Shown in pieces: positions 1-64,000 of a stretch of 64,000 nt of DNA (position 1 is the stretch's first letter; each line of letters starts with the position of its first letter). The stretch spans positions 18,128 through 82,127 of the forward strand of contig VBBS01000033.1 in NCBI GenBank assembly GCA_005888745.1, given 5' to 3'. The translations under genes were made by a program, and so were the position numbers. Below the pieces are notes generated by a model, which searched no databases, was not told the origin of the DNA, and saw only the letters and a program-made list of their open reading frames with translations. This stretch comes from Candidatus Bathyarchaeota archaeon. GTDB lineage: Archaea; Thermoproteota; Bathyarchaeia; 40CM-2-53-6.

Positions 1-1
1 C

Positions 2-319
2 ACTCCCTGCCCGAAATGTGGGCTGAAACTTGCTGTCGTTCGCAGTCGTGGGACTGGCAAGAGATTCGTCGGTTGCAGCGGGAAATGGCAAACTGGATGC
101 AATTTTACCCTTCCATTGCCCCAATTTGGCAATCTTACGCTCTTGAAGCGGTGTTGCAAGGCTTGTGGATTTCAAATGGTCCAAGCAAGATCAATGGGTC
201 GCAGGCCGTTGGTCTCTTGCCCCCGTTGCTATGCAACGAAAGCTAGGGAAACGAAACCGGGTTCTGGCAGGAGCAGGATTCCTGCGCAAATATCGCGGGA
301 TGCTCCCCCTGCTACTTGA
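2..319 (+). CDS. topA: DNA topoisomerase I, C-terminal zinc-ribbon region (5' truncated by window edge)
   Basis: Frame 2 reads TPCPKCGLKLAVVRSRGTGKRFVGCSGKWQTGCNFTLPLPQFGNLTLLKRCCKACGFQMVQARSMGRRPLVSCPRC..., typical topo IA zinc-finger tail. Confidence 0.8.
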   Translation, partial: TPCPKCGLKLAVVRSRGTGKRFVGCSGKWQTGCNFTLPLPQFGNLTLLKRCCKACGFQMVQARSMGRRPLVSCPRCYATKARETKPGSGRSRIPAQISRDAPPAT

Positions 320-764
320 AGCTCCTTCTCTTATCTAGAACAGTAAGGAAAGTCAGGGACGCGAAGAACATCAAGATTACAAGTGATACGATGAAGACTA
401 GCGCGGTGCTGCTTGATGCTACCCCTGGGTATTGGAGGGCGGTCATCAGAGCGAATGCAGGGGCTACTATCTGAAGTGGAAAGAGAGCGAGGCCGACCCA
501 TAGGCCCCATCTCGTCACCCTCATTATTCCCACGGAGCCGACTATCGACAAGGCCCCGATGACGTACAGCGGGTACAGTGTCGTGTCCTGTACTATGAGG
601 GGATAGATGAGGTAGTACAGGCCAGAGGCGGCGTAGAAGAACGAGGAGAAGGAGAGACCAATCGGGCGTATCACGCCTGCGGAAATTGTCTCGTCTTTCG
701 ATTCCTGTTTCGCCTCTTGCTTAGGCATTGCAGTATTCGGTTGGCGGGTCAGTATCTTCCCCAA
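312..764 (-). CDS. hypothetical multi-pass membrane protein
   Basis: 150 aa ORF with several hydrophobic segments. Confidence 0.6.
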   Translation of the reverse strand: MGKILTRQPNTAMPKQEAKQESKDETISAGVIRPIGLSFSSFFYAASGLYYLIYPLIVQDTTLYPLYVIGALSIVGSVGIMRVTRWGLWVGLALFPLQIVAPAFALMTALQYPGVASSSTALVFIVSLVILMFFASLTFLTVLDKRRSFK

Positions 765-803
765 TAAGCTTTACAATGACTTCCCGCATGGTGTCGAGCA
801 GAT

Positions 804-1697
804 TTGAGCCGAGCGAAACTCTACCTTTCAACTAGAGTTCCATTCACCGGGATGTCATCGGCCTACGACAAGTCACGCTTCGTCTTTTTCGGTGTCCCCT
901 ACGACAGGACGAGCACTTACAAGGCCGGATCCCGATTTGCGCCCGGGGTGCTCCGAGATGTTTCGGCGAACATGGAACTCTACAGCGTTAGGTCAGAAGT
1001 GGATTTAGAGAAAGTCGCAGTCCACGACTGGGGAGATGTCGATATCGTTGAGAATCTTGTCGAGACCCTCGACAGAGTCAAGTCTGTTTGTTCTGAACTG
1101 TTGGAAGCAAAGAAGATTCCTATTATGGCTGGAGGAGAGCACTCCATAACGAAGGCAGCGGCTGATGCTCTCCCCGAGGACACAGGCCTGGTGAGTTTTG
1201 ACGCACATCTTGACCTGCGGGACGAGTTTCTTGGAGAGAAGCTCTCTCATGCTACCTTCATGCGTAGGGTATCGGAGCGGCTTGGCTCGGATCACATTAT
1301 GGAAATCGGAATCCGAGCCTTCTCCAAGCTCGAGCTGGATTTCACAAGGAAATCCGGAGTCACAATGATTACTCCACAAGACTTGAGGAACGCGGGGCTT
1401 CCAAAGACAGCTCAGAGAATCAGAGGATTCCTGTCCAAATTCTCGCATAGCTATGTTACGATCGATATCGACGTGCTGGATCCAGCGTTCGCCCCAGGCG
1501 TGGGAAATCCTGAGCCAGATGGCCTTTCAACAGACGAGCTTCTTTCACTTGTTCATGAATCGATGGAAAAGAACACTGTCGGGTTCGACCTTGTCGAGGT
1601 ATCTCCACAACTGGATTCGGGCCAAACGGCTGCAGTCGGTGTAAAGGTCATATTCGAGGCTATCGCCGCTCTGTCAACGCGGAGCGGTAAAACGTGA
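804..1697 (+). CDS. speB: agmatinase / arginase-family ureohydrolase
   Basis: GGEHSIT, SFDAHLDLRDE, TIDIDVLDPAFAPGVGNPEPDGLS motifs; TTG start. Confidence 0.9.
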   Translation: MSRAKLYLSTRVPFTGMSSAYDKSRFVFFGVPYDRTSTYKAGSRFAPGVLRDVSANMELYSVRSEVDLEKVAVHDWGDVDIVENLVETLDRVKSVCSELLEAKKIPIMAGGEHSITKAAADALPEDTGLVSFDAHLDLRDEFLGEKLSHATFMRRVSERLGSDHIMEIGIRAFSKLELDFTRKSGVTMITPQDLRNAGLPKTAQRIRGFLSKFSHSYVTIDIDVLDPAFAPGVGNPEPDGLSTDELLSLVHESMEKNTVGFDLVEVSPQLDSGQTAAVGVKVIFEAIAALSTRSGKT

Positions 1698-2869
1698 AAC
1701 TGGACAACTACATTACAGCTTCCACCGCTCGAGTCAAAAGCGACAAGAACGTACCAAGAGCCAAGTTTGAAAAGCTCAAGGCCGCCGCCGAGCAAAAACT
1801 CCTAGACACGAGAGCAGCAAGCTCAAAGGCCAACCTCAACGGTGTTACGGTCGAGTTCTACGGCAACAGTAAACATCAGTACGACTTTTGGAAACTAAAC
1901 TGGAAGCAGGCGCCCGATTCCTCCCATACTGATGCGAAGATCTTCTCAGCATACGGGGTTGAGGGACACGAGCCTGCCGCCTACTACTGCCCGGAAACGC
2001 ACGAATCAGTCTTCTTCAACACGGAATACTACGGACAGTGCAAAAGCTGGGCCCTGGGCATGGCCGCCGCGATCATGGAGGAGAAAAGGAATACCCACTC
2101 CATACACGGCGCCTGCGTTGATGTATCGGGGAGAGGAGTCATAATCGTTGCTCCAACAGGCACGGGGAAAACGACTCAAGCCTTCAAACTGATGGAGCTT
2201 CCGGGAGCAAGAATCGTTGGAGACGACTGGGTCTACATAGACCACAACGAAGGAGAACAACTCGGCTACCTGATCGGGAGGCAACCTGAGAAGAGCCTCT
2301 ACATGAGAACGGAGACACAGATGAGCAAGCCGTGGCTCCGAAAAATCTTCGACAAGAACAACTGCGAGAACGTCACTACGAAGAAAGCGGATTGCGAGTT
2401 CACCCAGGGCCCAACAAATTGCAAATTAACAAAGGGCAAGTGCGTGTTCGATGAAGGGCAGCAATGGTGCTACTACGCTTTCGGAAACAGCAGAGCACTG
2501 GTCCCTCGAGAAAAAGCGTTCGGGGCTGGAAAGGTTACCGATCAGGCGAAAATCAGGCTATTGGTTCTCTTGCGAAGAGACGACAAGAGTCCTCCAGAAG
2601 TCCATTTGGACGCTGACGAGGCGATAACGATCCTCAGGAAGGGAGAGTACATGGTACGCCCTGGTGCAGGGCCGAAAGAGATGTGGGGCAAACTTGCCAG
2701 CGAACCTTGGTACAACCCCTATTTGCTGCTCTTGGACCATGCTCGCCAAGAACAATTCTTCCGGCGGATGATTTCCAAGTTCCACGTCAAATGCCTGCTG
2801 CTAAACACAGGCGTCGACAGCATAGAAGGAACTCACAGACAAATTATTTCCATGCTAGACAGCGCCTAG
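1694..2869 (+). CDS. HprK/PEPCK-like P-loop protein with Cys-rich insertion
   Basis: GVIIVAPTGTGKTTQAF...GARIVGDDWVYID and SRALVPREKAFG; five-Cys segment NNCENVTTKKADCEFTQGPTNCKLTKGKCVFDEGQQWC. Confidence 0.7.
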   Translation: MKLDNYITASTARVKSDKNVPRAKFEKLKAAAEQKLLDTRAASSKANLNGVTVEFYGNSKHQYDFWKLNWKQAPDSSHTDAKIFSAYGVEGHEPAAYYCPETHESVFFNTEYYGQCKSWALGMAAAIMEEKRNTHSIHGACVDVSGRGVIIVAPTGTGKTTQAFKLMELPGARIVGDDWVYIDHNEGEQLGYLIGRQPEKSLYMRTETQMSKPWLRKIFDKNNCENVTTKKADCEFTQGPTNCKLTKGKCVFDEGQQWCYYAFGNSRALVPREKAFGAGKVTDQAKIRLLVLLRRDDKSPPEVHLDADEAITILRKGEYMVRPGAGPKEMWGKLASEPWYNPYLLLLDHARQEQFFRRMISKFHVKCLLLNTGVDSIEGTHRQIISMLDSA

Positions 2870-2919
2870 ACTCAATTCGTTCTCAAAAACGTTAAGACGC
2901 CCACAGGAAATCGTAGCAT

Positions 2920-3066
2920 ATGCCTGCGAAACGTTCGGGTACGACGGCGAAGAAACGAAAAGCGTACTATTACTACGCTGGAAAAGAGACCAAAGCAAAG
3001 AAAGTCGCAAGGAAAAAGGCAAAGAAGCCTACGAAAAAGCTAATCCCGAAACCAAGAAGGCAATAG
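2920..3066 (+). CDS. small Lys/Arg-rich basic protein, 48 aa
   Basis: ATG ORF MPAKRSGTTAKKRKAYYYYAGKETKAKKVARKKAKKPTKKLIPKPRRQ, below ORF-track cutoff, fills the gap between two CDS. Confidence 0.6.
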   Translation: MPAKRSGTTAKKRKAYYYYAGKETKAKKVARKKAKKPTKKLIPKPRRQ

Positions 3067-3071
3067 CCGGT

Positions 3072-3884
3072 TCAGTTCAACGCGAAACCGGGAAGAAAGC
3101 GAGAGTCAGTCACGGGATCGAGAGAACGGACGCGGAACCTATCCAACGGTACAGCAAGGCGACTTACTAACCCGTTGAGGGAGTGGGGCAGTCTGATCAG
3201 CCTCATACCTCCGCCCCCAACCCACTCGTCCATCAAGTAGCCTCTACGAACAAGAGAGCGGATCAACGCGAGACGTTGTCTTTGTGTCCAGAAGAACGTG
3301 TCTTCATCCAGAACATGGATGTGGAACCCTCTCCCGGAATATACAAGCCGGAGTTCTCTGAAAGAACCAGACAGCTCGTCCATCAGCTCGAGTGCCTGCT
3401 CTTGGGCCAATTGGAGTTCTAATCTACAAAACGACAATCCTTGCCGTTTGCTCAGTTTCTCCTCAAGGTTGCCGTGTATTGGACAATCGAAATTCTCTGG
3501 GTCAATATCAAAAGCTAGTTGTTGACCGAAGGATTTGCCGAGTTCTTCGATCTTGCCGGGGCCACGTCTGGCTTCTTTCCAGTTTCCGTATACGTTCCTG
3601 TCATAATATACTGATTCGGGCCGGAACTCTACACAATATCGTCGGAGATCCTGCAACCCGTTGTATTCATCAATGAGAATTGTTCGTGATCTATCTCTTC
3701 GATATTCAGCGGGGAAGATTTTGGTGTGTCGTCCGATGACAACCGCGAAGACTATTGGTCTTGACCAGCCTCGAAACCATTTTTGCACGAGATCTGTCTT
3801 GAACTCTTGCCGGTAGAATTCGTACCTCTCCTGGATCGTTGCGGGGCGCATTTGGTCCGGGAATCGGTATTGCGATCTCATCAT
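3072..3884 (-). CDS. archaeo-eukaryotic primase small-subunit (PriS)-like protein
   Basis: LAFDIDPENFDCPIHG, YSGRGFHIHV, MRLIRLPHSLNGLVSRLAVPL motifs; 270 aa. Confidence 0.75.
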   Translation of the reverse strand: MMRSQYRFPDQMRPATIQERYEFYRQEFKTDLVQKWFRGWSRPIVFAVVIGRHTKIFPAEYRRDRSRTILIDEYNGLQDLRRYCVEFRPESVYYDRNVYGNWKEARRGPGKIEELGKSFGQQLAFDIDPENFDCPIHGNLEEKLSKRQGLSFCRLELQLAQEQALELMDELSGSFRELRLVYSGRGFHIHVLDEDTFFWTQRQRLALIRSLVRRGYLMDEWVGGGGMRLIRLPHSLNGLVSRLAVPLDRFRVRSLDPVTDSRFLPGFALN

Positions 3885-5669
3885 CTACGCTGCTTCGACT
3901 GTAGTATTTTCGGTAACCTTCTTCAGTTGAGCCCGATACATTTCTACTATTTCATCCGTCGTGGTGCTGTCTTCAGCTGACTTGTCCTGACGATATTTTC
4001 CGGTAAACCTTGGAAACCTGACCGCTAGACCTGCCCCCGGCCTGATACTATTCATTCCACACGTGTGTATTGGGCTCAGCGTGATTTCTGCGCCAACTAT
4101 TTCGAGGACGAGTCCTGGGACGAACCACACGTCTGCCTCGATCTTGGAATCTACCCTCGAGTGACGGTGATCTACCCTATATTTCTCAAGAACTTTGGGC
4201 AATTTGTCCAAGTCTTCATCGGTAAATCCAGAACCGCATTTGCACGCCGTTCTGAATACGTCGTTGCGCTTATCATAGGCGGCAAGAAGCAGGGCGCCGT
4301 AGGTTCCACCTCGCCGTCCTCTGCCTGCGAATGCTCCCACTACGGCCAGATCGACGCTATCTTGCATTTCCGATCTATAGTCGCGTTTATACTTGATCCA
4401 GGTCCATCCCCTTGCCCCAGCCTTGTAAGTAGAGTCAGGGCCAATTGATTTGATCATCAAGCCTTCACAACCATTGGCGACTGCCTCCTGCATGAATTCA
4501 TCTAGCTGCACGGGGTCATTGCAAATTTTCTGTTGAGAAAGGTCAAGTCTTTCACTCTTTGGGATCAGCTTTCGAAGCCGTTCGCGTCTTTCGAGATAAG
4601 GCCGGTCAGTAAAGTCAATTGTGTCAGCGTACAGGAGGTCAAAGGGAAAGAAAGCAACCGGTATGTACTGGATCGTTTTTTCAAGGTCGTATTTTCTGCC
4701 TCTACGCTGCGAGATTAACTGGAATGGTAGAAGTTCACCCGTCGCCGAGGCAACGGGAACCGGTTCTCCTTCAAGGGTTAGTTCAGTTGCTGCTAGGTTA
4801 TTCTTCAGTAGTTGTTGCACATCTGGAAATTGGCCAGTGATGTTCTCAAGGCGTCTGGAGAAGAGCGTTGTCCCCTTAGGGGAGACATGCGCTTGAATCC
4901 TTAGGCCGTCGTACTTGTACTCGGCTGCACACTCTCCATTCATCTTCGCAAGGATTGCTTTCGCGTCAGAGAGCCGTTCCGCAAGCATCGGCCTGATAGG
5001 CTTCCCAATGGTAACCTTGAGGGACTCAATTGCTTTCATTCCTCGAGTAGCAAGAGTTTTAGCAACGTAACCGAGGTCGGACGAGCGATTGTAGGCGCGC
5101 TCTAGAGAGGGTCTTGATTCTTTTCCACCTCCAAGGGAAATCGCGAGAGCGTCAAGAATGGTCATGTCGGCGACTCCAAGCCGAAGACGGCCTAGAGCCA
5201 TTCGAGTGATGTATTTCGCTTCGGTTGGAGAAGCTTTTCCCAAGAGGTTTGTTAAATGTCTAAGCTTAGAGTTAATGGAGCCTTGGCCTGCTTCATGTGC
5301 TATTGTGTCGAAAGCGTTGTAGACTTGTTCTACGGAGAGGGCCTCTCTCTCAAAGGACACTTCGGTCTTTTCTTTGAGGAGCTGCTCAGCAACTGTTCCT
5401 AGATCGCCCAGCTTCTTGTAGAGAATTGTAACCTTCACTTCGGTTTGCCCGGTTACCGTCGCGAGAGCACGAAACAGGAGCTTCTCTGCTACTCCTAGCT
5501 CAATGCCGAGAAAATCTGGATACAGTCTTCCCTGAGTGAGGTAAACCACCTTATCGATAATTGGCTGCGGAGTATCATCTATGAGTTTGACAAGAAGACG
5601 GGTGATCTCCAACCGTTTCGTGGTCGCTTCGATCTTAGCGTACGTATCTACTATTCGCGAATAGAGCAA
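3885..5669 (-). CDS. lig: ATP-dependent DNA ligase, archaeal type
   Basis: AEYKYDGLRIQAHV nucleotidyltransferase motif I, EGLMIKS, WIKYKRDY. Confidence 0.95.
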   Translation of the reverse strand: MLYSRIVDTYAKIEATTKRLEITRLLVKLIDDTPQPIIDKVVYLTQGRLYPDFLGIELGVAEKLLFRALATVTGQTEVKVTILYKKLGDLGTVAEQLLKEKTEVSFEREALSVEQVYNAFDTIAHEAGQGSINSKLRHLTNLLGKASPTEAKYITRMALGRLRLGVADMTILDALAISLGGGKESRPSLERAYNRSSDLGYVAKTLATRGMKAIESLKVTIGKPIRPMLAERLSDAKAILAKMNGECAAEYKYDGLRIQAHVSPKGTTLFSRRLENITGQFPDVQQLLKNNLAATELTLEGEPVPVASATGELLPFQLISQRRGRKYDLEKTIQYIPVAFFPFDLLYADTIDFTDRPYLERRERLRKLIPKSERLDLSQQKICNDPVQLDEFMQEAVANGCEGLMIKSIGPDSTYKAGARGWTWIKYKRDYRSEMQDSVDLAVVGAFAGRGRRGGTYGALLLAAYDKRNDVFRTACKCGSGFTDEDLDKLPKVLEKYRVDHRHSRVDSKIEADVWFVPGLVLEIVGAEITLSPIHTCGMNSIRPGAGLAVRFPRFTGKYRQDKSAEDSTTTDEIVEMYRAQLKKVTENTTVEAA

Positions 5670-5710
5670 GATGTAGATGCAGCCTGGTGGGTGATGATGG
5701 CTAGGTGTTC

Positions 5711-6661
5711 TTAATTTCTTACTTGTGTTCCGGTAGAACCTTTGATTGCCCTTCCGAGGTCTCCGAGGTTAGCTATCACCGATCTTTTCCCACCGTTCCG
5801 AAGGAACCGGATCGCAGCTTCCACTTTAGGCCCCATGCTTCCTATAGCGAAAAATCCCTCCTTGGCGTACTCCTCAAGCTCATCTCGACTAATCTTTGAC
5901 AATAATTGCTGGTCCCGTTTGCCGTAATTAATGTAGACTCCGTCAACGTCTGTCAGAATGACCAGGTTTTCTGCGTGAATCGATGTAGCCAATCTTTCAG
6001 CGGCTAGGTCCTTGTCTATCACGGCCTCTACCCCCTGCAGCCGGCTGCCTTGTCTTATGACCGGTATGCCTCCTCCTCCACATGCAATTACCACGGACTC
6101 TTCATCGACTAGAACCCGGATTGCTTCATTCTCTATGACGGCCTTAGGATCAGGTGATGGAACGAGTCTTCTGTATCCTCTGCCCGAATCCTCTTTAACA
6201 ACGAGGTCGCTTCTAGATCTCAGCAAACCATCTCTCTGCTCCTTTGTGTAGAATGGCCCTATGGGCTTTGACGGGTTCCTGAATGCGGGATCGTTCGGCT
6301 CCACTAGAACCTGTGTGACAATTGTTGCAACTGACTTGTTTGTTCGACGTTTGGATAATTCATCTTGGAGAGATTGTTGAATAATATAGCCGAGGAATCC
6401 TTGGGTTTCTGCTCCGCAAGCGTGGAGGGGCAAGGGGGGTACCTTCTCTCGACCCATCTCATGCCTAATGACGGTCGCCCCTATCTGGGGGCCATTTCCG
6501 TGGACAATGACAATTCTAAGGCCCTGATCCACAAGCGTCGCTATTTGAGTCGCAGTCGATCTTACGTTCTCATACTGTTCTTCGAATGTTCCCTCTTGAT
6601 TACGTTGAAGAATGGCGTTCCCGCCAAGGGCGAGAACCGTTATGGGAGTCCGGGGCGGCAA
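5711..6661 (-). CDS. arcC: carbamate kinase
   Basis: LALGGNAILQ, VHGNGPQIG, ACGGGGIPV, GSMGPKVEAAIRF. Confidence 0.93.
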   Translation of the reverse strand: MPPRTPITVLALGGNAILQRNQEGTFEEQYENVRSTATQIATLVDQGLRIVIVHGNGPQIGATVIRHEMGREKVPPLPLHACGAETQGFLGYIIQQSLQDELSKRRTNKSVATIVTQVLVEPNDPAFRNPSKPIGPFYTKEQRDGLLRSRSDLVVKEDSGRGYRRLVPSPDPKAVIENEAIRVLVDEESVVIACGGGGIPVIRQGSRLQGVEAVIDKDLAAERLATSIHAENLVILTDVDGVYINYGKRDQQLLSKISRDELEEYAKEGFFAIGSMGPKVEAAIRFLRNGGKRSVIANLGDLGRAIKGSTGTQVRN

Positions 6662-6894
6662 GCTCGTTCTGTCTCTTTCGAAGGAATCGAGAAGAAGGCG
6701 GGGTCCCTTTTGTCTCTAACGTCCCCGCTCCGGAGCAAGGCTGGGTATTCAATGATGCCTAAGTTACGAACAAGTTCTATTCCTGTTCGACAGATTTTTG
6801 CGGACTTAAAGGCGAGCTGTGGTTGCTTTCTGCGCGTGCTAGGATGTTGGAATTTGTCGAGCATCCCATGTGATCGAGATGGTTGAATTGAAGC

Positions 6895-7560
6895 GTGGTG
6901 ACCACTGATATGGACGCGTCCCCGCACAACGATGCTCGAAGCGTAAAGCGCTATTATGTCGTGGGTGAGTTCTACGACTGGGTAACCGATCCCAGGGCCC
7001 TGGAACGGATATTTCATTGGGGAAGATCCACCGTTGCCAAGAGGTTGATTCGAAGGATAGGCAGATCACGGTTTGCACTCGATATCGGCTGCGGGACGGG
7101 TCTGATTACGAGGTATCTTCGGTCTTCGCGAATCGTTGGCGTTGATATCAATCGATGGAACCTTGGCAGGGCAAAGAGACGGATTCCTGATGCGGACTTT
7201 GTACAGTGCGATGTTGAGCACTTGCCCCTCCGAAATGGTCTTGCGGATCTTGTAGTCTGCACTGAAGTGGTGGAGCATCTCTACCTTCCTGCTCGGGCTC
7301 TTGGGGAAATCGCGAGGGTAATGAGACCTAATGGTACATTCATCGGCTCGGTTCCAAGCAGCAATCCCTTGTGGAGGTTCCGAAACATTCTAAGTGTGAC
7401 CCATCCACAATCTGAACCGTTTCACAACAATTTCTCAAAGCCACAGCTGAAAGCATTGTTGTCGAGGTTCTTCGCTGATACAAATTTGTTCTATGAGAAT
7501 CTACTGATGAACCTCTTCTTCATGGCCCGTGGACCTGATTCCAGCCGAAACCCAGCCTGA
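6895..7560 (+). CDS. class I SAM-dependent methyltransferase
   Basis: FALDIGCGTGLITRYL, VVCTEVVEHL; GTG start. Confidence 0.85.
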   Translation: MVTTDMDASPHNDARSVKRYYVVGEFYDWVTDPRALERIFHWGRSTVAKRLIRRIGRSRFALDIGCGTGLITRYLRSSRIVGVDINRWNLGRAKRRIPDADFVQCDVEHLPLRNGLADLVVCTEVVEHLYLPARALGEIARVMRPNGTFIGSVPSSNPLWRFRNILSVTHPQSEPFHNNFSKPQLKALLSRFFADTNLFYENLLMNLFFMARGPDSSRNPA

Positions 7561-7618
7561 AGGCCGAAGCTGGCTGGTTGTTAAATAGCAGTGTTTTCTC
7601 CCAAGCGCCATAATACCA

Positions 7619-8143
7619 ATGTATCCTTATCCCGGATGGCGGCGAGTGATCTTCGTTGCAGTGCTCGTCGTCGTGCTGGTCATTGCCTTGGCCCCCTCGA
7701 TCACCCAGGGCACCATCAAGGTTCACATCTATGGATTAACTGCCCGCGGGGTCATTGACCATCTGTACATTAAATTTGCAAACTTGCAATTCCACACTTA
7801 CGGTTTCGGATCCAATGCTGGATGGGTGAACGTTACCGAGACTACCCCGATCATCGATCTCATTCCGATTGCCTCTCAGTTCTTGCCGGAGATCGTGGCC
7901 TCTCCTCAGATAACGTCGGGTACATATGATGCAATCCGGTTATTCATGACAAATTCTACCGCACTGGTAGGCTCTAATCACGTGTCTCTATCAAATACCC
8001 CAACGTTGATGGCAAACTTCACGCTACCCGTTCCTCCGAACGGCTTTGGAGACGTTCTGTTGCTGATAAGCTTCGATGTGTCCCTTGTCTTTGCTAAGCC
8101 AGCTACTCTATCGGTCCAAGTTGTCCAGACATCGGTCGTCTGA
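7619..8143 (+). CDS. secreted/anchored DUF4382-like protein
   Basis: N-terminal TM, IDLIPIA...ITSGTYDAIRLFM pattern. Confidence 0.6.
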   Translation: MYPYPGWRRVIFVAVLVVVLVIALAPSITQGTIKVHIYGLTARGVIDHLYIKFANLQFHTYGFGSNAGWVNVTETTPIIDLIPIASQFLPEIVASPQITSGTYDAIRLFMTNSTALVGSNHVSLSNTPTLMANFTLPVPPNGFGDVLLLISFDVSLVFAKPATLSVQVVQTSVV

Positions 8144-8190
8144 CACTGCTACCGAAACTATCAAATTCGACCCTCGAATAGGCGATTTGC

Positions 8191-8727
8191 ATGTGCGTAA
8201 TTGGCAAGAACCAATTGGTTAGCCTGATTAAGGCTTACAAGAGCATTCATCCATTTGATTACGGGCTCCTTGACGGAGATGGCTACGTTCTCACGGTGAA
8301 GGAGGAGAGGACTCTTCATTATCTGGAACACCGGAACCTTATCTCCAACGAGATTGTGTTTACTCCTCCGGAATTTGTGGCGCATCTCACCGCCAAGAGT
8401 AAGTATGGCAGAATGGGGCTTTCGTTTCTGAACGCCGCAAAAGTACATAGCGGCTTCATAGGTCGTCTCGCCCTCGAACTTGTTAACCTCAGCAACGAGC
8501 GACAACCGATTACAATCAAGAGGGGCGATCCTCTGATGCACATTGAGTTCATGAAGCGTGAGGGAGAAGCTTCACCCTACAATGGAGGCTACATGTTCCA
8601 ATTCATGAGTGAAGACGAAATCGGGGAATACATGTTGATCCTTGGGAGAGATTTCAAGACTTTGTTCTCCAAAGAGTACCTAACAAAGGCGGCTCAAGCG
8701 CGGGTTGCGCTAGTTACTCAAATCTAG
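8191..8727 (+). CDS. dCTP deaminase/dUTPase-family protein
   Basis: SKYGRMGLSFLNAAKVHSGFIGRLALELVNLS dUTPase-fold motif. Confidence 0.8.
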   Translation: MCVIGKNQLVSLIKAYKSIHPFDYGLLDGDGYVLTVKEERTLHYLEHRNLISNEIVFTPPEFVAHLTAKSKYGRMGLSFLNAAKVHSGFIGRLALELVNLSNERQPITIKRGDPLMHIEFMKREGEASPYNGGYMFQFMSEDEIGEYMLILGRDFKTLFSKEYLTKAAQARVALVTQI

Positions 8728-8795
8728 CGGGCTCGATTGTCGAATAAACTGGAGTGATTGTCCATGGCCAGACCCCGATCCGGATGGTACCGATC

Positions 8796-9344
8796 TCAGT
8801 TCTTGGGGGAAATTTCGTCCAGGAGCCTCCTTAGCTTGGGATCTTTCATTGTTGCCATAGAGGACTGATAGAATTCTTTCAGTTTCGTCGCTTCGATCCC
8901 TCCCCTAGCATATTCGTTCGCCTGAAGCGCCATCTCCAGCTTATCGAGTTCGTGAACTAGCTGGGCTTCCTTACTCCTTTCGTTCTCCAGCTGCGACCAC
9001 AGCTCCCGATAAGCTCGCTGATTCTCCTGCGGAAAATACGAAAGGAGTTGTTCTCTGGCGGAGATTTTCTGAGTTCTGACGACGTTTTCTCCCCTTGACT
9101 CTTTCTCCTTAGGCGTGAGATCCCCTGTAATCGCTTCTTCCAAGTCGTGCAATAGCGCGAGCTTTAGCAATTTTTCCACGTCATAGCCTCGCCTCTCACC
9201 TTCGAATAAGCAGAGCAGCGATAGTGCAAAAGAGTGATCGGCAACCGATTCATTTCTTTGAAGACGAAGCTTCTTGAGCCAGCCTCTGCGCGGCTCAGCT
9301 TTCAATCTCGCAGCGATTTCCCAAAACTGGACAAGCTGGTCCAA
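8796..9344 (-). CDS. HD-domain hydrolase (5'-deoxynucleotidase YfbR/HDDC2-like)
   Basis: RNESVADHSFAL, LLHDLEEAITGD. Confidence 0.85.
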   Translation of the reverse strand: MDQLVQFWEIAARLKAEPRRGWLKKLRLQRNESVADHSFALSLLCLFEGERRGYDVEKLLKLALLHDLEEAITGDLTPKEKESRGENVVRTQKISAREQLLSYFPQENQRAYRELWSQLENERSKEAQLVHELDKLEMALQANEYARGGIEATKLKEFYQSSMATMKDPKLRRLLDEISPKN

Positions 9345-9398
9345 GCCTAATTCCGCCTAGTCGGCAAACTCGTCCACAATGCCTAAAAACCCTTCACG

Positions 9399-9680
9399 AT
9401 GCAAATACGTCATCTATTCGACTCGTCAAGGCGTGGTAGATTGGTTAAGAAAATCCTAACTAGATTCGCCGTGGCAAAGAAGCCAGCTCGAACTGCGGGC
9501 ACGCAATATAGGTCCCCTCGAATTTATCTGCCTACAAAGTTGACTGATGATTCTAGCTTTCCTTTCAAAGAGGGAGATCTACTTACCATCCGAGTTGATG
9601 GGCGCAAGCTGATAGTCCAGAGGGCTCAGAAAAGCATTCAACAGTCGTTTGAAAACCAAGATACTCGGCAGAAACCATAA
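9399..9680 (+). CDS. AbrB/SpoVT-like small protein
   Basis: RSPRIYLPTKLTDDSSFPFKEGDLLTIRVDGRKLIVQ. Confidence 0.5.
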   Translation: MQIRHLFDSSRRGRLVKKILTRFAVAKKPARTAGTQYRSPRIYLPTKLTDDSSFPFKEGDLLTIRVDGRKLIVQRAQKSIQQSFENQDTRQKP

Positions 9681-9718
9681 TATCGCGCACCGCCACCCTG
9701 CCCTTCGCTGGAAGCCGA

Positions 9719-10162
9719 ATGCTAAGGGTGACCGTACAGATCACAAGCCTCACAGGCGAACGTTTCTGGGGTCAGGAGTCGCAATTATCTCCTCAAGTCC
9801 AGATTGCTGTGAACATCAATGTGGTGGGATTGGACTTGAAGAACGAGTCCACGGCGGATGCTCCGTTTGTTTTCACGGTGAATTACAATCCATCGATCGC
9901 GCAACTGAGCGTTAAAGGTAGGGCCCAAGTGTCCGGGGAAAAAGAAGAGATCTCTAAGATGATGGATGAACATAAGCAGAACAGGCCGCCTCCTGTAGCG
10001 ATAATCCAGGCTGTATCGAGCATTGCGATGGCTGAGGCGATTCTATTGTCGAGGAGTCTGGGGATTCCGCCACCACTTCCCCCTATGGGCCTGCCGCCAG
10101 AGCAAATGCAGGCGCAGCAACAGCAAGCACAGAAAAAATCCGAGCCGCGCTATACGACGTAG
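9719..10162 (+). CDS. conserved hypothetical protein with Gln-rich tail
   Basis: 147 aa ORF, compact beta-rich N-terminus, PP/Q-rich C-terminus. Confidence 0.6.
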   Translation: MLRVTVQITSLTGERFWGQESQLSPQVQIAVNINVVGLDLKNESTADAPFVFTVNYNPSIAQLSVKGRAQVSGEKEEISKMMDEHKQNRPPPVAIIQAVSSIAMAEAILLSRSLGIPPPLPPMGLPPEQMQAQQQQAQKKSEPRYTT

Positions 10163-10184
10163 TTTGATCCCGAGTTGTCTTGCG

Positions 10185-10228
10185 GTCCAAAATATTGGAG
10201 GATCGGCTATCTCTCCAAAAAATTGGAC
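10185..10228. repeat. paired palindromic repeats GTCCAAaataTTGGAG / CTCCAAaaaaTTGGAC
   Basis: TCCAA-N4-TTGGA twice, 28 nt apart, just outside the recombinase gene. Confidence 0.7.
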
Positions 10229-10240
10229 TCCCGCACCTGC

Positions 10241-10993
10241 TCATAGAAGCGGAATACCTTCTTCAGCCAGCACCGTTTGCACTATGGCTCGCCTCCTATC
10301 CAATGCCGTTGCGGGCACGTATCTCGCGATAACACCCAGCGGTGTTCGGTCATGCCTCTCAATGTCGTAGAATTCGAACTGGTTCAAGGGCTGTCCAGAT
10401 ATCGGAACGCCAAGCCTCTTGGCCATTATTCCATGAAACCAGTGTCGTATGCGATGCGGATGGGCGCAAGCCCAATCTTCGATTCCAATCATTCTCGCGT
10501 ATTTATGCAGCAGATTGTTAGGGGTCTGATGACTGATCTGAAACACCTTTCCACTTCTTCGTGGTCCGACGAACTCCTTTAGTCGACTCAACAAGACGGG
10601 CGATATTGGGATTGATTCCCACGCTTTCCTCCACGGCTTATCAGAGGTTGGCGCGTATCCCTTTCCGGTTATCCAGACATATCCATCGTTCCACTTGATG
10701 TCCTCAATCATGATACCTGGCAGGTGGTTTCCTTTCTGATCTCCCCCTATCGCCTCTGCTCTTCTAAGCCCGTAATCAATGTAGAAGCCAAAGAGACAGA
10801 AGTGCTCTAGGTTCTCCTTCTCGGTAATCGTGAGGATTTGAGCGAGGTTACGACTCGTAAGATCGATCTCGTGCTTAGGCCCTTTTTTTTTCAATTTTCT
10901 CCAAGCGTTTGCATCGCAAGCCTTCGAGTATGATGTGAGACCAGGTTCGACAGGGCTTTGGATTTGAGGTATTTCGCGGGAAAGTATTTCCAC
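10241..10993 (-). CDS. tyrosine recombinase-like protein
   Basis: GLRRAE, HPHRIRHWFHG (HxxR) and terminal IARYVPATAL; paralogous to the ORF at 11775. Confidence 0.6.
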   Translation of the reverse strand: MEILSREIPQIQSPVEPGLTSYSKACDANAWRKLKKKGPKHEIDLTSRNLAQILTITEKENLEHFCLFGFYIDYGLRRAEAIGGDQKGNHLPGIMIEDIKWNDGYVWITGKGYAPTSDKPWRKAWESIPISPVLLSRLKEFVGPRRSGKVFQISHQTPNNLLHKYARMIGIEDWACAHPHRIRHWFHGIMAKRLGVPISGQPLNQFEFYDIERHDRTPLGVIARYVPATALDRRRAIVQTVLAEEGIPLL

Positions 10994-11445
10994 CTGTCAG
11001 ACTCGGCGACCTCAACGTTGTATTGATAGTTGAAAGGTGGCTTGAGCGAGCGGATGTGTTTGATTTCCTCGAGGTCCAACTCTCCTGGCCAGCATGGGTC
11101 GCTTTTGATCGAGTTTACCGTATCGTAGCAACAATCGATTGCCTGTTTGGACTCTATTATCGCTAAAGGCCATGCTATGATACGAGAAATCCTGTCAAAT
11201 GAAGCGACGTCTGTGCGCTGAGCCGCTTTCCTAATACGGATGTTCAGATGCTCGAAGTGTTCGTCGAAGAAGGATATCCATGAGCGAACGACATCGTGAT
11301 CGGCTTCATGTTTCGCTAGTCGAGCTCGAAGATTATTGGCTTTGCCAACGTAAAGTACGAGTCCCTGCTTGTTGTAGAGGAAGTAAATTCCCGGTTCGGC
11401 TCGAAACTCACCATGATGCTTCATTTTCACGTCAAATGGCATCAT
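10891..11445 (-). CDS. GIY-YIG nuclease-domain protein
   Basis: PGIYFLYNKQGLVLYVGKANNLRARLAKH; overlaps the downstream recombinase ORF by about 100 nt in another frame. Confidence 0.75.
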   Translation of the reverse strand: MMPFDVKMKHHGEFRAEPGIYFLYNKQGLVLYVGKANNLRARLAKHEADHDVVRSWISFFDEHFEHLNIRIRKAAQRTDVASFDRISRIIAWPLAIIESKQAIDCCYDTVNSIKSDPCWPGELDLEEIKHIRSLKPPFNYQYNVEVAESDRWKYFPAKYLKSKALSNLVSHHTRRLAMQTLGEN

Positions 11446-11464
11446 TGTCCGCTGGAGAGCGAAT

Positions 11465-11491
11465 TTAGTCTTTCTGTAATGGAAAGACTAA
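11465..11491. repeat. perfect 10-bp inverted repeat TTAGTCTTTC-N7-GAAAGACTAA
   Basis: Read directly; lies between divergent GIY-YIG and HNH ORFs. Confidence 0.85.
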
Positions 11492-11497
11492 TGATTC

Positions 11498-11774
11498 ATG
11501 GTCAATCCCAGGCGAAACAGCATGTTTGTTGATATACCCTGCACTTCAACTAATACGTGTCAGAGATGCGGCATGGTCTCGCTCTACAGCCCTAGGAGGG
11601 GCCTGGTTTCAGGGCGCTGGGACCCCTACATGCTTGTCCATCATATCGACAAGAAATCGTAGCAATAATTCTCTTGAGAACCTCAAGCTCGTTTGCCCAA
11701 CATGTCATGTCAAAGAACATGGCAAAGAGTGGGGAAATACCGGGAAGGAAAAGAAGCAGGGACGTGTTTGTTAG
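11498..11774 (+). pseudogene. HNH endonuclease, frameshifted
   Basis: MVNPRRNSMFVDIPCTSTNTCQRCGMVSLYSPRRGLVSGRWDPYMLVHHIDK / +1 frame NRSNNSLENLKLVCPTCHVKEHGKEW; joined it gives a full CxxC-HHID-N-CxxCH HNH domain. Confidence 0.7.
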
Positions 11775-12383
11775 ATGCGTGTAAGTAGAGATGGACGGGG
11801 AGAGACCTGGCTGACTGACGCACAGAAGAACCGTATTCTTGGGTTAGCCAGGATGGTTCCTAGGGACGAGCTACTTTTGGGACTTCAACTTGAACGGGGA
11901 TGGCGTATCGGCAGCATCGTGGGTTGCCACAACAGAGTGACATACACGAGAAAGAGGACGGGTGAAAAGGTTGTGTGCATCGTTGATCTTCCAGGAATAA
12001 GAAAGGAGGACGTGGGGCCGGAGACCATAATGGTCCGATTCAAGGGCGGAAGGACAGAGGCGGACTACCCTGGGAAGAAGTGGCTCAGACTCGCTCAGAG
12101 ACTAGCGTCTAAAACCGAAGAGGGTGAAAGAATCATTCCTCTTAGCGAGTGGCATTCAACAAATATTCTACGGAAATACGCAAGACTCGCGGGGGTTCCA
12201 AACTGGGACCGTCTCCATAACCACCGCCAACGGGCCTATTTCGGGACATTCTGGGCCCGCAAGACCGGTAGGGACCCTTGGAAGGTTCAGAGCCTGATGG
12301 GACACAAGGACTTGAGGGCAACAGAAGTATACGTTAAACAGCTGTCTCTCGAGGAGAAGAAGAAACTCCTAGACAAGTCCTAG
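11775..12383 (+). CDS. tyrosine recombinase/integrase
   Basis: HNHRQRAYFGTFWARKTGRDPWKVQSLMGHKDLRATEVYVKQLS catalytic C-terminus. Confidence 0.75.
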   Translation: MRVSRDGRGETWLTDAQKNRILGLARMVPRDELLLGLQLERGWRIGSIVGCHNRVTYTRKRTGEKVVCIVDLPGIRKEDVGPETIMVRFKGGRTEADYPGKKWLRLAQRLASKTEEGERIIPLSEWHSTNILRKYARLAGVPNWDRLHNHRQRAYFGTFWARKTGRDPWKVQSLMGHKDLRATEVYVKQLSLEEKKKLLDKS

Positions 12384-12546
12384 AATCCCAGCCTAGCAGC
12401 ATGTCAGAATGTTACGCGAGGATGTAGGAGGACAAGTAAGGCGTGATTCAGGGAAGAATTTACGTTAGAAATCTCTTAGCCAACAATCCATCTTTTTCTC
12501 TCTTCTTCAGTAACCATAAGGATTAAACGAAAGGTGAAATCGCCGG

Positions 12547-12942
12547 TTGTCGGATGCGAAACACTTGCCCCGGAGAGCCGTTCGAAGACCAGCCAAGCAA
12601 AAAACCACGATCTTGTTCAAGGCGGGGAACCTGCCTAGTACTCCGGAGGAGCTCTTCCGTCGGGTCTTCTGGAAGAGCGACTTTCTTGCCGGCGAAGCTC
12701 ACAACTTCTGGAAGGAAGTCAAGAAAGCGGAACCTAGTGGTCTACCAATCCAGGCATGGAAAGACTGGATCTCGAAAAGGGAGATGAGCGTCGGACAATT
12801 CTACAACATGATCCATGGACTTGTTGGGGCAGGATTCATCGAAAAACGCGATTCCAAATGGCATATGAGTGGAGGGTTCATGCAGGAACTAGAACAGATG
12901 ATGAAGGTCTACTCCTCGGAAAGCGGTTACGAAGCTAGGTGA
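12547..12942 (+). CDS. hypothetical, probable winged-helix protein
   Basis: 131 aa ORF; TTG start; helix-rich with GLVGAGFIEKRDSKWHM wing-like end. Confidence 0.5.
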   Translation: MSDAKHLPRRAVRRPAKQKTTILFKAGNLPSTPEELFRRVFWKSDFLAGEAHNFWKEVKKAEPSGLPIQAWKDWISKREMSVGQFYNMIHGLVGAGFIEKRDSKWHMSGGFMQELEQMMKVYSSESGYEAR

Positions 12943-12949
12943 AATAGAT

Positions 12950-12992
12950 CTCCAATAAACTGGACCATTGCCATACATCCAATAAATTGAAC
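12950..12992. repeat. paired repeats CTCCAAtaaaCTGGAC / ATCCAAtaaaTTGAAC
   Basis: Degenerate copies of the 10185-10228 palindromes, 27 nt apart. Confidence 0.65.
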
Positions 12993-12994
12993 GC

Positions 12995-13486
12995 TTAACG
13001 GCGAGTCCTCAAGGCGCGCCCTTGAAGATCGATTTCCCCATTTCTAATTCTTGTCGTCGAGATCGGCTTTCCATCCCTAGCCTTAAGCAAGTCGACGACG
13101 AACAGATCTAACGGTTGGAGACCCCCCTTCCGCCTGAGCCGGTTCAGCCGACGGCCGCTCGCAACAGTGCCCCTACTGACTATCAGTGCTTGCAATTTCT
13201 TTCGCCTAGCCGCGGGTCCATAAGGCTCGCGAAGAACAGTCACTCTGGCTCTCGATGACCAGCCCCGAGTCTTCAGGAACCGGTCCAGGTCACGAACCCG
13301 AATTGAAAACGGACGAACTTTGTGTTTCTTATGGAGGGTCGCGACAAACCGATCACTTGTAACTCCGATCAAAACCGTGTCGCCCAGCTTGAAAGCCCCA
13401 TCGAGCAAATGCCGGTGGCCCGCGTGTAAAACGTCAAAGGTTCCCCCAAGAGCCACAAGCTTGTATTTGCGGGCTGATTGAGACAT
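12995..13486 (-). CDS. coaD: phosphopantetheine adenylyltransferase, archaeal type
   Basis: LVALGGTFDVLHAGHRHLLDGAF, GVTSDRF, ISTTRIRNGEID; start taken at MSQSARKYKLV. Confidence 0.88.
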   Translation of the reverse strand: MSQSARKYKLVALGGTFDVLHAGHRHLLDGAFKLGDTVLIGVTSDRFVATLHKKHKVRPFSIRVRDLDRFLKTRGWSSRARVTVLREPYGPAARRKKLQALIVSRGTVASGRRLNRLRRKGGLQPLDLFVVDLLKARDGKPISTTRIRNGEIDLQGRALRTRR

Positions 13487-13696
13487 GTAGCACAACCTGG
13501 CCGGAATTTTAAGGATAAAGCTTGGTCTGACAGGGGCAATTCCTTCGGTTTTCTGGAGACTGGTGCAAAAACTGTCGCACCACATCCTTGTCACATGGAT
13601 CAAGGGAGAGATGAGAGCCAGTCCTGAGATCGGGACTGATTGGTACTCTCATCCTCAAATTCGCGATCGGCCCACTAGATAAGTGAGGGGAGAGCG

Positions 13697-14191
13697 GTGG
13701 GTTCGAATTCCAGATCTCCCAAGGCTCGTCACCGGTTCGGTTTCTCTGGCCCACCCACCAGAGAGAAGGGGGACAGGATTACCACCGACGACATTCTTGC
13801 TAGCCTTACCAGGCAGGCCGAGCTCAAGCAGAAACTTGGGAAAAAGGATCAGGTGGCACTAGAGGAGATTGCAGAGACGGAAGACCTAAGTCGGTTTCAG
13901 GGGTTTAGTCCTGAACCTGAGCCCCCTTCGATAGATGCAGGAAAGACAGGCTACGGACATCTTGTATTCGTCTTCATGCTCCTAACCGGGTTAGCGATCG
14001 TTTGGTTATACAGTTCGATCTCAAAGCCTTTTGATCTCGCAAGCTTGAACGGAGTTCTTCAGAAATCTGGTGTACAAACGATTTTCGCGAACCTGTCTCA
14101 ATTAGGGATAATCGCGTTAGCCGCTCTGGTTGGTGCTCTCTGGATTCGACGCAAGAGACGAGGTTCAAGCCCACAGCTCCTCTCTCTCTAA
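13697..14191 (+). CDS. hypothetical membrane protein
   Basis: 164 aa, GTG start, two hydrophobic segments. Confidence 0.5.
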   Translation: MGSNSRSPKARHRFGFSGPPTREKGDRITTDDILASLTRQAELKQKLGKKDQVALEEIAETEDLSRFQGFSPEPEPPSIDAGKTGYGHLVFVFMLLTGLAIVWLYSSISKPFDLASLNGVLQKSGVQTIFANLSQLGIIALAALVGALWIRRKRRGSSPQLLSL

Positions 14192-14325
14192 GAGGGAGGC
14201 TCACCGCTTAGTCGAAGTCCGCAGTCTGTGTGATGAGGGGTCTCTGACTCGGTAGAGGCGCGCTTGTTAGTTCTAAGGGAGATTCTTTGCTGCAAGTTAT
14301 ATGATGGTGAAGACAGTCCTGTCTC

Positions 14326-14940
14326 GTGACCGAAAATATCCAGGCTTCCACGGAGAAGAAATCAAACCCATACCTGATCTCCCCAACTCTCATCCTCTCG
14401 CTCATACTCATCTGTGTCTACGGAGCCATTGGATTCCTGGTAGGTGACTTTGTCAGTCCTCTGTCGACAAATTCACCCGTACTCCTACTTCTCGCCCAGT
14501 GCGACGGTCCGCTACCTATCTATTCATGGACCTTGGTGACTTCAATTTTTCTTCATGCGAGTATCATCCATATCGCGAGCAACATACTATTTCTGTTGCT
14601 GTTCGGTTTCATTCTTGAAGAGCAAGTCACGAAAACCCGGTGGATGACGACCTTTTTCCTCACTGGTATCATGGGAAACCTCACATTTGTGGGATCCGAT
14701 CTTGCCGGATTCTTTCTCACCGGCTTCCCCAACTCTCTCTCCTTGAGCTGCGGGGTTGGCGCCTCCGGCGCAGTCTACGGCATAATGGGAGCAGCAACTG
14801 GACTCCGAGGCGTTGTCTTGATCATATTCATCGCCGGTTTGGACATTTTCGCTGGGGGAGGGTTCTTTGCACATATCGGAGGTTTGGTCACGGGGCTCCT
14901 TCTGCGAAGGTTCTGGAGTTCAGAGTTGAAGAATTTCTAG
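14326..14940 (+). CDS. rhomboid-family intramembrane protease
   Basis: HIASNILFLLLFG, GVGASGAVYGIMG, AHIGGLVTG. Confidence 0.85.
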   Translation: MTENIQASTEKKSNPYLISPTLILSLILICVYGAIGFLVGDFVSPLSTNSPVLLLLAQCDGPLPIYSWTLVTSIFLHASIIHIASNILFLLLFGFILEEQVTKTRWMTTFFLTGIMGNLTFVGSDLAGFFLTGFPNSLSLSCGVGASGAVYGIMGAATGLRGVVLIIFIAGLDIFAGGGFFAHIGGLVTGLLLRRFWSSELKNF

Positions 14941-14986
14941 TCACCAGCTTCCCGGAGAAAGCTGCGCGCTTCATGCGACTGCGTGG

Positions 14987-15125
14987 TAGCCCGGGGGAGA
15001 TTCGAACTCCCGTCAGCAGGTTGCTCCAACCCCTCTGTTTGAGGGGATCCAGAGCCGACTAGGGACGCTTCCGTGTTTCTGGCCCGAAACGCCCATGCTA
15101 TGCTAGACCACTACACCACCGGGCT
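14987..15125 (-). tRNA. tRNA-Gln(CUG) with two introns (15057..15095 and 15022..15048)
   Basis: Removing both introns gives a 73-nt cloverleaf AGCCCGG-TG-GTGTAGTGGTCTAGCAT-A-GCAGG-CTCTGGA-CCTGC-TGAC-GGGAGTTCGAATCTCCC-CCGGGCT-A; BHB pairing at the 37/38 intron; CCA follows genomically. Confidence 0.85.
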
Positions 15126-15787
15126 ACAGAGTTCTCGGTTGCTCTCTAACTAACCATAATAGGTTTCGTCGAACTTGATAGATCAAAACCTGACAATTGC
15201 TTGATTTAGCTGCTTTCTTCCTGCAGATCATTTGCCGAACGGCAAATCGCCGGTTAGTTGGCTCTCGAGCCTGTTACTGTTGCTTGGTCCGTTTGAATCA
15301 TGTCAAGGGAAAGACTCCGCCAATCTTTTCTCTTGCAAGGTTGCACGACAATCTCGCACAGCTATGAGTGAAGCCTTGATTATCCAGCGAATCGCCAGGT
15401 TTCAGCTCTATTCTCAAATCGGAGACCTCTCTAGAGGTTCTCCCGAAATTCGTGCGGAATTGTCGTCTTCTTGTCAAGGCCTTGCGAACCAGAATTGCGC
15501 CCTGAAGACCGGACTCCCCTGTTATCGACACTAGACAAGGACGGTCTCTGGAAAACTAGGGCTTTGCGACCTTCCCTCGCGGATGTTTCGTTCGGCTGGA
15601 CGCTCAAAATGGGCATAAATCCGAGGGACATCGGAACCCGACCTAGTCTATATACTTGTCGAAACACTTATATTTGAAATCGAACGCGTCGCTTTCGCTT
15701 TCCGAGCTTGGACTCTTCTAAAGCGCCTTCCGAAACCAGTCTGGCAAGCGGAGAGGCACCCGGTCCACGGAAACCCAGGCAAGAACA

Positions 15788-16720
15788 ATGAGCACACCTT
15801 CCCCAAGCGCACACTCACCCAAGGTTCACGTTTGCCCCGAATGCGGAAGCCTCAATCTCATAGAGGACTTCGACCAAGGAGAAACTATCTGCCAAGATTG
15901 CGGCCTGGTTCTGTCCCAGAATCTGATGAGTCGCGGGCCGGAGTGGCGGGCATTCACCAAGGAGGAAAAGGATGAGAGAGGTCGCGTTGGAATACCGACC
16001 TCCTTTTCCATCCACGACAAAGGGCTCTCAACTGTAATCGACCGAGTCAACAGAGATGCATTTGGCAGACAATTGCCCTTTGAGACAAGAATGGAAATGT
16101 TGCGTCTCCGGAAATGGCAAATCCGGACCAGAGTACACTCATCATCGGACCGCAACCTAGCCCAAGCAATGGCCGAGCTGGACCGTCTAACAGACAGGTT
16201 ACACGTACCCGCCAACGTCAAAGAAGATTCAGCAGTCGTATACAGAAAGGCACTCGACAGCGGACTTGTCAGAGGACGCTCAATTGCCGCAATAGCAGCC
16301 GCATCCCTCTACGCAGCATGCAGATCTAGCGAGACCCCCCGAACCCTCAAGGAGGTGGCGTCGGCAAGCAGAATCAAGAAGAAAGACGTCGCACGCTGCT
16401 ACCGTCTCCTCCTGAGAGAGCTAGAAATGTCGATGCCAGTCGAAGACCCGATCCGGTGCATATCAAAAATCGCCAGCCGAGCCGAAATCACAATACAGAC
16501 ACAGCAATCGGCTATACAAGTACTAAAAGACGCACGAACGAAGGGAGTTGTAGCCGGCAAGGATCCGATGGGCCTAGCTGCAGCCGCGCTCTATGTTGCT
16601 TGTGTCCTTCAAAGAGAGAAGAAGACTCAAAAGGAGATCGCAGAGATTGCGAACGTCACAGAGGTAACTGTCCGGAATAGGTACAAGGGCCTGAAAGACG
16701 CCCTTGGCCTAGCTGCCTGA
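15788..16720 (+). CDS. tfb: transcription initiation factor IIB
   Basis: CPECGSLNLIEDFDQGETICQDCGLVL zinc ribbon and two cyclin repeats. Confidence 0.96.
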   Translation: MSTPSPSAHSPKVHVCPECGSLNLIEDFDQGETICQDCGLVLSQNLMSRGPEWRAFTKEEKDERGRVGIPTSFSIHDKGLSTVIDRVNRDAFGRQLPFETRMEMLRLRKWQIRTRVHSSSDRNLAQAMAELDRLTDRLHVPANVKEDSAVVYRKALDSGLVRGRSIAAIAAASLYAACRSSETPRTLKEVASASRIKKKDVARCYRLLLRELEMSMPVEDPIRCISKIASRAEITIQTQQSAIQVLKDARTKGVVAGKDPMGLAAAALYVACVLQREKKTQKEIAEIANVTEVTVRNRYKGLKDALGLAA

Positions 16721-16729
16721 CGCCGGGTT

Positions 16730-16978
16730 CTAGCGAAGATACTGGCGCATGCTCTGAATATTGTTGAAAACCGTGGCCCATTGTGGCGCTGGGTTCGGCT
16801 TCGTCGTGCTATATCCTGTCATAGAAATGGAAAATTTCACGCGCGGGTCCCTAGAATAGTAATAGATAATGTCCAATTTTCTCTTTGGATTCGCGTTGTA
16901 GAGACTCCTCTTTAGAGCGTTGAAAAGGTATTTGTTAAAGAACTCCAGCTCAATCGAGACGGTGATCCGCTCACTCAA
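16730..16978 (-). CDS. small hypothetical protein
   Basis: 82 aa ORF ending next to tfb. Confidence 0.4.
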   Translation of the reverse strand: MSERITVSIELEFFNKYLFNALKRSLYNANPKRKLDIIYYYSRDPRVKFSISMTGYSTTKPNPAPQWATVFNNIQSMRQYLR

Positions 16979-17227
16979 TCGAGAACCTTCTAACTCGCAC
17001 GGTCGTATATACCGGCCATGCCTATTTATCGATAGCCCCTGGAGCCGACTAAACCTCCACTAATCCTCTGGAAAGCGCTGGAAACCCATGGCAATACTGA
17101 GAAACCTGAAGCAGGAGCGGGCCGGGGGCTCAATCTCGCGGCGCCCCACCCAAGATTCGTTCTCCTACTCCGTTCTCACGGTTACAATCCGGATTTTACT
17201 CGTAGATACAGGTGACATAAGAGAAAC

Positions 17228-17311
17228 ATGACAGAAAAGACGACTATAATTCTTGCTCTCGGGATGGCTTGGCTGTTCTGGTTCCTCTTCTTCCTTTACC
17301 TCGGCGTTTAG
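17228..17311 (+). CDS. 27-aa single-TM microprotein (candidate)
   Basis: MTEKTTIILALGMAWLFWFLFFLYLGV, ATG start, short of ORF-track cutoff. Confidence 0.45.
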   Translation: MTEKTTIILALGMAWLFWFLFFLYLGV

Positions 17312-17397
17312 TCCACCGTTTCTGAAGGCACGCTTAAATACACAAACCCGCGATAGGATCATCGTGGACGATTACAAGGGAGAACTGGGCTTCTAGG

Positions 17398-17706
17398 ATG
17401 GCCGACGTCTGTTCGACCTGCGGCCTTCCCAAAGACCTGTGCGTCTGCGGCACAATTAGCATGGAGCAGCAGACAGTAAAGGTGCGCATGGAAATGCGCA
17501 AATGGGGCAAACCCGCCACCATAGTTGAAGGAATCGACGGTAAGAGCGTTGACCTTCCAGACCTCGCAACAAAACTGAAAACGTACTGCGCATGTGGCGG
17601 AACATCCAAGAACAATTCCATCATCCTGCAAGGGGACCATCGTGATAAAGTAAAGAAGGTCCTAGTTGGATACGGCTTCCCTGAAACCAGCATAGAGCTT
17701 CACTAG
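17398..17706 (+). CDS. translation initiation factor aIF1 (SUI1)
   Basis: LCVCG...KVRMEMRKWGKPATIVEGID...LKTYCACGGTSKNNSIILQGDHRDKVKKVL. Confidence 0.93.
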   Translation: MADVCSTCGLPKDLCVCGTISMEQQTVKVRMEMRKWGKPATIVEGIDGKSVDLPDLATKLKTYCACGGTSKNNSIILQGDHRDKVKKVLVGYGFPETSIELH

Positions 17707-17719
17707 GCGACCATGGAGG

Positions 17720-17917
17720 ATGTCAAGCCTCAAGGAAATCCTAGGCTCATTTCGGCGAAGTCCGGCAAGCACCCAAACGTGTCCCCAATGCGGTTCATCC
17801 GTCATAAAATCTCGAATGCCCCTAGAAGGATGGATATGGCCTGTAAGGTACGTGTGCAAGAACTGCGGATATCAGGGGTTCGTTGCACTAGAAGAGGAGC
17901 GAGACGCAGAACCCTAG
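17720..17917 (+). CDS. small zinc-ribbon protein
   Basis: CPQCGSSVIKSRMPLEGWIWPVRYVCKNCGYQGFV. Confidence 0.75.
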   Translation: MSSLKEILGSFRRSPASTQTCPQCGSSVIKSRMPLEGWIWPVRYVCKNCGYQGFVALEEERDAEP

Positions 17918-17928
17918 TAGCTTCTAGC

Positions 17929-19038
17929 TCAAGACGCTTGAAGGAGTCTTGCTATTTCCGCTTCGAAAACCTCAGGTCGAAACTGCTGCGCCTTAGAAGC
18001 GGAGGCAGCGGAAAACTCTCCACGGAGCCGATCGTTTTCACCAAGCATTGTGATCTGTTGTGCCGCAACAGCTAAGGAACGCCATCGGAAACCCACGTCG
18101 TTAGTTACAATCTCTCTGGGTCCCCCGCTGTCATGGACGATGGGGACGCACCCGGCTGCCATAGCCTCAACGATCGTTATCCCAAAATGCTCGTTCTCAG
18201 CACAATGAATGTACGCCATGGCTCTTCCTAGAAGGTCCTTTATTTTTCTTAGCGGTGAGAGGACGAAGGAAACATTCCCCGGTGCGGTTCTCCTCAGCAT
18301 CTCATAGTAAGAGGAGCTCTCCCCGGAGAGACTTCCTATAGCGATGAATCTTGTCCTAGGAACCATCCGAGCCAATTCAACGAATAAGTGGAACCTCTTT
18401 TCTGGAACAAACCTACCAACCGTTACTACCAAATTCTCCCTTCGCTGGACCGCGCTTAGATCTGAATAGGTTTCGACTGGACAAGGCGGATACACTGTCT
18501 TGGAATCGCGTCCCCACTTTCTCTTCACGAATCCTCGAGTAAAATCCGAGACGCTTAGAAGGACTCTGACGCGGCGAACGCGGTTCCGGTAATAGGCGCT
18601 TGCAGGCCGATAGTACAAGCGCCACATTGGAGAGGACGATGACTGCAAATGAGAGAAGTATTCCGGAAAGTAGCAATACTGTACGACGGGAGCACGTGTT
18701 GAAGGCACGTAACCGATGTCCTGCGTACTTAGCACGATATCGAAGGAATCTGGCGAGACAATACCTCTGATCCGATACCACTGATATGCTAGCCTTTGGT
18801 AGAGCAGAACCCGAGGCCCAAGGACCGGTCTGAAGGGAGGATAATAAGATCGGTTGACGTTATCAAAGAGCCCGGGGCAACCATAAAAGTCCTCGAAACT
18901 CGCCTCGTCGAACCGTTCGCTAACGAGCGAAACGTCGTGGCCGGCCTTGGTCGCAGCAAGGATCGAGTGGATAGCAATTCTCTCGCCACCACCCTTAACA
19001 CTCAGTCGAGGATGTACCAGGAGTACCTTCATGTACAA
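17929..19038 (-). CDS. GT4-family glycosyltransferase (ALG11-like)
   Basis: KGGGERIAIHSI, VGRFVPEKRFHLF, HCAENEHFGITIVEAMAAGCVPIV. Confidence 0.88.
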   Translation of the reverse strand: MYMKVLLVHPRLSVKGGGERIAIHSILAATKAGHDVSLVSERFDEASFEDFYGCPGLFDNVNRSYYPPFRPVLGPRVLLYQRLAYQWYRIRGIVSPDSFDIVLSTQDIGYVPSTRAPVVQYCYFPEYFSHLQSSSSPMWRLYYRPASAYYRNRVRRVRVLLSVSDFTRGFVKRKWGRDSKTVYPPCPVETYSDLSAVQRRENLVVTVGRFVPEKRFHLFVELARMVPRTRFIAIGSLSGESSSYYEMLRRTAPGNVSFVLSPLRKIKDLLGRAMAYIHCAENEHFGITIVEAMAAGCVPIVHDSGGPREIVTNDVGFRWRSLAVAAQQITMLGENDRLRGEFSAASASKAQQFRPEVFEAEIARLLQAS

Positions 19039-19056
19039 ACCGCAGTGATCTGAAAC

Positions 19057-20031
19057 CTAATCGACGCGCCGATTGCTGTTCTTAGACCTCCACATCTCTA
19101 CCGTAAGCTTCAATCCCTCTTGAAGAGTATGCGACGGCTTCCAACCTAGTTCCTTTGATATTTTCGAGTTGTCCAATACTAGATATTGCGGATCCTGCGA
19201 CTTCGGCCGCTGAGGGTAACCGGGCGGATACGATCCAAACACAATCTTACCTTTGAACCCTGTCATCTCGGTCAATATTTTCGCCAACTCAGAGTTTGTA
19301 ACAGGATTGCCGGGTGACACGTTGTAGACTTGGCCTATGGCTTTAGGTAGTTTGGCGGCGAGGATGTAGCTGCTGACGTGGTCTTCTGCAAACATATAGT
19401 CTCGGATCGAGTCTGGAGCTCCAACGTAGCAGGTTTCTCCTACGAGCATTTTTGAGATGAGATACTCGGTGTAGAACCCGCCTTCGCCGGTTCTCCCATA
19501 GCTGTTGATCGGTCGGAGCACGGTTCCCTTTAGATGGTAGACGCGGTCAGCCATCTGAACGTACTGATCGGCGGCGGATTTTGTAACGGCGTAGGGGGAA
19601 GCTGGATTGAGTATGGCATCTTCTGCGATGGGTCTGTTGCCATCTTGCCAGCCGTATACCTCGGCCGTGGAGGCTGCGATCAGTCGTGCGTTAGGCGCTT
19701 CTCGCAAAATCGCGTGAACCAGATTGACCGTTCCCTCGAAGTTTGTTGCGATATATGGATAGGGATCGTCAAAAGACAACCTGACAGGAGTTAGCGCTCC
19801 GAGATGAAAGATTATCTCTGGCTCTGAGGCCTCCACCGCTGATATGATGGAGTGGAAAGTTCCAAGATCTCCTTCTATAAGATGAACTTGGGAAATTACA
19901 TCTCTGATTCTGCTCAGTTCTCTTTCAGACGAGTGCCTGACTAGACCGTGGACGTTGTAGCCGTCCCTAACAAGGCGAGAGGCTAACCTTGAACCTATGA
20001 ATCCCGTTATTCCGGTTATGAGCACGTTCAT
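19057..20031 (-). CDS. NAD-dependent nucleotide-sugar epimerase/dehydratase
   Basis: LITGITGFIGSRLASRL, YAVTKSAADQY. Confidence 0.9.
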   Translation of the reverse strand: MNVLITGITGFIGSRLASRLVRDGYNVHGLVRHSSERELSRIRDVISQVHLIEGDLGTFHSIISAVEASEPEIIFHLGALTPVRLSFDDPYPYIATNFEGTVNLVHAILREAPNARLIAASTAEVYGWQDGNRPIAEDAILNPASPYAVTKSAADQYVQMADRVYHLKGTVLRPINSYGRTGEGGFYTEYLISKMLVGETCYVGAPDSIRDYMFAEDHVSSYILAAKLPKAIGQVYNVSPGNPVTNSELAKILTEMTGFKGKIVFGSYPPGYPQRPKSQDPQYLVLDNSKISKELGWKPSHTLQEGLKLTVEMWRSKNSNRRVD

Positions 20032-20735
20032 ACTGGGCTTCCAACCTTTAGTGCTTCGTCAGCCTCTTCGAGCTCCCTCAACGAGTTAACGGTGATAAAA
20101 GATCCATCGTGCTTGAAGGCTTTTAGCTTATTCATCTGCGCCAGCTTCGGAAAAGTTGTTCTTTCAACATCGCCTTTCCTAGGCATGTACTTCAGCACTT
20201 TCCGATCGAAGACGTATATTCCAGTCGAACAGAAGAAATCTCTCAGAACCGGTTTCTCCACGAAACCTTCGCAGAACCCTTTGGAGCTGATTTTGACGAG
20301 GCCGAAAGGCAGCCTCGGATGCACGACCGCAATTGATGCCAACGCTCCATCCTTCGAGTGGTTGTTGTGGAATGCCCCTAGTCTGAGATCCGTAATTTGG
20401 TCACCGTTAAGCGCAAAGAATGAGGGAGAGTCCACATAACGTGAGATGGCAAGGCGAAATCCCTCGCTCGTTCCGCCCTCCACAGTATGAACGCTGTATC
20501 GAATATCCACGCCAAACTTTCCCCCGCTTCCGAGGTGACGGATTATTTTCTCCTTTAGATAGGCTACACCTATGACTAAGTTCGTGACTCTGTTCTGTTG
20601 GAGCCATTCGATAACCCATTCGAGGAGAGGTTTTCCCCCGACTTTGACCAGTCCTTTCGGAATGTCATGAGTAATCGGTCTTAGTCGGAGTCCTTCTCCA
20701 CCGGAGAGGATCACGGCTGTCTTAGGAGTTGTCAT
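20028..20735 (-). CDS. sugar-phosphate nucleotidyltransferase
   Basis: AVILSGGEGLRLRPITHDIPKGLVKVGGKPLLEWVI. Confidence 0.9.
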   Translation of the reverse strand: MTTPKTAVILSGGEGLRLRPITHDIPKGLVKVGGKPLLEWVIEWLQQNRVTNLVIGVAYLKEKIIRHLGSGGKFGVDIRYSVHTVEGGTSEGFRLAISRYVDSPSFFALNGDQITDLRLGAFHNNHSKDGALASIAVVHPRLPFGLVKISSKGFCEGFVEKPVLRDFFCSTGIYVFDRKVLKYMPRKGDVERTTFPKLAQMNKLKAFKHDGSFITVNSLRELEEADEALKVGSPV

Positions 20736-20849
20736 TCCGATTGACTCACAGCTTCCTGCTAAACGAAAGCAAGAGACTCAGGTTCAATGGTGGGGATCGG
20801 CTCGTTTTGTCTTGATAACTAAGTTTTCGGTCGGAAGGATATTCGGGGA

Positions 20850-21251
20850 CTACTCGATGTTCACAGCAAGCAAATAGACAATGGAGGCGACAACGGCGAA
20901 GAAGGCGAGAGGCACGTACCAAAGAAGTAGACCTCCAATGACCAATACAAGTAGCGCCCCCAGATCCGCTTTGTCCTTTCTCCTTGACAAGTCCACCTTC
21001 CATATGCCCAGGGAATAGAGGCTTACCGCCAGGATCCCTAGCACTGCGGCAACGCTGAAAAAGAGAACCGAGAAGATCGAGCCCCCAATGGGTTTGTCAT
21101 TGGAGATGGTGGGAACTATGCCTACGATGGGTCCGAGAAGGAATCTGAGGCCATAGACCAGGCCGAGGCCGAAAACGACCCAAGCCAAAGGCAGTAGAAA
21201 GAGCCGTTTCTCCAAGTGCTTTCCTGAACTGTCCGCCGACCGATATTTCAT
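20850..21251 (-). CDS. hypothetical membrane protein
   Basis: Several TM segments; start taken at MKYRSADSSG. Confidence 0.55.
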   Translation of the reverse strand: MKYRSADSSGKHLEKRLFLLPLAWVVFGLGLVYGLRFLLGPIVGIVPTISNDKPIGGSIFSVLFFSVAAVLGILAVSLYSLGIWKVDLSRRKDKADLGALLVLVIGGLLLWYVPLAFFAVVASIVYLLAVNIE

Positions 21252-21270
21252 ATAAACGTTAGCGGAGCGT

Positions 21271-21774
21271 ATGATCGAACGAATGATGAACCTCACTAGG
21301 CTGATTTTTAGAAGCTGGTACTATTTTCGAATTGGTTATGGAACCTATGTCGCGTTCCCACTTGGCTTCGCTAGTACTATGATCGTGATTTATGAGCTTG
21401 CTCTGAAAGATGTCCCTCAAGTCCATGACTACTTTCCGCATTTGTACATCTTTGGCATAATCGCCCTATTGATCATAGGTCCAATTAGCATCTACGCTGG
21501 ACTCTACCACATAAAACGGACAGGGGCATACTCCGCGGAAGCTTCCGTACTTACCGAATCAAATCCTTACGTCTATAGGGCCATACCTGGCAAAGAGCGC
21601 GAGGTCTTCCTCCCGTTGATGATGCTCACCGCAAAGGGACTGGCAAAAATGATGGAGCAGCAACACTCAATGACCCTGGAGGAGCAAAGGGAATTCCAGA
21701 CCGTTCTCGACAAAGCGAATTCCCTGTTGAAAGGCGCCTCAATTGGACGGCCGAAAGATAAGCAAAAGGACTAA
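21271..21774 (+). CDS. hypothetical membrane protein
   Basis: 167 aa, TM segments then soluble C-terminus. Confidence 0.55.
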   Translation: MIERMMNLTRLIFRSWYYFRIGYGTYVAFPLGFASTMIVIYELALKDVPQVHDYFPHLYIFGIIALLIIGPISIYAGLYHIKRTGAYSAEASVLTESNPYVYRAIPGKEREVFLPLMMLTAKGLAKMMEQQHSMTLEEQREFQTVLDKANSLLKGASIGRPKDKQKD

Positions 21775-21857
21775 CCTATGCTTTGGGCCGTGTTAGACGT
21801 TCTCGAGTAACAAAGGGATAATTAGCAGTCCGGACCGGACCCAGCGACTGGAAGCAG

Positions 21858-22121
21858 ATGAGCGAAGACCTTCCTCAAGCAAAGTATGTTGTGGAAGTCA
21901 CCGTTCCCGAAAAAAGCCCGCCAACCCCAAAACAGTGTATTCAAGATCTAAAAGGCGTCGTCGGAGGCAAACAGCTAGCTAGAATGAAGAAGGAAGCTGT
22001 CGACTGTCCAGTGCTCTCGAAGACCGTTTCTTTTGCGCAGTGTTTCGCATGTCCCAACTTTATTCGGCGAGTGAAAGGGAACGTTGACTGTAGAGGTTTC
22101 CCCCTGCCAACGTCTACTTGA
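21858..22121 (+). CDS. hypothetical Cys-containing protein
   Basis: 87 aa ORF; C-x(n)-CFAC motif. Confidence 0.5.
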   Translation: MSEDLPQAKYVVEVTVPEKSPPTPKQCIQDLKGVVGGKQLARMKKEAVDCPVLSKTVSFAQCFACPNFIRRVKGNVDCRGFPLPTST

Positions 22122-22157
22122 AAGCTGTCGATTCCTAGGGCCAAGGCGACTCCAGGA

Positions 22158-22955
22158 TTGAACGACGAAGCCCAAAAACTCATGGAAGAACTCGGTTTCT
22201 CGAAAGAAGGATGCTCAATCTATTTCTCCCTCCTAGAGAAGCCCTCAGGTGAGACTATCGAGCAGATTCTGGCTCATTCAAGCTTCTCATCGCGCGAGGC
22301 TGAAAGGGCGGTCAAGGAGCTTGTCGAGAAGGGTATTGTCAGGGTTAGCAGCAACAAGCTCGAAGCGTCAGAGCCCAAGCAGTTCGTAGCTAGGATTCAG
22401 GACATGAAAAGGACAGAGATGTCAAGAGATCTTGACACCTTAAACGCTAAGAGTACACGATTGTTGTCCTTGCTGGAACCCCAGTATTGGGAGCTGCGAC
22501 TCGGGATCAAACCGGAGGACCTTCTGGAACCGTTGCCGACGCTTGAAGAGATGGAGATCAGGACGGTCAAAGTGATCGCCAACGCTTCTAGAAAAATCTG
22601 GATCTCAGCGGAAACGTTTGGCTGGTTCGGGAAGGTCAAAGAAGAAGTCTATCGCGCAATAGAGAGAAAGGTGAAATTTCGACTCCTGATGACCGCGAAA
22701 GATCCTGAGGCAGTCTCAAGGGCCCGCGAGGCAATAGGATTGGGCATAGAGGTCCGACAACCCAGGGAAGATTGGTATCCTGTAAGAGGCACATTGTCAG
22801 ACGACAATGAGCTCGTGTTTCTCATATGGGCCACAAACGAGAGAAATGGCCGACGGCCAAAGTTTTTCCGGCCACACTTCACCAAGAACGACGGGATGAT
22901 ACGGGTCTTCGCCGACGCGTTTGACAAACGCTGGTCGGACGCAAGTCCAATCTAG
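22158..22955 (+). CDS. TrmB-family transcriptional regulator
   Basis: N-terminal wHTH LMEELGFSKEGCSIYFSLLEKPSG... plus PLD-like effector domain; TTG start. Confidence 0.8.
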   Translation: MNDEAQKLMEELGFSKEGCSIYFSLLEKPSGETIEQILAHSSFSSREAERAVKELVEKGIVRVSSNKLEASEPKQFVARIQDMKRTEMSRDLDTLNAKSTRLLSLLEPQYWELRLGIKPEDLLEPLPTLEEMEIRTVKVIANASRKIWISAETFGWFGKVKEEVYRAIERKVKFRLLMTAKDPEAVSRAREAIGLGIEVRQPREDWYPVRGTLSDDNELVFLIWATNERNGRRPKFFRPHFTKNDGMIRVFADAFDKRWSDASPI

Positions 22956-22991
22956 AGAACAGCTGACGGGAACCGCGGATTGATCCACATT

Positions 22992-23007
22992 TGTGCACTA
23001 CTGCACA
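22992..23007. promoter_or_regulatory. palindrome TGTGCA-CTAC-TGCACA flanked by direct repeats CGGATTGAT
   Basis: Read directly, between the TrmB-like gene and a small ORF. Confidence 0.5.
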
Positions 23008-23041
23008 GACTCCGGATTGATGCCTATGTTACGTATCGGGA

Positions 23042-23218
23042 ATGACTTCTTGGCATGACCTAAACAACCCACCCTTGTCGAGTATAGCCCAATGCTGCCC
23101 AGGCGATTGCAACGTGCCTGAAAACGAGCTTGCTTCTGGCATGAATATTGGGCGGGACAGGGGGCGACAGCTCCGAAGGAAGTTCAAGAGAGTTCACCCG
23201 GGGGCGCTCACAGATTGA
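23042..23218 (+). CDS. 58-aa Cys/Arg-rich small protein (candidate)
   Basis: MTSWHDLNNPPLSSIAQCCPGDCNVPENELASGMNIGRDRGRQLRRKFKRVHPGALTD. Confidence 0.45.
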   Translation: MTSWHDLNNPPLSSIAQCCPGDCNVPENELASGMNIGRDRGRQLRRKFKRVHPGALTD

Positions 23219-23247
23219 AGATCAAGACGTGTTTCCGGCGAATTCCA

Positions 23248-24600
23248 TCACGTTACCGCCTTCAGCACTAGTGGTCGAAATTCGTCTAGTATCTCTTGGA
23301 CTTGGCTCTCAGTCTTCGCTTCAACGTAAATCCTAAGCAAAGGCTCGGTACCACTGGCCCGAATCAGAACCCATCCTCGTCCATCTAGGTCAACTCGTAC
23401 ACCGTCGAGGTTGCTGGATATCCTGCCTTTGAGCCTAGCCTTTAGGGCCTTGATTGCGCGGTTCTTTGCTCCTTCCTTGCAGGGAATTTTCTCTTTGACC
23501 ATATAGAACTTGGGGAGCCCATCAAGTAACTTGGAAAGAGATCTACCATTCTTGATCATGGTATTCACAATTAGGACTGCGGCGATTGTTCCGTCCCTGA
23601 CGGGATGATGGGGAGCGTAGAAGATACCACCGTTTTCCTCACCACCCAGCAACGCGCCTACTTTTGCGACTGTTCTTGAGACCTCGATACTTCCGACCTT
23701 AGTCAGCATAAGTTTGCCCTTTCTCTTGCTAGCAATCTCCGATACCACCATCGAGGTGTTGATGGGTGTTACAACCCTCGCGCCGGGATGATCCCTCAAT
23801 AGCTCGTCCTCGATAAGTGCAAGAGTCCGATCTCCCGGTTGAACTATGCCCTTCTCGTCGACAAAGATCGCCCTATCGCCGTCCCCATCATGAGCAATTC
23901 CTAGGTCGGCCTTTTCCTCTCTGACAATCCTCGAGAGGGCTCCGAGGTTTTCGGGCCGCGGCTCCGAATTCCGACCGGGAAACTTGCCATCAATGGCATC
24001 ATTGATACCAATCACATGGGCTCCAAGCTTCCTTAGCAACCTCGGGGTGGTAAGTTCAGCGACTCCATTACCGGTATCGATGACAATCTTAAGATCTCTG
24101 ATTTCGTCCCTAGGTAGGACATGGGTTTCGACTTTCTCTAAATAGGACTTTATTCCATCCTCTTTTCTCACCCGCTGACCTGGCTGACGACTGGCGCGCC
24201 ATTTATCTCGATGAATGAGTAGCTCCATTTTTTCCTCTTTTGAACGATTGATCTCGATCCCGTCAGAATCAACTACCTTGAATCCGTTGTACTCAGGCGG
24301 GTTGTGACTTGCAGTAATCATCACTCCGGCCGAAGACGAAGTATTCTTCACCAGATATTCCAACGCTGGCGTTGTGATCAAACCAAGATCTTCCACATCG
24401 TTCCCTCGTGCAAGTAGACCCGCCGCTACCCCTTCGAGAAGCACAGGACTAGAAATCCGACCGTCCATGCCAACCAGCATTTTGTACCTAGGAAAGAGCG
24501 TTGCAAAGGCTGAACCGACACGGAAAGCTAGGGCGAAGTCAATCTCCTTACCGGCGAGCCCCCTAATCCCGTTGGTTCCGAAGAGTCTTGGTGCCTTCAA
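23248..24600 (-). CDS. glmM: phosphoglucosamine mutase / phosphomannomutase
   Basis: FGTNGIRG, ITASHNPPEYNG, DGDGDRAIFVD, ASGTEPLLRIYVEA. Confidence 0.92.
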   Translation of the reverse strand: MKAPRLFGTNGIRGLAGKEIDFALAFRVGSAFATLFPRYKMLVGMDGRISSPVLLEGVAAGLLARGNDVEDLGLITTPALEYLVKNTSSSAGVMITASHNPPEYNGFKVVDSDGIEINRSKEEKMELLIHRDKWRASRQPGQRVRKEDGIKSYLEKVETHVLPRDEIRDLKIVIDTGNGVAELTTPRLLRKLGAHVIGINDAIDGKFPGRNSEPRPENLGALSRIVREEKADLGIAHDGDGDRAIFVDEKGIVQPGDRTLALIEDELLRDHPGARVVTPINTSMVVSEIASKRKGKLMLTKVGSIEVSRTVAKVGALLGGEENGGIFYAPHHPVRDGTIAAVLIVNTMIKNGRSLSKLLDGLPKFYMVKEKIPCKEGAKNRAIKALKARLKGRISSNLDGVRVDLDGRGWVLIRASGTEPLLRIYVEAKTESQVQEILDEFRPLVLKAVT

Positions 24601-24627
24601 TCCTTGGCTAACTCCTTCGCTTCCATT

Positions 24628-25683
24628 CTAGCAGAGAATAAGCGAGTTCGGAGACAATATTGACCCCTCGGGGAGGGTTAACTGTCCAGCTATTATTGAC
24701 CCATTCCCTATTCTCGATCGCTTACCGATTACTACCCTCTCACCAATTATCGAGCCTTCGACAGTAGCCTTCTCACCAATCGATGTTTCTTCAAATATTA
24801 TTGAATTCCGCACGATTGCCTCATCTCCAACACTCACGTTGTCGCTGAGAATCGCGAGAGGGCCCACCTTCGCGCCCACTCCTATGTGCGTCCGTGTGCC
24901 TAAATACGAGGGACGTAAAATCTCCCCCCCGTCTTCGCTTGCAACGGGTTTTGCGGCCTTTAGCTCTTGCTTCTCCAGGAGCTCATGGTTGGCTCGCACA
25001 TATTCTGAAACTCTTCCGATGTCATACCAGAATCCCTTGTGCATCCACGACTGCATTCGCCCATTCCGAACTAACTTAGGGAAAACTTCCTTCTCCAGAC
25101 TGACTGACCGGCCGCCCGGTATCGAATCAATAACGCCGGGACTGAGCACGTAAACTCCGGCATTCACATGACTCGTAGCCGAGAGAACCGCCGATTTTTC
25201 CTCGAATTTTTTCACCTTTCCGTTAGGATCGGTCAAGACTGAGCCGTAAGGAGACGGGTCAGGGACGGAGACCAACGCGATTGTTGCCTCTGCATTCGTC
25301 TCTTCGTGCACCGCTAGCATGTGTCTAATCTCGATATCGCTCACTATGTCACCGTTTGCGACAAAGAACGGGTCGTCCCTGCCCAGAAGATTAGCCGCAA
25401 GCCGAATCGGACCTGCAGTTCCCAGCGGCGTTTCTTCTACTGAAAACTTGACAGGCACGCCTGCAACATGGTGACCTACTTCGATCTTCAACTTATCTGA
25501 AAGGTGATTGACTGCTAGGATTATCTGATTAATCCCACCGGAGCTGAGCCAGCGTGCCATCGACTCAACAAGCGGCATGCCAACGATCGGAAATAACAAC
25601 TTTGGCTTAGAGCAGCTGAGTGGTCGGAGTCTTGTTGCAAAACCTCCAGCAAGTATCAATCCTCTCAAGTGTATCCTAAGCAA
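24628..25683 (-). CDS. sugar-1-phosphate nucleotidyltransferase with left-handed beta-helix
   Basis: LILAGGFATRLRPLSCSKPKLLFPI plus hexapeptide repeats. Confidence 0.9.
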   Translation of the reverse strand: MLRIHLRGLILAGGFATRLRPLSCSKPKLLFPIVGMPLVESMARWLSSGGINQIILAVNHLSDKLKIEVGHHVAGVPVKFSVEETPLGTAGPIRLAANLLGRDDPFFVANGDIVSDIEIRHMLAVHEETNAEATIALVSVPDPSPYGSVLTDPNGKVKKFEEKSAVLSATSHVNAGVYVLSPGVIDSIPGGRSVSLEKEVFPKLVRNGRMQSWMHKGFWYDIGRVSEYVRANHELLEKQELKAAKPVASEDGGEILRPSYLGTRTHIGVGAKVGPLAILSDNVSVGDEAIVRNSIIFEETSIGEKATVEGSIIGERVVIGKRSRIGNGSIIAGQLTLPEGSILSPNSLILC

Positions 25684-25743
25684 CCCGTGAACTTTCCGTT
25701 CGTTAGTCCCCTATATTGTCTTTAGAGCCGGACACAGAATAGT

Positions 25744-26703
25744 TTGGAACTACCGATGTCCAAGAGAGGAGCCTTACAATGGTCTCCAAGAGTGATCCTT
25801 ACGGTCAAGACTGGATTGTCATTTTCGCCCTGTCAGATTACTGGCTTCTTTAGCATACATGACACTCCAAGCGACCCTCTAAAGATCGGATCGACCGGGG
25901 CTGGAGTGAACCTTCAACATGGAGTGACGACTTCGGTAAGAATTACTCGGGCGTCGCGAACGAAACTTTCTATCTCATTTAATGGAAAGCCACTCGCCAA
26001 CCCAGTCGTTTCGAGAACCGTTGCTCGAGAACATCTAGAAAGATCGTCAAAAACATTGAGAGTGAACGTCTCTCACAATGGGATCCTCCCAATGGGTTGC
26101 GGCTACGGAACCAGCGGCGCAGGAGCGCTAAGTCTATCTCTGGCGCTTAACGAGGCGCTGGGTTCCCACCTTAGCGAGCTTGAGGCAGCACAGATCGCAC
26201 ACAAAGTCGAGGTGAAGCACAAGACTGGTCTTGGAACAGTTACTTCCGCGTTCTATGGAGGACTGTTGATACGGACCCGTCCCGGAGCACCGGGAATCGC
26301 AGAGGTCAAGAAAATCATTCCCCCGTCCTCACTAAGAGTTGTGTCAGGTGCGTTCGGACGGATATCGACGGCGGACATTCTAACTGACAGAGTCTTGAGG
26401 AAGAGAGTCAACCTATGCGGACGAGGATTAGTCTCGCTTCAAGTTAGGAGCCCTGAATCTAATACTTTCATCAAATTATCGCGAAGGTTCGCGGATTGCC
26501 TAGGAATATTCTCTCCGCGACTGCGCGGAGCTATCGCAAACATGCAGAGGAGGCAGATAACCTCTAGTATGATGATGATTGGGGAATCACTGTTCACGGT
26601 AGTTAGCAGAGACCGCGTCCCTGAGGCAAAGGCGACCATCATATCCAGTGGTCTCATTCCGGTAGTTAGCAAGATCTCTAGACATGGAGCTGTTGTGTTT
26701 TGA
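25744..26703 (+). CDS. pantoate kinase (GHMP)
   Basis: GILPMGCGYGTSGAGALSLSLALNEALG; followed by phosphopantoate synthetase. Confidence 0.88.
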   Translation: MELPMSKRGALQWSPRVILTVKTGLSFSPCQITGFFSIHDTPSDPLKIGSTGAGVNLQHGVTTSVRITRASRTKLSISFNGKPLANPVVSRTVAREHLERSSKTLRVNVSHNGILPMGCGYGTSGAGALSLSLALNEALGSHLSELEAAQIAHKVEVKHKTGLGTVTSAFYGGLLIRTRPGAPGIAEVKKIIPPSSLRVVSGAFGRISTADILTDRVLRKRVNLCGRGLVSLQVRSPESNTFIKLSRRFADCLGIFSPRLRGAIANMQRRQITSSMMMIGESLFTVVSRDRVPEAKATIISSGLIPVVSKISRHGAVVF

Positions 26704-27455
26704 AAATATCACGTAACCATCCACGTTTTAGATCGCTCGAGACTAGAGAGCGATTGGTCCGAGGATTTCAAAGTGGGATCGTAGCCCAGCAGGGCTTGAT
26801 CGCCCACGGCCGCGGAGAGGCGTTCGATTATCTGTTCGGTGAGACCACACCAAAATCTTCTCGACTCGCAACCAAGGCTGCAGTCGCGCTTCTATTGGGA
26901 GCAAGAAACCCCGTCATATCCATCAATGGCAATACTGCAGCATTAGTACCGCAGGATATCGTCAAACTAGCACGTTCAGTCCCTGCTGTCCTTGAGGTAA
27001 ATCTGTTTCACAGAAGCCTCGCGCGCGAGCGAAGAATCGCTTCTTTGCTCAAGCGCAACGGAGCAGATCAAGTCCTGGGGTTGGAGGCAAAGGCAAGAAT
27101 GAGGATCCGAGGAGTGGCAAGCCCAAGGCGGAGCGTCGATGCACATGGAATAGGTAACGCGGATGTTGTATTGATCCCGCTTGAAGATGGTGATCGAGCT
27201 GAAGCACTCAGAAAGGCCGGGAAGGCCGTGATCGCGATAGACCTCAATCCAATGTCGCGAACCTCCCGGTCCGCAAATGTCACCATTGTGGATAACATTA
27301 TCAGAGCTGTTCCCGAACTGCTTCGGATCACGCTAAGAATGAAACCTCTTTCGAAGTCTAGATTATCTGCGATAGTTTCGAACTTTGACAATGGTAAAAA
27401 TCTTGGAAAAGCGATGCAAGACATGATCCACTACATGCAAGGATGGGAAGCCTAG
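26700..27455 (+). CDS. 4-phosphopantoate--beta-alanine ligase
   Basis: HPRFRSLETRERLVRGFQSGIVAQQGLIAHGRGEAFDYLFGE. Confidence 0.92.
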   Translation: MKISRNHPRFRSLETRERLVRGFQSGIVAQQGLIAHGRGEAFDYLFGETTPKSSRLATKAAVALLLGARNPVISINGNTAALVPQDIVKLARSVPAVLEVNLFHRSLARERRIASLLKRNGADQVLGLEAKARMRIRGVASPRRSVDAHGIGNADVVLIPLEDGDRAEALRKAGKAVIAIDLNPMSRTSRSANVTIVDNIIRAVPELLRITLRMKPLSKSRLSAIVSNFDNGKNLGKAMQDMIHYMQGWEA

Positions 27456-28327
27456 ACTTGAGCGAAAATTCGATCACAGAAAGAAAAAAGGTAACGGTTG
27501 CCGACCTCTCGAAAATGAAGACACAGGGTCAGAGGATCGTAATGCTAACTTCATATGACTACCCCACTTCGATTATCGCGGATGATGTCGGAGTCGACTC
27601 GATCCTCGTCGGAGACTCGTACGGAATGGTGGTTCTGGGCTACGATACAACCATTCCTGTAACAATAGAAGAACTCATACCAGTATGCCAAGCAGTGAAG
27701 AGAGGCGCGAGCCATCCACTTCTGATCGGCGACATGCCATTCCTAAGCTTCCAAGTCTCTGAAGAGGATGCAATAAGAAACGCGGGGCGCTTTATCAAAG
27801 AAGGAAGAATGGAAGCTGTCAAGATCGAAGGAGGAAAAGAAATGGCGCACATAGCCAAGGCCGTCGCAAACGCAGGGATACCTGTGCTCGGACACATTGG
27901 CCTAACCCCGCAAACTGCAACTCTCCACGGAGGATATAGAATTCAGGGCAAAAACGCTCGCTCCGGTAATGGACTGATCGACGATGCTAAGTCGTTGGAA
28001 GACGCGGGAGTGTTCGGAATTGTCCTTGAGATGATAACAGAAGAGGTAGCTAGGGCTATCACGGAGACCGTATCGGTTCCAACCATTGGCATCGGTTCAG
28101 GCAGATACTGCGATGGTCAAGTCTTGGTATTACACGACATTCTGGGGCTATATCCGAGGTTTGTGCCAAAATTCGCGAAGCGGTATACTGACCTCGCATC
28201 ATCGATAAGAGGAGCCGTTAAGGAGTACGCCTCAGAGGTCCGACTGGGCATCTTTCCCGAAGAGAAGCATGTCTTCAAGATGGACAACTCGGAACGAGAC
28301 AAGCTAGAAGCACGCCAGAAGTCCTGA
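27443..28327 (+). CDS. panB: 3-methyl-2-oxobutanoate hydroxymethyltransferase
   Basis: MLTSYDYPTSIIADDVGVDSILVGDSYGMVVLGYDTTIPVT. Confidence 0.96.
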   Translation: MGSLDLSENSITERKKVTVADLSKMKTQGQRIVMLTSYDYPTSIIADDVGVDSILVGDSYGMVVLGYDTTIPVTIEELIPVCQAVKRGASHPLLIGDMPFLSFQVSEEDAIRNAGRFIKEGRMEAVKIEGGKEMAHIAKAVANAGIPVLGHIGLTPQTATLHGGYRIQGKNARSGNGLIDDAKSLEDAGVFGIVLEMITEEVARAITETVSVPTIGIGSGRYCDGQVLVLHDILGLYPRFVPKFAKRYTDLASSIRGAVKEYASEVRLGIFPEEKHVFKMDNSERDKLEARQKS

Positions 28328-28331
28328 AAGC

Positions 28332-29264
28332 TTGCGCTTCAGCATTGTCGGTGCAGGCGCCATTGGCTGTCTATTCGGAGCGAGGCTAAAGCTGGCCGGT
28401 CACGATGTCACACTGATACATCAGGACTCGTTCATTGTCCAAGCAATCCGAAAAAATGGCGTTAGGCTCCAAGAGGTTAACGGAAGACTCTCCAGAGTTC
28501 GCGTGCCTGCTCGAAGGGGGCCAACCGAGCTACTTGGAACCGAGGTCCTAATCGTCGCTGTGAAAGCCTACGACACGAGAGAAGTCGCTGCGAGCTACGT
28601 CGGAATGGTAGAGCCTAAGACGACGGTGTTGAGCCTTCAAAATGGGATAGGTAACGTTGAAACATTACAATCTAGCTTCAAGAATGAGATTCTCGCAGGG
28701 TCGACCACGGAAGGAGCCCTCTCCCTTGGTCCCGGCTCCGTACTGCATACAGGGAAAGGTTTGACAGTCATTGGAGATCCGCGGAGAATAAACGAGGGCA
28801 CCTGCCTTCGCATCAAGATTGCCTTCGATAGTGCAGGGCTCAAGACAAGAACTAGTTCCAATATTCGAGGAGTGTTGTGGACGAAGGCTATAGTCAATGC
28901 CGCCATAAACCCGATCTCAAGTCTGACTAGACTCCCCAATGGCGCGCTAGCAAAGAACGCGGCAATTCGAGAGATCGCCCGCAAAGTGATGGCAGAGGGG
29001 ATATCGGTTAGCCGTGTCTCAGGGATCAGATTGGTTGGAGATCCGAGAAAACTATGGCAGAGAACCCTCTCTATGACTGGAGCCAACAAGTCTTCGATGC
29101 TTCAAGACATAGAGAGAGGAAAGATGACAGAAATTAGGCAATTGAACGGTGTTATTCTTTCGCAGGGAAAAAAGACACGGGTAAAGACCCCTGTCAACGA
29201 GATCCTGACAGGCCTGGTTCTGGGACTAGAAAAATCATACGAGCCGAGTACACTGAAGTCTTAG
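28332..29264 (+). CDS. panE: 2-dehydropantoate 2-reductase
   Basis: RFSIVGAGAIGCLFGARLKLAG; SLQNGIGNVE; TTG start. Confidence 0.92.
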   Translation: MRFSIVGAGAIGCLFGARLKLAGHDVTLIHQDSFIVQAIRKNGVRLQEVNGRLSRVRVPARRGPTELLGTEVLIVAVKAYDTREVAASYVGMVEPKTTVLSLQNGIGNVETLQSSFKNEILAGSTTEGALSLGPGSVLHTGKGLTVIGDPRRINEGTCLRIKIAFDSAGLKTRTSSNIRGVLWTKAIVNAAINPISSLTRLPNGALAKNAAIREIARKVMAEGISVSRVSGIRLVGDPRKLWQRTLSMTGANKSSMLQDIERGKMTEIRQLNGVILSQGKKTRVKTPVNEILTGLVLGLEKSYEPSTLKS

Positions 29265-29291
29265 GTTACCTCCCCGAGTTGGCCCGGGGTC

Positions 29292-30233
29292 TTAGTTCTG
29301 ACAGACCGCTTTCGTCTTTCCTGATTTCAAAGCCGTCTCGCATACCCGGATAGCTTCTATCGCGTCCTTCCCGGAAGGGATAGGGTCCAAGTCATTGCTT
29401 ACAGCTTTTATGAAGTACTCGAGCTCCAACCGTAGCGGCTCATCCCATCGAATGTGGGGTTTAGTCATTGTTTTCGAATTTTCAACCGTTAACTCTTGAG
29501 TTATGTAATCAAGATTAATCGTCGCCTCGCTTCCCGTAATTATGAGGGTGCGTACTTTGCGCGGAGTCAACCAGTTTGCGTCCAAGAAACCTGTAACGCC
29601 ACGACTGAACCGTAGCATGATTTCTGCGTAATCCTCAAACGAATGCTTCAATGAGCCGGTTTGAGCGTAGACTACGGAGACTTTGTCCTGCAGGAGGAAG
29701 CGCATGATGTCAATGTCATGTATCGCAGTGTCTTTGATCACCCCTACATCGCCGATTCTGACCGGCCAACGAGCCACTCGCCTCCCCGTAGCAATGATGA
29801 CTTCTCCCGCCGCCTTCCGATCGAGTAGCTCCTTCACAAATCGAACTCCAGGGTTGAAACGTTCAATGAATCCGACCATTAGCTTCAACCCCTTTTTTGA
29901 AGCCGCGGCGTCGAGTTTGCGCGCTTGTTCCTGATTGCCGGTCATAGGTTTCTCCACCAAGAGATTCTTTCCGGCTTCTAGAATTTGCATTCCAACTTGG
30001 AAGTGTGTGTGGGTAGGTGTTGCAACCGTCACGGCTTCCATTTCTGGAATCCTCAAGAATTCCCGAACGTTGGTATACCAGGGGACCGAATATTTCGATC
30101 CGACCTGTCTCGCTCGCTCGCGATTAGAGTCGCAGATTCCGATAAGATTGCATTTGGGACTCTGGCGCAGAACCCGTACTTGGTTTTCACCCCAGAATCC
30201 GGTCCCTACGACACCAGCGCCGACTCGTTTCAT
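29292..30233 (-). CDS. Gfo/Idh/MocA-family oxidoreductase
   Basis: GVVGTGFWGENQVRVL, VEKPMTGNQEQARKL. Confidence 0.9.
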   Translation of the reverse strand: MKRVGAGVVGTGFWGENQVRVLRQSPKCNLIGICDSNRERARQVGSKYSVPWYTNVREFLRIPEMEAVTVATPTHTHFQVGMQILEAGKNLLVEKPMTGNQEQARKLDAAASKKGLKLMVGFIERFNPGVRFVKELLDRKAAGEVIIATGRRVARWPVRIGDVGVIKDTAIHDIDIMRFLLQDKVSVVYAQTGSLKHSFEDYAEIMLRFSRGVTGFLDANWLTPRKVRTLIITGSEATINLDYITQELTVENSKTMTKPHIRWDEPLRLELEYFIKAVSNDLDPIPSGKDAIEAIRVCETALKSGKTKAVCQN

Positions 30234-31375
30234 GTCCCCGAGCTGCCTCTTCCAATCGAAGTATAGAAGAGGCCGGCTCTTTCCACATTTGAAGCTTCCA
30301 GAACCCTTGAGAGATCACATATCGCCCCTGGACGGCTCATTTCCGAGGCCAATTTCTGCGGACTTATTTCTCCAAAGTCGGACCTGTCCAGCGCGACCAG
30401 AGCGCAACTGGTTTTTGAGGCAGCTCGCAACGGTGTGTTCTCTATCCTAACGCCGTCGCCTAGGACTCCGGCTTCGAACCACCTATTGTCTCTGCCTGGA
30501 TACACTGAAAGTATCGCACCTCGCCTTTCAAGCGTCCGGATGATTGGAGGAGCAGTGGGTTTCGGTTCTCGGGGAGATTCCAGACCACTGAAACCCAAGA
30601 TTGCAATTCTTGTATGGCGGAAACGTTTTCCGCAAAGAGACAAGGCATTCTTGAGCAAAGCTATCACTTTTTGCTCTCCAGCCTCGTTGATCCGTCGAGC
30701 TGCTCTAACTATCCCGATGCTTCCCCGCGCACCCATGCTGCCGATGACGATGTTGCTTGCAATTGCATCTCTGGCCACGAAGTTCCTCGGGATCCCCAAG
30801 TTGTCGGTTCCGGATTGTCTGCAGAGATTTAGGGCCTCGGAATAGTCCACATCATCGGTTTCACACAAACTTGCCAGTTCGAACTCCAACGCTCGCAGGA
30901 CATCTCGATATATTGGTCCGAATAGTCCGGCCGCCTCAGTGGCGCTGAGCTTTGTGCTGGTACTAATGGAGGGGAATATTGAGAGAAAAATTTCCTGCGC
31001 TATAGAGGGTGGGCTTGACTCGGTTCCTGCGATGAGCTTCGGTTTCTCTTTGAATTTCTGAAGCGTCTCACCTCCCCAAAATAAGGGCATGTAGCTCAGT
31101 TGTACGTCTCTGCCAACCGTATGGCCGCTGTGTTTTTCGATCATTTCTCGAAGAGTTGTACTAGTAAAGTTCGGGGGACACAACCCTGTAAACGTGAGGC
31201 TTGCCCCCTGAGGGAGAACCCTGCAAATGGTCCGAGTGGTTCTCTCAAGCTCACTAAGCTCCCTTTGACTTACGGCGTGTCCAGTTAGGATAACAACCGA
31301 CGGTGGATTTGTCGACAGTTCCTCGACGCTAGAGAGGAGGGTGGTAGTTCCAGCCTTCCGGTGAATTCCGAGCAA
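30230..31375 (-). CDS. divergent UDP-sugar dehydrogenase-like protein (N-terminus probably extends to about 31530-31615)
   Basis: TEAAGLFGPIYRDVLRALEFELASLCETDDVDYSEALNLC central-domain motif; same-frame upstream KVAIVGNQPEALLLSTLFAESGQSNLLVGQFDEARR. Confidence 0.65.
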   Translation of the reverse strand: MLGIHRKAGTTTLLSSVEELSTNPPSVVILTGHAVSQRELSELERTTRTICRVLPQGASLTFTGLCPPNFTSTTLREMIEKHSGHTVGRDVQLSYMPLFWGGETLQKFKEKPKLIAGTESSPPSIAQEIFLSIFPSISTSTKLSATEAAGLFGPIYRDVLRALEFELASLCETDDVDYSEALNLCRQSGTDNLGIPRNFVARDAIASNIVIGSMGARGSIGIVRAARRINEAGEQKVIALLKNALSLCGKRFRHTRIAILGFSGLESPREPKPTAPPIIRTLERRGAILSVYPGRDNRWFEAGVLGDGVRIENTPLRAASKTSCALVALDRSDFGEISPQKLASEMSRPGAICDLSRVLEASNVERAGLFYTSIGRGSSGT

Positions 31376-31788
31376 CCATCTCGCCTCGCCCAGCCCATCG
31401 GTTTCCGTTCTCCTCCTAGCTTCGTCGAATTGCCCTACGAGGAGGTTGGATTGTCCAGACTCAGCAAAAAGCGTTGAAAGCAGGAGTGCTTCCGGTTGGT
31501 TCCCGACGATTGCGACCTTGGATTCGGAAAGTTGATTGTTCGTTCGAGACCACCCATAATTTTGCCGGAGTCGGTAATCCTTGCATGTGAGGGTTAACGA
31601 ATTGATACGAATCCGTTACAATATTACCGGTCGGACAAAGGGAAGTTGTCATCCTCACGAGATGGCGGCAATAGCCAGTTAACACGAATGGTATTGGTCC
31701 TCCTCATGGAAATAGTTAGAGGCTCAGATTATTTGCATCTTTTATCTACTTGTCGTTTGGTCTTCGGTGACTGCTCGGAAAATAGACT

Positions 31789-32871
31789 ATGAAAGTCTGG
31801 ATTGAGATTCTCACACCGAAACAGGCACTGTTCTTTGAGCCGTTATACCACGCGCTTAGGCGGAATGGACATGAGGCGTTGATCACAACCCGGGTCTACC
31901 GTGAAGCCGAACAAACTCTCGAGCTGAAGAAACTGCGATTCTCTGTGGTGGGACGCCACGGCGGGGGAACGGCATTCGGAAAACTAATCGCGAGCGCTGA
32001 GAGAATTACAAAGCTTGCGAACCTGATTCAAAAATGGAAGCCGAGCGTGGCCGTCTCCTTCTCATCAGTCGAGGCATCTCGGGTCGCATTCGGCCTTGGA
32101 ATTCCACAAGTTGCGGCCAACGACTCGCCACACTCGTGGATGGTAGCCAGGTTGACAATTCCTCTTACAACTTTCCTATGCTGTCCATGGATCATCGGTC
32201 GATCCGTTTGGAAAGAGTTCGGCGGACCCATGAGGAAAGTCATCCTTTACAGGGCCTTAGACCCAGCGGCTTGGCTCAAACGTCATCATCCCAAAGGCGA
32301 GGTTCTAAGACAATTGGACTTGAAGAGGGATCGGCCAATTGTTGTTTTCCGAACAGAAGAAGCATTCGCATCCTATCTCATGGGGAAAGCCAGTGACAAG
32401 GAGCCTGTCGTTGCACCGATCATCGATGAGCTGTTGAGGAGGCGATTGGACTGCCAAGTGGTCGTCTCGACACGGTACGGAATGCAAGCTCCTGTGATAA
32501 AAAAGCGGTTCGGCGAAAGGGTTACCGTAGTTGACAGGATCATTGATGCGACTAGCTTGCTTTCACATTCGTCGGCGTTTGTTGGATCAGGGGGCACGAT
32601 GACTGTTGAGGCTGCGCTCCTTGGCATTCCATCAATTTCTTGCTTTCCAGGGCCCAAACCCCTCTACATCCAGTATCTAGAGCGCCTCGGTCTGGTCGAG
32701 ACTATTAGGTCTCCTCGGGAGATCTCCACCAGGGTTCATAGAATACTAACCGACCCGGAAGCGTTTGAAAGCCAGTCGAGAAGGGGAAAACAACTTCTAA
32801 TCAATATGGAGGACCCCGTCGCCAAGATTCTTAGCACGGTAGAGCGAGCAGGGAAGCAGAGAACACGTTGA
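31789..32871 (+). CDS. DUF354-like glycosyltransferase/epimerase-fold protein
   Basis: MKVWIEILTPKQALFFEPLYHALRRNGHEALITTR, SGGTMTVEAALLGIPSIS. Confidence 0.8.
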   Translation: MKVWIEILTPKQALFFEPLYHALRRNGHEALITTRVYREAEQTLELKKLRFSVVGRHGGGTAFGKLIASAERITKLANLIQKWKPSVAVSFSSVEASRVAFGLGIPQVAANDSPHSWMVARLTIPLTTFLCCPWIIGRSVWKEFGGPMRKVILYRALDPAAWLKRHHPKGEVLRQLDLKRDRPIVVFRTEEAFASYLMGKASDKEPVVAPIIDELLRRRLDCQVVVSTRYGMQAPVIKKRFGERVTVVDRIIDATSLLSHSSAFVGSGGTMTVEAALLGIPSISCFPGPKPLYIQYLERLGLVETIRSPREISTRVHRILTDPEAFESQSRRGKQLLINMEDPVAKILSTVERAGKQRTR

Positions 32872-34226
32872 ACGGAAATACCGCTGTCTTGCTGGATAAG
32901 ATAAGGTCGAAGACCGCGAAAGTGTGTGTTGTCGGCCTGGGTTATGTCGGTGTTCCACTCGCAGTCGCTTCTGCCCAAGCGGGCTTTGGCGTAACCGGTG
33001 TCGATGTAGAAAAAGACAAGGTAGCCATGATCAACGAGGGTACATGCTATGTCGAAGATGCTTATAGCGAGAAACATCTACCGGAGCTTGTAAGGGCCAG
33101 ATCGATCAGTGCTACGGCGAACCTGTCCGAGGGGGCCAAAGCCTCCGATATCGTCATCGTATGTGTGCCAACTCCCCTCAACGGCAAGGGCGAGCCGGAC
33201 CTGTCATTTCTCCGATCGGTCGCAAAGAACTTGTCGAAGAACCTCACAGGATTCAAGCTCGTCATCGTTGAGAGTACCAGTTTTCCAGGGACCACTACAG
33301 ACATATTCCAACCCCTGCTAGAACGAGACGGAAAGAAACCTGATAGTGATTTCGCCCTCGTCTATTCCCCCGAACGAATAGACTACGGTAATGCAAAGTT
33401 CGGGGTCAGAAACATTCCAAAAGTCGTAGGAGGGATCAACGACGAATCAACCCAACTTGGCGCTGAATTCTACAAGGCGATATTGGACGCGCCTGTTGTC
33501 ACGGTTGGAAACCCTTCAGTGGCCGAGGCAACAAAGATGCTTGAGAACATATTCCGCTACGTGAACATCGCGTTGGTAAACGAGCTGGCCGTCCTTCATG
33601 AGACTCTAGGAGTTGACTTTATCGAAGCGATCAATGCAGCGGCGACGAAACCATTTGGATTCATGCCACACTATCCCGGTCCAGGAGTTGGCGGTCACTG
33701 CATTCCCAAGGACCCGTTCTATCTCGCCTTCAAAGCAAAACAGGTCGGATTCGCGCTGCGCTTGGTATCCGCATCCAAGGCCGTTAACAAAATGATGCCC
33801 GTCCACACCATTGAACGGTTGACTACCACACTGAAAACCACCAAAAAGAATCTATCAGACTCTACGGTAACCATCTGGGGCTTAGCATACAAGGGCGAGG
33901 TCAAAGATACCCGAAGAAGCCCGACCTTAGAGCTCCTTAAACTGCTCAAACAATCCCGAGCAAAGATTCGGGTCTTCGACCCCTACGCTCCACGTGTGAC
34001 CGTGGGAGGGAAAGTCTACGAATCCAGTAGCTCCGAAACCGAATCAGTCCGAGACGCGGACGCGCTCATCATAGCAACAGCACACAATTCGTTTCGAAGT
34101 GTCGACCTCTCGAAAATAAGCCCGCTCATGCGGGATCGTCCTATCCTGTACGATACAAGAAACCTGCGAAACAGGAGAGAGTGCGAAGAGGCCGGATTTA
34201 CATACCTTGCAACAGGACGACCGTAG
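32868..34226 (+). CDS. UDP-sugar dehydrogenase (UDP-ManNAc/UDP-Glc type)
   Basis: VCVVGLGYVGVPLAVASAQAGFGVTGVD, PGPGVGGHCIPKDP. Confidence 0.93.
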   Translation: MNGNTAVLLDKIRSKTAKVCVVGLGYVGVPLAVASAQAGFGVTGVDVEKDKVAMINEGTCYVEDAYSEKHLPELVRARSISATANLSEGAKASDIVIVCVPTPLNGKGEPDLSFLRSVAKNLSKNLTGFKLVIVESTSFPGTTTDIFQPLLERDGKKPDSDFALVYSPERIDYGNAKFGVRNIPKVVGGINDESTQLGAEFYKAILDAPVVTVGNPSVAEATKMLENIFRYVNIALVNELAVLHETLGVDFIEAINAAATKPFGFMPHYPGPGVGGHCIPKDPFYLAFKAKQVGFALRLVSASKAVNKMMPVHTIERLTTTLKTTKKNLSDSTVTIWGLAYKGEVKDTRRSPTLELLKLLKQSRAKIRVFDPYAPRVTVGGKVYESSSSETESVRDADALIIATAHNSFRSVDLSKISPLMRDRPILYDTRNLRNRRECEEAGFTYLATGRP

Positions 34227-34302
34227 AATCGCTGTCCATCGGTCGCAGGCATAGTTACCCTTATCCGGGAAAGCCTAGCCCCTCAGAGTCTGAGGAATTG
34301 CG

Positions 34303-34581
34303 TTGAAGAGACGGCTGATGGATATCCTCGCTTGTCCGATCGACAAGCACTACCCCCTCGACTTGCACGTCTTCGAGGAGAAAGACGAGATCGTCGAAGG
34401 ACTGCTTGTGTGTTCCGAGTGCGGCCGCTGGTATCCAATTATCGACGAGATACCCCAACTCCTCCCCGACGATTTACGGGAGCAAAGAGACGAACTATCC
34501 TGGCTAAGCAAGTGGAAAGAAAACGTCCCGCCTCAAGTGTTGAAGGAAGGTAAACCCTTCAATCTCCAATTGTCACGCTGA
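34303..34581 (+). CDS. Trm112-like protein
   Basis: LMDILACPIDKHYPLDL...GLLVCSECGRWYPIIDEIPQLLPDDLR. Confidence 0.85.
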   Translation: MKRRLMDILACPIDKHYPLDLHVFEEKDEIVEGLLVCSECGRWYPIIDEIPQLLPDDLREQRDELSWLSKWKENVPPQVLKEGKPFNLQLSR

Positions 34582-35373
34582 AGAAACCGATTCCGTCCGT
34601 ATGGGGACTTCCGGGAGGTCGTACCAACGCTTCTTCTCCCCAACCTTGTCACGCAACTTCCACTTGAACGACTTCGGAACCGTCTGAATCGTGTGAAGAA
34701 GCTTGTTGATACGGCTTTCGAGGATCTGTTTAGCTTCTGCTTCTAGCTCGTATTTCGACAGGAAGGTTAGAACTTTCCCCAACGTCAGCGAGATAGTCTT
34801 ACACAAGCCCCAATCGTCCGCACACAGGCGCGAGACATAACCGGCATCAATTACTTCCTTATCTCCGGGCGCAATTTGATCGATTACATCGTGGTCCTTC
34901 AGAATCGCAATTAGATCTCGGATATCCTTCTCATTAACTTCTACAACCTGGAGTTTCGTCATCAACAAGTCGGAGATGGGGATAGTATAGTCATCAAGAG
35001 AGAGCCTCTCTCCGAGATGAAGAATATGGCACATTCTAAAAACATCTAAGAAAATGTCCACGACCCTCTGATTCTTTGCGTCTTCAAAGATCAACCTAGT
35101 GACGCCATGGAGCGCGTTGAACCTTTGGTTAGGCTCATAGCCAAGATCCAAGAAGAGTCTCCTGATTTCTCGACCTTGTTTACCCCTTCCAAAGAAATCC
35201 AAGTCAGGATAGGATCTCTGGAGTGACCTGTGAGTTGCGCTTGGACAACGATACTTTACTGCAACTCCACCGAAGAGCCGAAGAATGATCCCTCTTCCCT
35301 TTGCCTCGTCCAATACTCGTTTCGCTTCGTCAGATATTGCTGATTGCATGAGTAGGTAGCTTCTTCCACCCAA
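34573..35373 (-). CDS. nucleotidyltransferase-fold protein
   Basis: RLFGGVAVKYRCPSATHRSLQRSYPDLDFFGRG. Confidence 0.65.
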   Translation of the reverse strand: MGGRSYLLMQSAISDEAKRVLDEAKGRGIILRLFGGVAVKYRCPSATHRSLQRSYPDLDFFGRGKQGREIRRLFLDLGYEPNQRFNALHGVTRLIFEDAKNQRVVDIFLDVFRMCHILHLGERLSLDDYTIPISDLLMTKLQVVEVNEKDIRDLIAILKDHDVIDQIAPGDKEVIDAGYVSRLCADDWGLCKTISLTLGKVLTFLSKYELEAEAKQILESRINKLLHTIQTVPKSFKWKLRDKVGEKKRWYDLPEVPIRTESVSSA

Positions 35374-35478
35374 GCGCAGAAGGGTCTCGCTTCGTACTTA
35401 ACTTTCGTATAACCCGAGATACTACGCCAACAATTACCCTAGAGGATTTAAGGGATCAAAGATCTCCCTTTCTCGGGT

Positions 35479-36382
35479 TTGCCCAAGACCAGAATAATCT
35501 TCTCCTCGGACTTTCATGGAAGCGACGTAGTTTGGAGAAAGTTCCTGAACTCCGCGTCCATGTTCAAAGCAAATGTCTTGTTGATGGGAGGAGACATGAC
35601 GAGCAAGGTGATGGTTCCCATCGTACGAGAGCCTGAAGGAGGTTACACAGCCAACTTTCTAGGCAAACAGGTGAAGATTTCGGAGGAACCTCCCCTACGT
35701 TTGCTCTAAGGCTGAAGTCGAAAAGCTAAGCCAAGATCAGGAGTACGTCGAGAAGGTCTTCGAGGATCTGGAAGTGGAGATGGTAAGAGACTGGCTGTCT
35801 CTAATCCCAAAAAAAGCCCCAGATGCAAAAGTGATCATACACCCAGGGAACGATGACAAGTTCGTTCTCGACGACGTTCTAAGGGGTTCTCCAAACGTAG
35901 TTTTTGCAGAGGAGTCAGTCGTCCATTTCGACGATTTCCACGAAGCCGCATGCGTTGGTTGGTCAAACCCAACTCCGTGGCACAGCCCACGAGAGTGCAC
36001 TGAAGAACAACTCTTGGAAAAATTAGAGAAGACCGTGTCGCAACTGAAGTCCATCAAGACATCATGCTTCTGCTTCCACGTGCCCCCATATAATTCCACC
36101 ATCGACATGGCTCCGAAACTTGACGCGACCTTCAGGCCGGTCTATGAAGGAGGACGACCCGCGTTCGTACCAGTTGGATCCACGTCTGTAAGGAAGATGA
36201 TCGAGAAGTATGAACCACTCCTCGGGCTCCACGGTCACATACATGAGAGTCCAGGATTGGTAAAAATCGGAAGGACCCAGTGTATCAATCCGGGAAGCGA
36301 GTATTCAGAGGGCATTCTTCGGGCTTATGTAATAGAACTGGAGAATGGAAAGGTTAAGCGGCTTCAACGGCTCGAGGGCTAA
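35479..36382 (+). pseudogene. metallophosphoesterase split by one frameshift
   Basis: MPKTRIIFSSDFHGSDVVW...LLMGGDMTSK (35479..35709) and HPGNDD...GLHGHIHES (35774..36382) are halves of one calcineurin-like fold in different frames. Confidence 0.75.
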
Positions 36383-36818
36383 CCCGTTGCGACTTTTCTG
36401 TTTCAAGAAATCCCTGCACTCGGTCTCGAATCTTTTGTGGCCTTACATTCGTCCTGGAAATCGGCAAGTCAAGATGGTCCCCATCGATTGACTTGTAGAG
36501 TCTCAGGTTAGGCCTTCCGTATCGATCTATGATGATGGATACGAATCTGTAGCTACGCCAAAAGCCAGTCGCAATTTCTTTCGACCCCTTAACAACGCTG
36601 AAACTCTGGGAATCGAATGCAATCAGGGTGTGAGACCATCTAAGATAAATCGCTCGGCCAATGGAGAATCCTATCGGAAAGGCGGTACTGAGGAAGACCA
36701 ACCGGGAGGGCGTTCCGGAAAGGCCGTAGGCTTGAAGAAGATTATTGATGACGATTGCGGAGAGAAGGACAAAAGGCATGCTGTAGGAGACCACCACCGA
36801 AACTTGGGTTTTCGTCAA
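36354..36818 (-). CDS. hypothetical membrane protein
   Basis: 154 aa with two TM segments. Confidence 0.5.
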   Translation of the reverse strand: MTKTQVSVVVSYSMPFVLLSAIVINNLLQAYGLSGTPSRLVFLSTAFPIGFSIGRAIYLRWSHTLIAFDSQSFSVVKGSKEIATGFWRSYRFVSIIIDRYGRPNLRLYKSIDGDHLDLPISRTNVRPQKIRDRVQGFLETEKSQRVSPRAVEAA

Positions 36819-37345
36819 ACGTTCCGAGTCTCTTCCCCTCCAAGCGACTTGCTTAGCCGTAGATGTTTCTCGATGCTTTTTCCAATCTGATTGTTGCTCA
36901 GGACGATTTGTTTCGATGATGTGCTTGCTACTGCGAGACCTAATTCTCTTTTGTCATAACGCGACACATAGGAAGCGATCGATGGCTGAATGTTTTTCCT
37001 TGAAAACACAATGAGCCAAGCCCATTGGAGTTCGTTGTCCTTGGAGATTCTTGTGATTTGGTCGATTCTATTCCTAAGCGTTTCCAAGCCTATGATACGA
37101 TCTTCCTCATCGACGCAGAAGAGGGCAACTGAGTAGTTTGGTAGCACGGTCCATGCAAAGAATCTCGATATCAAGAATCCGGAATTTCTAGTTCTACCTC
37201 TCGCATAAAGTGAGAAGATCGTACCATCATCAGTCCGATAATCTCTGAAGAATTCTGTTAGGTCCGCTATCCACCTTGCCCTGCCTCGAATAAGTCCCCG
37301 TTCAAAGGCATCTACCGGTAGCGGATCTTCTTCAACAGCGCGCAT
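36815..37345 (-). CDS. hypothetical protein
   Basis: 176 aa ORF overlapping the downstream ORF by 4 nt. Confidence 0.5.
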   Translation of the reverse strand: MRAVEEDPLPVDAFERGLIRGRARWIADLTEFFRDYRTDDGTIFSLYARGRTRNSGFLISRFFAWTVLPNYSVALFCVDEEDRIIGLETLRNRIDQITRISKDNELQWAWLIVFSRKNIQPSIASYVSRYDKRELGLAVASTSSKQIVLSNNQIGKSIEKHLRLSKSLGGEETRNV

Positions 37346-37441
37346 GCCGTAAGCACGTTAGTGCGGTGAAATAAGTCGATCGGTCTCGGATCAAATTATC
37401 GTCCTGCGAGCGCAGACTTGCAGAAGGAGGCCTGTAGTCTC

Positions 37442-39178
37442 CTACTCGGGCGGGATCTGAGCGAAGATAGTTGAGTAGTTTATGCCCCGCCTCATTCTGT
37501 GAGCATAGAATACAACAACTCCGATTGCGGCAACGATGACCGTGAATACGATCGCGTAAGTGTCTGGGGTCGCTTGTGAGAGTTCGAAATCGCCATACTT
37601 TGCAAACACGAAGATATAGTCCACAGTTAGGTTTGCTACGAAACCAAGAACTCCCAAGAGGACCATTCCCCATTTGCCTCCTGGCTTGTAGGGCGCGGTG
37701 TCAAAAATCTGCCTCCGACTGGCCCTTAACGGGAGAATCACTAGGGAGAGAGTGAAGAGCGTAAAGAACAACGAGTCGTAAAAGTCTGTGATGGCCACCC
37801 CGCCGCTACTACTGAGGATCTGCCCGAGCAAAACATTACCTCCCAAGTTCCAGCTACCGGTCCCGGCGTCTACGATTCCCGACTCGGAGAAACAACCCAA
37901 TATACCCACGATCCCGGTTATGATGACGGCATTTATCGGAGAATGGAATCGGTCATTAATGTTCGCAAGCGGGGCGGGAAGCACACGGTCGAATGACATA
38001 GCGAAGAGTATTCTCGAGGCTGTAAGAATGAAGGGAGGAATGTCGTTTGCAATCCAGAAGACTCCGAAGACTACCAGCAAGAAGTTGGCCGAACCCAAGT
38101 TGATCCCGCTTCCGGTCAGTCCCGCAACAGTGGTAGTCCAGAGCTTCACATTTGGCAGGCCTGCCTTGACAAGGTCTCCTCCTCCATAAGAGAGGTAGCT
38201 CCATGCGGAGAGAAGGGAATACGTGTTCCCGCTAGTTGTCGTAACGGTTGCGAGTCCTTTGATTGAGTCAGCAGCCACAACGGAAATGCTGACGTAAAGG
38301 GCGATTATCAGTACCGAAGCGAGTACGAGAGTTTTTGGGAGAGATTTGTTGGCCTGCTTGATTTCTCCTGCGACGAATGTTGAAGCTGCATACCCAATGT
38401 ATGCAAAATATGCCCCCACCAGGGCGGTAGAAACAGCTCCCCAGTATCCCCCGGCCGAGGACCCGGCTGCATCCAGCCCCTGAGTCAAGGCACCGTTAAC
38501 GTAGTCAAGCGGGGCGTGACCTAAGACATTGGTCATTCCTTGGGTGACGGTGGTCGAGTTCGCTTGGCTCAGTAGACCGAACACGTAAAATGTTAGGATC
38601 GAAGGAACCCAGAACATTGCCTGAAGTAAAAGGCCCGTTAGTTTTACCCCAAAGATACCAATTACCGTAAACACGAGGACTAGTACGAGACCTCCTGAGA
38701 AGAGGGTGATATCATTAATGTTAGAGCCGAAAGCGTTCGCGCCAAGCGGGAAAGGCCCGAAGGCGACTGGGCCCATTATCTGGAAGATCCCCTCAAAGAC
38801 CGCGACAGCTATAATCCCAAAGGACCATGCAATGCTCAGAAACTCAAGCCATGCACCCAGGAACCCCCAAACTGGCCCGATGATTCTTGAAATGACGACG
38901 TAGCCACCTCCTGACCTAGGCATCGCCGAAGATAAGACCGAAACCGCTAGGACTGAAAGAAGGATTGCAATTCCGCCAAGAATGAAGGCCATCGTCATAG
39001 GGGGGATCCCCGCGAGATACTGGTTCTCCGGAAGTGGAGCTCTTCCTGTATATTGGAAGACCCTTTTCTGCCAACCCAAACCGATCGTGTTCGCCATCAC
39101 GATGATAATAGCAGTAATTGCCCCTATTTCGCGGACAAGTCCTGTTGCCTTTCGGACGAATAACTTCTCTTCTGCCAA
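37442..39178 (-). CDS. APC-family amino acid permease
   Basis: VREIGAITAIIIVMANTIGLGW, 12 or more TM segments. Confidence 0.88.
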   Translation of the reverse strand: MAEEKLFVRKATGLVREIGAITAIIIVMANTIGLGWQKRVFQYTGRAPLPENQYLAGIPPMTMAFILGGIAILLSVLAVSVLSSAMPRSGGGYVVISRIIGPVWGFLGAWLEFLSIAWSFGIIAVAVFEGIFQIMGPVAFGPFPLGANAFGSNINDITLFSGGLVLVLVFTVIGIFGVKLTGLLLQAMFWVPSILTFYVFGLLSQANSTTVTQGMTNVLGHAPLDYVNGALTQGLDAAGSSAGGYWGAVSTALVGAYFAYIGYAASTFVAGEIKQANKSLPKTLVLASVLIIALYVSISVVAADSIKGLATVTTTSGNTYSLLSAWSYLSYGGGDLVKAGLPNVKLWTTTVAGLTGSGINLGSANFLLVVFGVFWIANDIPPFILTASRILFAMSFDRVLPAPLANINDRFHSPINAVIITGIVGILGCFSESGIVDAGTGSWNLGGNVLLGQILSSSGGVAITDFYDSLFFTLFTLSLVILPLRASRRQIFDTAPYKPGGKWGMVLLGVLGFVANLTVDYIFVFAKYGDFELSQATPDTYAIVFTVIVAAIGVVVFYAHRMRRGINYSTIFAQIPPE

Positions 39179-39396
39179 GGTGTCTCGTTAGAAGGGCTGA
39201 TTTGCGCCCCATTGTTAATTTAAGCCTTTGCAATGGCTTCCAAAATAGCTTCTGGGGAAAATTTGACAAAATCATGTCATGATCCTAACAAACCTCCGTC
39301 AACAAGGATACGTGAAAAACCCAGACTTGGCATTGATTTTATCGTTTTGCGCCGCAGATATCCTCTTAGCTGTCAGTATGAAAAGATGGATTCCCC

Positions 39397-40170
39397 TTGA
39401 GCGATAAAGTCGACGAAAATGTTCGACGAAGAGAAGTCCGATACGATAGAGAACGCAGAGTGAGGATAAAGTGGAGTGAGGATACGGAATCGCTTGAGGA
39501 GGTCTTCGACCGACGAACGATAATGACAGTTCTCAAGATGCTGAACACTGGGATATTAAGAGAACTTCACGGCGCGATAAAGTCGGGAAAGGAGAGCAAG
39601 ATCTACCACGGGTTAGACCCGAAAGGCAAAGAAGTAGCCGTGAAGATTTTCCTAACCACATCAAACATATTCCGGCATGGCCGGTTGAAGTACATTCGCG
39701 GAGACCCTCGGTTCAAGGATATTCCGCATGACACGACATCTCTCGTAGATCAATGGGCATCGAAAGAGTACAAGAACCTAGAACTGGCAGACCGTGCAGG
39801 AATATCTGTTCCGAAACCAATCCATGTGGAGAAGAATGTCTTGATTCTCGGGTTTATCGGGAAGGATGGAATACCTGCTCCAGTTCTTAGAGAAGTCCGG
39901 CTTCAGGCGGCGGCCGATTGGTACAAGAAAATCATCGAATTGATCAAGCAACTGTACGATAAGGCGAAACTCGTCCACGGCGATCTAAGCGAGTATAATA
40001 TCATGATTCCCAATGGATACCCGGTCATCATCGACTTCGGGCAAGCAGTCACCACAGAACATCCAGAGGCCCGCGCCTTCCTCGAAAGAGATGTCGAGAA
40101 CATCAACCACTATTTTGAGGGCCTCAATGTCAGGACCCAATCTCCAGCGAGGGTCATAGGAGCTCGATAG
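39397..40170 (+). CDS. rio1: RIO1-family serine kinase
   Basis: SGKESKIYHGLDPKGKEVAVKIF, LVHGDLSEYNIMI, VIIDFGQAV; TTG start. Confidence 0.93.
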   Translation: MSDKVDENVRRREVRYDRERRVRIKWSEDTESLEEVFDRRTIMTVLKMLNTGILRELHGAIKSGKESKIYHGLDPKGKEVAVKIFLTTSNIFRHGRLKYIRGDPRFKDIPHDTTSLVDQWASKEYKNLELADRAGISVPKPIHVEKNVLILGFIGKDGIPAPVLREVRLQAAADWYKKIIELIKQLYDKAKLVHGDLSEYNIMIPNGYPVIIDFGQAVTTEHPEARAFLERDVENINHYFEGLNVRTQSPARVIGAR

Positions 40171-40173
40171 AAA

Positions 40174-40764
40174 TTGGCCGAGACAAGGATGACCGCCGTA
40201 ATACCAAAGGATAGAGTAGGAGTACTTGTTGGTTCAGGTGGCACAGTTAAGTCGACGATCGAAGAAAAACTGTTTGTAGATCTCAAGATAGACAGCCCAT
40301 CTGGTGCGGTAGAGATTGGAGTGAAGCCTAATGCCCCCGATCCGTCGGGCGCCCTGCAAGCCAAGGATATCGTTCTCGCAATTGGAAGAGGGTTTTCTCC
40401 CGAGCGAGCGTTCAGGCTCTTCAGCGAGGACAATACTTTGGACATTATCGATCTTCACGACTTCTTCGGCAAGAATGAGGCCGAGATCCGAAGGGTTGAC
40501 GGCAGAATCATCGGCAGAGAAGGCAAGACCAGAAGGATTCTAGAAGAACTGACCGGAACCGCCATCTCTGTTAGCGGGCATACAGTGTCGATCATTGGCG
40601 GCTATGAAGCCGTCACCATGGCGAAGGACGCGTTAGAGAAACTGATCAAGGGCCGACAGCACGGGACGGTCTACAAGTTCCTACGAAGAAGAAGACAGGA
40701 GATCAAAAAGGAGAAAGCTTTAGGACTCTGGGAAGGCCAAGTACCTACAGCAAAGAAACCATGA
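40174..40764 (+). CDS. KH-domain RNA-processing protein (Dim2/Krr1-like)
   Basis: Two KH domains, VLVGSGGTVKSTIE and RIIGREGKTRRILEELTGTAISV; TTG start. Confidence 0.88.
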   Translation: MAETRMTAVIPKDRVGVLVGSGGTVKSTIEEKLFVDLKIDSPSGAVEIGVKPNAPDPSGALQAKDIVLAIGRGFSPERAFRLFSEDNTLDIIDLHDFFGKNEAEIRRVDGRIIGREGKTRRILEELTGTAISVSGHTVSIIGGYEAVTMAKDALEKLIKGRQHGTVYKFLRRRRQEIKKEKALGLWEGQVPTAKKP

Positions 40765-40792
40765 CCAAAGCGGACCTCCCGGAGCGGGCCCT

Positions 40793-42370
40793 ATGACAGT
40801 GGCCGAGGTCTTCCAAGAAATCAGCGCCGCCGACTTCTTTTATCGTAACCGAGATATCGCAGGATTCACAAGCCCTTCCAGGTCAATATACTCGACGATT
40901 CGCGAACTTGTGGAAAACTCTCTAGATGCCTGCGAGACAGGCGGAATTCCCCCCGACATTTACGTGCGATTGTCCCATGAATCCGGTCCCCTGGACGGTC
41001 CCGGCACCTACATTGTACGGGTAGAAGACAACGGCATAGGGATCCCGTCAAACGTAATCCCGTCCGCCTTCGGACAAGTTCTCTATGGTTCGAAATACAA
41101 ACTCCGACAGACGAGAGGCACCTTTGGCCTTGGCGGGAAAATGGCCCTGCTCTATGGACAGATCACCACACATTCTGAAGCCGCCATAACGTCGAGCACA
41201 GGAGCGAAGTCCCGGATAGCTGAGGTAATTCTTCGAATCGATATCCAACAGAACAAGCCCGTCATTATCAAAAACAAGACTAGGACCAACAAGCCTCACT
41301 GGCAGGGCACAATTATCGAGTTCAAGACAGAAGCGGACTACTCACGGGCAATGCCCAGGATTCTCGAATACTTCAAACAGACAGCAATCATAGTTCCCTA
41401 TGCAAATATCACATTCGTGGACCCCAGGGGAAGGCTCTACAAGTTCTTACGTGGCACTACAAAGGTACCACCAGCGCCCACTGAAACTTCTCCTCACCCT
41501 CATGGAGTTGACGTTGAAACCGTACAGCGAATGCTGAAGCTAACCAATGCTAAGAGCGTACAGGAGTTCATGCGAAAGAACTTCCAGAGAATAGGAGAGA
41601 CCACAGCCCGCAAATTTCTCCAATTCGCGAGCCTCGGACAAAAGAAGAATCCTAGAAACCTATCGGCACAGGACATGGTCAAACTAGTCAATGCGATGAA
41701 GAACTACGATGGATTTCTCTCTCCGGATCCCACCTGTCTCTCGCCTCTTGGCGAAGACCTGATGGAAACGGGGATCAAGAAGGAACTTGGAATAACGGAT
41801 GAGGAAATTCAGTCCGGCTCTGCCTTCGTGACTACTCTTCAGAGACGCCCTGCGACGTACGCTGGCTTTCCCTTCATCATCGAAGTCGGGCTCGCTAGCT
41901 CGAAACAAATCGAGATGCAAGGCAAGATTCTCCTATTCAGATTTGCAAACAAGATCCCACTACTTTTCGATGAAGCAAGCGACGTTTCATGGAAGGTTGT
42001 CGATACGGAGATTGATTGGCGCAACTACAAGGTCATCCCTGGTGAGACCCCTCTTGCCGTTTTCATTCATGTCTGCAGTACGAAGATCCCCTACAAGACA
42101 GTCGGAAAAGAATTCATCGCTGACCGGCCTGAGGTGGAGCATGAGATTCTCAACGCTATCCGGGAAGTTGGTCGAAACCTCAGGCTCTACCTTTCAAAAC
42201 GTGAACATCTTACCCAAGAGAAGAGACGTCTAGACGTGTTCGAGAAGTATTTGCCGAAAGTAGCCCAGTTCGCGACGAAACTCGCCAAGGAGAAGAGAGA
42301 GCCAGACATCAAACCGTTGCTCAAAGGAGTGACCAAGTATGGTGCAGAAGAGGAAGAAGAGGAAGAGTAA
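40793..42370 (+). CDS. top6B: DNA topoisomerase VI subunit B
   Basis: STIRELVENSLDACE, VEDNGIGIP, GTFGLGGKMALLYGQ. Confidence 0.95.
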   Translation: MTVAEVFQEISAADFFYRNRDIAGFTSPSRSIYSTIRELVENSLDACETGGIPPDIYVRLSHESGPLDGPGTYIVRVEDNGIGIPSNVIPSAFGQVLYGSKYKLRQTRGTFGLGGKMALLYGQITTHSEAAITSSTGAKSRIAEVILRIDIQQNKPVIIKNKTRTNKPHWQGTIIEFKTEADYSRAMPRILEYFKQTAIIVPYANITFVDPRGRLYKFLRGTTKVPPAPTETSPHPHGVDVETVQRMLKLTNAKSVQEFMRKNFQRIGETTARKFLQFASLGQKKNPRNLSAQDMVKLVNAMKNYDGFLSPDPTCLSPLGEDLMETGIKKELGITDEEIQSGSAFVTTLQRRPATYAGFPFIIEVGLASSKQIEMQGKILLFRFANKIPLLFDEASDVSWKVVDTEIDWRNYKVIPGETPLAVFIHVCSTKIPYKTVGKEFIADRPEVEHEILNAIREVGRNLRLYLSKREHLTQEKRRLDVFEKYLPKVAQFATKLAKEKREPDIKPLLKGVTKYGAEEEEEEE

Positions 42371-43454
42371 GGGCGTAATCAAAGAACGGAAGGAAAAGGT
42401 TCTATCCGCGATGCGGGACCTAGGCGGACAGGTCTACAGCCAGCTCGACAAGAAGGAATTTCCAACCTTCCGCATGCCAAGCCGATCCATAGCCAACATA
42501 CTATACGATTCCAAGACAAGGCAGTACATTCTGGGAAAAAGAACTGTCAAGAGAAGCGCGCGAAACGTAAGACATCTCCGCCCTTTCACGCAACTCCTCT
42601 GGACGGCTATGTTCGCTGACGAGCTCACAGAACAGAACAAGACCAGCACGTTGAGAGATGTGTTCTATTCGGCGCAAGCGTACGAGATGGACTTTCAGGA
42701 CCAGCAGGAAAGCGACAATCTCATCACCGACCTAGAAACTGTGACTGGATACTCGAGAGAAGACTTCAACGTCTACCCTGAAGAGAGGAGCGCGATATTC
42801 GGCGACCTCACAATCGAATACACTGTCCCTGGATACGAAGGACGCCGGCTAAACCTAGCCTCTCACCCTGACGGCGTAATGATAGGACCGGCCCTGACAA
42901 CCTCAGAGTTCATCCAACCTGACAGTCGTAAAGTCGACAAGGTAATCGCGATCGAGAAAGGCGGATTGTTCACGAGGTTCATAGAAGAACGCGTGCACCA
43001 GCGTTTCAAAGCGGTCCTTATCCACACCGCGGGACAAGCACCCAGAGCAACGAGGTTCCTACTTCGCAGGCTCAACCAGGAATTGGACATCCCAGTCTAC
43101 ATATTCACCGACGGTGATCCATGGGGAATGCACATCGCCATGGTCATTATCTCCGGATCCGCGAATGCAGCCCACCTTCGCGAGCTAAACACTCCAGATG
43201 CAATCTGGGGCGGGGTCTGGGCGACAGATATTGTCGACTACAAACTTCCGAGCGATCCGCTAACGGACTTGGATGTCAAGCGATTGAACGAGTTGGAAAA
43301 AGATCCCCGCTACGCTGGCGGCCTCTGGCAACGGGAAATAGACACCTTCAGGAAGGTTAAGAAGAAATCGGAACAAGAAGCATTCAGCAGATACGGGCTC
43401 ACATACATTGTTGACGAGTATCTACCGAAAAAGCTGAAGATCAAATCCAACTAG
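42339..43454 (+). CDS. top6A: DNA topoisomerase VI subunit A (Spo11-like)
   Basis: SLRDVFYSAQ-type active-site region (TSTLRDVFYSAQAYEMDF), VYIFTDGDPWGMHI Toprim. Confidence 0.95.
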   Translation: MVQKRKKRKSKGVIKERKEKVLSAMRDLGGQVYSQLDKKEFPTFRMPSRSIANILYDSKTRQYILGKRTVKRSARNVRHLRPFTQLLWTAMFADELTEQNKTSTLRDVFYSAQAYEMDFQDQQESDNLITDLETVTGYSREDFNVYPEERSAIFGDLTIEYTVPGYEGRRLNLASHPDGVMIGPALTTSEFIQPDSRKVDKVIAIEKGGLFTRFIEERVHQRFKAVLIHTAGQAPRATRFLLRRLNQELDIPVYIFTDGDPWGMHIAMVIISGSANAAHLRELNTPDAIWGGVWATDIVDYKLPSDPLTDLDVKRLNELEKDPRYAGGLWQREIDTFRKVKKKSEQEAFSRYGLTYIVDEYLPKKLKIKSN

Positions 43455-44719
43455 ACAAACTGTTCAAGTCCCAAAGCCGCGGTTTTCTTTATTGGAACGG
43501 GCTTCTTGAGGTCAAGTTTTCCGTAAACTCCATCGTAGCCTGGTTCGACAAATATGTTGTCATTCCGCACTCGAAGAACCGCACTTGAGACCTCTGGTCC
43601 AGCCACTTGCAACAAGTGATCTTCAGGCACGTCTAGCATCACAGAATATTCTGAGCCGAATTTTCCTACAAGCATATTGTACTTTTCCCAGACCTTCATC
43701 GATCCGGGATTGACATCTCCGATTACCATTGCAATAATCTCGGAGAGAGGGAGCAGATGGCGGTATCCAGTTGCGTTTTTAGGCATGTAGCCTTCTGGTC
43801 GGTCCGCAAGCTCTTCTATCCGCTCTTCGACGCCTCGAGTCATCTTCTTTCCGCACTTGGGACACTTATCGTCCAGTTTGCGAGCGTCCCTGGCGGACAT
43901 TGAAACCTGACACTCACGATGTCCAGTCCAGTGATATTTGCCGTAGGCGGGCGAGGTCTCTATTGTGAACAAGAAGCGTTTAGGGTCCTTATCTTTGATC
44001 GCAGCGACCAGATTCTGATACGTGAGCTGCTCCAGATCGAACACGTTCGCTTCCCTTCCCAACCGCCACGGCCACGCGGAGTGGGCATCGGAATTGGAGA
44101 CGAGACAGAGACGATCGAGCTGGGATAGCCGCCAGTTCATCCCGGGATCCGAACTTAGGCCAGTTTCGAGCGCGAATATCTTGTCAGATCGATCCTGGTA
44201 GCAATCGATGAGGCTGTTGAACCCATTGCTTGCCCCAAAGAGGCTGAACCATGGGGTCCAGGCATGTGCGGGAAAGATCACGCATTGTCTGTCGGCTTCG
44301 ATCACTTCATCTACGAGCTCCGGAGCGGTCGCACGGAGCGTTGGCCGACCATCGCTCCCGAGGTTGCCATATTTCGCTAGTCTATCACTTACGGCATCCG
44401 CGGATTCTATCGAAGGGACGAGAAGGCAATGATGTATCCGTCGTGACTTTTCACCCAATTGGAACGTGGTGTTGACCTCCCCTGTAATCATGTACTGCAC
44501 GTGAGCCGTACCGTCCTTCAACTGGTAGAGTCCTGAGCCCGGGACGGCTTGAAGGTCCGTCCTAATCTCCTTCCTCCAGTCAGGATGAGTGCAATCGCCC
44601 GTTCCTACGAGATTTAGTCCCTTGATTGATGCAAAGTAGGCAAGCTCCTTCAGGTTCATGTTTTTGCTTGTTGCCCTGCTGTAAGGACTGTGGAGCTGAA
44701 GGTCAGCAAAAACACGCAT
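43451..44719 (-). CDS. PHP-domain endonuclease (EndoQ-like)
   Basis: FADLQLHSPYSRATSKNMNL, GTGDCTHPDW, SNSDAHSAWPWRLGREANVF, CPKCGKKMTRGVEERIEELADRPEG. Confidence 0.88.
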   Translation of the reverse strand: MRVFADLQLHSPYSRATSKNMNLKELAYFASIKGLNLVGTGDCTHPDWRKEIRTDLQAVPGSGLYQLKDGTAHVQYMITGEVNTTFQLGEKSRRIHHCLLVPSIESADAVSDRLAKYGNLGSDGRPTLRATAPELVDEVIEADRQCVIFPAHAWTPWFSLFGASNGFNSLIDCYQDRSDKIFALETGLSSDPGMNWRLSQLDRLCLVSNSDAHSAWPWRLGREANVFDLEQLTYQNLVAAIKDKDPKRFLFTIETSPAYGKYHWTGHRECQVSMSARDARKLDDKCPKCGKKMTRGVEERIEELADRPEGYMPKNATGYRHLLPLSEIIAMVIGDVNPGSMKVWEKYNMLVGKFGSEYSVMLDVPEDHLLQVAGPEVSSAVLRVRNDNIFVEPGYDGVYGKLDLKKPVPIKKTAALGLEQFV

Positions 44720-44768
44720 AACGAATGCCAGCGATTCCTCAGCGTCCCCCGTATCTATAAGACAGTGT

Positions 44769-45104
44769 TTGAAAGGACCGTCCGCTTTATTAGCTGTTCA
44801 AAGGACCCGGCTTGAACCCCGAGGACGACTATTGCAGAACGAAGTCCGAGTTATCCTTAACCTGTTCGTTGAATCGAAGGACTTGGAGTTGGTCACTGAC
44901 AGCCTCGTGAAACTTTCTGAGGTTACAGATGTGTACGAGGTCACTGGTGAATACGATATTGTCTGCTTGCTCAGGACAGAAGGCATACTTGCGTTTCGCG
45001 AGGTTCTAAAGAACAAGATCCTAAAAATTCCGGGCGTGAAGAGTACCGTCTCTTCAATAGTTCTCTACACACACAAGCGCGACCGGAAACCAGTATCGGA
45101 ATAA
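44769..45104 (+). CDS. stand-alone Lrp/AsnC ligand-binding (RAM) domain protein
   Basis: VTDVYEVTGEYDIVCLLRTEGILAFREVLKNKILKIPGVKSTVSSIVL. Confidence 0.8.
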   Translation: MKGPSALLAVQRTRLEPRGRLLQNEVRVILNLFVESKDLELVTDSLVKLSEVTDVYEVTGEYDIVCLLRTEGILAFREVLKNKILKIPGVKSTVSSIVLYTHKRDRKPVSE

Positions 45105-45313
45105 CTACTAACGGAAGTCGGCAAACTGCACCAGTGGATCTGGTAGTCTCGAATCGTCCGGTGATTATCCTCATTTGGAATCAGAAAGACTAAATACTCT
45201 CGAGAAGCGATCGCCCAGTTAGTTCCGAGGGTTCCAAAATGGGCGATTTACTTCCAGAATCACCTTTCATGCTGTAACAATCCTCGTGTGCGTTTAATCC
45301 GGAGATTTTCCCT

Positions 45314-46756
45314 ATGAGCAGCAAAGAGCTAGGGATTACTGTAAAGAAAGACCAAGACCTCTCGGAATGGTATACGCAAGTAGTGACCAAGGCACAACTA
45401 GCGGATTATTCTAGCGCGAAAGGCTTCATGGTTCTAATGCCGTACGGCTTTTCTATCTGGGAGAAAATCAAAGAGGATTTTGACAAGAAGATCAAGGCAA
45501 TAGGGCACAAGAACGCTTACTTCCCGCTGCTCATACCCGAGCGACTGCTCAAAACGGAAACCGAACACTTCGCAGGCTTCACCCCTGAGGTCTTCTGGGT
45601 CACGCACTCGGGAGAAACGGAACTCGCCGAGAAGCTAGCCGTGAGGCCGACTTCTGAGACCATAATCTACGAGTCATACAGCAAATGGGTGAAGAGCTGG
45701 AGGGACCTACCCATTCTTATCAACGTATGGAACTCGGTAGTGAGGGCCGAGATAACGTCTACGCGACCCTTCCTACGAACGACAGAATTCCTCTGGCAGG
45801 AGGGACATACAGTACACGAAACGGAAAGGGAGGCAGAGGAGGAAGTGATGACAATCCTAGGCATCTACACGAAGCTGATCGAGGATGAATTAGCGATCCC
45901 GATTCTTGTGGGCAAGAAGACGGAGAGAGAGAAGTTCAAGGGCGCCGTGTATACGACGACGATGGAGGCTATGATGCCGGATGGCAAGGCGTTGCAAATG
46001 GGAACGTCTCACCATCTAGGACAAAAGTTCTCGATTCCTTTTGAGATCAAATACCTCGGAAAGGATGAGAAGGAGCATTACGGGTGGACAACGTCTTGGG
46101 GAATATCTTGGCGACTCATCGGAGCCGCAATCCTTAGCCACGGCGATGACCGAGGACTAGTTCTTCCGCCCAGGATAGCGCCCACGCAAGTCGTAATCAT
46201 TCCCATCTTCTACAAAGAGACCGATCAGAAAGACATCTCCGAGGAGGTAAGACACCTCTCATCGCAACTTGAACAGAACGGGATAAGAACACTGATTGAT
46301 GATCGAGCCCAGTACACTCCAGGCTGGAAATATCACGAATGGGAAATGAAAGGAGTTCCGCTTCGCGTCGAGATTGGACCCAAAGATGTCCAGGCGCAAC
46401 AGGTGACACTAGTTAGACGAGATACGAGAGAGAAAACAGCGGTCCACCGTAGTGACGCGAAGGACCGAATCAACGGAATACTCAAGGAGATCCAGAATCA
46501 CTTATACGAAAGAGCAAAGAAGTCTCTCGAAGGTTTGACAACCACAGTATATGATATCCAATCTTTCAAGAAGGTCTTAGAAGAAAAGGGAGGATTCATC
46601 AAAGCCTTTCTCTCCGACGACTCTTGCGAGGAAAAGATCAAGATCGAGACAGGAGCAACCGTACGAGTTATGCCCATGACAGCATCGAAAAAAGGCAAGT
46701 GCGTATACTGCGGAACCGACAATTCGAACGAGGTCTACTTCGCACGCTCGTACTAG
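45314..46756 (+). CDS. proS: prolyl-tRNA synthetase
   Basis: LAVRPTSETIIYESYSKW, RTTEFLWQEGHT. Confidence 0.96.
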   Translation: MSSKELGITVKKDQDLSEWYTQVVTKAQLADYSSAKGFMVLMPYGFSIWEKIKEDFDKKIKAIGHKNAYFPLLIPERLLKTETEHFAGFTPEVFWVTHSGETELAEKLAVRPTSETIIYESYSKWVKSWRDLPILINVWNSVVRAEITSTRPFLRTTEFLWQEGHTVHETEREAEEEVMTILGIYTKLIEDELAIPILVGKKTEREKFKGAVYTTTMEAMMPDGKALQMGTSHHLGQKFSIPFEIKYLGKDEKEHYGWTTSWGISWRLIGAAILSHGDDRGLVLPPRIAPTQVVIIPIFYKETDQKDISEEVRHLSSQLEQNGIRTLIDDRAQYTPGWKYHEWEMKGVPLRVEIGPKDVQAQQVTLVRRDTREKTAVHRSDAKDRINGILKEIQNHLYERAKKSLEGLTTTVYDIQSFKKVLEEKGGFIKAFLSDDSCEEKIKIETGATVRVMPMTASKKGKCVYCGTDNSNEVYFARSY

Positions 46757-47655
46757 CCTTTGATGAGACTCGAGTTCTTGTAGACCCATGACGCTCGTCG
46801 GAATAGTTCTCGTCTAGCAAATCGGAACTTCGAAGCCCCAATGCCCTGTACTGAAAGAGAGGCAAAAGCAGCGCCCACAGCCCCGGCCCAAGAAGGATCC
46901 TTGAGGGCCAGAAAGGTTGCAAGCCAGCTGCCAACGAAAATATCTCCCGCCCCAGTTGGATCAGCCACTTTTCCTTCCCGAACCGATGGTATGCTGAGGG
47001 CGCTGCCGTCCTTCCTCACCAGAAGGGAACCTGACCGGCCCTGCGTAATTATCACGAATTGAGCCCCCTTGCGCAGGATCTGCCTTGCAGTGGCGACTAA
47101 GGTCGCGGCGGGAGCGATCAGGCAAGCCTCCTCCTCCGTTGCTTTCACTAGATTGCACTTTGACAGGAATGGGCCGATGCTTCTTCTAACAAGCCGAACG
47201 AACCCGTCTCGGTCTGAGGTTCGTAAGAGACCCTGCACGTCCAAGGAGAGGAACTGGGAGCGTCGGCGCGCGTAATCTAGCACGTCGAGTCCAACTTCCC
47301 TGAAGACGGGTCCGAGGTGAATAGCGTCGAGCGAACTATGGGGGCCAGCGGGATTGATTTTTGGGCCGGAATGAATCAACGCTAGCTTCCGCGCGTCTCC
47401 GTGATAGGATATTCTGAAGCGAGTGGTGCAGGCATCAGACGTCTTGACCCTAGTAACATCTATTCCACGGTTTTGGATCGAGGACAGGATACTTCTCGGG
47501 TAATCGCGGCCTATGTTCGAGAAAACGGACACTCTGGCGCCCAAGTAACCAGCGGCAAGAGACGAGTAGAGAGCTGAACCACCAGGGCGGACAATGATTG
47601 TGCCGTTTCGGTCAAACTCGTCCAGGGTGAGGTTGCCATAGACACCGATTCTCAG
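46753..47655 (-). CDS. PfkB-family sugar kinase (start at CTG)
   Basis: LRIGVYGNLTLDEFDRNGTIIVRPGGSALYSSLAAGYLGARV...VADPTGAGDIFVGSWLATFLA; no ATG/GTG/TTG before a TAA two codons upstream. Confidence 0.85.
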   Translation of the reverse strand: MRIGVYGNLTLDEFDRNGTIIVRPGGSALYSSLAAGYLGARVSVFSNIGRDYPRSILSSIQNRGIDVTRVKTSDACTTRFRISYHGDARKLALIHSGPKINPAGPHSSLDAIHLGPVFREVGLDVLDYARRRSQFLSLDVQGLLRTSDRDGFVRLVRRSIGPFLSKCNLVKATEEEACLIAPAATLVATARQILRKGAQFVIITQGRSGSLLVRKDGSALSIPSVREGKVADPTGAGDIFVGSWLATFLALKDPSWAGAVGAAFASLSVQGIGASKFRFARRELFRRASWVYKNSSLIKG

Positions 47656-47742
47656 CGGTTAGACCCTCCGATGACTCGGTTTCACTCTTCGGGAAGAGAT
47701 TATGTACTCATGACACTCCTTGTGTGGTAGGATTGTTAGATA

Positions 47743-48015
47743 GTGCCTAAGAAAAGACGGTCTAGGGGACGAAGCAAGGGAGGCAAAGGAAGAAGCGAGC
47801 TGGTCCAATGTGCGAATTGCGGAATGCTCACGCCTCGAGACAAGGTCAAGAGGGTGACTAGCTGGGTGTCCCTGGTTGAGCCGTCGTTGGCAAAGGAACT
47901 GAGAGCTCGAGGAGCCTATATTGCGCGGCAGAGAGTCATGAAGAACCTCTGCGTTTCCTGCGCGGTGCATTTCGGAGTCTCCAAAGTCCGATCCGCAGAA
48001 GACAGACGCCTCTAA
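47743..48015 (+). CDS. rps26e: 30S ribosomal protein S26e
   Basis: PKKRRSRGRSKGGKGRSELVQCANCGMLTPRDKVKRVT...NLCVSCAVHFGV; GTG start. Confidence 0.93.
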   Translation: MPKKRRSRGRSKGGKGRSELVQCANCGMLTPRDKVKRVTSWVSLVEPSLAKELRARGAYIARQRVMKNLCVSCAVHFGVSKVRSAEDRRL

Positions 48016-48623
48016 GCTAGGCCGCTCCTAGAGCCTAGGAGCACGGCTCGAGTTCTGTAGAGACGCTCGACAATAGTTAACGAAGACAGTAGGGCAATTA
48101 GGCCGACTCCGGCCTCCAACGACAAGGAACTAAAGACAGCAAAGATTGTTGCGAAGATTAGAATTAACAACCGCTCTGGACGCTCAGCCAATCCAACCCC
48201 CTTCAACTTTACACCCTCAACATCAACCCTAGCCCTAATGTAGCTCACCATCAATGACGCCGAAAGCGCCCACAGCGATAGCCATCCCGGGACAAGACCC
48301 CCGATAAAAAGACTGGAATAGAGCGCTATTTCGCCCACGCGATCCAAGACACTGTCCAGTATTCCTCCCATTTTCGAGATCAGATGGTACCGCCGAGCCA
48401 TGGCACCATCCACCGCGTCGAAATACGTGCCAACCAAGAGTGCCAAGACAACCCCCCAGATTAGCCAGACCGTTCCCAGACCTGTTGAGTAAAGAAGCGA
48501 GGCGACCAGGGTCAGTAGGAAGCCGACTGCAGTGACTGAGTTCGGAGTCCATCCAGTCTTGTTGAACGCTCCCGCGGCACGCTGAAAATGTCCCTCCACT
48601 AGATACTGTATCTTAGAGAGCAT
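48012..48623 (-). CDS. CDP-alcohol phosphatidyltransferase (archaetidylinositol phosphate synthase-like)
   Basis: FDAVDGAMARRYHLISKMGGILDSVLDRVGE. Confidence 0.88.
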   Translation of the reverse strand: MLSKIQYLVEGHFQRAAGAFNKTGWTPNSVTAVGFLLTLVASLLYSTGLGTVWLIWGVVLALLVGTYFDAVDGAMARRYHLISKMGGILDSVLDRVGEIALYSSLFIGGLVPGWLSLWALSASLMVSYIRARVDVEGVKLKGVGLAERPERLLILIFATIFAVFSSLSLEAGVGLIALLSSLTIVERLYRTRAVLLGSRSGLA

Positions 48624-48726
48624 TTGACCAGGGATGCCTCTACTAAACCGCCATTAGAGTATTGTCATCCCCATCGCAAAACCTTCTATTATGGTTCAAT
48701 AATGCGATGACGCAAGGGCTCCACAT

Positions 48727-48933
48727 TTGGGTAAGGTTGCAAAGGGCGTCAAATGCTCCATTGTCGGGTGCAAAGAAGACGCCGTCCGTTCCATCTCGCT
48801 AGAAGAGATCTCAAGGGCCGGTTTGAAAGCCTCTGCTTCAGGTCGAGGCTATCTCTGTAAGAACCACTACAAAGAACTCAAGAAGAAACTCCGGAAGGAC
48901 AAGCAGATCGAAAAGTGGCGCATGAAACGATGA
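48727..48933 (+). CDS. small conserved zinc-binding-type protein
   Basis: CSIVGCKEDAVRSIS...GRGYLCKNHYKELKKKLRKDKQ; TTG start. Confidence 0.75.
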   Translation: MGKVAKGVKCSIVGCKEDAVRSISLEEISRAGLKASASGRGYLCKNHYKELKKKLRKDKQIEKWRMKR

Positions 48934-50780
48934 GACTACTGCTAGTTCATGCGGATCGATTTGAATACGAGGCGCGAGAAAAAGCAGTCAAAGAACCCGA
49001 GCCTCTGGACGAATCGCATAAGAAGGGAGCCCTCGAAAATGGGCTTGTCGTATTCTCGACAGTCGAGAAGAGTGACGAGCAAGAGCCTGAACAGATTGCA
49101 TCAAACGCAGCCTCCTCAATTGAGGAAGTTCTCGGATGGCTGAAGACAAAGAAAGTGATGGTGTACCCCTACGCCCATTTATCCACTAGCCTAGCCTCCC
49201 GCGAGCCAGCGATCTCAATCCTAAAGTCCCTAGAGGAAAGGCTTGCGCAGAAGGGCTACGAGGTGAGCAGAAGCCCCTTCGGATGGTACAAGAGCTTCAC
49301 GATAACCGCCAAGGGACACCCTCTATCTGAATTATCCAGAACCATAACGGTAGACACAAAATCACGACAGGCGGCTCCAGCGGTCAAGACTGAATACGCC
49401 ATCATGGACCAGAAGGGAACCCTACACACTCCCGAAGAATTCGTTTTTGGGCCACATGACACAGAATTCAAGTCTCTTGTGGAAAAAGAAGCACTCAAGA
49501 AGGGACTGACAGGAGGCGAGCCGCATTTTCTAGACTATGCCCGTCGATTCGGGATCGAGTGGGAATCTTTCGCGGACGTCGGACAGATGAGGTTCGGACC
49601 CGAAGCGAACCTGATAATGGACCTTCTAGCGGAATACGCCGGACAAGTAATCCGACGGATCGGTATCCCCATACTGAACGTGAAAGGTACTAACATGTTC
49701 GATGTCGCCATCAAACCGATCAAAGAACACCTCCAACTGTTCGGATCCCGAGCCTACGAGGTGAAGGTGGACGAGAGAACATTCGTTCTCAGATACGCCG
49801 CATGCTTTCAGCAATTCTCAATGGTCAAAGACTGGACCCTAAGCTACAAGACACTGCCCTTCGGAACCTTCGAGGTTGCGGACAGCTACCGGATGGAACA
49901 AAGCGGCGAACTGCTTCTCTCTTTCAGGCTCAGAAAATTTCTCATGCCTGATCTGCACATCTACCTCAAGAGCCTCACGGAAGCCATCCGGATCGGAGAC
50001 AAGATCCATCGTACAATCTACGAAGAAATCAGGAAGCTGAACAGAGAATACGTATCGCTCTACAATACCACACGATCATTCTTCGAGGCGAACAAAGACT
50101 CGTTCATGGAACTTGTGAAGGTAGAGAAGAAACCGATACTGCTCAACTTCGTCCCGGAGGGACTGTACTACTGGGTGCTCAACGTGGAATACAACATTAT
50201 TGACGATCTGGACAGACCCCGGGAAATCGGGACTTTCCAGATAGACATTGGCAACGCGAAACGGTTCGGAATAGCCTATACGGATGAGAAGGGCGAGAAG
50301 CAATTCCCAGTCATCATACACACTGCGGTCATAGGCGGACTGGAAAGATACCTCTTCACTTTGCTCGACTCAGCAGTTCGTCTAGAGAGACAGGGCAAGA
50401 AACCAATGCTGCCCGTCTGGATCTCACCGACACAGGCTCGAATCATCCCAATCGCCAAACAATTCGTAAAGCAAGGAACGATGCTTCTGGAGACGTTGGA
50501 GAAGGCCGGGATTCGAGCTGACCTCGATGATCGAGACGATACCATGCAGAGCAAAGTGCGAGACGCAGAGCTAAGCTGGATACCTTACACCATTGTTTAT
50601 GGGGAAAAGGAGATTGAGACAAAGGAGCTATCGATCAGGTCGAGAGCCGATTCTAAAGAAAGCAAGATTGGGCTAACCGCCTTTGTGAAGAGAGTCAAAG
50701 CTGAGATTGAAGGATACCCGGAAAGAACCCTCACATATCCGTCGCTGCTCTCCCAGCGTCCAGGGTACAAGAGAATGTAA
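48915..50780 (+). CDS. thrS: threonyl-tRNA synthetase, archaeal type with N-terminal editing domain
   Basis: MRLLLVHADRFEYEAREKA; RYAACFQQFSMVKDWTLSYKTLPFGTFEVADSYRMEQSGEL; likely start at 48930. Confidence 0.94.
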   Translation: MAHETMRLLLVHADRFEYEAREKAVKEPEPLDESHKKGALENGLVVFSTVEKSDEQEPEQIASNAASSIEEVLGWLKTKKVMVYPYAHLSTSLASREPAISILKSLEERLAQKGYEVSRSPFGWYKSFTITAKGHPLSELSRTITVDTKSRQAAPAVKTEYAIMDQKGTLHTPEEFVFGPHDTEFKSLVEKEALKKGLTGGEPHFLDYARRFGIEWESFADVGQMRFGPEANLIMDLLAEYAGQVIRRIGIPILNVKGTNMFDVAIKPIKEHLQLFGSRAYEVKVDERTFVLRYAACFQQFSMVKDWTLSYKTLPFGTFEVADSYRMEQSGELLLSFRLRKFLMPDLHIYLKSLTEAIRIGDKIHRTIYEEIRKLNREYVSLYNTTRSFFEANKDSFMELVKVEKKPILLNFVPEGLYYWVLNVEYNIIDDLDRPREIGTFQIDIGNAKRFGIAYTDEKGEKQFPVIIHTAVIGGLERYLFTLLDSAVRLERQGKKPMLPVWISPTQARIIPIAKQFVKQGTMLLETLEKAGIRADLDDRDDTMQSKVRDAELSWIPYTIVYGEKEIETKELSIRSRADSKESKIGLTAFVKRVKAEIEGYPERTLTYPSLLSQRPGYKRM

Positions 50781-50850
50781 GCTGAGCAAGGGAGAATAAG
50801 CAATTTATATGCAGCCATTCATAGCCCGTCGCGATAAGTGATTACCTGAC

Positions 50851-51114
50851 TTGAACAAGGACCAATCATATGGCGGTCTGATATTCGCAGTATCCGCAAT
50901 CGTATTCATCGTATATCTGATCTCCTTGACTGGCGAACCTTGGCGGACGTACGCGATCGAAATCCCAGTCGTTCTTGGTGTTCTAGGAATTCTTGGCATA
51001 ACAGGCTGGATAGGTTGGACTATGCTCACAACTCCTCCTCCCGCGCCTTTGGAGGCTGAGCCGAGTACCACTGGAACCGGTTCGAGCGGTTCGAAGACCG
51101 AAGAGAAGCATTAG
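50851..51114 (+). CDS. small two-TM membrane protein
   Basis: 87 aa, TTG start, two TM helices and polar tail. Confidence 0.6.
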   Translation: MNKDQSYGGLIFAVSAIVFIVYLISLTGEPWRTYAIEIPVVLGVLGILGITGWIGWTMLTTPPPAPLEAEPSTTGTGSSGSKTEEKH

Positions 51115-51211
51115 TCTCTCTGATCTGAGGTTACTATTTCCCGGGGTTTCCGGTTACAACAGCTGTAATTCCGGCTTTATCGTCTCTCAGCCTACTCTTC
51201 GGTGCAACCAG

Positions 51212-51616
51212 ATGAGTGAGGCAGCGATAGAAAAGGTAGTTACTGAGATCAACGGTTTCCGCCAGAGGCTAGCTATGCTGAAGGAGGAATACGCCAGGGC
51301 CAACCGGGCCATGGCTGATAAGATGGCCCAACTCGGAGAGAATCTCACCCGAAGAGTCCGGGACCTCAGAGACCAGGTCACTACTGCTCCTCAGAACCTG
51401 CTTGGACTAGAGAGTCGTTTCATGTCTGGCGATATTCCGGAACAGGAGTACAAGTCGACAAGAGAGGAGTACCGGAACCAACTTCAAACGAACCTACGCA
51501 GCATCGACGAGATCCGCAGCCTTCTTATGGTCATGAGCCAACTCGAGTTGCGACCTGGTACCCCGGGCGGAACTGGCCAGGGGGGCATGTCTCCGCGCCC
51601 CTCACCAACCGATTAG
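51212..51616 (+). CDS. coiled-coil protein
   Basis: MSEAAIEKVVTEINGFRQRLAMLKEEYARANRAMADKM... heptad pattern, Pro/Gly-rich tail. Confidence 0.65.
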   Translation: MSEAAIEKVVTEINGFRQRLAMLKEEYARANRAMADKMAQLGENLTRRVRDLRDQVTTAPQNLLGLESRFMSGDIPEQEYKSTREEYRNQLQTNLRSIDEIRSLLMVMSQLELRPGTPGGTGQGGMSPRPSPTD

Positions 51617-52284
51617 TTTTGAACTCGACTTACCGTAGCTCTCCTTAGGGAGAGCATCGTCCGTTGCCTTAAACGGACTGAAGGACGGCGAGCGGGAATG
51701 GTTTTCGAGGAAGACGGGACATCGGGGTTGCACGGTTCAGCATGGCTTCGCGTGTTCGTTTGTACTCGTTGATCTCATTATTGTGAAAGGTTCGCTTCGC
51801 TAACTTACCATGTCGTATGAAGAAGATGTATTGGAGAGTCTGGAGGCGATGCGTGAGTTCTCAATGAGACAATCAGAGAGACACTGCTATCGAGGAGGAA
51901 GTTTTTGATCGAACTCGAAAAGGTGAACAAAACATGCAGCAGCGCCCTCCCCGGTACGCTAGACAAGGGGAAAGGCTCCTCAGACAATCCTCAAAGTAAG
52001 ACATCACCAGCAGGGGCTGGGAAAAGCTACGGCGGGATACTTTCCGCCTCGTGAAGGTACGCGGCACCTGAAAAACGACGATCTAGGGAGCCACTAGCAA
52101 AACACAAGCTTGACAATAGTTAGAGGAGAGAAGAGGCTCAATTCTGAGTTGCAGCGTTTGAATCGGACGTGGGAGACCGTAGGCGTCGCCGAAGGCTCAT
52201 CAAATTTACCATATTCTATTGCTACAGTTAAATAGCGTAGGGGTAGAAAGGAGACCTCGGCGGTATTTTGAGGTCGTTTAGAGT

Positions 52285-52468
52285 AGAAATATACTTTTTT
52301 CCGTAGGAATAAGGAATTCAGCTAGCACGTTCATGGTAACCATCCCGAAGGCGCTCCGAGCGCTAGCCGACCTTGTTAGACAAGGGCGATGCGGACAATC
52401 TAATAACCTTGTTACCTAAAAAAGGTAGCTTCCTCAAAGGCAACTCGCATGGCAGCAAGAAAGCTTAG
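52285..52468 (+). pseudogene. AbrB/SpoVT-like remnant, frameshifted
   Basis: NSASTFMVTIPKALRALADLV / second frame LDKGDADNLITLLPKKGSFLKG together make an AbrB fold. Confidence 0.6.
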
Positions 52469-53132
52469 TTTCACACGACTCGACCAGGGAAAACCACTCC
52501 TCAATCGAGGAACACTCGACCAATATCGACTAGTTGTGGTTTGCGTCCGAGGGAATGTCAGCATCAAGGAAACAATGAGCCTCATTCTAAAGGAAGCAAT
52601 CGGACCTGAAGGACCCTGCCCGACCCTCGTGCTTGGACCAACCGCGCCTGAGGAGCTCTCTACCGATTGGACAGGTAAGGTAGGATGGATTACCTTCGTT
52701 GACGGAACATCCATGGCTCACCCTTCCACGAATGTAGAGATTATCTCCCCTGACAACTTGTTGGAGATCAACCTATTCATCGAAAAAGCCTCCCAGGGAG
52801 AAGGAGCGCAAGTGATTCTCGGCGATTTTCTCGACAACATCATCAAGAGCATTGGATCTCCTGAGAGCTTCTACTCATTCTTCTGCCAATTGGCCTCGAG
52901 GGTCCGGCTTAGAAAGAGAACCGCGATTTTGGTGATCAAGGAGGACATACACGAGAAGCCGATGGTCGAGATGGTCAAACGATTCGCCGACATTGTCCTT
53001 GAATTCCGTGACCAAGACAATGAAGGCGCATTAAGTGTCGAAATGAGGACGCTAAATTTTGCCGATAATATCTACACGAGATGGTTACCCTTTCCACAGG
53101 CTCTAAGACCACTTTGCATGAATTACACCTAA
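52449..53132 (+). CDS. degenerate KaiC/RecA-fold-like protein
   Basis: AQVILGDFLDNIIKSIGSPESFYSFFCQLASRVRLRKRTAILVIKEDIHE; no Walker A seen. Confidence 0.5.
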   Translation: MAARKLSFTRLDQGKPLLNRGTLDQYRLVVVCVRGNVSIKETMSLILKEAIGPEGPCPTLVLGPTAPEELSTDWTGKVGWITFVDGTSMAHPSTNVEIISPDNLLEINLFIEKASQGEGAQVILGDFLDNIIKSIGSPESFYSFFCQLASRVRLRKRTAILVIKEDIHEKPMVEMVKRFADIVLEFRDQDNEGALSVEMRTLNFADNIYTRWLPFPQALRPLCMNYT

Positions 53133-53169
53133 AAACCGAGGATTCAGCCCAACGTTCTGGGGCTGCAGC

Positions 53170-53880
53170 CTGAAGATCATCAGATACAAACGGATCTCCT
53201 CAACGAACACTGAGGCAAAGACCCTTGCCGAAGAAGGCGCTGCCGAATGGACCATTATTGTCTCTGAGGTTCAGACACACGGCCGAGGCCGATCAGGACG
53301 AACTTGGAAATCGCCTAAGGGCGGATTGTGGTTTTCAGTAATCATCAGACCAAGAATACCAGCTGAACAGGTCCCCCTTCTCCAGTTCTTGTTCGCAAAT
53401 GCACTCCGAAGGGCGATCGAGAGAGTATTCGGCGTCCATCTAGAGGTAAAATGGCCTAACGACCTAGTAGTCAACTGGAAGAAACTAGCGGGCATACTCA
53501 TCGAAACAAAGATCAGCGGTTCAAAAGTCGGGTACGTGATCGTCGGGATTGGCCTCAATGTGAATTTGACGGCCAAAGACCTACCGATTGGAGCGACATC
53601 AATCTTCATGGCAAGTAAAAAGCATTTCAGTTTGGAAAAGACGATGAGCTCAGTCCTAACGGCCTTGGAAGGACATTACAATGCCATCGAAGACAAGAAA
53701 TCTGTCCTTAGTGATTGGTGGAATCATTGCGCCCACCGAATGAAACCAGTAATAATTGAAACAGGCAACGGTCTCGTACGCGGAAAATGTGTTGGAGTGA
53801 ACCTGGACGGAAGCATCATCGTCAAGACAGATAAGGGAAACGTAGTGGTTACCGATGGGACGTTGCGATCTGACGTATGA
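53170..53880 (+). CDS. birA: biotin--protein ligase (start at CTG)
   Basis: LKIIRYKRISSTNTEAKTLAEEGAAEWTIIVSEVQTHGRGRSGRTWKSPKGGLWFSVII...VKWPNDLVVNWKKLAGILIE. Confidence 0.88.
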   Translation: MKIIRYKRISSTNTEAKTLAEEGAAEWTIIVSEVQTHGRGRSGRTWKSPKGGLWFSVIIRPRIPAEQVPLLQFLFANALRRAIERVFGVHLEVKWPNDLVVNWKKLAGILIETKISGSKVGYVIVGIGLNVNLTAKDLPIGATSIFMASKKHFSLEKTMSSVLTALEGHYNAIEDKKSVLSDWWNHCAHRMKPVIIETGNGLVRGKCVGVNLDGSIIVKTDKGNVVVTDGTLRSDV

Positions 53881-53934
53881 GCCTGTCTTCCGCACTTTAA
53901 TACGAGAAGCCCATCCAACGAGCGACAATCGACC

Positions 53935-55482
53935 ATGACGATGAAGGAACTGTCCAAGGAGCTCAGCGATCTCAGACAAAAATCTGAGGCTGGTGGTGGT
54001 AAGGACAAGATCGAGGATCAACATTCGAAGGGAAAGATGACCGCCAGAGAGAGAATTGTTGCACTTGTCGACCCTGGCAGTTTCGTAGAAATGGACCGCT
54101 TCGCAGTTCACCAAACCGCCGACTTTGGCATGGCCGAGAAGAAGATACTCGGAGACGGGGTCGTAACGGGCCACGCCAAGATTGATGGAAGAACAGTCTA
54201 CCTGTTCTCTCACGACTTTACCGTCTTCGGAGGATCTCTCGGAGAAATGTTCGCCCGTAAGGTCACCAAGATCATGGATCTCGCCCTCAAAACAGGCGTT
54301 CCGGTCATAGGGATCAACGATTCTGGAGGCGCGAGAATCCAAGAAGGGGTTGTCAGTCTGGGTGGTTATGCTGAGATATTCTTTCGGAACGTCCTTGCAT
54401 CAGGAGTGATCCCTCAGATATCAGCTGTTATGGGTCCGTGCGCGGGAGGTGCGGTGTATTCCCCCGCCATGACCGATTTCACGATTATGGTCGACAAGAC
54501 CAGTTACATGTTCATAACAGGACCCGATGTGATCAAGGCTGTTCTCAACCAGGACGTTAGCTTCGAAGAGCTCGGCGGAGCAAGACTTCACAACAGCAAG
54601 AGTGGTGTCGCGCACTTTTTCGCACAGAACGAGCAGGAAGGGCTGCAACAAATCCGGAAACTATTGAGCTTCATCCCATCCAACAACACCGAAGACCCTC
54701 CCAGAGCAAAACCGAAGCCTCCCTCCACCGACAAAGAAGAACTCAACGACATTCTCCCAGACAATCCTGACAAAGCCTACGACATGCAGGAGATCATAAC
54801 CCGAATTGTCGATGGAAGTGAACTGTTGGAGATACAACCACTCTGGGCTCAGAACATGATCATCGGACTCGCCAGACTCAATGGATACTCGATCGGAATT
54901 GTTGCGAACCAGCCGAAGGTCAACGCTGGGACCCTCGACATCGATTCGTCCGTCAAAGCAGCGCGATTCGTCAGATTCTGTGACGCATTCAATATTCCCA
55001 TCCTAACTCTGGTGGATGTTCCCGGGTTCTTGCCAGGAATAGATCAGGAGCACAATGGGATCATCCGTCACGGGTCCAAACTCCTCTACGCATATTGCGA
55101 AGCATCAGTTCCCAAACTTACAATCATCGTACGGAAGGCATATGGAGGCGCCTACGACGTCCTCGGAAGCAAGCATATCAGAGCTGACGTCAACCTTGCG
55201 TGGCCCTCTGCCGAGATCGCCGTAATGGGACCTGAGGCAGCGATCAACATAATCTTCCGCAACGAAATAGCAAAAGCGAAAGATACCCTAACCGAGAAAC
55301 GGAAACTTGTCAAAGAATATCGCGAAAAATTCAGCAACCCATACATTGCCGCAGGAAGAGGATATGTAGACGATGTCATCGAACCGTCGGAAACAAGGGA
55401 AGCCTTGATCAAATATCTTGAGGCAGTAAAAACGAAGAGAGAGGCCCGCCCTCCCCGCAAGCACGGCAACATACCGCTCTAG
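53935..55482 (+). CDS. pccB: acyl-CoA carboxylase carboxyltransferase subunit
   Basis: [54 protein letters not shown]. Confidence 0.94.
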
Positions 55483-55497
55483 TCCGGATCCCACCAG

Positions 55498-57012
55498 ATG
55501 TTCAGAAAGATCCTTATCGCCAATCGCGGAGAGATCGCCGTTAGAATCATACGAACCTGCAGGAAACTAGGAATCAAGACTGTAGCAGTCTATTCAGAAC
55601 CTGACATAGAGTCACAGCACGTCACTTACGCTGACGAAGCCTACCACATCGGGCCCGGACAGCCATCTGAAAGCTACCTAAACATCCCAAAGGTTGTCAA
55701 GGTTGCAAAGACATCCAGAGTCGAGGCAGTGCATCCGGGCTACGGTTTTCTGGCGGAAAATCCCGAATTTGCACGAGGATGCGAAGAAGCAGGCCTCGTT
55801 TTCATCGGACCAAGGAGCAAGATACTAGCTTCAGCCGCCAACAAATTTGAATCCAAGGAGACGGCCCAACGGGCAGGCGTTCCCATTATCCCTGGGTCGA
55901 AACTCGAGATTGAGAAGGTGGAAGAGGCGGAAGCCGAGGCAAATCGCCTAGGGTTCCCAATACTGGTCAAAGCCTCCTACGGGGGAGGCGGAAGAGGCAT
56001 GAGAATCGTCAAGACCGCACGAGAATTACGGAGAGCTTTCGGGCTTGCAGCCTCCGAGGCAGAAGTAGCCTTTGGTCGTTCAGAACTCTATCTGGAAAAA
56101 CACCTGAAGAATCCACGACACATTGAAGTCCAGATTATCGTGGGTCCAAGAGGACGTTTGGTTCAACTCGGCGAAAGAGAATGCTCACTTCAGAGACGCC
56201 ATCAGAAAATTCTGGAAGAGACACCCGCTCCATGTCTGGATTCGGCAGCCAGGAAACGACTCGTGTCGATGGCCTTGAAAATTGCAAAGGCGACAAGATA
56301 CGAGAATGCAGGAACAGTGGAGTTTGTGAGATCAGAGCAAGGCGACTTTTACTATATGGAGATAAACAAGAGGATACAAGTGGAGCATCTCATTTCAGAG
56401 ATGGTGACTGGAGTTGATATCGTCGAGCAGCAGATACGGATAGCCTACGGTGACGGTCTCGGGCTTTCTCAAGAAGAAGTCCAGTTCAATGGCGCGGCCA
56501 TGAATTGCAGGATCAACGCCGAGGATCCGTCGAGAAACTTTGCCCCCGCACCGGGACGGATAGAAGAATTCGTCCCGCCAGCCGGCCCCGGTATCAGGGT
56601 CGATACAGCCTTGTTCAACGGAATGGTTGTCCCGGAGTATTACGATTCGCTAATCGCGAAGATTGCATCGCACGGACGAACACGGGACGAAGCGATTCAG
56701 AGACTCAAGGGCGCTTTGAGTGAGACTATCATCGCCGGGATCGAGACGACCATTCCCGTCCATCAAACCATTCTGGAAGACGAGGGCTTTGTCGGCGGTG
56801 ACTACCATACTCAACTCCTCGATAACAAAATCTCCGCGTGGGATTTCAGTCCACACGTGTCGGAAGAGGAGATCGCGATGCTCCACTTGACACTGAACTA
56901 CCCCTCATCAAGACGGGACAAAATCCAATTACAAGCCAGTCAGAGCAAATGGAGAACCAATCCACAAATACAACCAACACCGAGGAAACCCCTCTTTGTC
57001 GAAGGACTCTAA
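55498..57012 (+). CDS. accC: biotin carboxylase subunit of acyl-CoA carboxylase
   Basis: MFRKILIANRGEIAVRIIRTCRKLGI, ASYGGGGRGMRIV, FYYMEINKRIQVEHLISEMVTGVD. Confidence 0.95.
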   Translation: MFRKILIANRGEIAVRIIRTCRKLGIKTVAVYSEPDIESQHVTYADEAYHIGPGQPSESYLNIPKVVKVAKTSRVEAVHPGYGFLAENPEFARGCEEAGLVFIGPRSKILASAANKFESKETAQRAGVPIIPGSKLEIEKVEEAEAEANRLGFPILVKASYGGGGRGMRIVKTARELRRAFGLAASEAEVAFGRSELYLEKHLKNPRHIEVQIIVGPRGRLVQLGERECSLQRRHQKILEETPAPCLDSAARKRLVSMALKIAKATRYENAGTVEFVRSEQGDFYYMEINKRIQVEHLISEMVTGVDIVEQQIRIAYGDGLGLSQEEVQFNGAAMNCRINAEDPSRNFAPAPGRIEEFVPPAGPGIRVDTALFNGMVVPEYYDSLIAKIASHGRTRDEAIQRLKGALSETIIAGIETTIPVHQTILEDEGFVGGDYHTQLLDNKISAWDFSPHVSEEEIAMLHLTLNYPSSRRDKIQLQASQSKWRTNPQIQPTPRKPLFVEGL

Positions 57013-57529
57013 TCAGATCCATCGCCTCACTGTCAGCGGAAAAACCTGGCTCGTGACTGAGCTCGACAGAAAGAACATGGTTCAGAGGGTCGAGGTTGAC
57101 GACGAAGAACTGAGCATTCGGATCCTCAAAGAGCCGTCAGTTGACCAGCCAAACCTGCTGGCGAGTATTGCTGGCAGGGTTTTCATCGGGAAATTGGAGG
57201 AGAGCGGCGAGGGAAGTGGCTACGTTGTCCGACTAAATGGAAGACTATTCAAGATAAGCCTGGAGGGAGGCCAACAAAAGGCTCAGAACTCAGGAGCAAT
57301 TGCGGCCGTTCTTGGGCCGATGGTCATAACTGCGCCAATGAGCGGGAGAATTGTCTCGCTAAAAGCATCTCCCGAACTATTAGTACATGAAGGCGAGCCC
57401 ATAGCTGTGCTAGAGGCAATGAAGATGGAGAATGAAATAGCAGCGCCGAAAACTGGTACTGTGAGAGAAGTCTACGTCAAGCCAGGAGCTTTGGTGAAGG
57501 CTGGGGACCGCTTATGCCTGATCATTTGA
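56996..57529 (+). CDS. biotin carboxyl carrier protein
   Basis: AVLEAMKMENEIAAPKTGTVREVYVKPGALVKAGDRL; TTG start. Confidence 0.92.
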   Translation: MSKDSNQIHRLTVSGKTWLVTELDRKNMVQRVEVDDEELSIRILKEPSVDQPNLLASIAGRVFIGKLEESGEGSGYVVRLNGRLFKISLEGGQQKAQNSGAIAAVLGPMVITAPMSGRIVSLKASPELLVHEGEPIAVLEAMKMENEIAAPKTGTVREVYVKPGALVKAGDRLCLII

Positions 57530-57537
57530 TTGTCGTA

Positions 57538-59547
57538 TCATCTCCCCTGGATTATCGAAAGAAGTCCTCTGTAGAAATCGAGAGATTCGGGATTTGCCAA
57601 AGCATCACGATTCGTTACAGGCCTGTTGTTCACGATATTCGCAACCGCAACCTCAACTTTCTTCATGTTGAGCGTATACGGAATATCAGGCACCTCAAAT
57701 ATCAACGCCGGAACATGCTTCGGGGAGGCTTCTTCCCGAACTGATCTCCTAATCCTCTCCTTCAGCTCCTCGGTTAGATAGTGGTTCGGGGCTAGTTTGA
57801 CGAACAGAATGATCCTCTGGTCTCCGCCCCAGTTCTGACCTACAGCCAAGCTATCGGCGACCTCGGGGAACCTCTCCACCACGTTGTAGATTTCTGAAGT
57901 GCCGACCCGGACCCCGGACGCCTTTATCACAGCGTCAGATCGACCAAGGAAAGTGTATCCACCGGTATCGCCGTGAACGAGAACATAGTCGCCATGTCTC
58001 CAGACGTTCTTGCCCTTGGCCCTATAATATTCGAAGTAGGCTTCCCGGTACCTCTTGTTGTCGGGATCGTTCCAGAAGTACAGAGGCATTGGCGGAGCAG
58101 GAGCCTCGCAGACCAGCTCGCCCATCGTGTCGACGACAGGATCACCATTCTCATCATACACGTTGATCTTCATCCCAAGTCCCGGGCCCTGAAGCTCGCC
58201 GCCGTAAACCGGCGATATTGGTACACCGCCGGCGAAACAACCGTTGATATCCGTGCCTCCTGAGATCGAGTTGAGATGTAGATCTTCTTTGACTTCTTTG
58301 TAGACCCACTCGAACCCATCAGCAGAAAGAGGAGACCCCGTCTGGGAAATCTCCTTAAGCGATGACAGGTCGTAATCCTGGCCAGGTCTAGCTCTTATCG
58401 TTCTGAGATGATTGATGTAACTGGCGCTCAATCCCATGATCGTCAGCCTCTCCTCTTGAACTAACCTCCACATCGCTCCCCAGTCAGGGTACAAGGGATT
58501 TCCATCGTGCAAGACAACCGTTGCTCCCACTGCGAGGCAGCTCATCAGCCAGTTCCACATCATCCAGCTCGGCGAGGTAATGTAGCTGATACGATCAGTC
58601 TTCTTCAAATCAGCATGGAGCAGAACCTCCTTCAACTGATTGACCAGAATCCCCGCCGCTCCCTGAACCATACACTTCGGCCTCCCCGTTGTCCCCGAGG
58701 TAAACATCACATACACTGGATGGTCGGAGGGCAACTGCTCAAAACGAATTTCTCCAATTTCCCCGGTCGATCCGAGCTGATCGAACCCAATTGACCCAGC
58801 AAAGTATTCCCCACCGGGGTTCATCCCCAGATTGGAGACGATCACGACCTTCTCAATCGAAGGAATTGCACCAGCAACCCTCTCGACATTTGACAGAATG
58901 TTGAACTTCCTTCCCTTGTAGGAATACCCGTCAACGGCAACTATGACCTTCGGCTTGATCTGGCCCAGCCGGTCCAACACAGCGCCCGAGCCAAGCTCTG
59001 CACCACAACACGCCCAGATAGCTCCAACACTTGTCGCAGCCAACATGGCGACGACCGCTTCCTCAATGTTGGGCAGGTAGCCTGCTACCCGATCTCCAGG
59101 ACGAACGCCCATCTCGCGGAGAGCATTCGCCACGCGCGCCACTTTTCTATAGAGGCCGGAATACGTCAGGCTTGAACGATCGCGCCCCTCCGATCTTGAG
59201 ACGACCGCGACCCTCTCGTCTCGGAATCTTAGGAGGTTCTCAGCAAAGTTGAGTTGAGCTCCTGGAAACCATTTCGCCCCAGGGAATTTTCCGAGGTCAT
59301 CAACAACCTTCATGAATCTTCCGGACGATACAATGCCTGCATAATCCCAAATGGCGGACCAGAATTCCGAAACACTCTCTATCGACCACCTGTACAGCTC
59401 GGAATATGATAGGAGATTGAGCCGATACTTCTCATTGACAATGGCAAGAAAGCCGGTGAGGTTGGCCTGTCTTACTCGTTCACCAGAAGGAACCCACAGT
59501 GGTTCTCGTCTAACGCCTACTGCAACCAAATCGGCCAACCGCTCCAA
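57538..59547 (-). CDS. acetoacetyl-CoA synthetase-like acyl-CoA ligase
   Basis: VMFTSGTTGRPKCMVQGAAGILVNQLKEVLLHADLKKTDRI; N-terminal ACAS region. Confidence 0.85.
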   Translation of the reverse strand: MERLADLVAVGVRREPLWVPSGERVRQANLTGFLAIVNEKYRLNLLSYSELYRWSIESVSEFWSAIWDYAGIVSSGRFMKVVDDLGKFPGAKWFPGAQLNFAENLLRFRDERVAVVSRSEGRDRSSLTYSGLYRKVARVANALREMGVRPGDRVAGYLPNIEEAVVAMLAATSVGAIWACCGAELGSGAVLDRLGQIKPKVIVAVDGYSYKGRKFNILSNVERVAGAIPSIEKVVIVSNLGMNPGGEYFAGSIGFDQLGSTGEIGEIRFEQLPSDHPVYVMFTSGTTGRPKCMVQGAAGILVNQLKEVLLHADLKKTDRISYITSPSWMMWNWLMSCLAVGATVVLHDGNPLYPDWGAMWRLVQEERLTIMGLSASYINHLRTIRARPGQDYDLSSLKEISQTGSPLSADGFEWVYKEVKEDLHLNSISGGTDINGCFAGGVPISPVYGGELQGPGLGMKINVYDENGDPVVDTMGELVCEAPAPPMPLYFWNDPDNKRYREAYFEYYRAKGKNVWRHGDYVLVHGDTGGYTFLGRSDAVIKASGVRVGTSEIYNVVERFPEVADSLAVGQNWGGDQRIILFVKLAPNHYLTEELKERIRRSVREEASPKHVPALIFEVPDIPYTLNMKKVEVAVANIVNNRPVTNRDALANPESLDFYRGLLSIIQGR

Positions 59548-59624
59548 TTTGCACTTGATAACTCGTCCGGGTTTCCCTTTGAAGGATTTCTAACTGGATA
59601 ATTTATAGCCTTTCGATCACTCGA

Positions 59625-60353
59625 TTGATCCGAGATGCGTTGACAGTCACTGAGGTAAGACTGCTAACTGATGGCTTTTTCACGCTCGACAAGAGCTTTC
59701 TTGTATTCGGGAAATATCAAGGAACAAAGTACAAGGCGGCGCTCAAGCCACTGTTGATACGAACGGAAAAGGAGAACATCCTTGTGGACACCGGAATCGG
59801 AACGTTGCCACTGAAATACGAGAGGTTTCATGAAGTCATCAGAACCAAAGAAGAACAATTACGATTATCGCTGAAGAAAACAGGGCTAGAGCCTAGCGAC
59901 ATTACGCTGGTGGTGAACACTCATCTACACTTTGATCACTGCGGGAACAATCTTCTCTTTCCCAACGCAAAGTTTCTAGAACAAACGGATGAGATTCGCT
60001 ACGCCTTCTTCCCAGACCGCTTCATGCGAGTGAGCTACTTGCGGGAATTCTTCGATCTCGAAGGAGAATTCGTTCCACTGCGAGGAAGATACACTATTGA
60101 GGATGGGGTAGAGATTGTGCCGACGCCAGGGCATACGATCGGACATCAGTCTGTGATCGTGAAATGGAAGAACCGAAACCTCGTCTACGCAGGAGATGCA
60201 GCTCCTCTACCGGAAAACATCGAGAAACGGAACATCACTGGAATGATCTATAACACGTCACAGGGATTGGAATCAATTGACCTCTTACGAAGGATAGAGA
60301 ACCCGGTATACATCTACTCCCACGACAACGAACAGCTGAGAACTCCTGCCTAG
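59625..60353 (+). CDS. metallo-beta-lactamase-fold hydrolase
   Basis: VVNTHLHFDHCGNN, PTPGHTIGHQSV; TTG start. Confidence 0.88.
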   Translation: MIRDALTVTEVRLLTDGFFTLDKSFLVFGKYQGTKYKAALKPLLIRTEKENILVDTGIGTLPLKYERFHEVIRTKEEQLRLSLKKTGLEPSDITLVVNTHLHFDHCGNNLLFPNAKFLEQTDEIRYAFFPDRFMRVSYLREFFDLEGEFVPLRGRYTIEDGVEIVPTPGHTIGHQSVIVKWKNRNLVYAGDAAPLPENIEKRNITGMIYNTSQGLESIDLLRRIENPVYIYSHDNEQLRTPA

Positions 60354-60389
60354 ATCTCGCTGGTTCCAATCTTCAGAACTCGATACAGC

Positions 60390-61451
60390 CTATGACCAAC
60401 CTCTCGCAATCGCGCGCGAGTAGGCCTTCCAGTAAGGGTCCACGCTAGGATAGCGCAGGGACCGCTTCCCTTTACTCGTAGATCCTTTGCAACCTCGAAA
60501 CTTCGAAGTTAGCCTCCCCACAATCTGCGAAGGAATTCCCCGTGAAGACAATGTGGCCAATATCTTACCCGACTTGGCTGGTCTGGAAGCGATGATGAGG
60601 CTTCCCTCGCTCAAAGAGACCATCGGGTCAATCCCGAAAAGCTCGCACAACATCTGGGTTTCATCGCTGATCTGAATCTCTTCTAGATCCACTATCAAGC
60701 CGAGGTTGGATGCCGATGTCAACTCGATCATCCCGGCGATTACTCCACCTTCCGTCGCATCGTGCATTGCTGTGACGCCGCTTTGTCGGACCCCTACTGA
60801 TGATGCCGTTAGCGCATCTTCCACTGTACTCACTTTGTCGAGATAGTTCCACGCCTTGTCGAACAGTCTAGCGCCGAGGGCCTTTCTCACGCTCTGCGGA
60901 AATGTACGGGTTAAGACTGCGGTTGTCTCGATGGCCGCTCCCTTTGTTAATATGATGTCGTCTCCATCTCGAGCCATGCTTGATGTTACATACCGGTCAT
61001 CGGGACCCGTGGCCATCACGACGCCACCCCCAACGATCGTGTAGTCTATGCCCGCATATCTTCCTGTGTGGCCACCAATAATGGACAGTCCCAGCCTCTT
61101 GCATTCCCTGTGAAAAGACCTCCAATATTTTCCAAAGTTTAGGTCATTAAGGGTTGGTGGGAGATTGAAGTCAAAGAGTCCGTACTCTGGGGAGAATCCG
61201 CTCGTCGTGAGATCCGAGGCCAATAGATGAACTGACAGCCACGCTGATGCTTCTGGGCCTAGTGAAGGAATGTATGATAAAGGATCGGTGGTCGCTGCCA
61301 GTACCCGGCCACCACTGAGCCGAACAATCGAGTTGTCAACGCCGAATGAAGGGCCTATGATTATTTGCGATCGTGAAGCGCCCAAGGATCGATAGATTAC
61401 GGACTCTAGGATATTTCGCCCCGCTTTGCCAAGCCTGAGAGATCTGGGCAT
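60390..61451 (-). CDS. AIR synthase-related protein (HypE/ThiL-like fold)
   Basis: ATTDPLSYIPSLGPEASAWLSVHLLASDLTTSG, IIGGHTGRYAGIDYTIVGGGV, HDATEGGVIAGMIEL. Confidence 0.8.
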   Translation of the reverse strand: MPRSLRLGKAGRNILESVIYRSLGASRSQIIIGPSFGVDNSIVRLSGGRVLAATTDPLSYIPSLGPEASAWLSVHLLASDLTTSGFSPEYGLFDFNLPPTLNDLNFGKYWRSFHRECKRLGLSIIGGHTGRYAGIDYTIVGGGVVMATGPDDRYVTSSMARDGDDIILTKGAAIETTAVLTRTFPQSVRKALGARLFDKAWNYLDKVSTVEDALTASSVGVRQSGVTAMHDATEGGVIAGMIELTSASNLGLIVDLEEIQISDETQMLCELFGIDPMVSLSEGSLIIASRPAKSGKILATLSSRGIPSQIVGRLTSKFRGCKGSTSKGKRSLRYPSVDPYWKAYSRAIARGWS

Positions 61452-61461
61452 AGGGCAGGGC

Positions 61462-62127
61462 CTAATCGAAATGCTGGACGCGAAATGCCCTCTGTGCAGC
61501 CACGACGAGTATCAGAGCAACAGGTATCCAAGCTAGGTCAATGAGCGTCGCGAAGTCGAAGGATGCGAGCCAAAAACCTTGGACCAATCCGGAGGAGCTG
61601 CAGCCTGGTTGAGTGCAGTAAAACGCGGTAAACGAGTAAATTGGCCAGTCGATGAGAAAGAAGGCAACGGTCTCATAGACGGTCGCGAGGGCCATTCCGA
61701 AAGCCAGAAGATGTCTTGTTTTTTCTCTAAATCTGTGAGCAATTAGAACCTCGGGTGCTCTCGCTAATACTATTCCTGGAATGAAGGTCAATGCCCAAGT
61801 GGAAGGGGCCTCGCCAAAGACGAAAATGTTGATAGTCTCACCAATCGCTGAACCGATTGCCGTCGACCAGAGGCTGACTTTACGAGAAAACAGAACAGCG
61901 ATGGCAAGATAGAAGGGAGGTGCAGCCGTAATTTCTCCCAGCGGGTAGGGAAGTGTGAAACCAAACAGGACATTAGATATGATCGTTCCAACGGCCACTA
62001 GCGCCGAAAAGGCACCAATCCTCGCTATGTCCAGCACTGGATTATTTGGATGAGTGTCTCTCTGAGAGGTACCAGATGCTGATGGCGCCAGTGAATTCTG
62101 TACCGAACCATGTCGACGTTGGTTCAT
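61462..62127 (-). CDS. ECF transporter S component-like membrane protein, TPP-riboswitch controlled
   Basis: about 6 TM segments, GAFSALVAVGTIISN...LGEITAAPPFYLAIAVLF...IGSAIGETINIFVFG; strong SD AAGGAG. Confidence 0.75.
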   Translation of the reverse strand: MNQRRHGSVQNSLAPSASGTSQRDTHPNNPVLDIARIGAFSALVAVGTIISNVLFGFTLPYPLGEITAAPPFYLAIAVLFSRKVSLWSTAIGSAIGETINIFVFGEAPSTWALTFIPGIVLARAPEVLIAHRFREKTRHLLAFGMALATVYETVAFFLIDWPIYSFTAFYCTQPGCSSSGLVQGFWLASFDFATLIDLAWIPVALILVVAAQRAFRVQHFD

Positions 62128-62175
62128 TTTTTCTCCTTATTGTGGGAGCGAGAAGACAGGCAGGAATCAGGCTTC

Positions 62176-62272
62176 GTATCGTCCCTCCGCCGGCATTACC
62201 CGGATCAGGTTCAAAGGGTCGATGGCAAGCGAAGCCATCCTCTCAGCCGGGTTTATCCCAGCTCCCCGTTGA
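62176..62272 (-). promoter_or_regulatory. TPP (THI element) riboswitch
   Basis: Minus strand ACGGGGAGCTGGGATAAACCCGGCTGAGAGGATGGCTTCGCTTGCCATCGACCCTTTGAACCTGATCCGGGTAATGCCGGCGGAGGGA matches the conserved aptamer core. Confidence 0.95.
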
Positions 62273-62291
62273 CAGAGAATAGAAGTGGCTG

Positions 62292-62300
62292 CGTATTTAA
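62292..62300 (-). promoter_or_regulatory. archaeal TATA box (TTAAATAC) for riboswitch operon
   Basis: Minus-strand GCTTAAATACGC about 20-28 nt upstream of the aptamer 5' end. Confidence 0.6.
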
Positions 62301-62314
62301 GCGCTGGCCGAAGG

Positions 62315-62719
62315 TCAGTCGGTTTCTTTGAAGAAATAGCGCGGCCAGTGAGGCCAACTGGTCTCTTGAGACTTGGGGCTAAAATCGACTTCGAGCTCCA
62401 TACCGATCTTCAAAGATTCCAGTCGCGAAGTTCGTATAATGCTAGGCAACTTGACTCCTTCTTCCATGTCGACTATTCCTACCGCGTATGGAGTCATGTG
62501 TTTGAATTGCGGGGGTGAGACGTGGACAATAGTGTACGTTACGAGCTTGCCTTTGGTTCCGAGCTGGACCCATTCAACCCTTGAGGATCGACATTTCGGG
62601 CATATGGCCCTAGGTGGGACCATGATGTGTTTGCAGCGAACGCACCTTACGGCCATCAGTTTTCGATCCGCGCACTGTCGATAGAACTCTTCGATTGTAG
62701 GGGGTGGGAGCTCGCTCAA
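62315..62719 (-). CDS. DUF35-type zinc-ribbon/OB-fold protein
   Basis: AVRCVRCKHIMVPPRAICPKCRSSRVEWVQLGTKGKLVTYTIVHV. Confidence 0.92.
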   Translation of the reverse strand: MSELPPPTIEEFYRQCADRKLMAVRCVRCKHIMVPPRAICPKCRSSRVEWVQLGTKGKLVTYTIVHVSPPQFKHMTPYAVGIVDMEEGVKLPSIIRTSRLESLKIGMELEVDFSPKSQETSWPHWPRYFFKETD

Positions 62720-62722
62720 TTC

Positions 62723-63907
62723 TCAAGCACTCCTCAAGATGTGAACCACGCCTGTGGCGCCGGACCCGCCTAGGTTGTGGGCGAGAGCAATCTCGGCATC
62801 CTCGACCTGTCTCCTGTCAGCCTGTCCCGTCAGTTGGAGATATAGCTCGTGGATCTGGGCTGTTCCGGTGGCGCCTACCGGGTGCCCTTTCGACTTCAGA
62901 CCGCCACTCGTGTTTATCGGAATGGTGCCGCCAATCTTCGACGCACCACTCTCCACGAACTTGCCTCCTTGGCCAGGCCTGCAGAAACCCAAGTCCTCAC
63001 AAGCGATTATCTCTGCTATCGTGAAGCAATCGTGGACCTCTGCAACGTCGATGTCCTTCGCCTTTACATCCGCCATCCTGTAGGCCTCCTGAGCGGCTTG
63101 TTTTGCTGCACTGATAGTCGTGAGGCTATCACGTTCGTGCAGACAGAATGTGTCCTGAGACTGTCCCGAGCCGATAATGTGGACATAGTTGTCGCTGAGC
63201 TTCTTCGCAAGCTTCGGGGAGGTCAGGATGAGACAGCTGGCTCCGTCTGTTATGAGGGAACAGTCGTACAGTTTGAGAGGCCAGGCGACCATACGAGATT
63301 TCATGACCTCATCGAGGGTCACTTCCTTTTGCATGTGGGCCTTGGGGTTCAGTGAGCCGTTCTTGTGGTTCTTCACCGCCACAGCAGCCATTTGTTCCTC
63401 GGTCGTGCCATAATCATTCATGTGGACGGTTGCCATGAGGGCGAAGAGCCCTGGGAATGTCATGCCGTTCCACTGTTCGAAGGGGTAGTCTGACGCTGTC
63501 GCCAGTATTCCCGTAACCTCTGGCGTCGGCTGATTCGTCATTTTTTCCACGCCCCCAACCAATACAATGTCATAGAGGCCGGACTTGATCGCCATTATCC
63601 CGCAGCGAAGAGCTGATCCTGAAGACGCGCAAGCGTTTTCGATCCTCGTTGCAGGCGCCGGCAGCAGGCCCGCCCAGCTCGCAGCTATCGGAGCATCATG
63701 CGCTTGGTGCTCGTAGGCTTCACTCATCTGGCCGATGAACGCGGCTTTGATATCTTTGCCCGGGTCTAGATCCTCGACCCTGTGAAACGCTTCTAGGGCT
63801 GCCTCTGCAAACAGCTCACGGGCATAGACGCCTTCCCGCCGGCCAAACTTGGAGAGGCCTGCGGAAATTATTGTAGCCAGCGGCTTGACCCGACGCGGGC
63901 GACGCAA
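62723..63907 (-). CDS. acetyl-CoA acetyltransferase (thiolase)
   Basis: NACASSGSALRCGIMAIKSG, EVHDCFTIAEIIACEDLGF, NTSGGLKSKGHPVGATG. Confidence 0.93.
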   Translation of the reverse strand: MRRPRRVKPLATIISAGLSKFGRREGVYARELFAEAALEAFHRVEDLDPGKDIKAAFIGQMSEAYEHQAHDAPIAASWAGLLPAPATRIENACASSGSALRCGIMAIKSGLYDIVLVGGVEKMTNQPTPEVTGILATASDYPFEQWNGMTFPGLFALMATVHMNDYGTTEEQMAAVAVKNHKNGSLNPKAHMQKEVTLDEVMKSRMVAWPLKLYDCSLITDGASCLILTSPKLAKKLSDNYVHIIGSGQSQDTFCLHERDSLTTISAAKQAAQEAYRMADVKAKDIDVAEVHDCFTIAEIIACEDLGFCRPGQGGKFVESGASKIGGTIPINTSGGLKSKGHPVGATGTAQIHELYLQLTGQADRRQVEDAEIALAHNLGGSGATGVVHILRSA

Positions 63908-63973
63908 CTAAATCTAGAATCAAGGCGTGACTCTTCACTAAAATAGGCTTCCTTCGATTGGAAACGCCGAATT

Positions 63974-64000
63974 CGCCGCATCGTCTAGTCCAACCGGCAG
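63974..64000 (+). tRNA. possible 5' end of a tRNA truncated by the window edge
   Basis: CGCCGCA-TC-GTCT-AGTCCAACCGGCAG resembles acceptor plus D-arm of a tRNA-Glu-like gene; A/T-rich TAAAATA about 36 nt upstream. Confidence 0.35.

Follow-up and report, generated by a model that had tools for sequence, protein, structure and literature searches.

What does a TPP riboswitch control in a soil archaeon that, judging by its genes, seems to lack vitamin B1 synthesis? The question is raised by a two-gene operon in a 64-kb stretch of Bathyarchaeia DNA, which was analysed as a whole and is referred to below as the window. Scanning of the entire window with cmscan gave a full-length match to RF00059 (model positions 1–105) at 62165–62279 of the minus strand, which scored 64.9 bits against a gathering threshold of 54.3 (E = 1.8e-10). 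This was the sole Rfam match in the window and the only TPP riboswitch in the 2.2-Mb query genome. The riboswitch claimed by the initial annotation has thus passed the covariance-model check proposed along with it, and the archaeal host was also guessed properly: the genome belongs to Bathyarchaeia, and the nearest named records to the locus are Bathyarchaeota MAGs. Other elements described there are all present on the same minus strand. The predicted TATA box (CTTAAATA, 62294–62301) ends 14 nt ahead of the aptamer, and in the sister species compared this motif is kept at a similar position. The leader between the aptamer and the start codon (62128–62164), a putative expression platform, contains the Shine-Dalgarno sequence AAGGAG (62133–62138) located 5 nt upstream of the ATG codon of a 221-aa ORF (61462–62127), which encodes a putative ECF S-component of a family designated here S1, a probable thiamine importer. 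After a gap of 10 nt it is followed by a 353-aa ORF (60390–61451) for a protein of the AIRS/PurM superfamily, a candidate thiamine kinase.

RF00059 was matched in 163 of 257 Bathyarchaeia genomes, representing 73 of 109 genera, and in 160 of these genomes the match exceeded the curated cut-off, so the opinion that TPP riboswitches are sparse in archaea does not hold for this class. Genes found downstream of the riboswitch in relatives encode ThiT, ThiW, ThiC, ThiDN-like and CytX-like proteins (within the class, ThiT and ThiW were identified by Pfam scan of the downstream genes, while the other three were called from sequence). Since the switch recurs so widely in front of thiamine genes, it represents a standing regulon of the class rather than a stray copy, and we consider both the riboswitch and the regulon firmly established. 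An archaeal precedent is given by THI elements of Thermoplasma (PMC2974657), which are likewise archaeal TPP riboswitches but belong to one small group and not to the larger part of a class. As stated in 2021, the fluoride switch of Thermococcus kodakarensis was the sole archaeal riboswitch shown experimentally (PMC8241225). In bacteria, for instance in Lactococcus lactis, the same aptamer family is placed ahead of the thiamine S-component gene thiT (PMC8862789); the query locus differs from this arrangement by its archaeal host, TATA promoter, another S-component and the AIRS gene included in the operon.

At many loci the riboswitch lies immediately ahead of the start codon, which points to translational control. 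Among 94 distinct riboswitch loci there are at least 36 in which the ATG follows the conserved GGGA (within GGAGGGA) at the 3′-end of the aptamer by 3–16 nt. With such a short distance the aptamer strand itself may double as the Shine-Dalgarno site, which would be hidden upon TPP binding. In the query genus the leader is longer and contains a separate AAGGAG instead of the aptamer-borne Shine-Dalgarno sequence. A CUCC/GGAG hairpin covering this site can be drawn for the query and was seen in several leaders of the genus; comparison with shuffled sequences lends it little support beyond chance. Based on the position of the aptamer we infer, therefore, that expression is controlled at the level of translation.

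The product of the first gene (61462–62127) was not matched by any Pfam or NCBIfam model, including those of ThiT (PF09515 and TIGR02357). Its assignment to ECF S-components in the initial annotation is nevertheless plausible: two S1 homologs, from loci L042 and L051 (62% and 31% identical in the alignment), scored above the PF07155 (ECF S-component) cut-off. S1 is thus a probable S-component family that has no name in the libraries searched (Pfam and NCBIfam). Comparison of the S1 profile with PDB gave only chance matches, while the ThiT profile found ThiT structures. The most telling evidence for the S1 substrate came from a shared chromosomal site, bordered by a thiolase/ChsH2 pair on one side and an acetoacetyl-CoA ligase gene on the other. 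Sister species carry there either S1 or true ThiT, which in the syntenic locus L038 passes the TIGR02357 equivalog cut-off, and the AIRS gene is kept in both cases. In one sister genome (G008, L036 6088–6601) a frameshift or an assembly error has divided S1 between two reading frames, and AIRS is intact. The order S1–AIRS is also found in other Bathyarchaeia families and once outside the class (L165). The exchange of S1 for ThiT at one locus under one switch suggests that S1 transports thiamine or a closely related compound; uptake of such a compound by the operon is thus likely, and we infer that thiamine itself is the ligand of S1. The ECF module would be encoded elsewhere, and EcfT, which the initial annotation had suggested to look for, was indeed found in the query genome (G000; PF02361, E = 3.4e-22).

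Identity of the second protein (60390–61451) required more care. Both AIRS domains were recognized above their cut-offs (PF00586, 38.4 bits; PF02769, 64.4 bits), while all specialized models failed: HypE (TIGR02124) gave 60.9 bits against the required 251.6, ThiL (TIGR01379) 54.2 against 184.15 and SelD 43.4 against 125. HypE is, therefore, the closest NCBIfam model by score, and one could think of a hydrogenase maturation factor that came to lie beside a thiamine transporter by chance. In HypE the C-terminal cysteine carries the cyanide precursor, but none of 96 members of the AIRS family has cysteine among the last 15 residues. Family search revealed no NiFe hydrogenase (PF00374) in the query genome or its genus, so the company of hydrogenase genes, in which the initial annotation saw a possible sign against its own reading, was not found. 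Together with the thiamine context recurring from genome to genome, this rules out the HypE identity and makes such a coincidence hardly conceivable. Resemblance to ThiL in AIRS fold (by profile) and in thiamine context also does not amount to identity, since a canonical ThiL is encoded elsewhere in the query genome (G000:C49:6125–7072, 273 bits). Coexistence of the two proteins in the same genomes disfavours AIRS as a replacement of ThiL as well. The AIRS protein thus represents a family distinct from both HypE and ThiL. AlphaFold models obtained from few sequences (4 for AIRS and 3 for the S-component) had mean pLDDT of 40 and 38, respectively, and were too poor for use.

The functional context of this family was studied with operon-type AIRS, defined by E-values below about 1e-100 and present in 92 copies in 91 Bathyarchaeia genomes. 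A listed TPP riboswitch was found upstream on the same strand for 71 of the 92 copies at a median distance of 619 nt, and rescanning of 12 of the remaining unlinked loci revealed it in 7 more. In contrast, a second AIRS paralog is nearly universal in the class, and none of its 58 copies has a listed riboswitch upstream. Among 55 loci examined the gene just upstream of AIRS was ThiT in 39 and S1 in 13, and some of these genes touch or overlap the AIRS start. Elsewhere in Thermoproteota the orthologs adjoin ThiDN (with ThiC or a CytX-like permease), ThiN, ThiE with a YkoE-type transporter, or ThiW, and the query AIRS groups in the tree with ThiDN-adjacent orthologs with support of 100/98. Scanning of 15 AIRS loci outside Bathyarchaeia with Rfam revealed no TPP riboswitch. 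Canonical ThiL exceeded the cut-off in 11 of 24 outside-class genomes with AIRS orthologs, and the rest had weaker ThiL-like matches, which include other AIRS proteins. The tie between the AIRS family and thiamine rests, consequently, on two independent lines: linkage to the riboswitch and S-components within the class and thiamine neighbours outside it. The part of the initial annotation that placed this gene in thiamine metabolism is thereby supported by recurrent context, while its designation as HypE/ThiL-like gives way to a family of its own.

Gene order around AIRS varies. A KaiC-like ATPase gene is inserted between ThiT and AIRS in one set of genera (L006–L008, L015, L016, L022, L080, L124 and L135), while in several distant genomes a SAM methyltransferase-like gene stands between S1 and AIRS or just before AIRS (L051, L071, L073, L074 and L152). 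In L005, L011, L014, L044, L161 and L198 the gene after ThiW encodes a small P-loop NTPase. In another Bathyarchaeia family a distant AIRS protein, which in L213 and L214 scores 65–83 bits to the family profile, is encoded just upstream of a riboswitch-controlled ThiC, ThiT or ThiW-like gene (L049, L213 and L214). In L089, L092–L095, L145 and L151 an ECF-type S-component gene immediately precedes that of the second AIRS paralog, and pairing of an S-component with AIRS may be a general theme extending to other substrates.

Which step of thiamine metabolism may lack an enzyme is suggested by the gene content, assessed with draft genomes and family models. Searches of this kind found neither ThiC nor ThiN in the 21 genomes of the query's taxonomic family, no ThiE over the cut-off in the members of this family searched and no TPK over the cut-off in any of 131 genomes; ThiL is kept in the query's family. 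Among genomes at least 90% complete, ThiN was found in none of 28 with operon-type AIRS and in 32 of 43 others (p about 5e-11), and the disproportion persisted when genera were counted (1 of 15 versus 33 of 41, p about 7e-7), though neither p-value takes account of relatedness above the genus level. ThiL was registered in 27 of the same 28 genomes. Since ThiL without a TMP synthase needs some other source of TMP, the AIRS gene lying beside a thiamine importer becomes the obvious candidate for a thiamine kinase. Ten genomes at least 90% complete have ThiL but neither ThiN nor operon-type AIRS, and several of them contain a lone riboswitch-ThiT, which means that another source of TMP exists in the class.

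Based on this data one can suppose that the locus is a TPP-repressed thiamine salvage operon, in which AIRS makes TMP from imported thiamine and feeds ThiL; the chances of this reading seem to us slightly better than even. When TPP is scarce, the leader would permit translation to start on the S-component gene, while binding of TPP to the aptamer would decrease expression of the operon. The S-component, joined with the ECF module encoded elsewhere, would import thiamine, the AIRS enzyme would use ATP to phosphorylate its hydroxyethyl group giving thiamine monophosphate (TMP), and TPP would then be formed from TMP by the canonical ThiL encoded elsewhere. The initial annotation assumed that the protein acts on thiamine phosphate. 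That is the step of ThiL already present in the genome, and conversion of thiamine to thiamine phosphate is a more economical assignment. The kinase role itself, deduced from the gene context and the pathway gap, may equally well prove right or wrong and is testable. The same step is performed in bacteria by the thiamine kinase ThiK, which belongs to an unrelated protein family. To our knowledge, no alcohol kinase has been described in the AIRS superfamily, and no report of a thiamine kinase from the PurM/AIRS superfamily was found in the openly accessible literature searched. A further argument against this role is that outside-class orthologs adjoin genes of de novo synthesis, a setting in which phosphorylation of thiamine would be of use only for salvage. 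As a guess, a kinase for the thiazole hydroxyethyl group, whether free or within thiamine, would also fit the orthologs linked to ThiDN and ThiW.

Alternatively, AIRS could be a second TMP kinase doubling ThiL, with either thiamine phosphate or thiamine imported by the S-component. No thiamine enzyme other than ThiL is known in the AIRS superfamily, the AIRS profile resembles ThiL structures, and both ThiT-only and ThiDN genomes share the step from TMP to TPP. However, 54 bits are far from the ThiL cut-off of 184, canonical ThiL accompanies the gene in the query, in nearly all good genomes of the class and in those 11 outside-class genomes, and no source of TMP would remain unless TMP itself is imported, so we find this alternative unlikely. 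Position of orthologs beside ThiDN, as well as between ThiDN and ThiW, would rather suit phosphorylation of a precursor, such as hydroxyethylthiazole, imported by S1. But the partner of AIRS in most loci is ThiT, and with ThiN absent from the query family and most operon genomes and ThiE not detected in that family, there would be no enzyme to build TMP from a phosphorylated precursor, which leaves this option with a low probability. The class-wide lack of TPK invites one more supposition, that AIRS is a one-step thiamine pyrophosphokinase or has some other catalytic or regulatory role in the thiamine regulon, with which the additional KaiC-like ATPase and methyltransferase genes of some operons and pairing of the second paralog with a different S-component are compatible. 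A one-step enzyme would make ThiL needless, yet it is kept almost everywhere along with the gene, and we regard this supposition as quite improbable.

Returning to the thiamine kinase preferred here, its extension to the class reads as follows: an enzyme of the PurM/AIRS superfamily, unrelated to ThiK, would work with ThiT or new S-components under TPP riboswitches in many Bathyarchaeia and form together with ThiL a TPK-free archaeal route of salvage. We put this forward tentatively, with chances a little short of even. An enzyme family and a transporter family are thereby proposed for as yet unassigned steps of thiamine salvage, and both can be examined by simple assays. Bathyarchaeia are abundant and mostly uncultured, and the occurrence of the TPP switch in the majority of their genomes makes riboswitch control in archaea testable, and the operon suggests that much of Bathyarchaeia depends on external thiamine.
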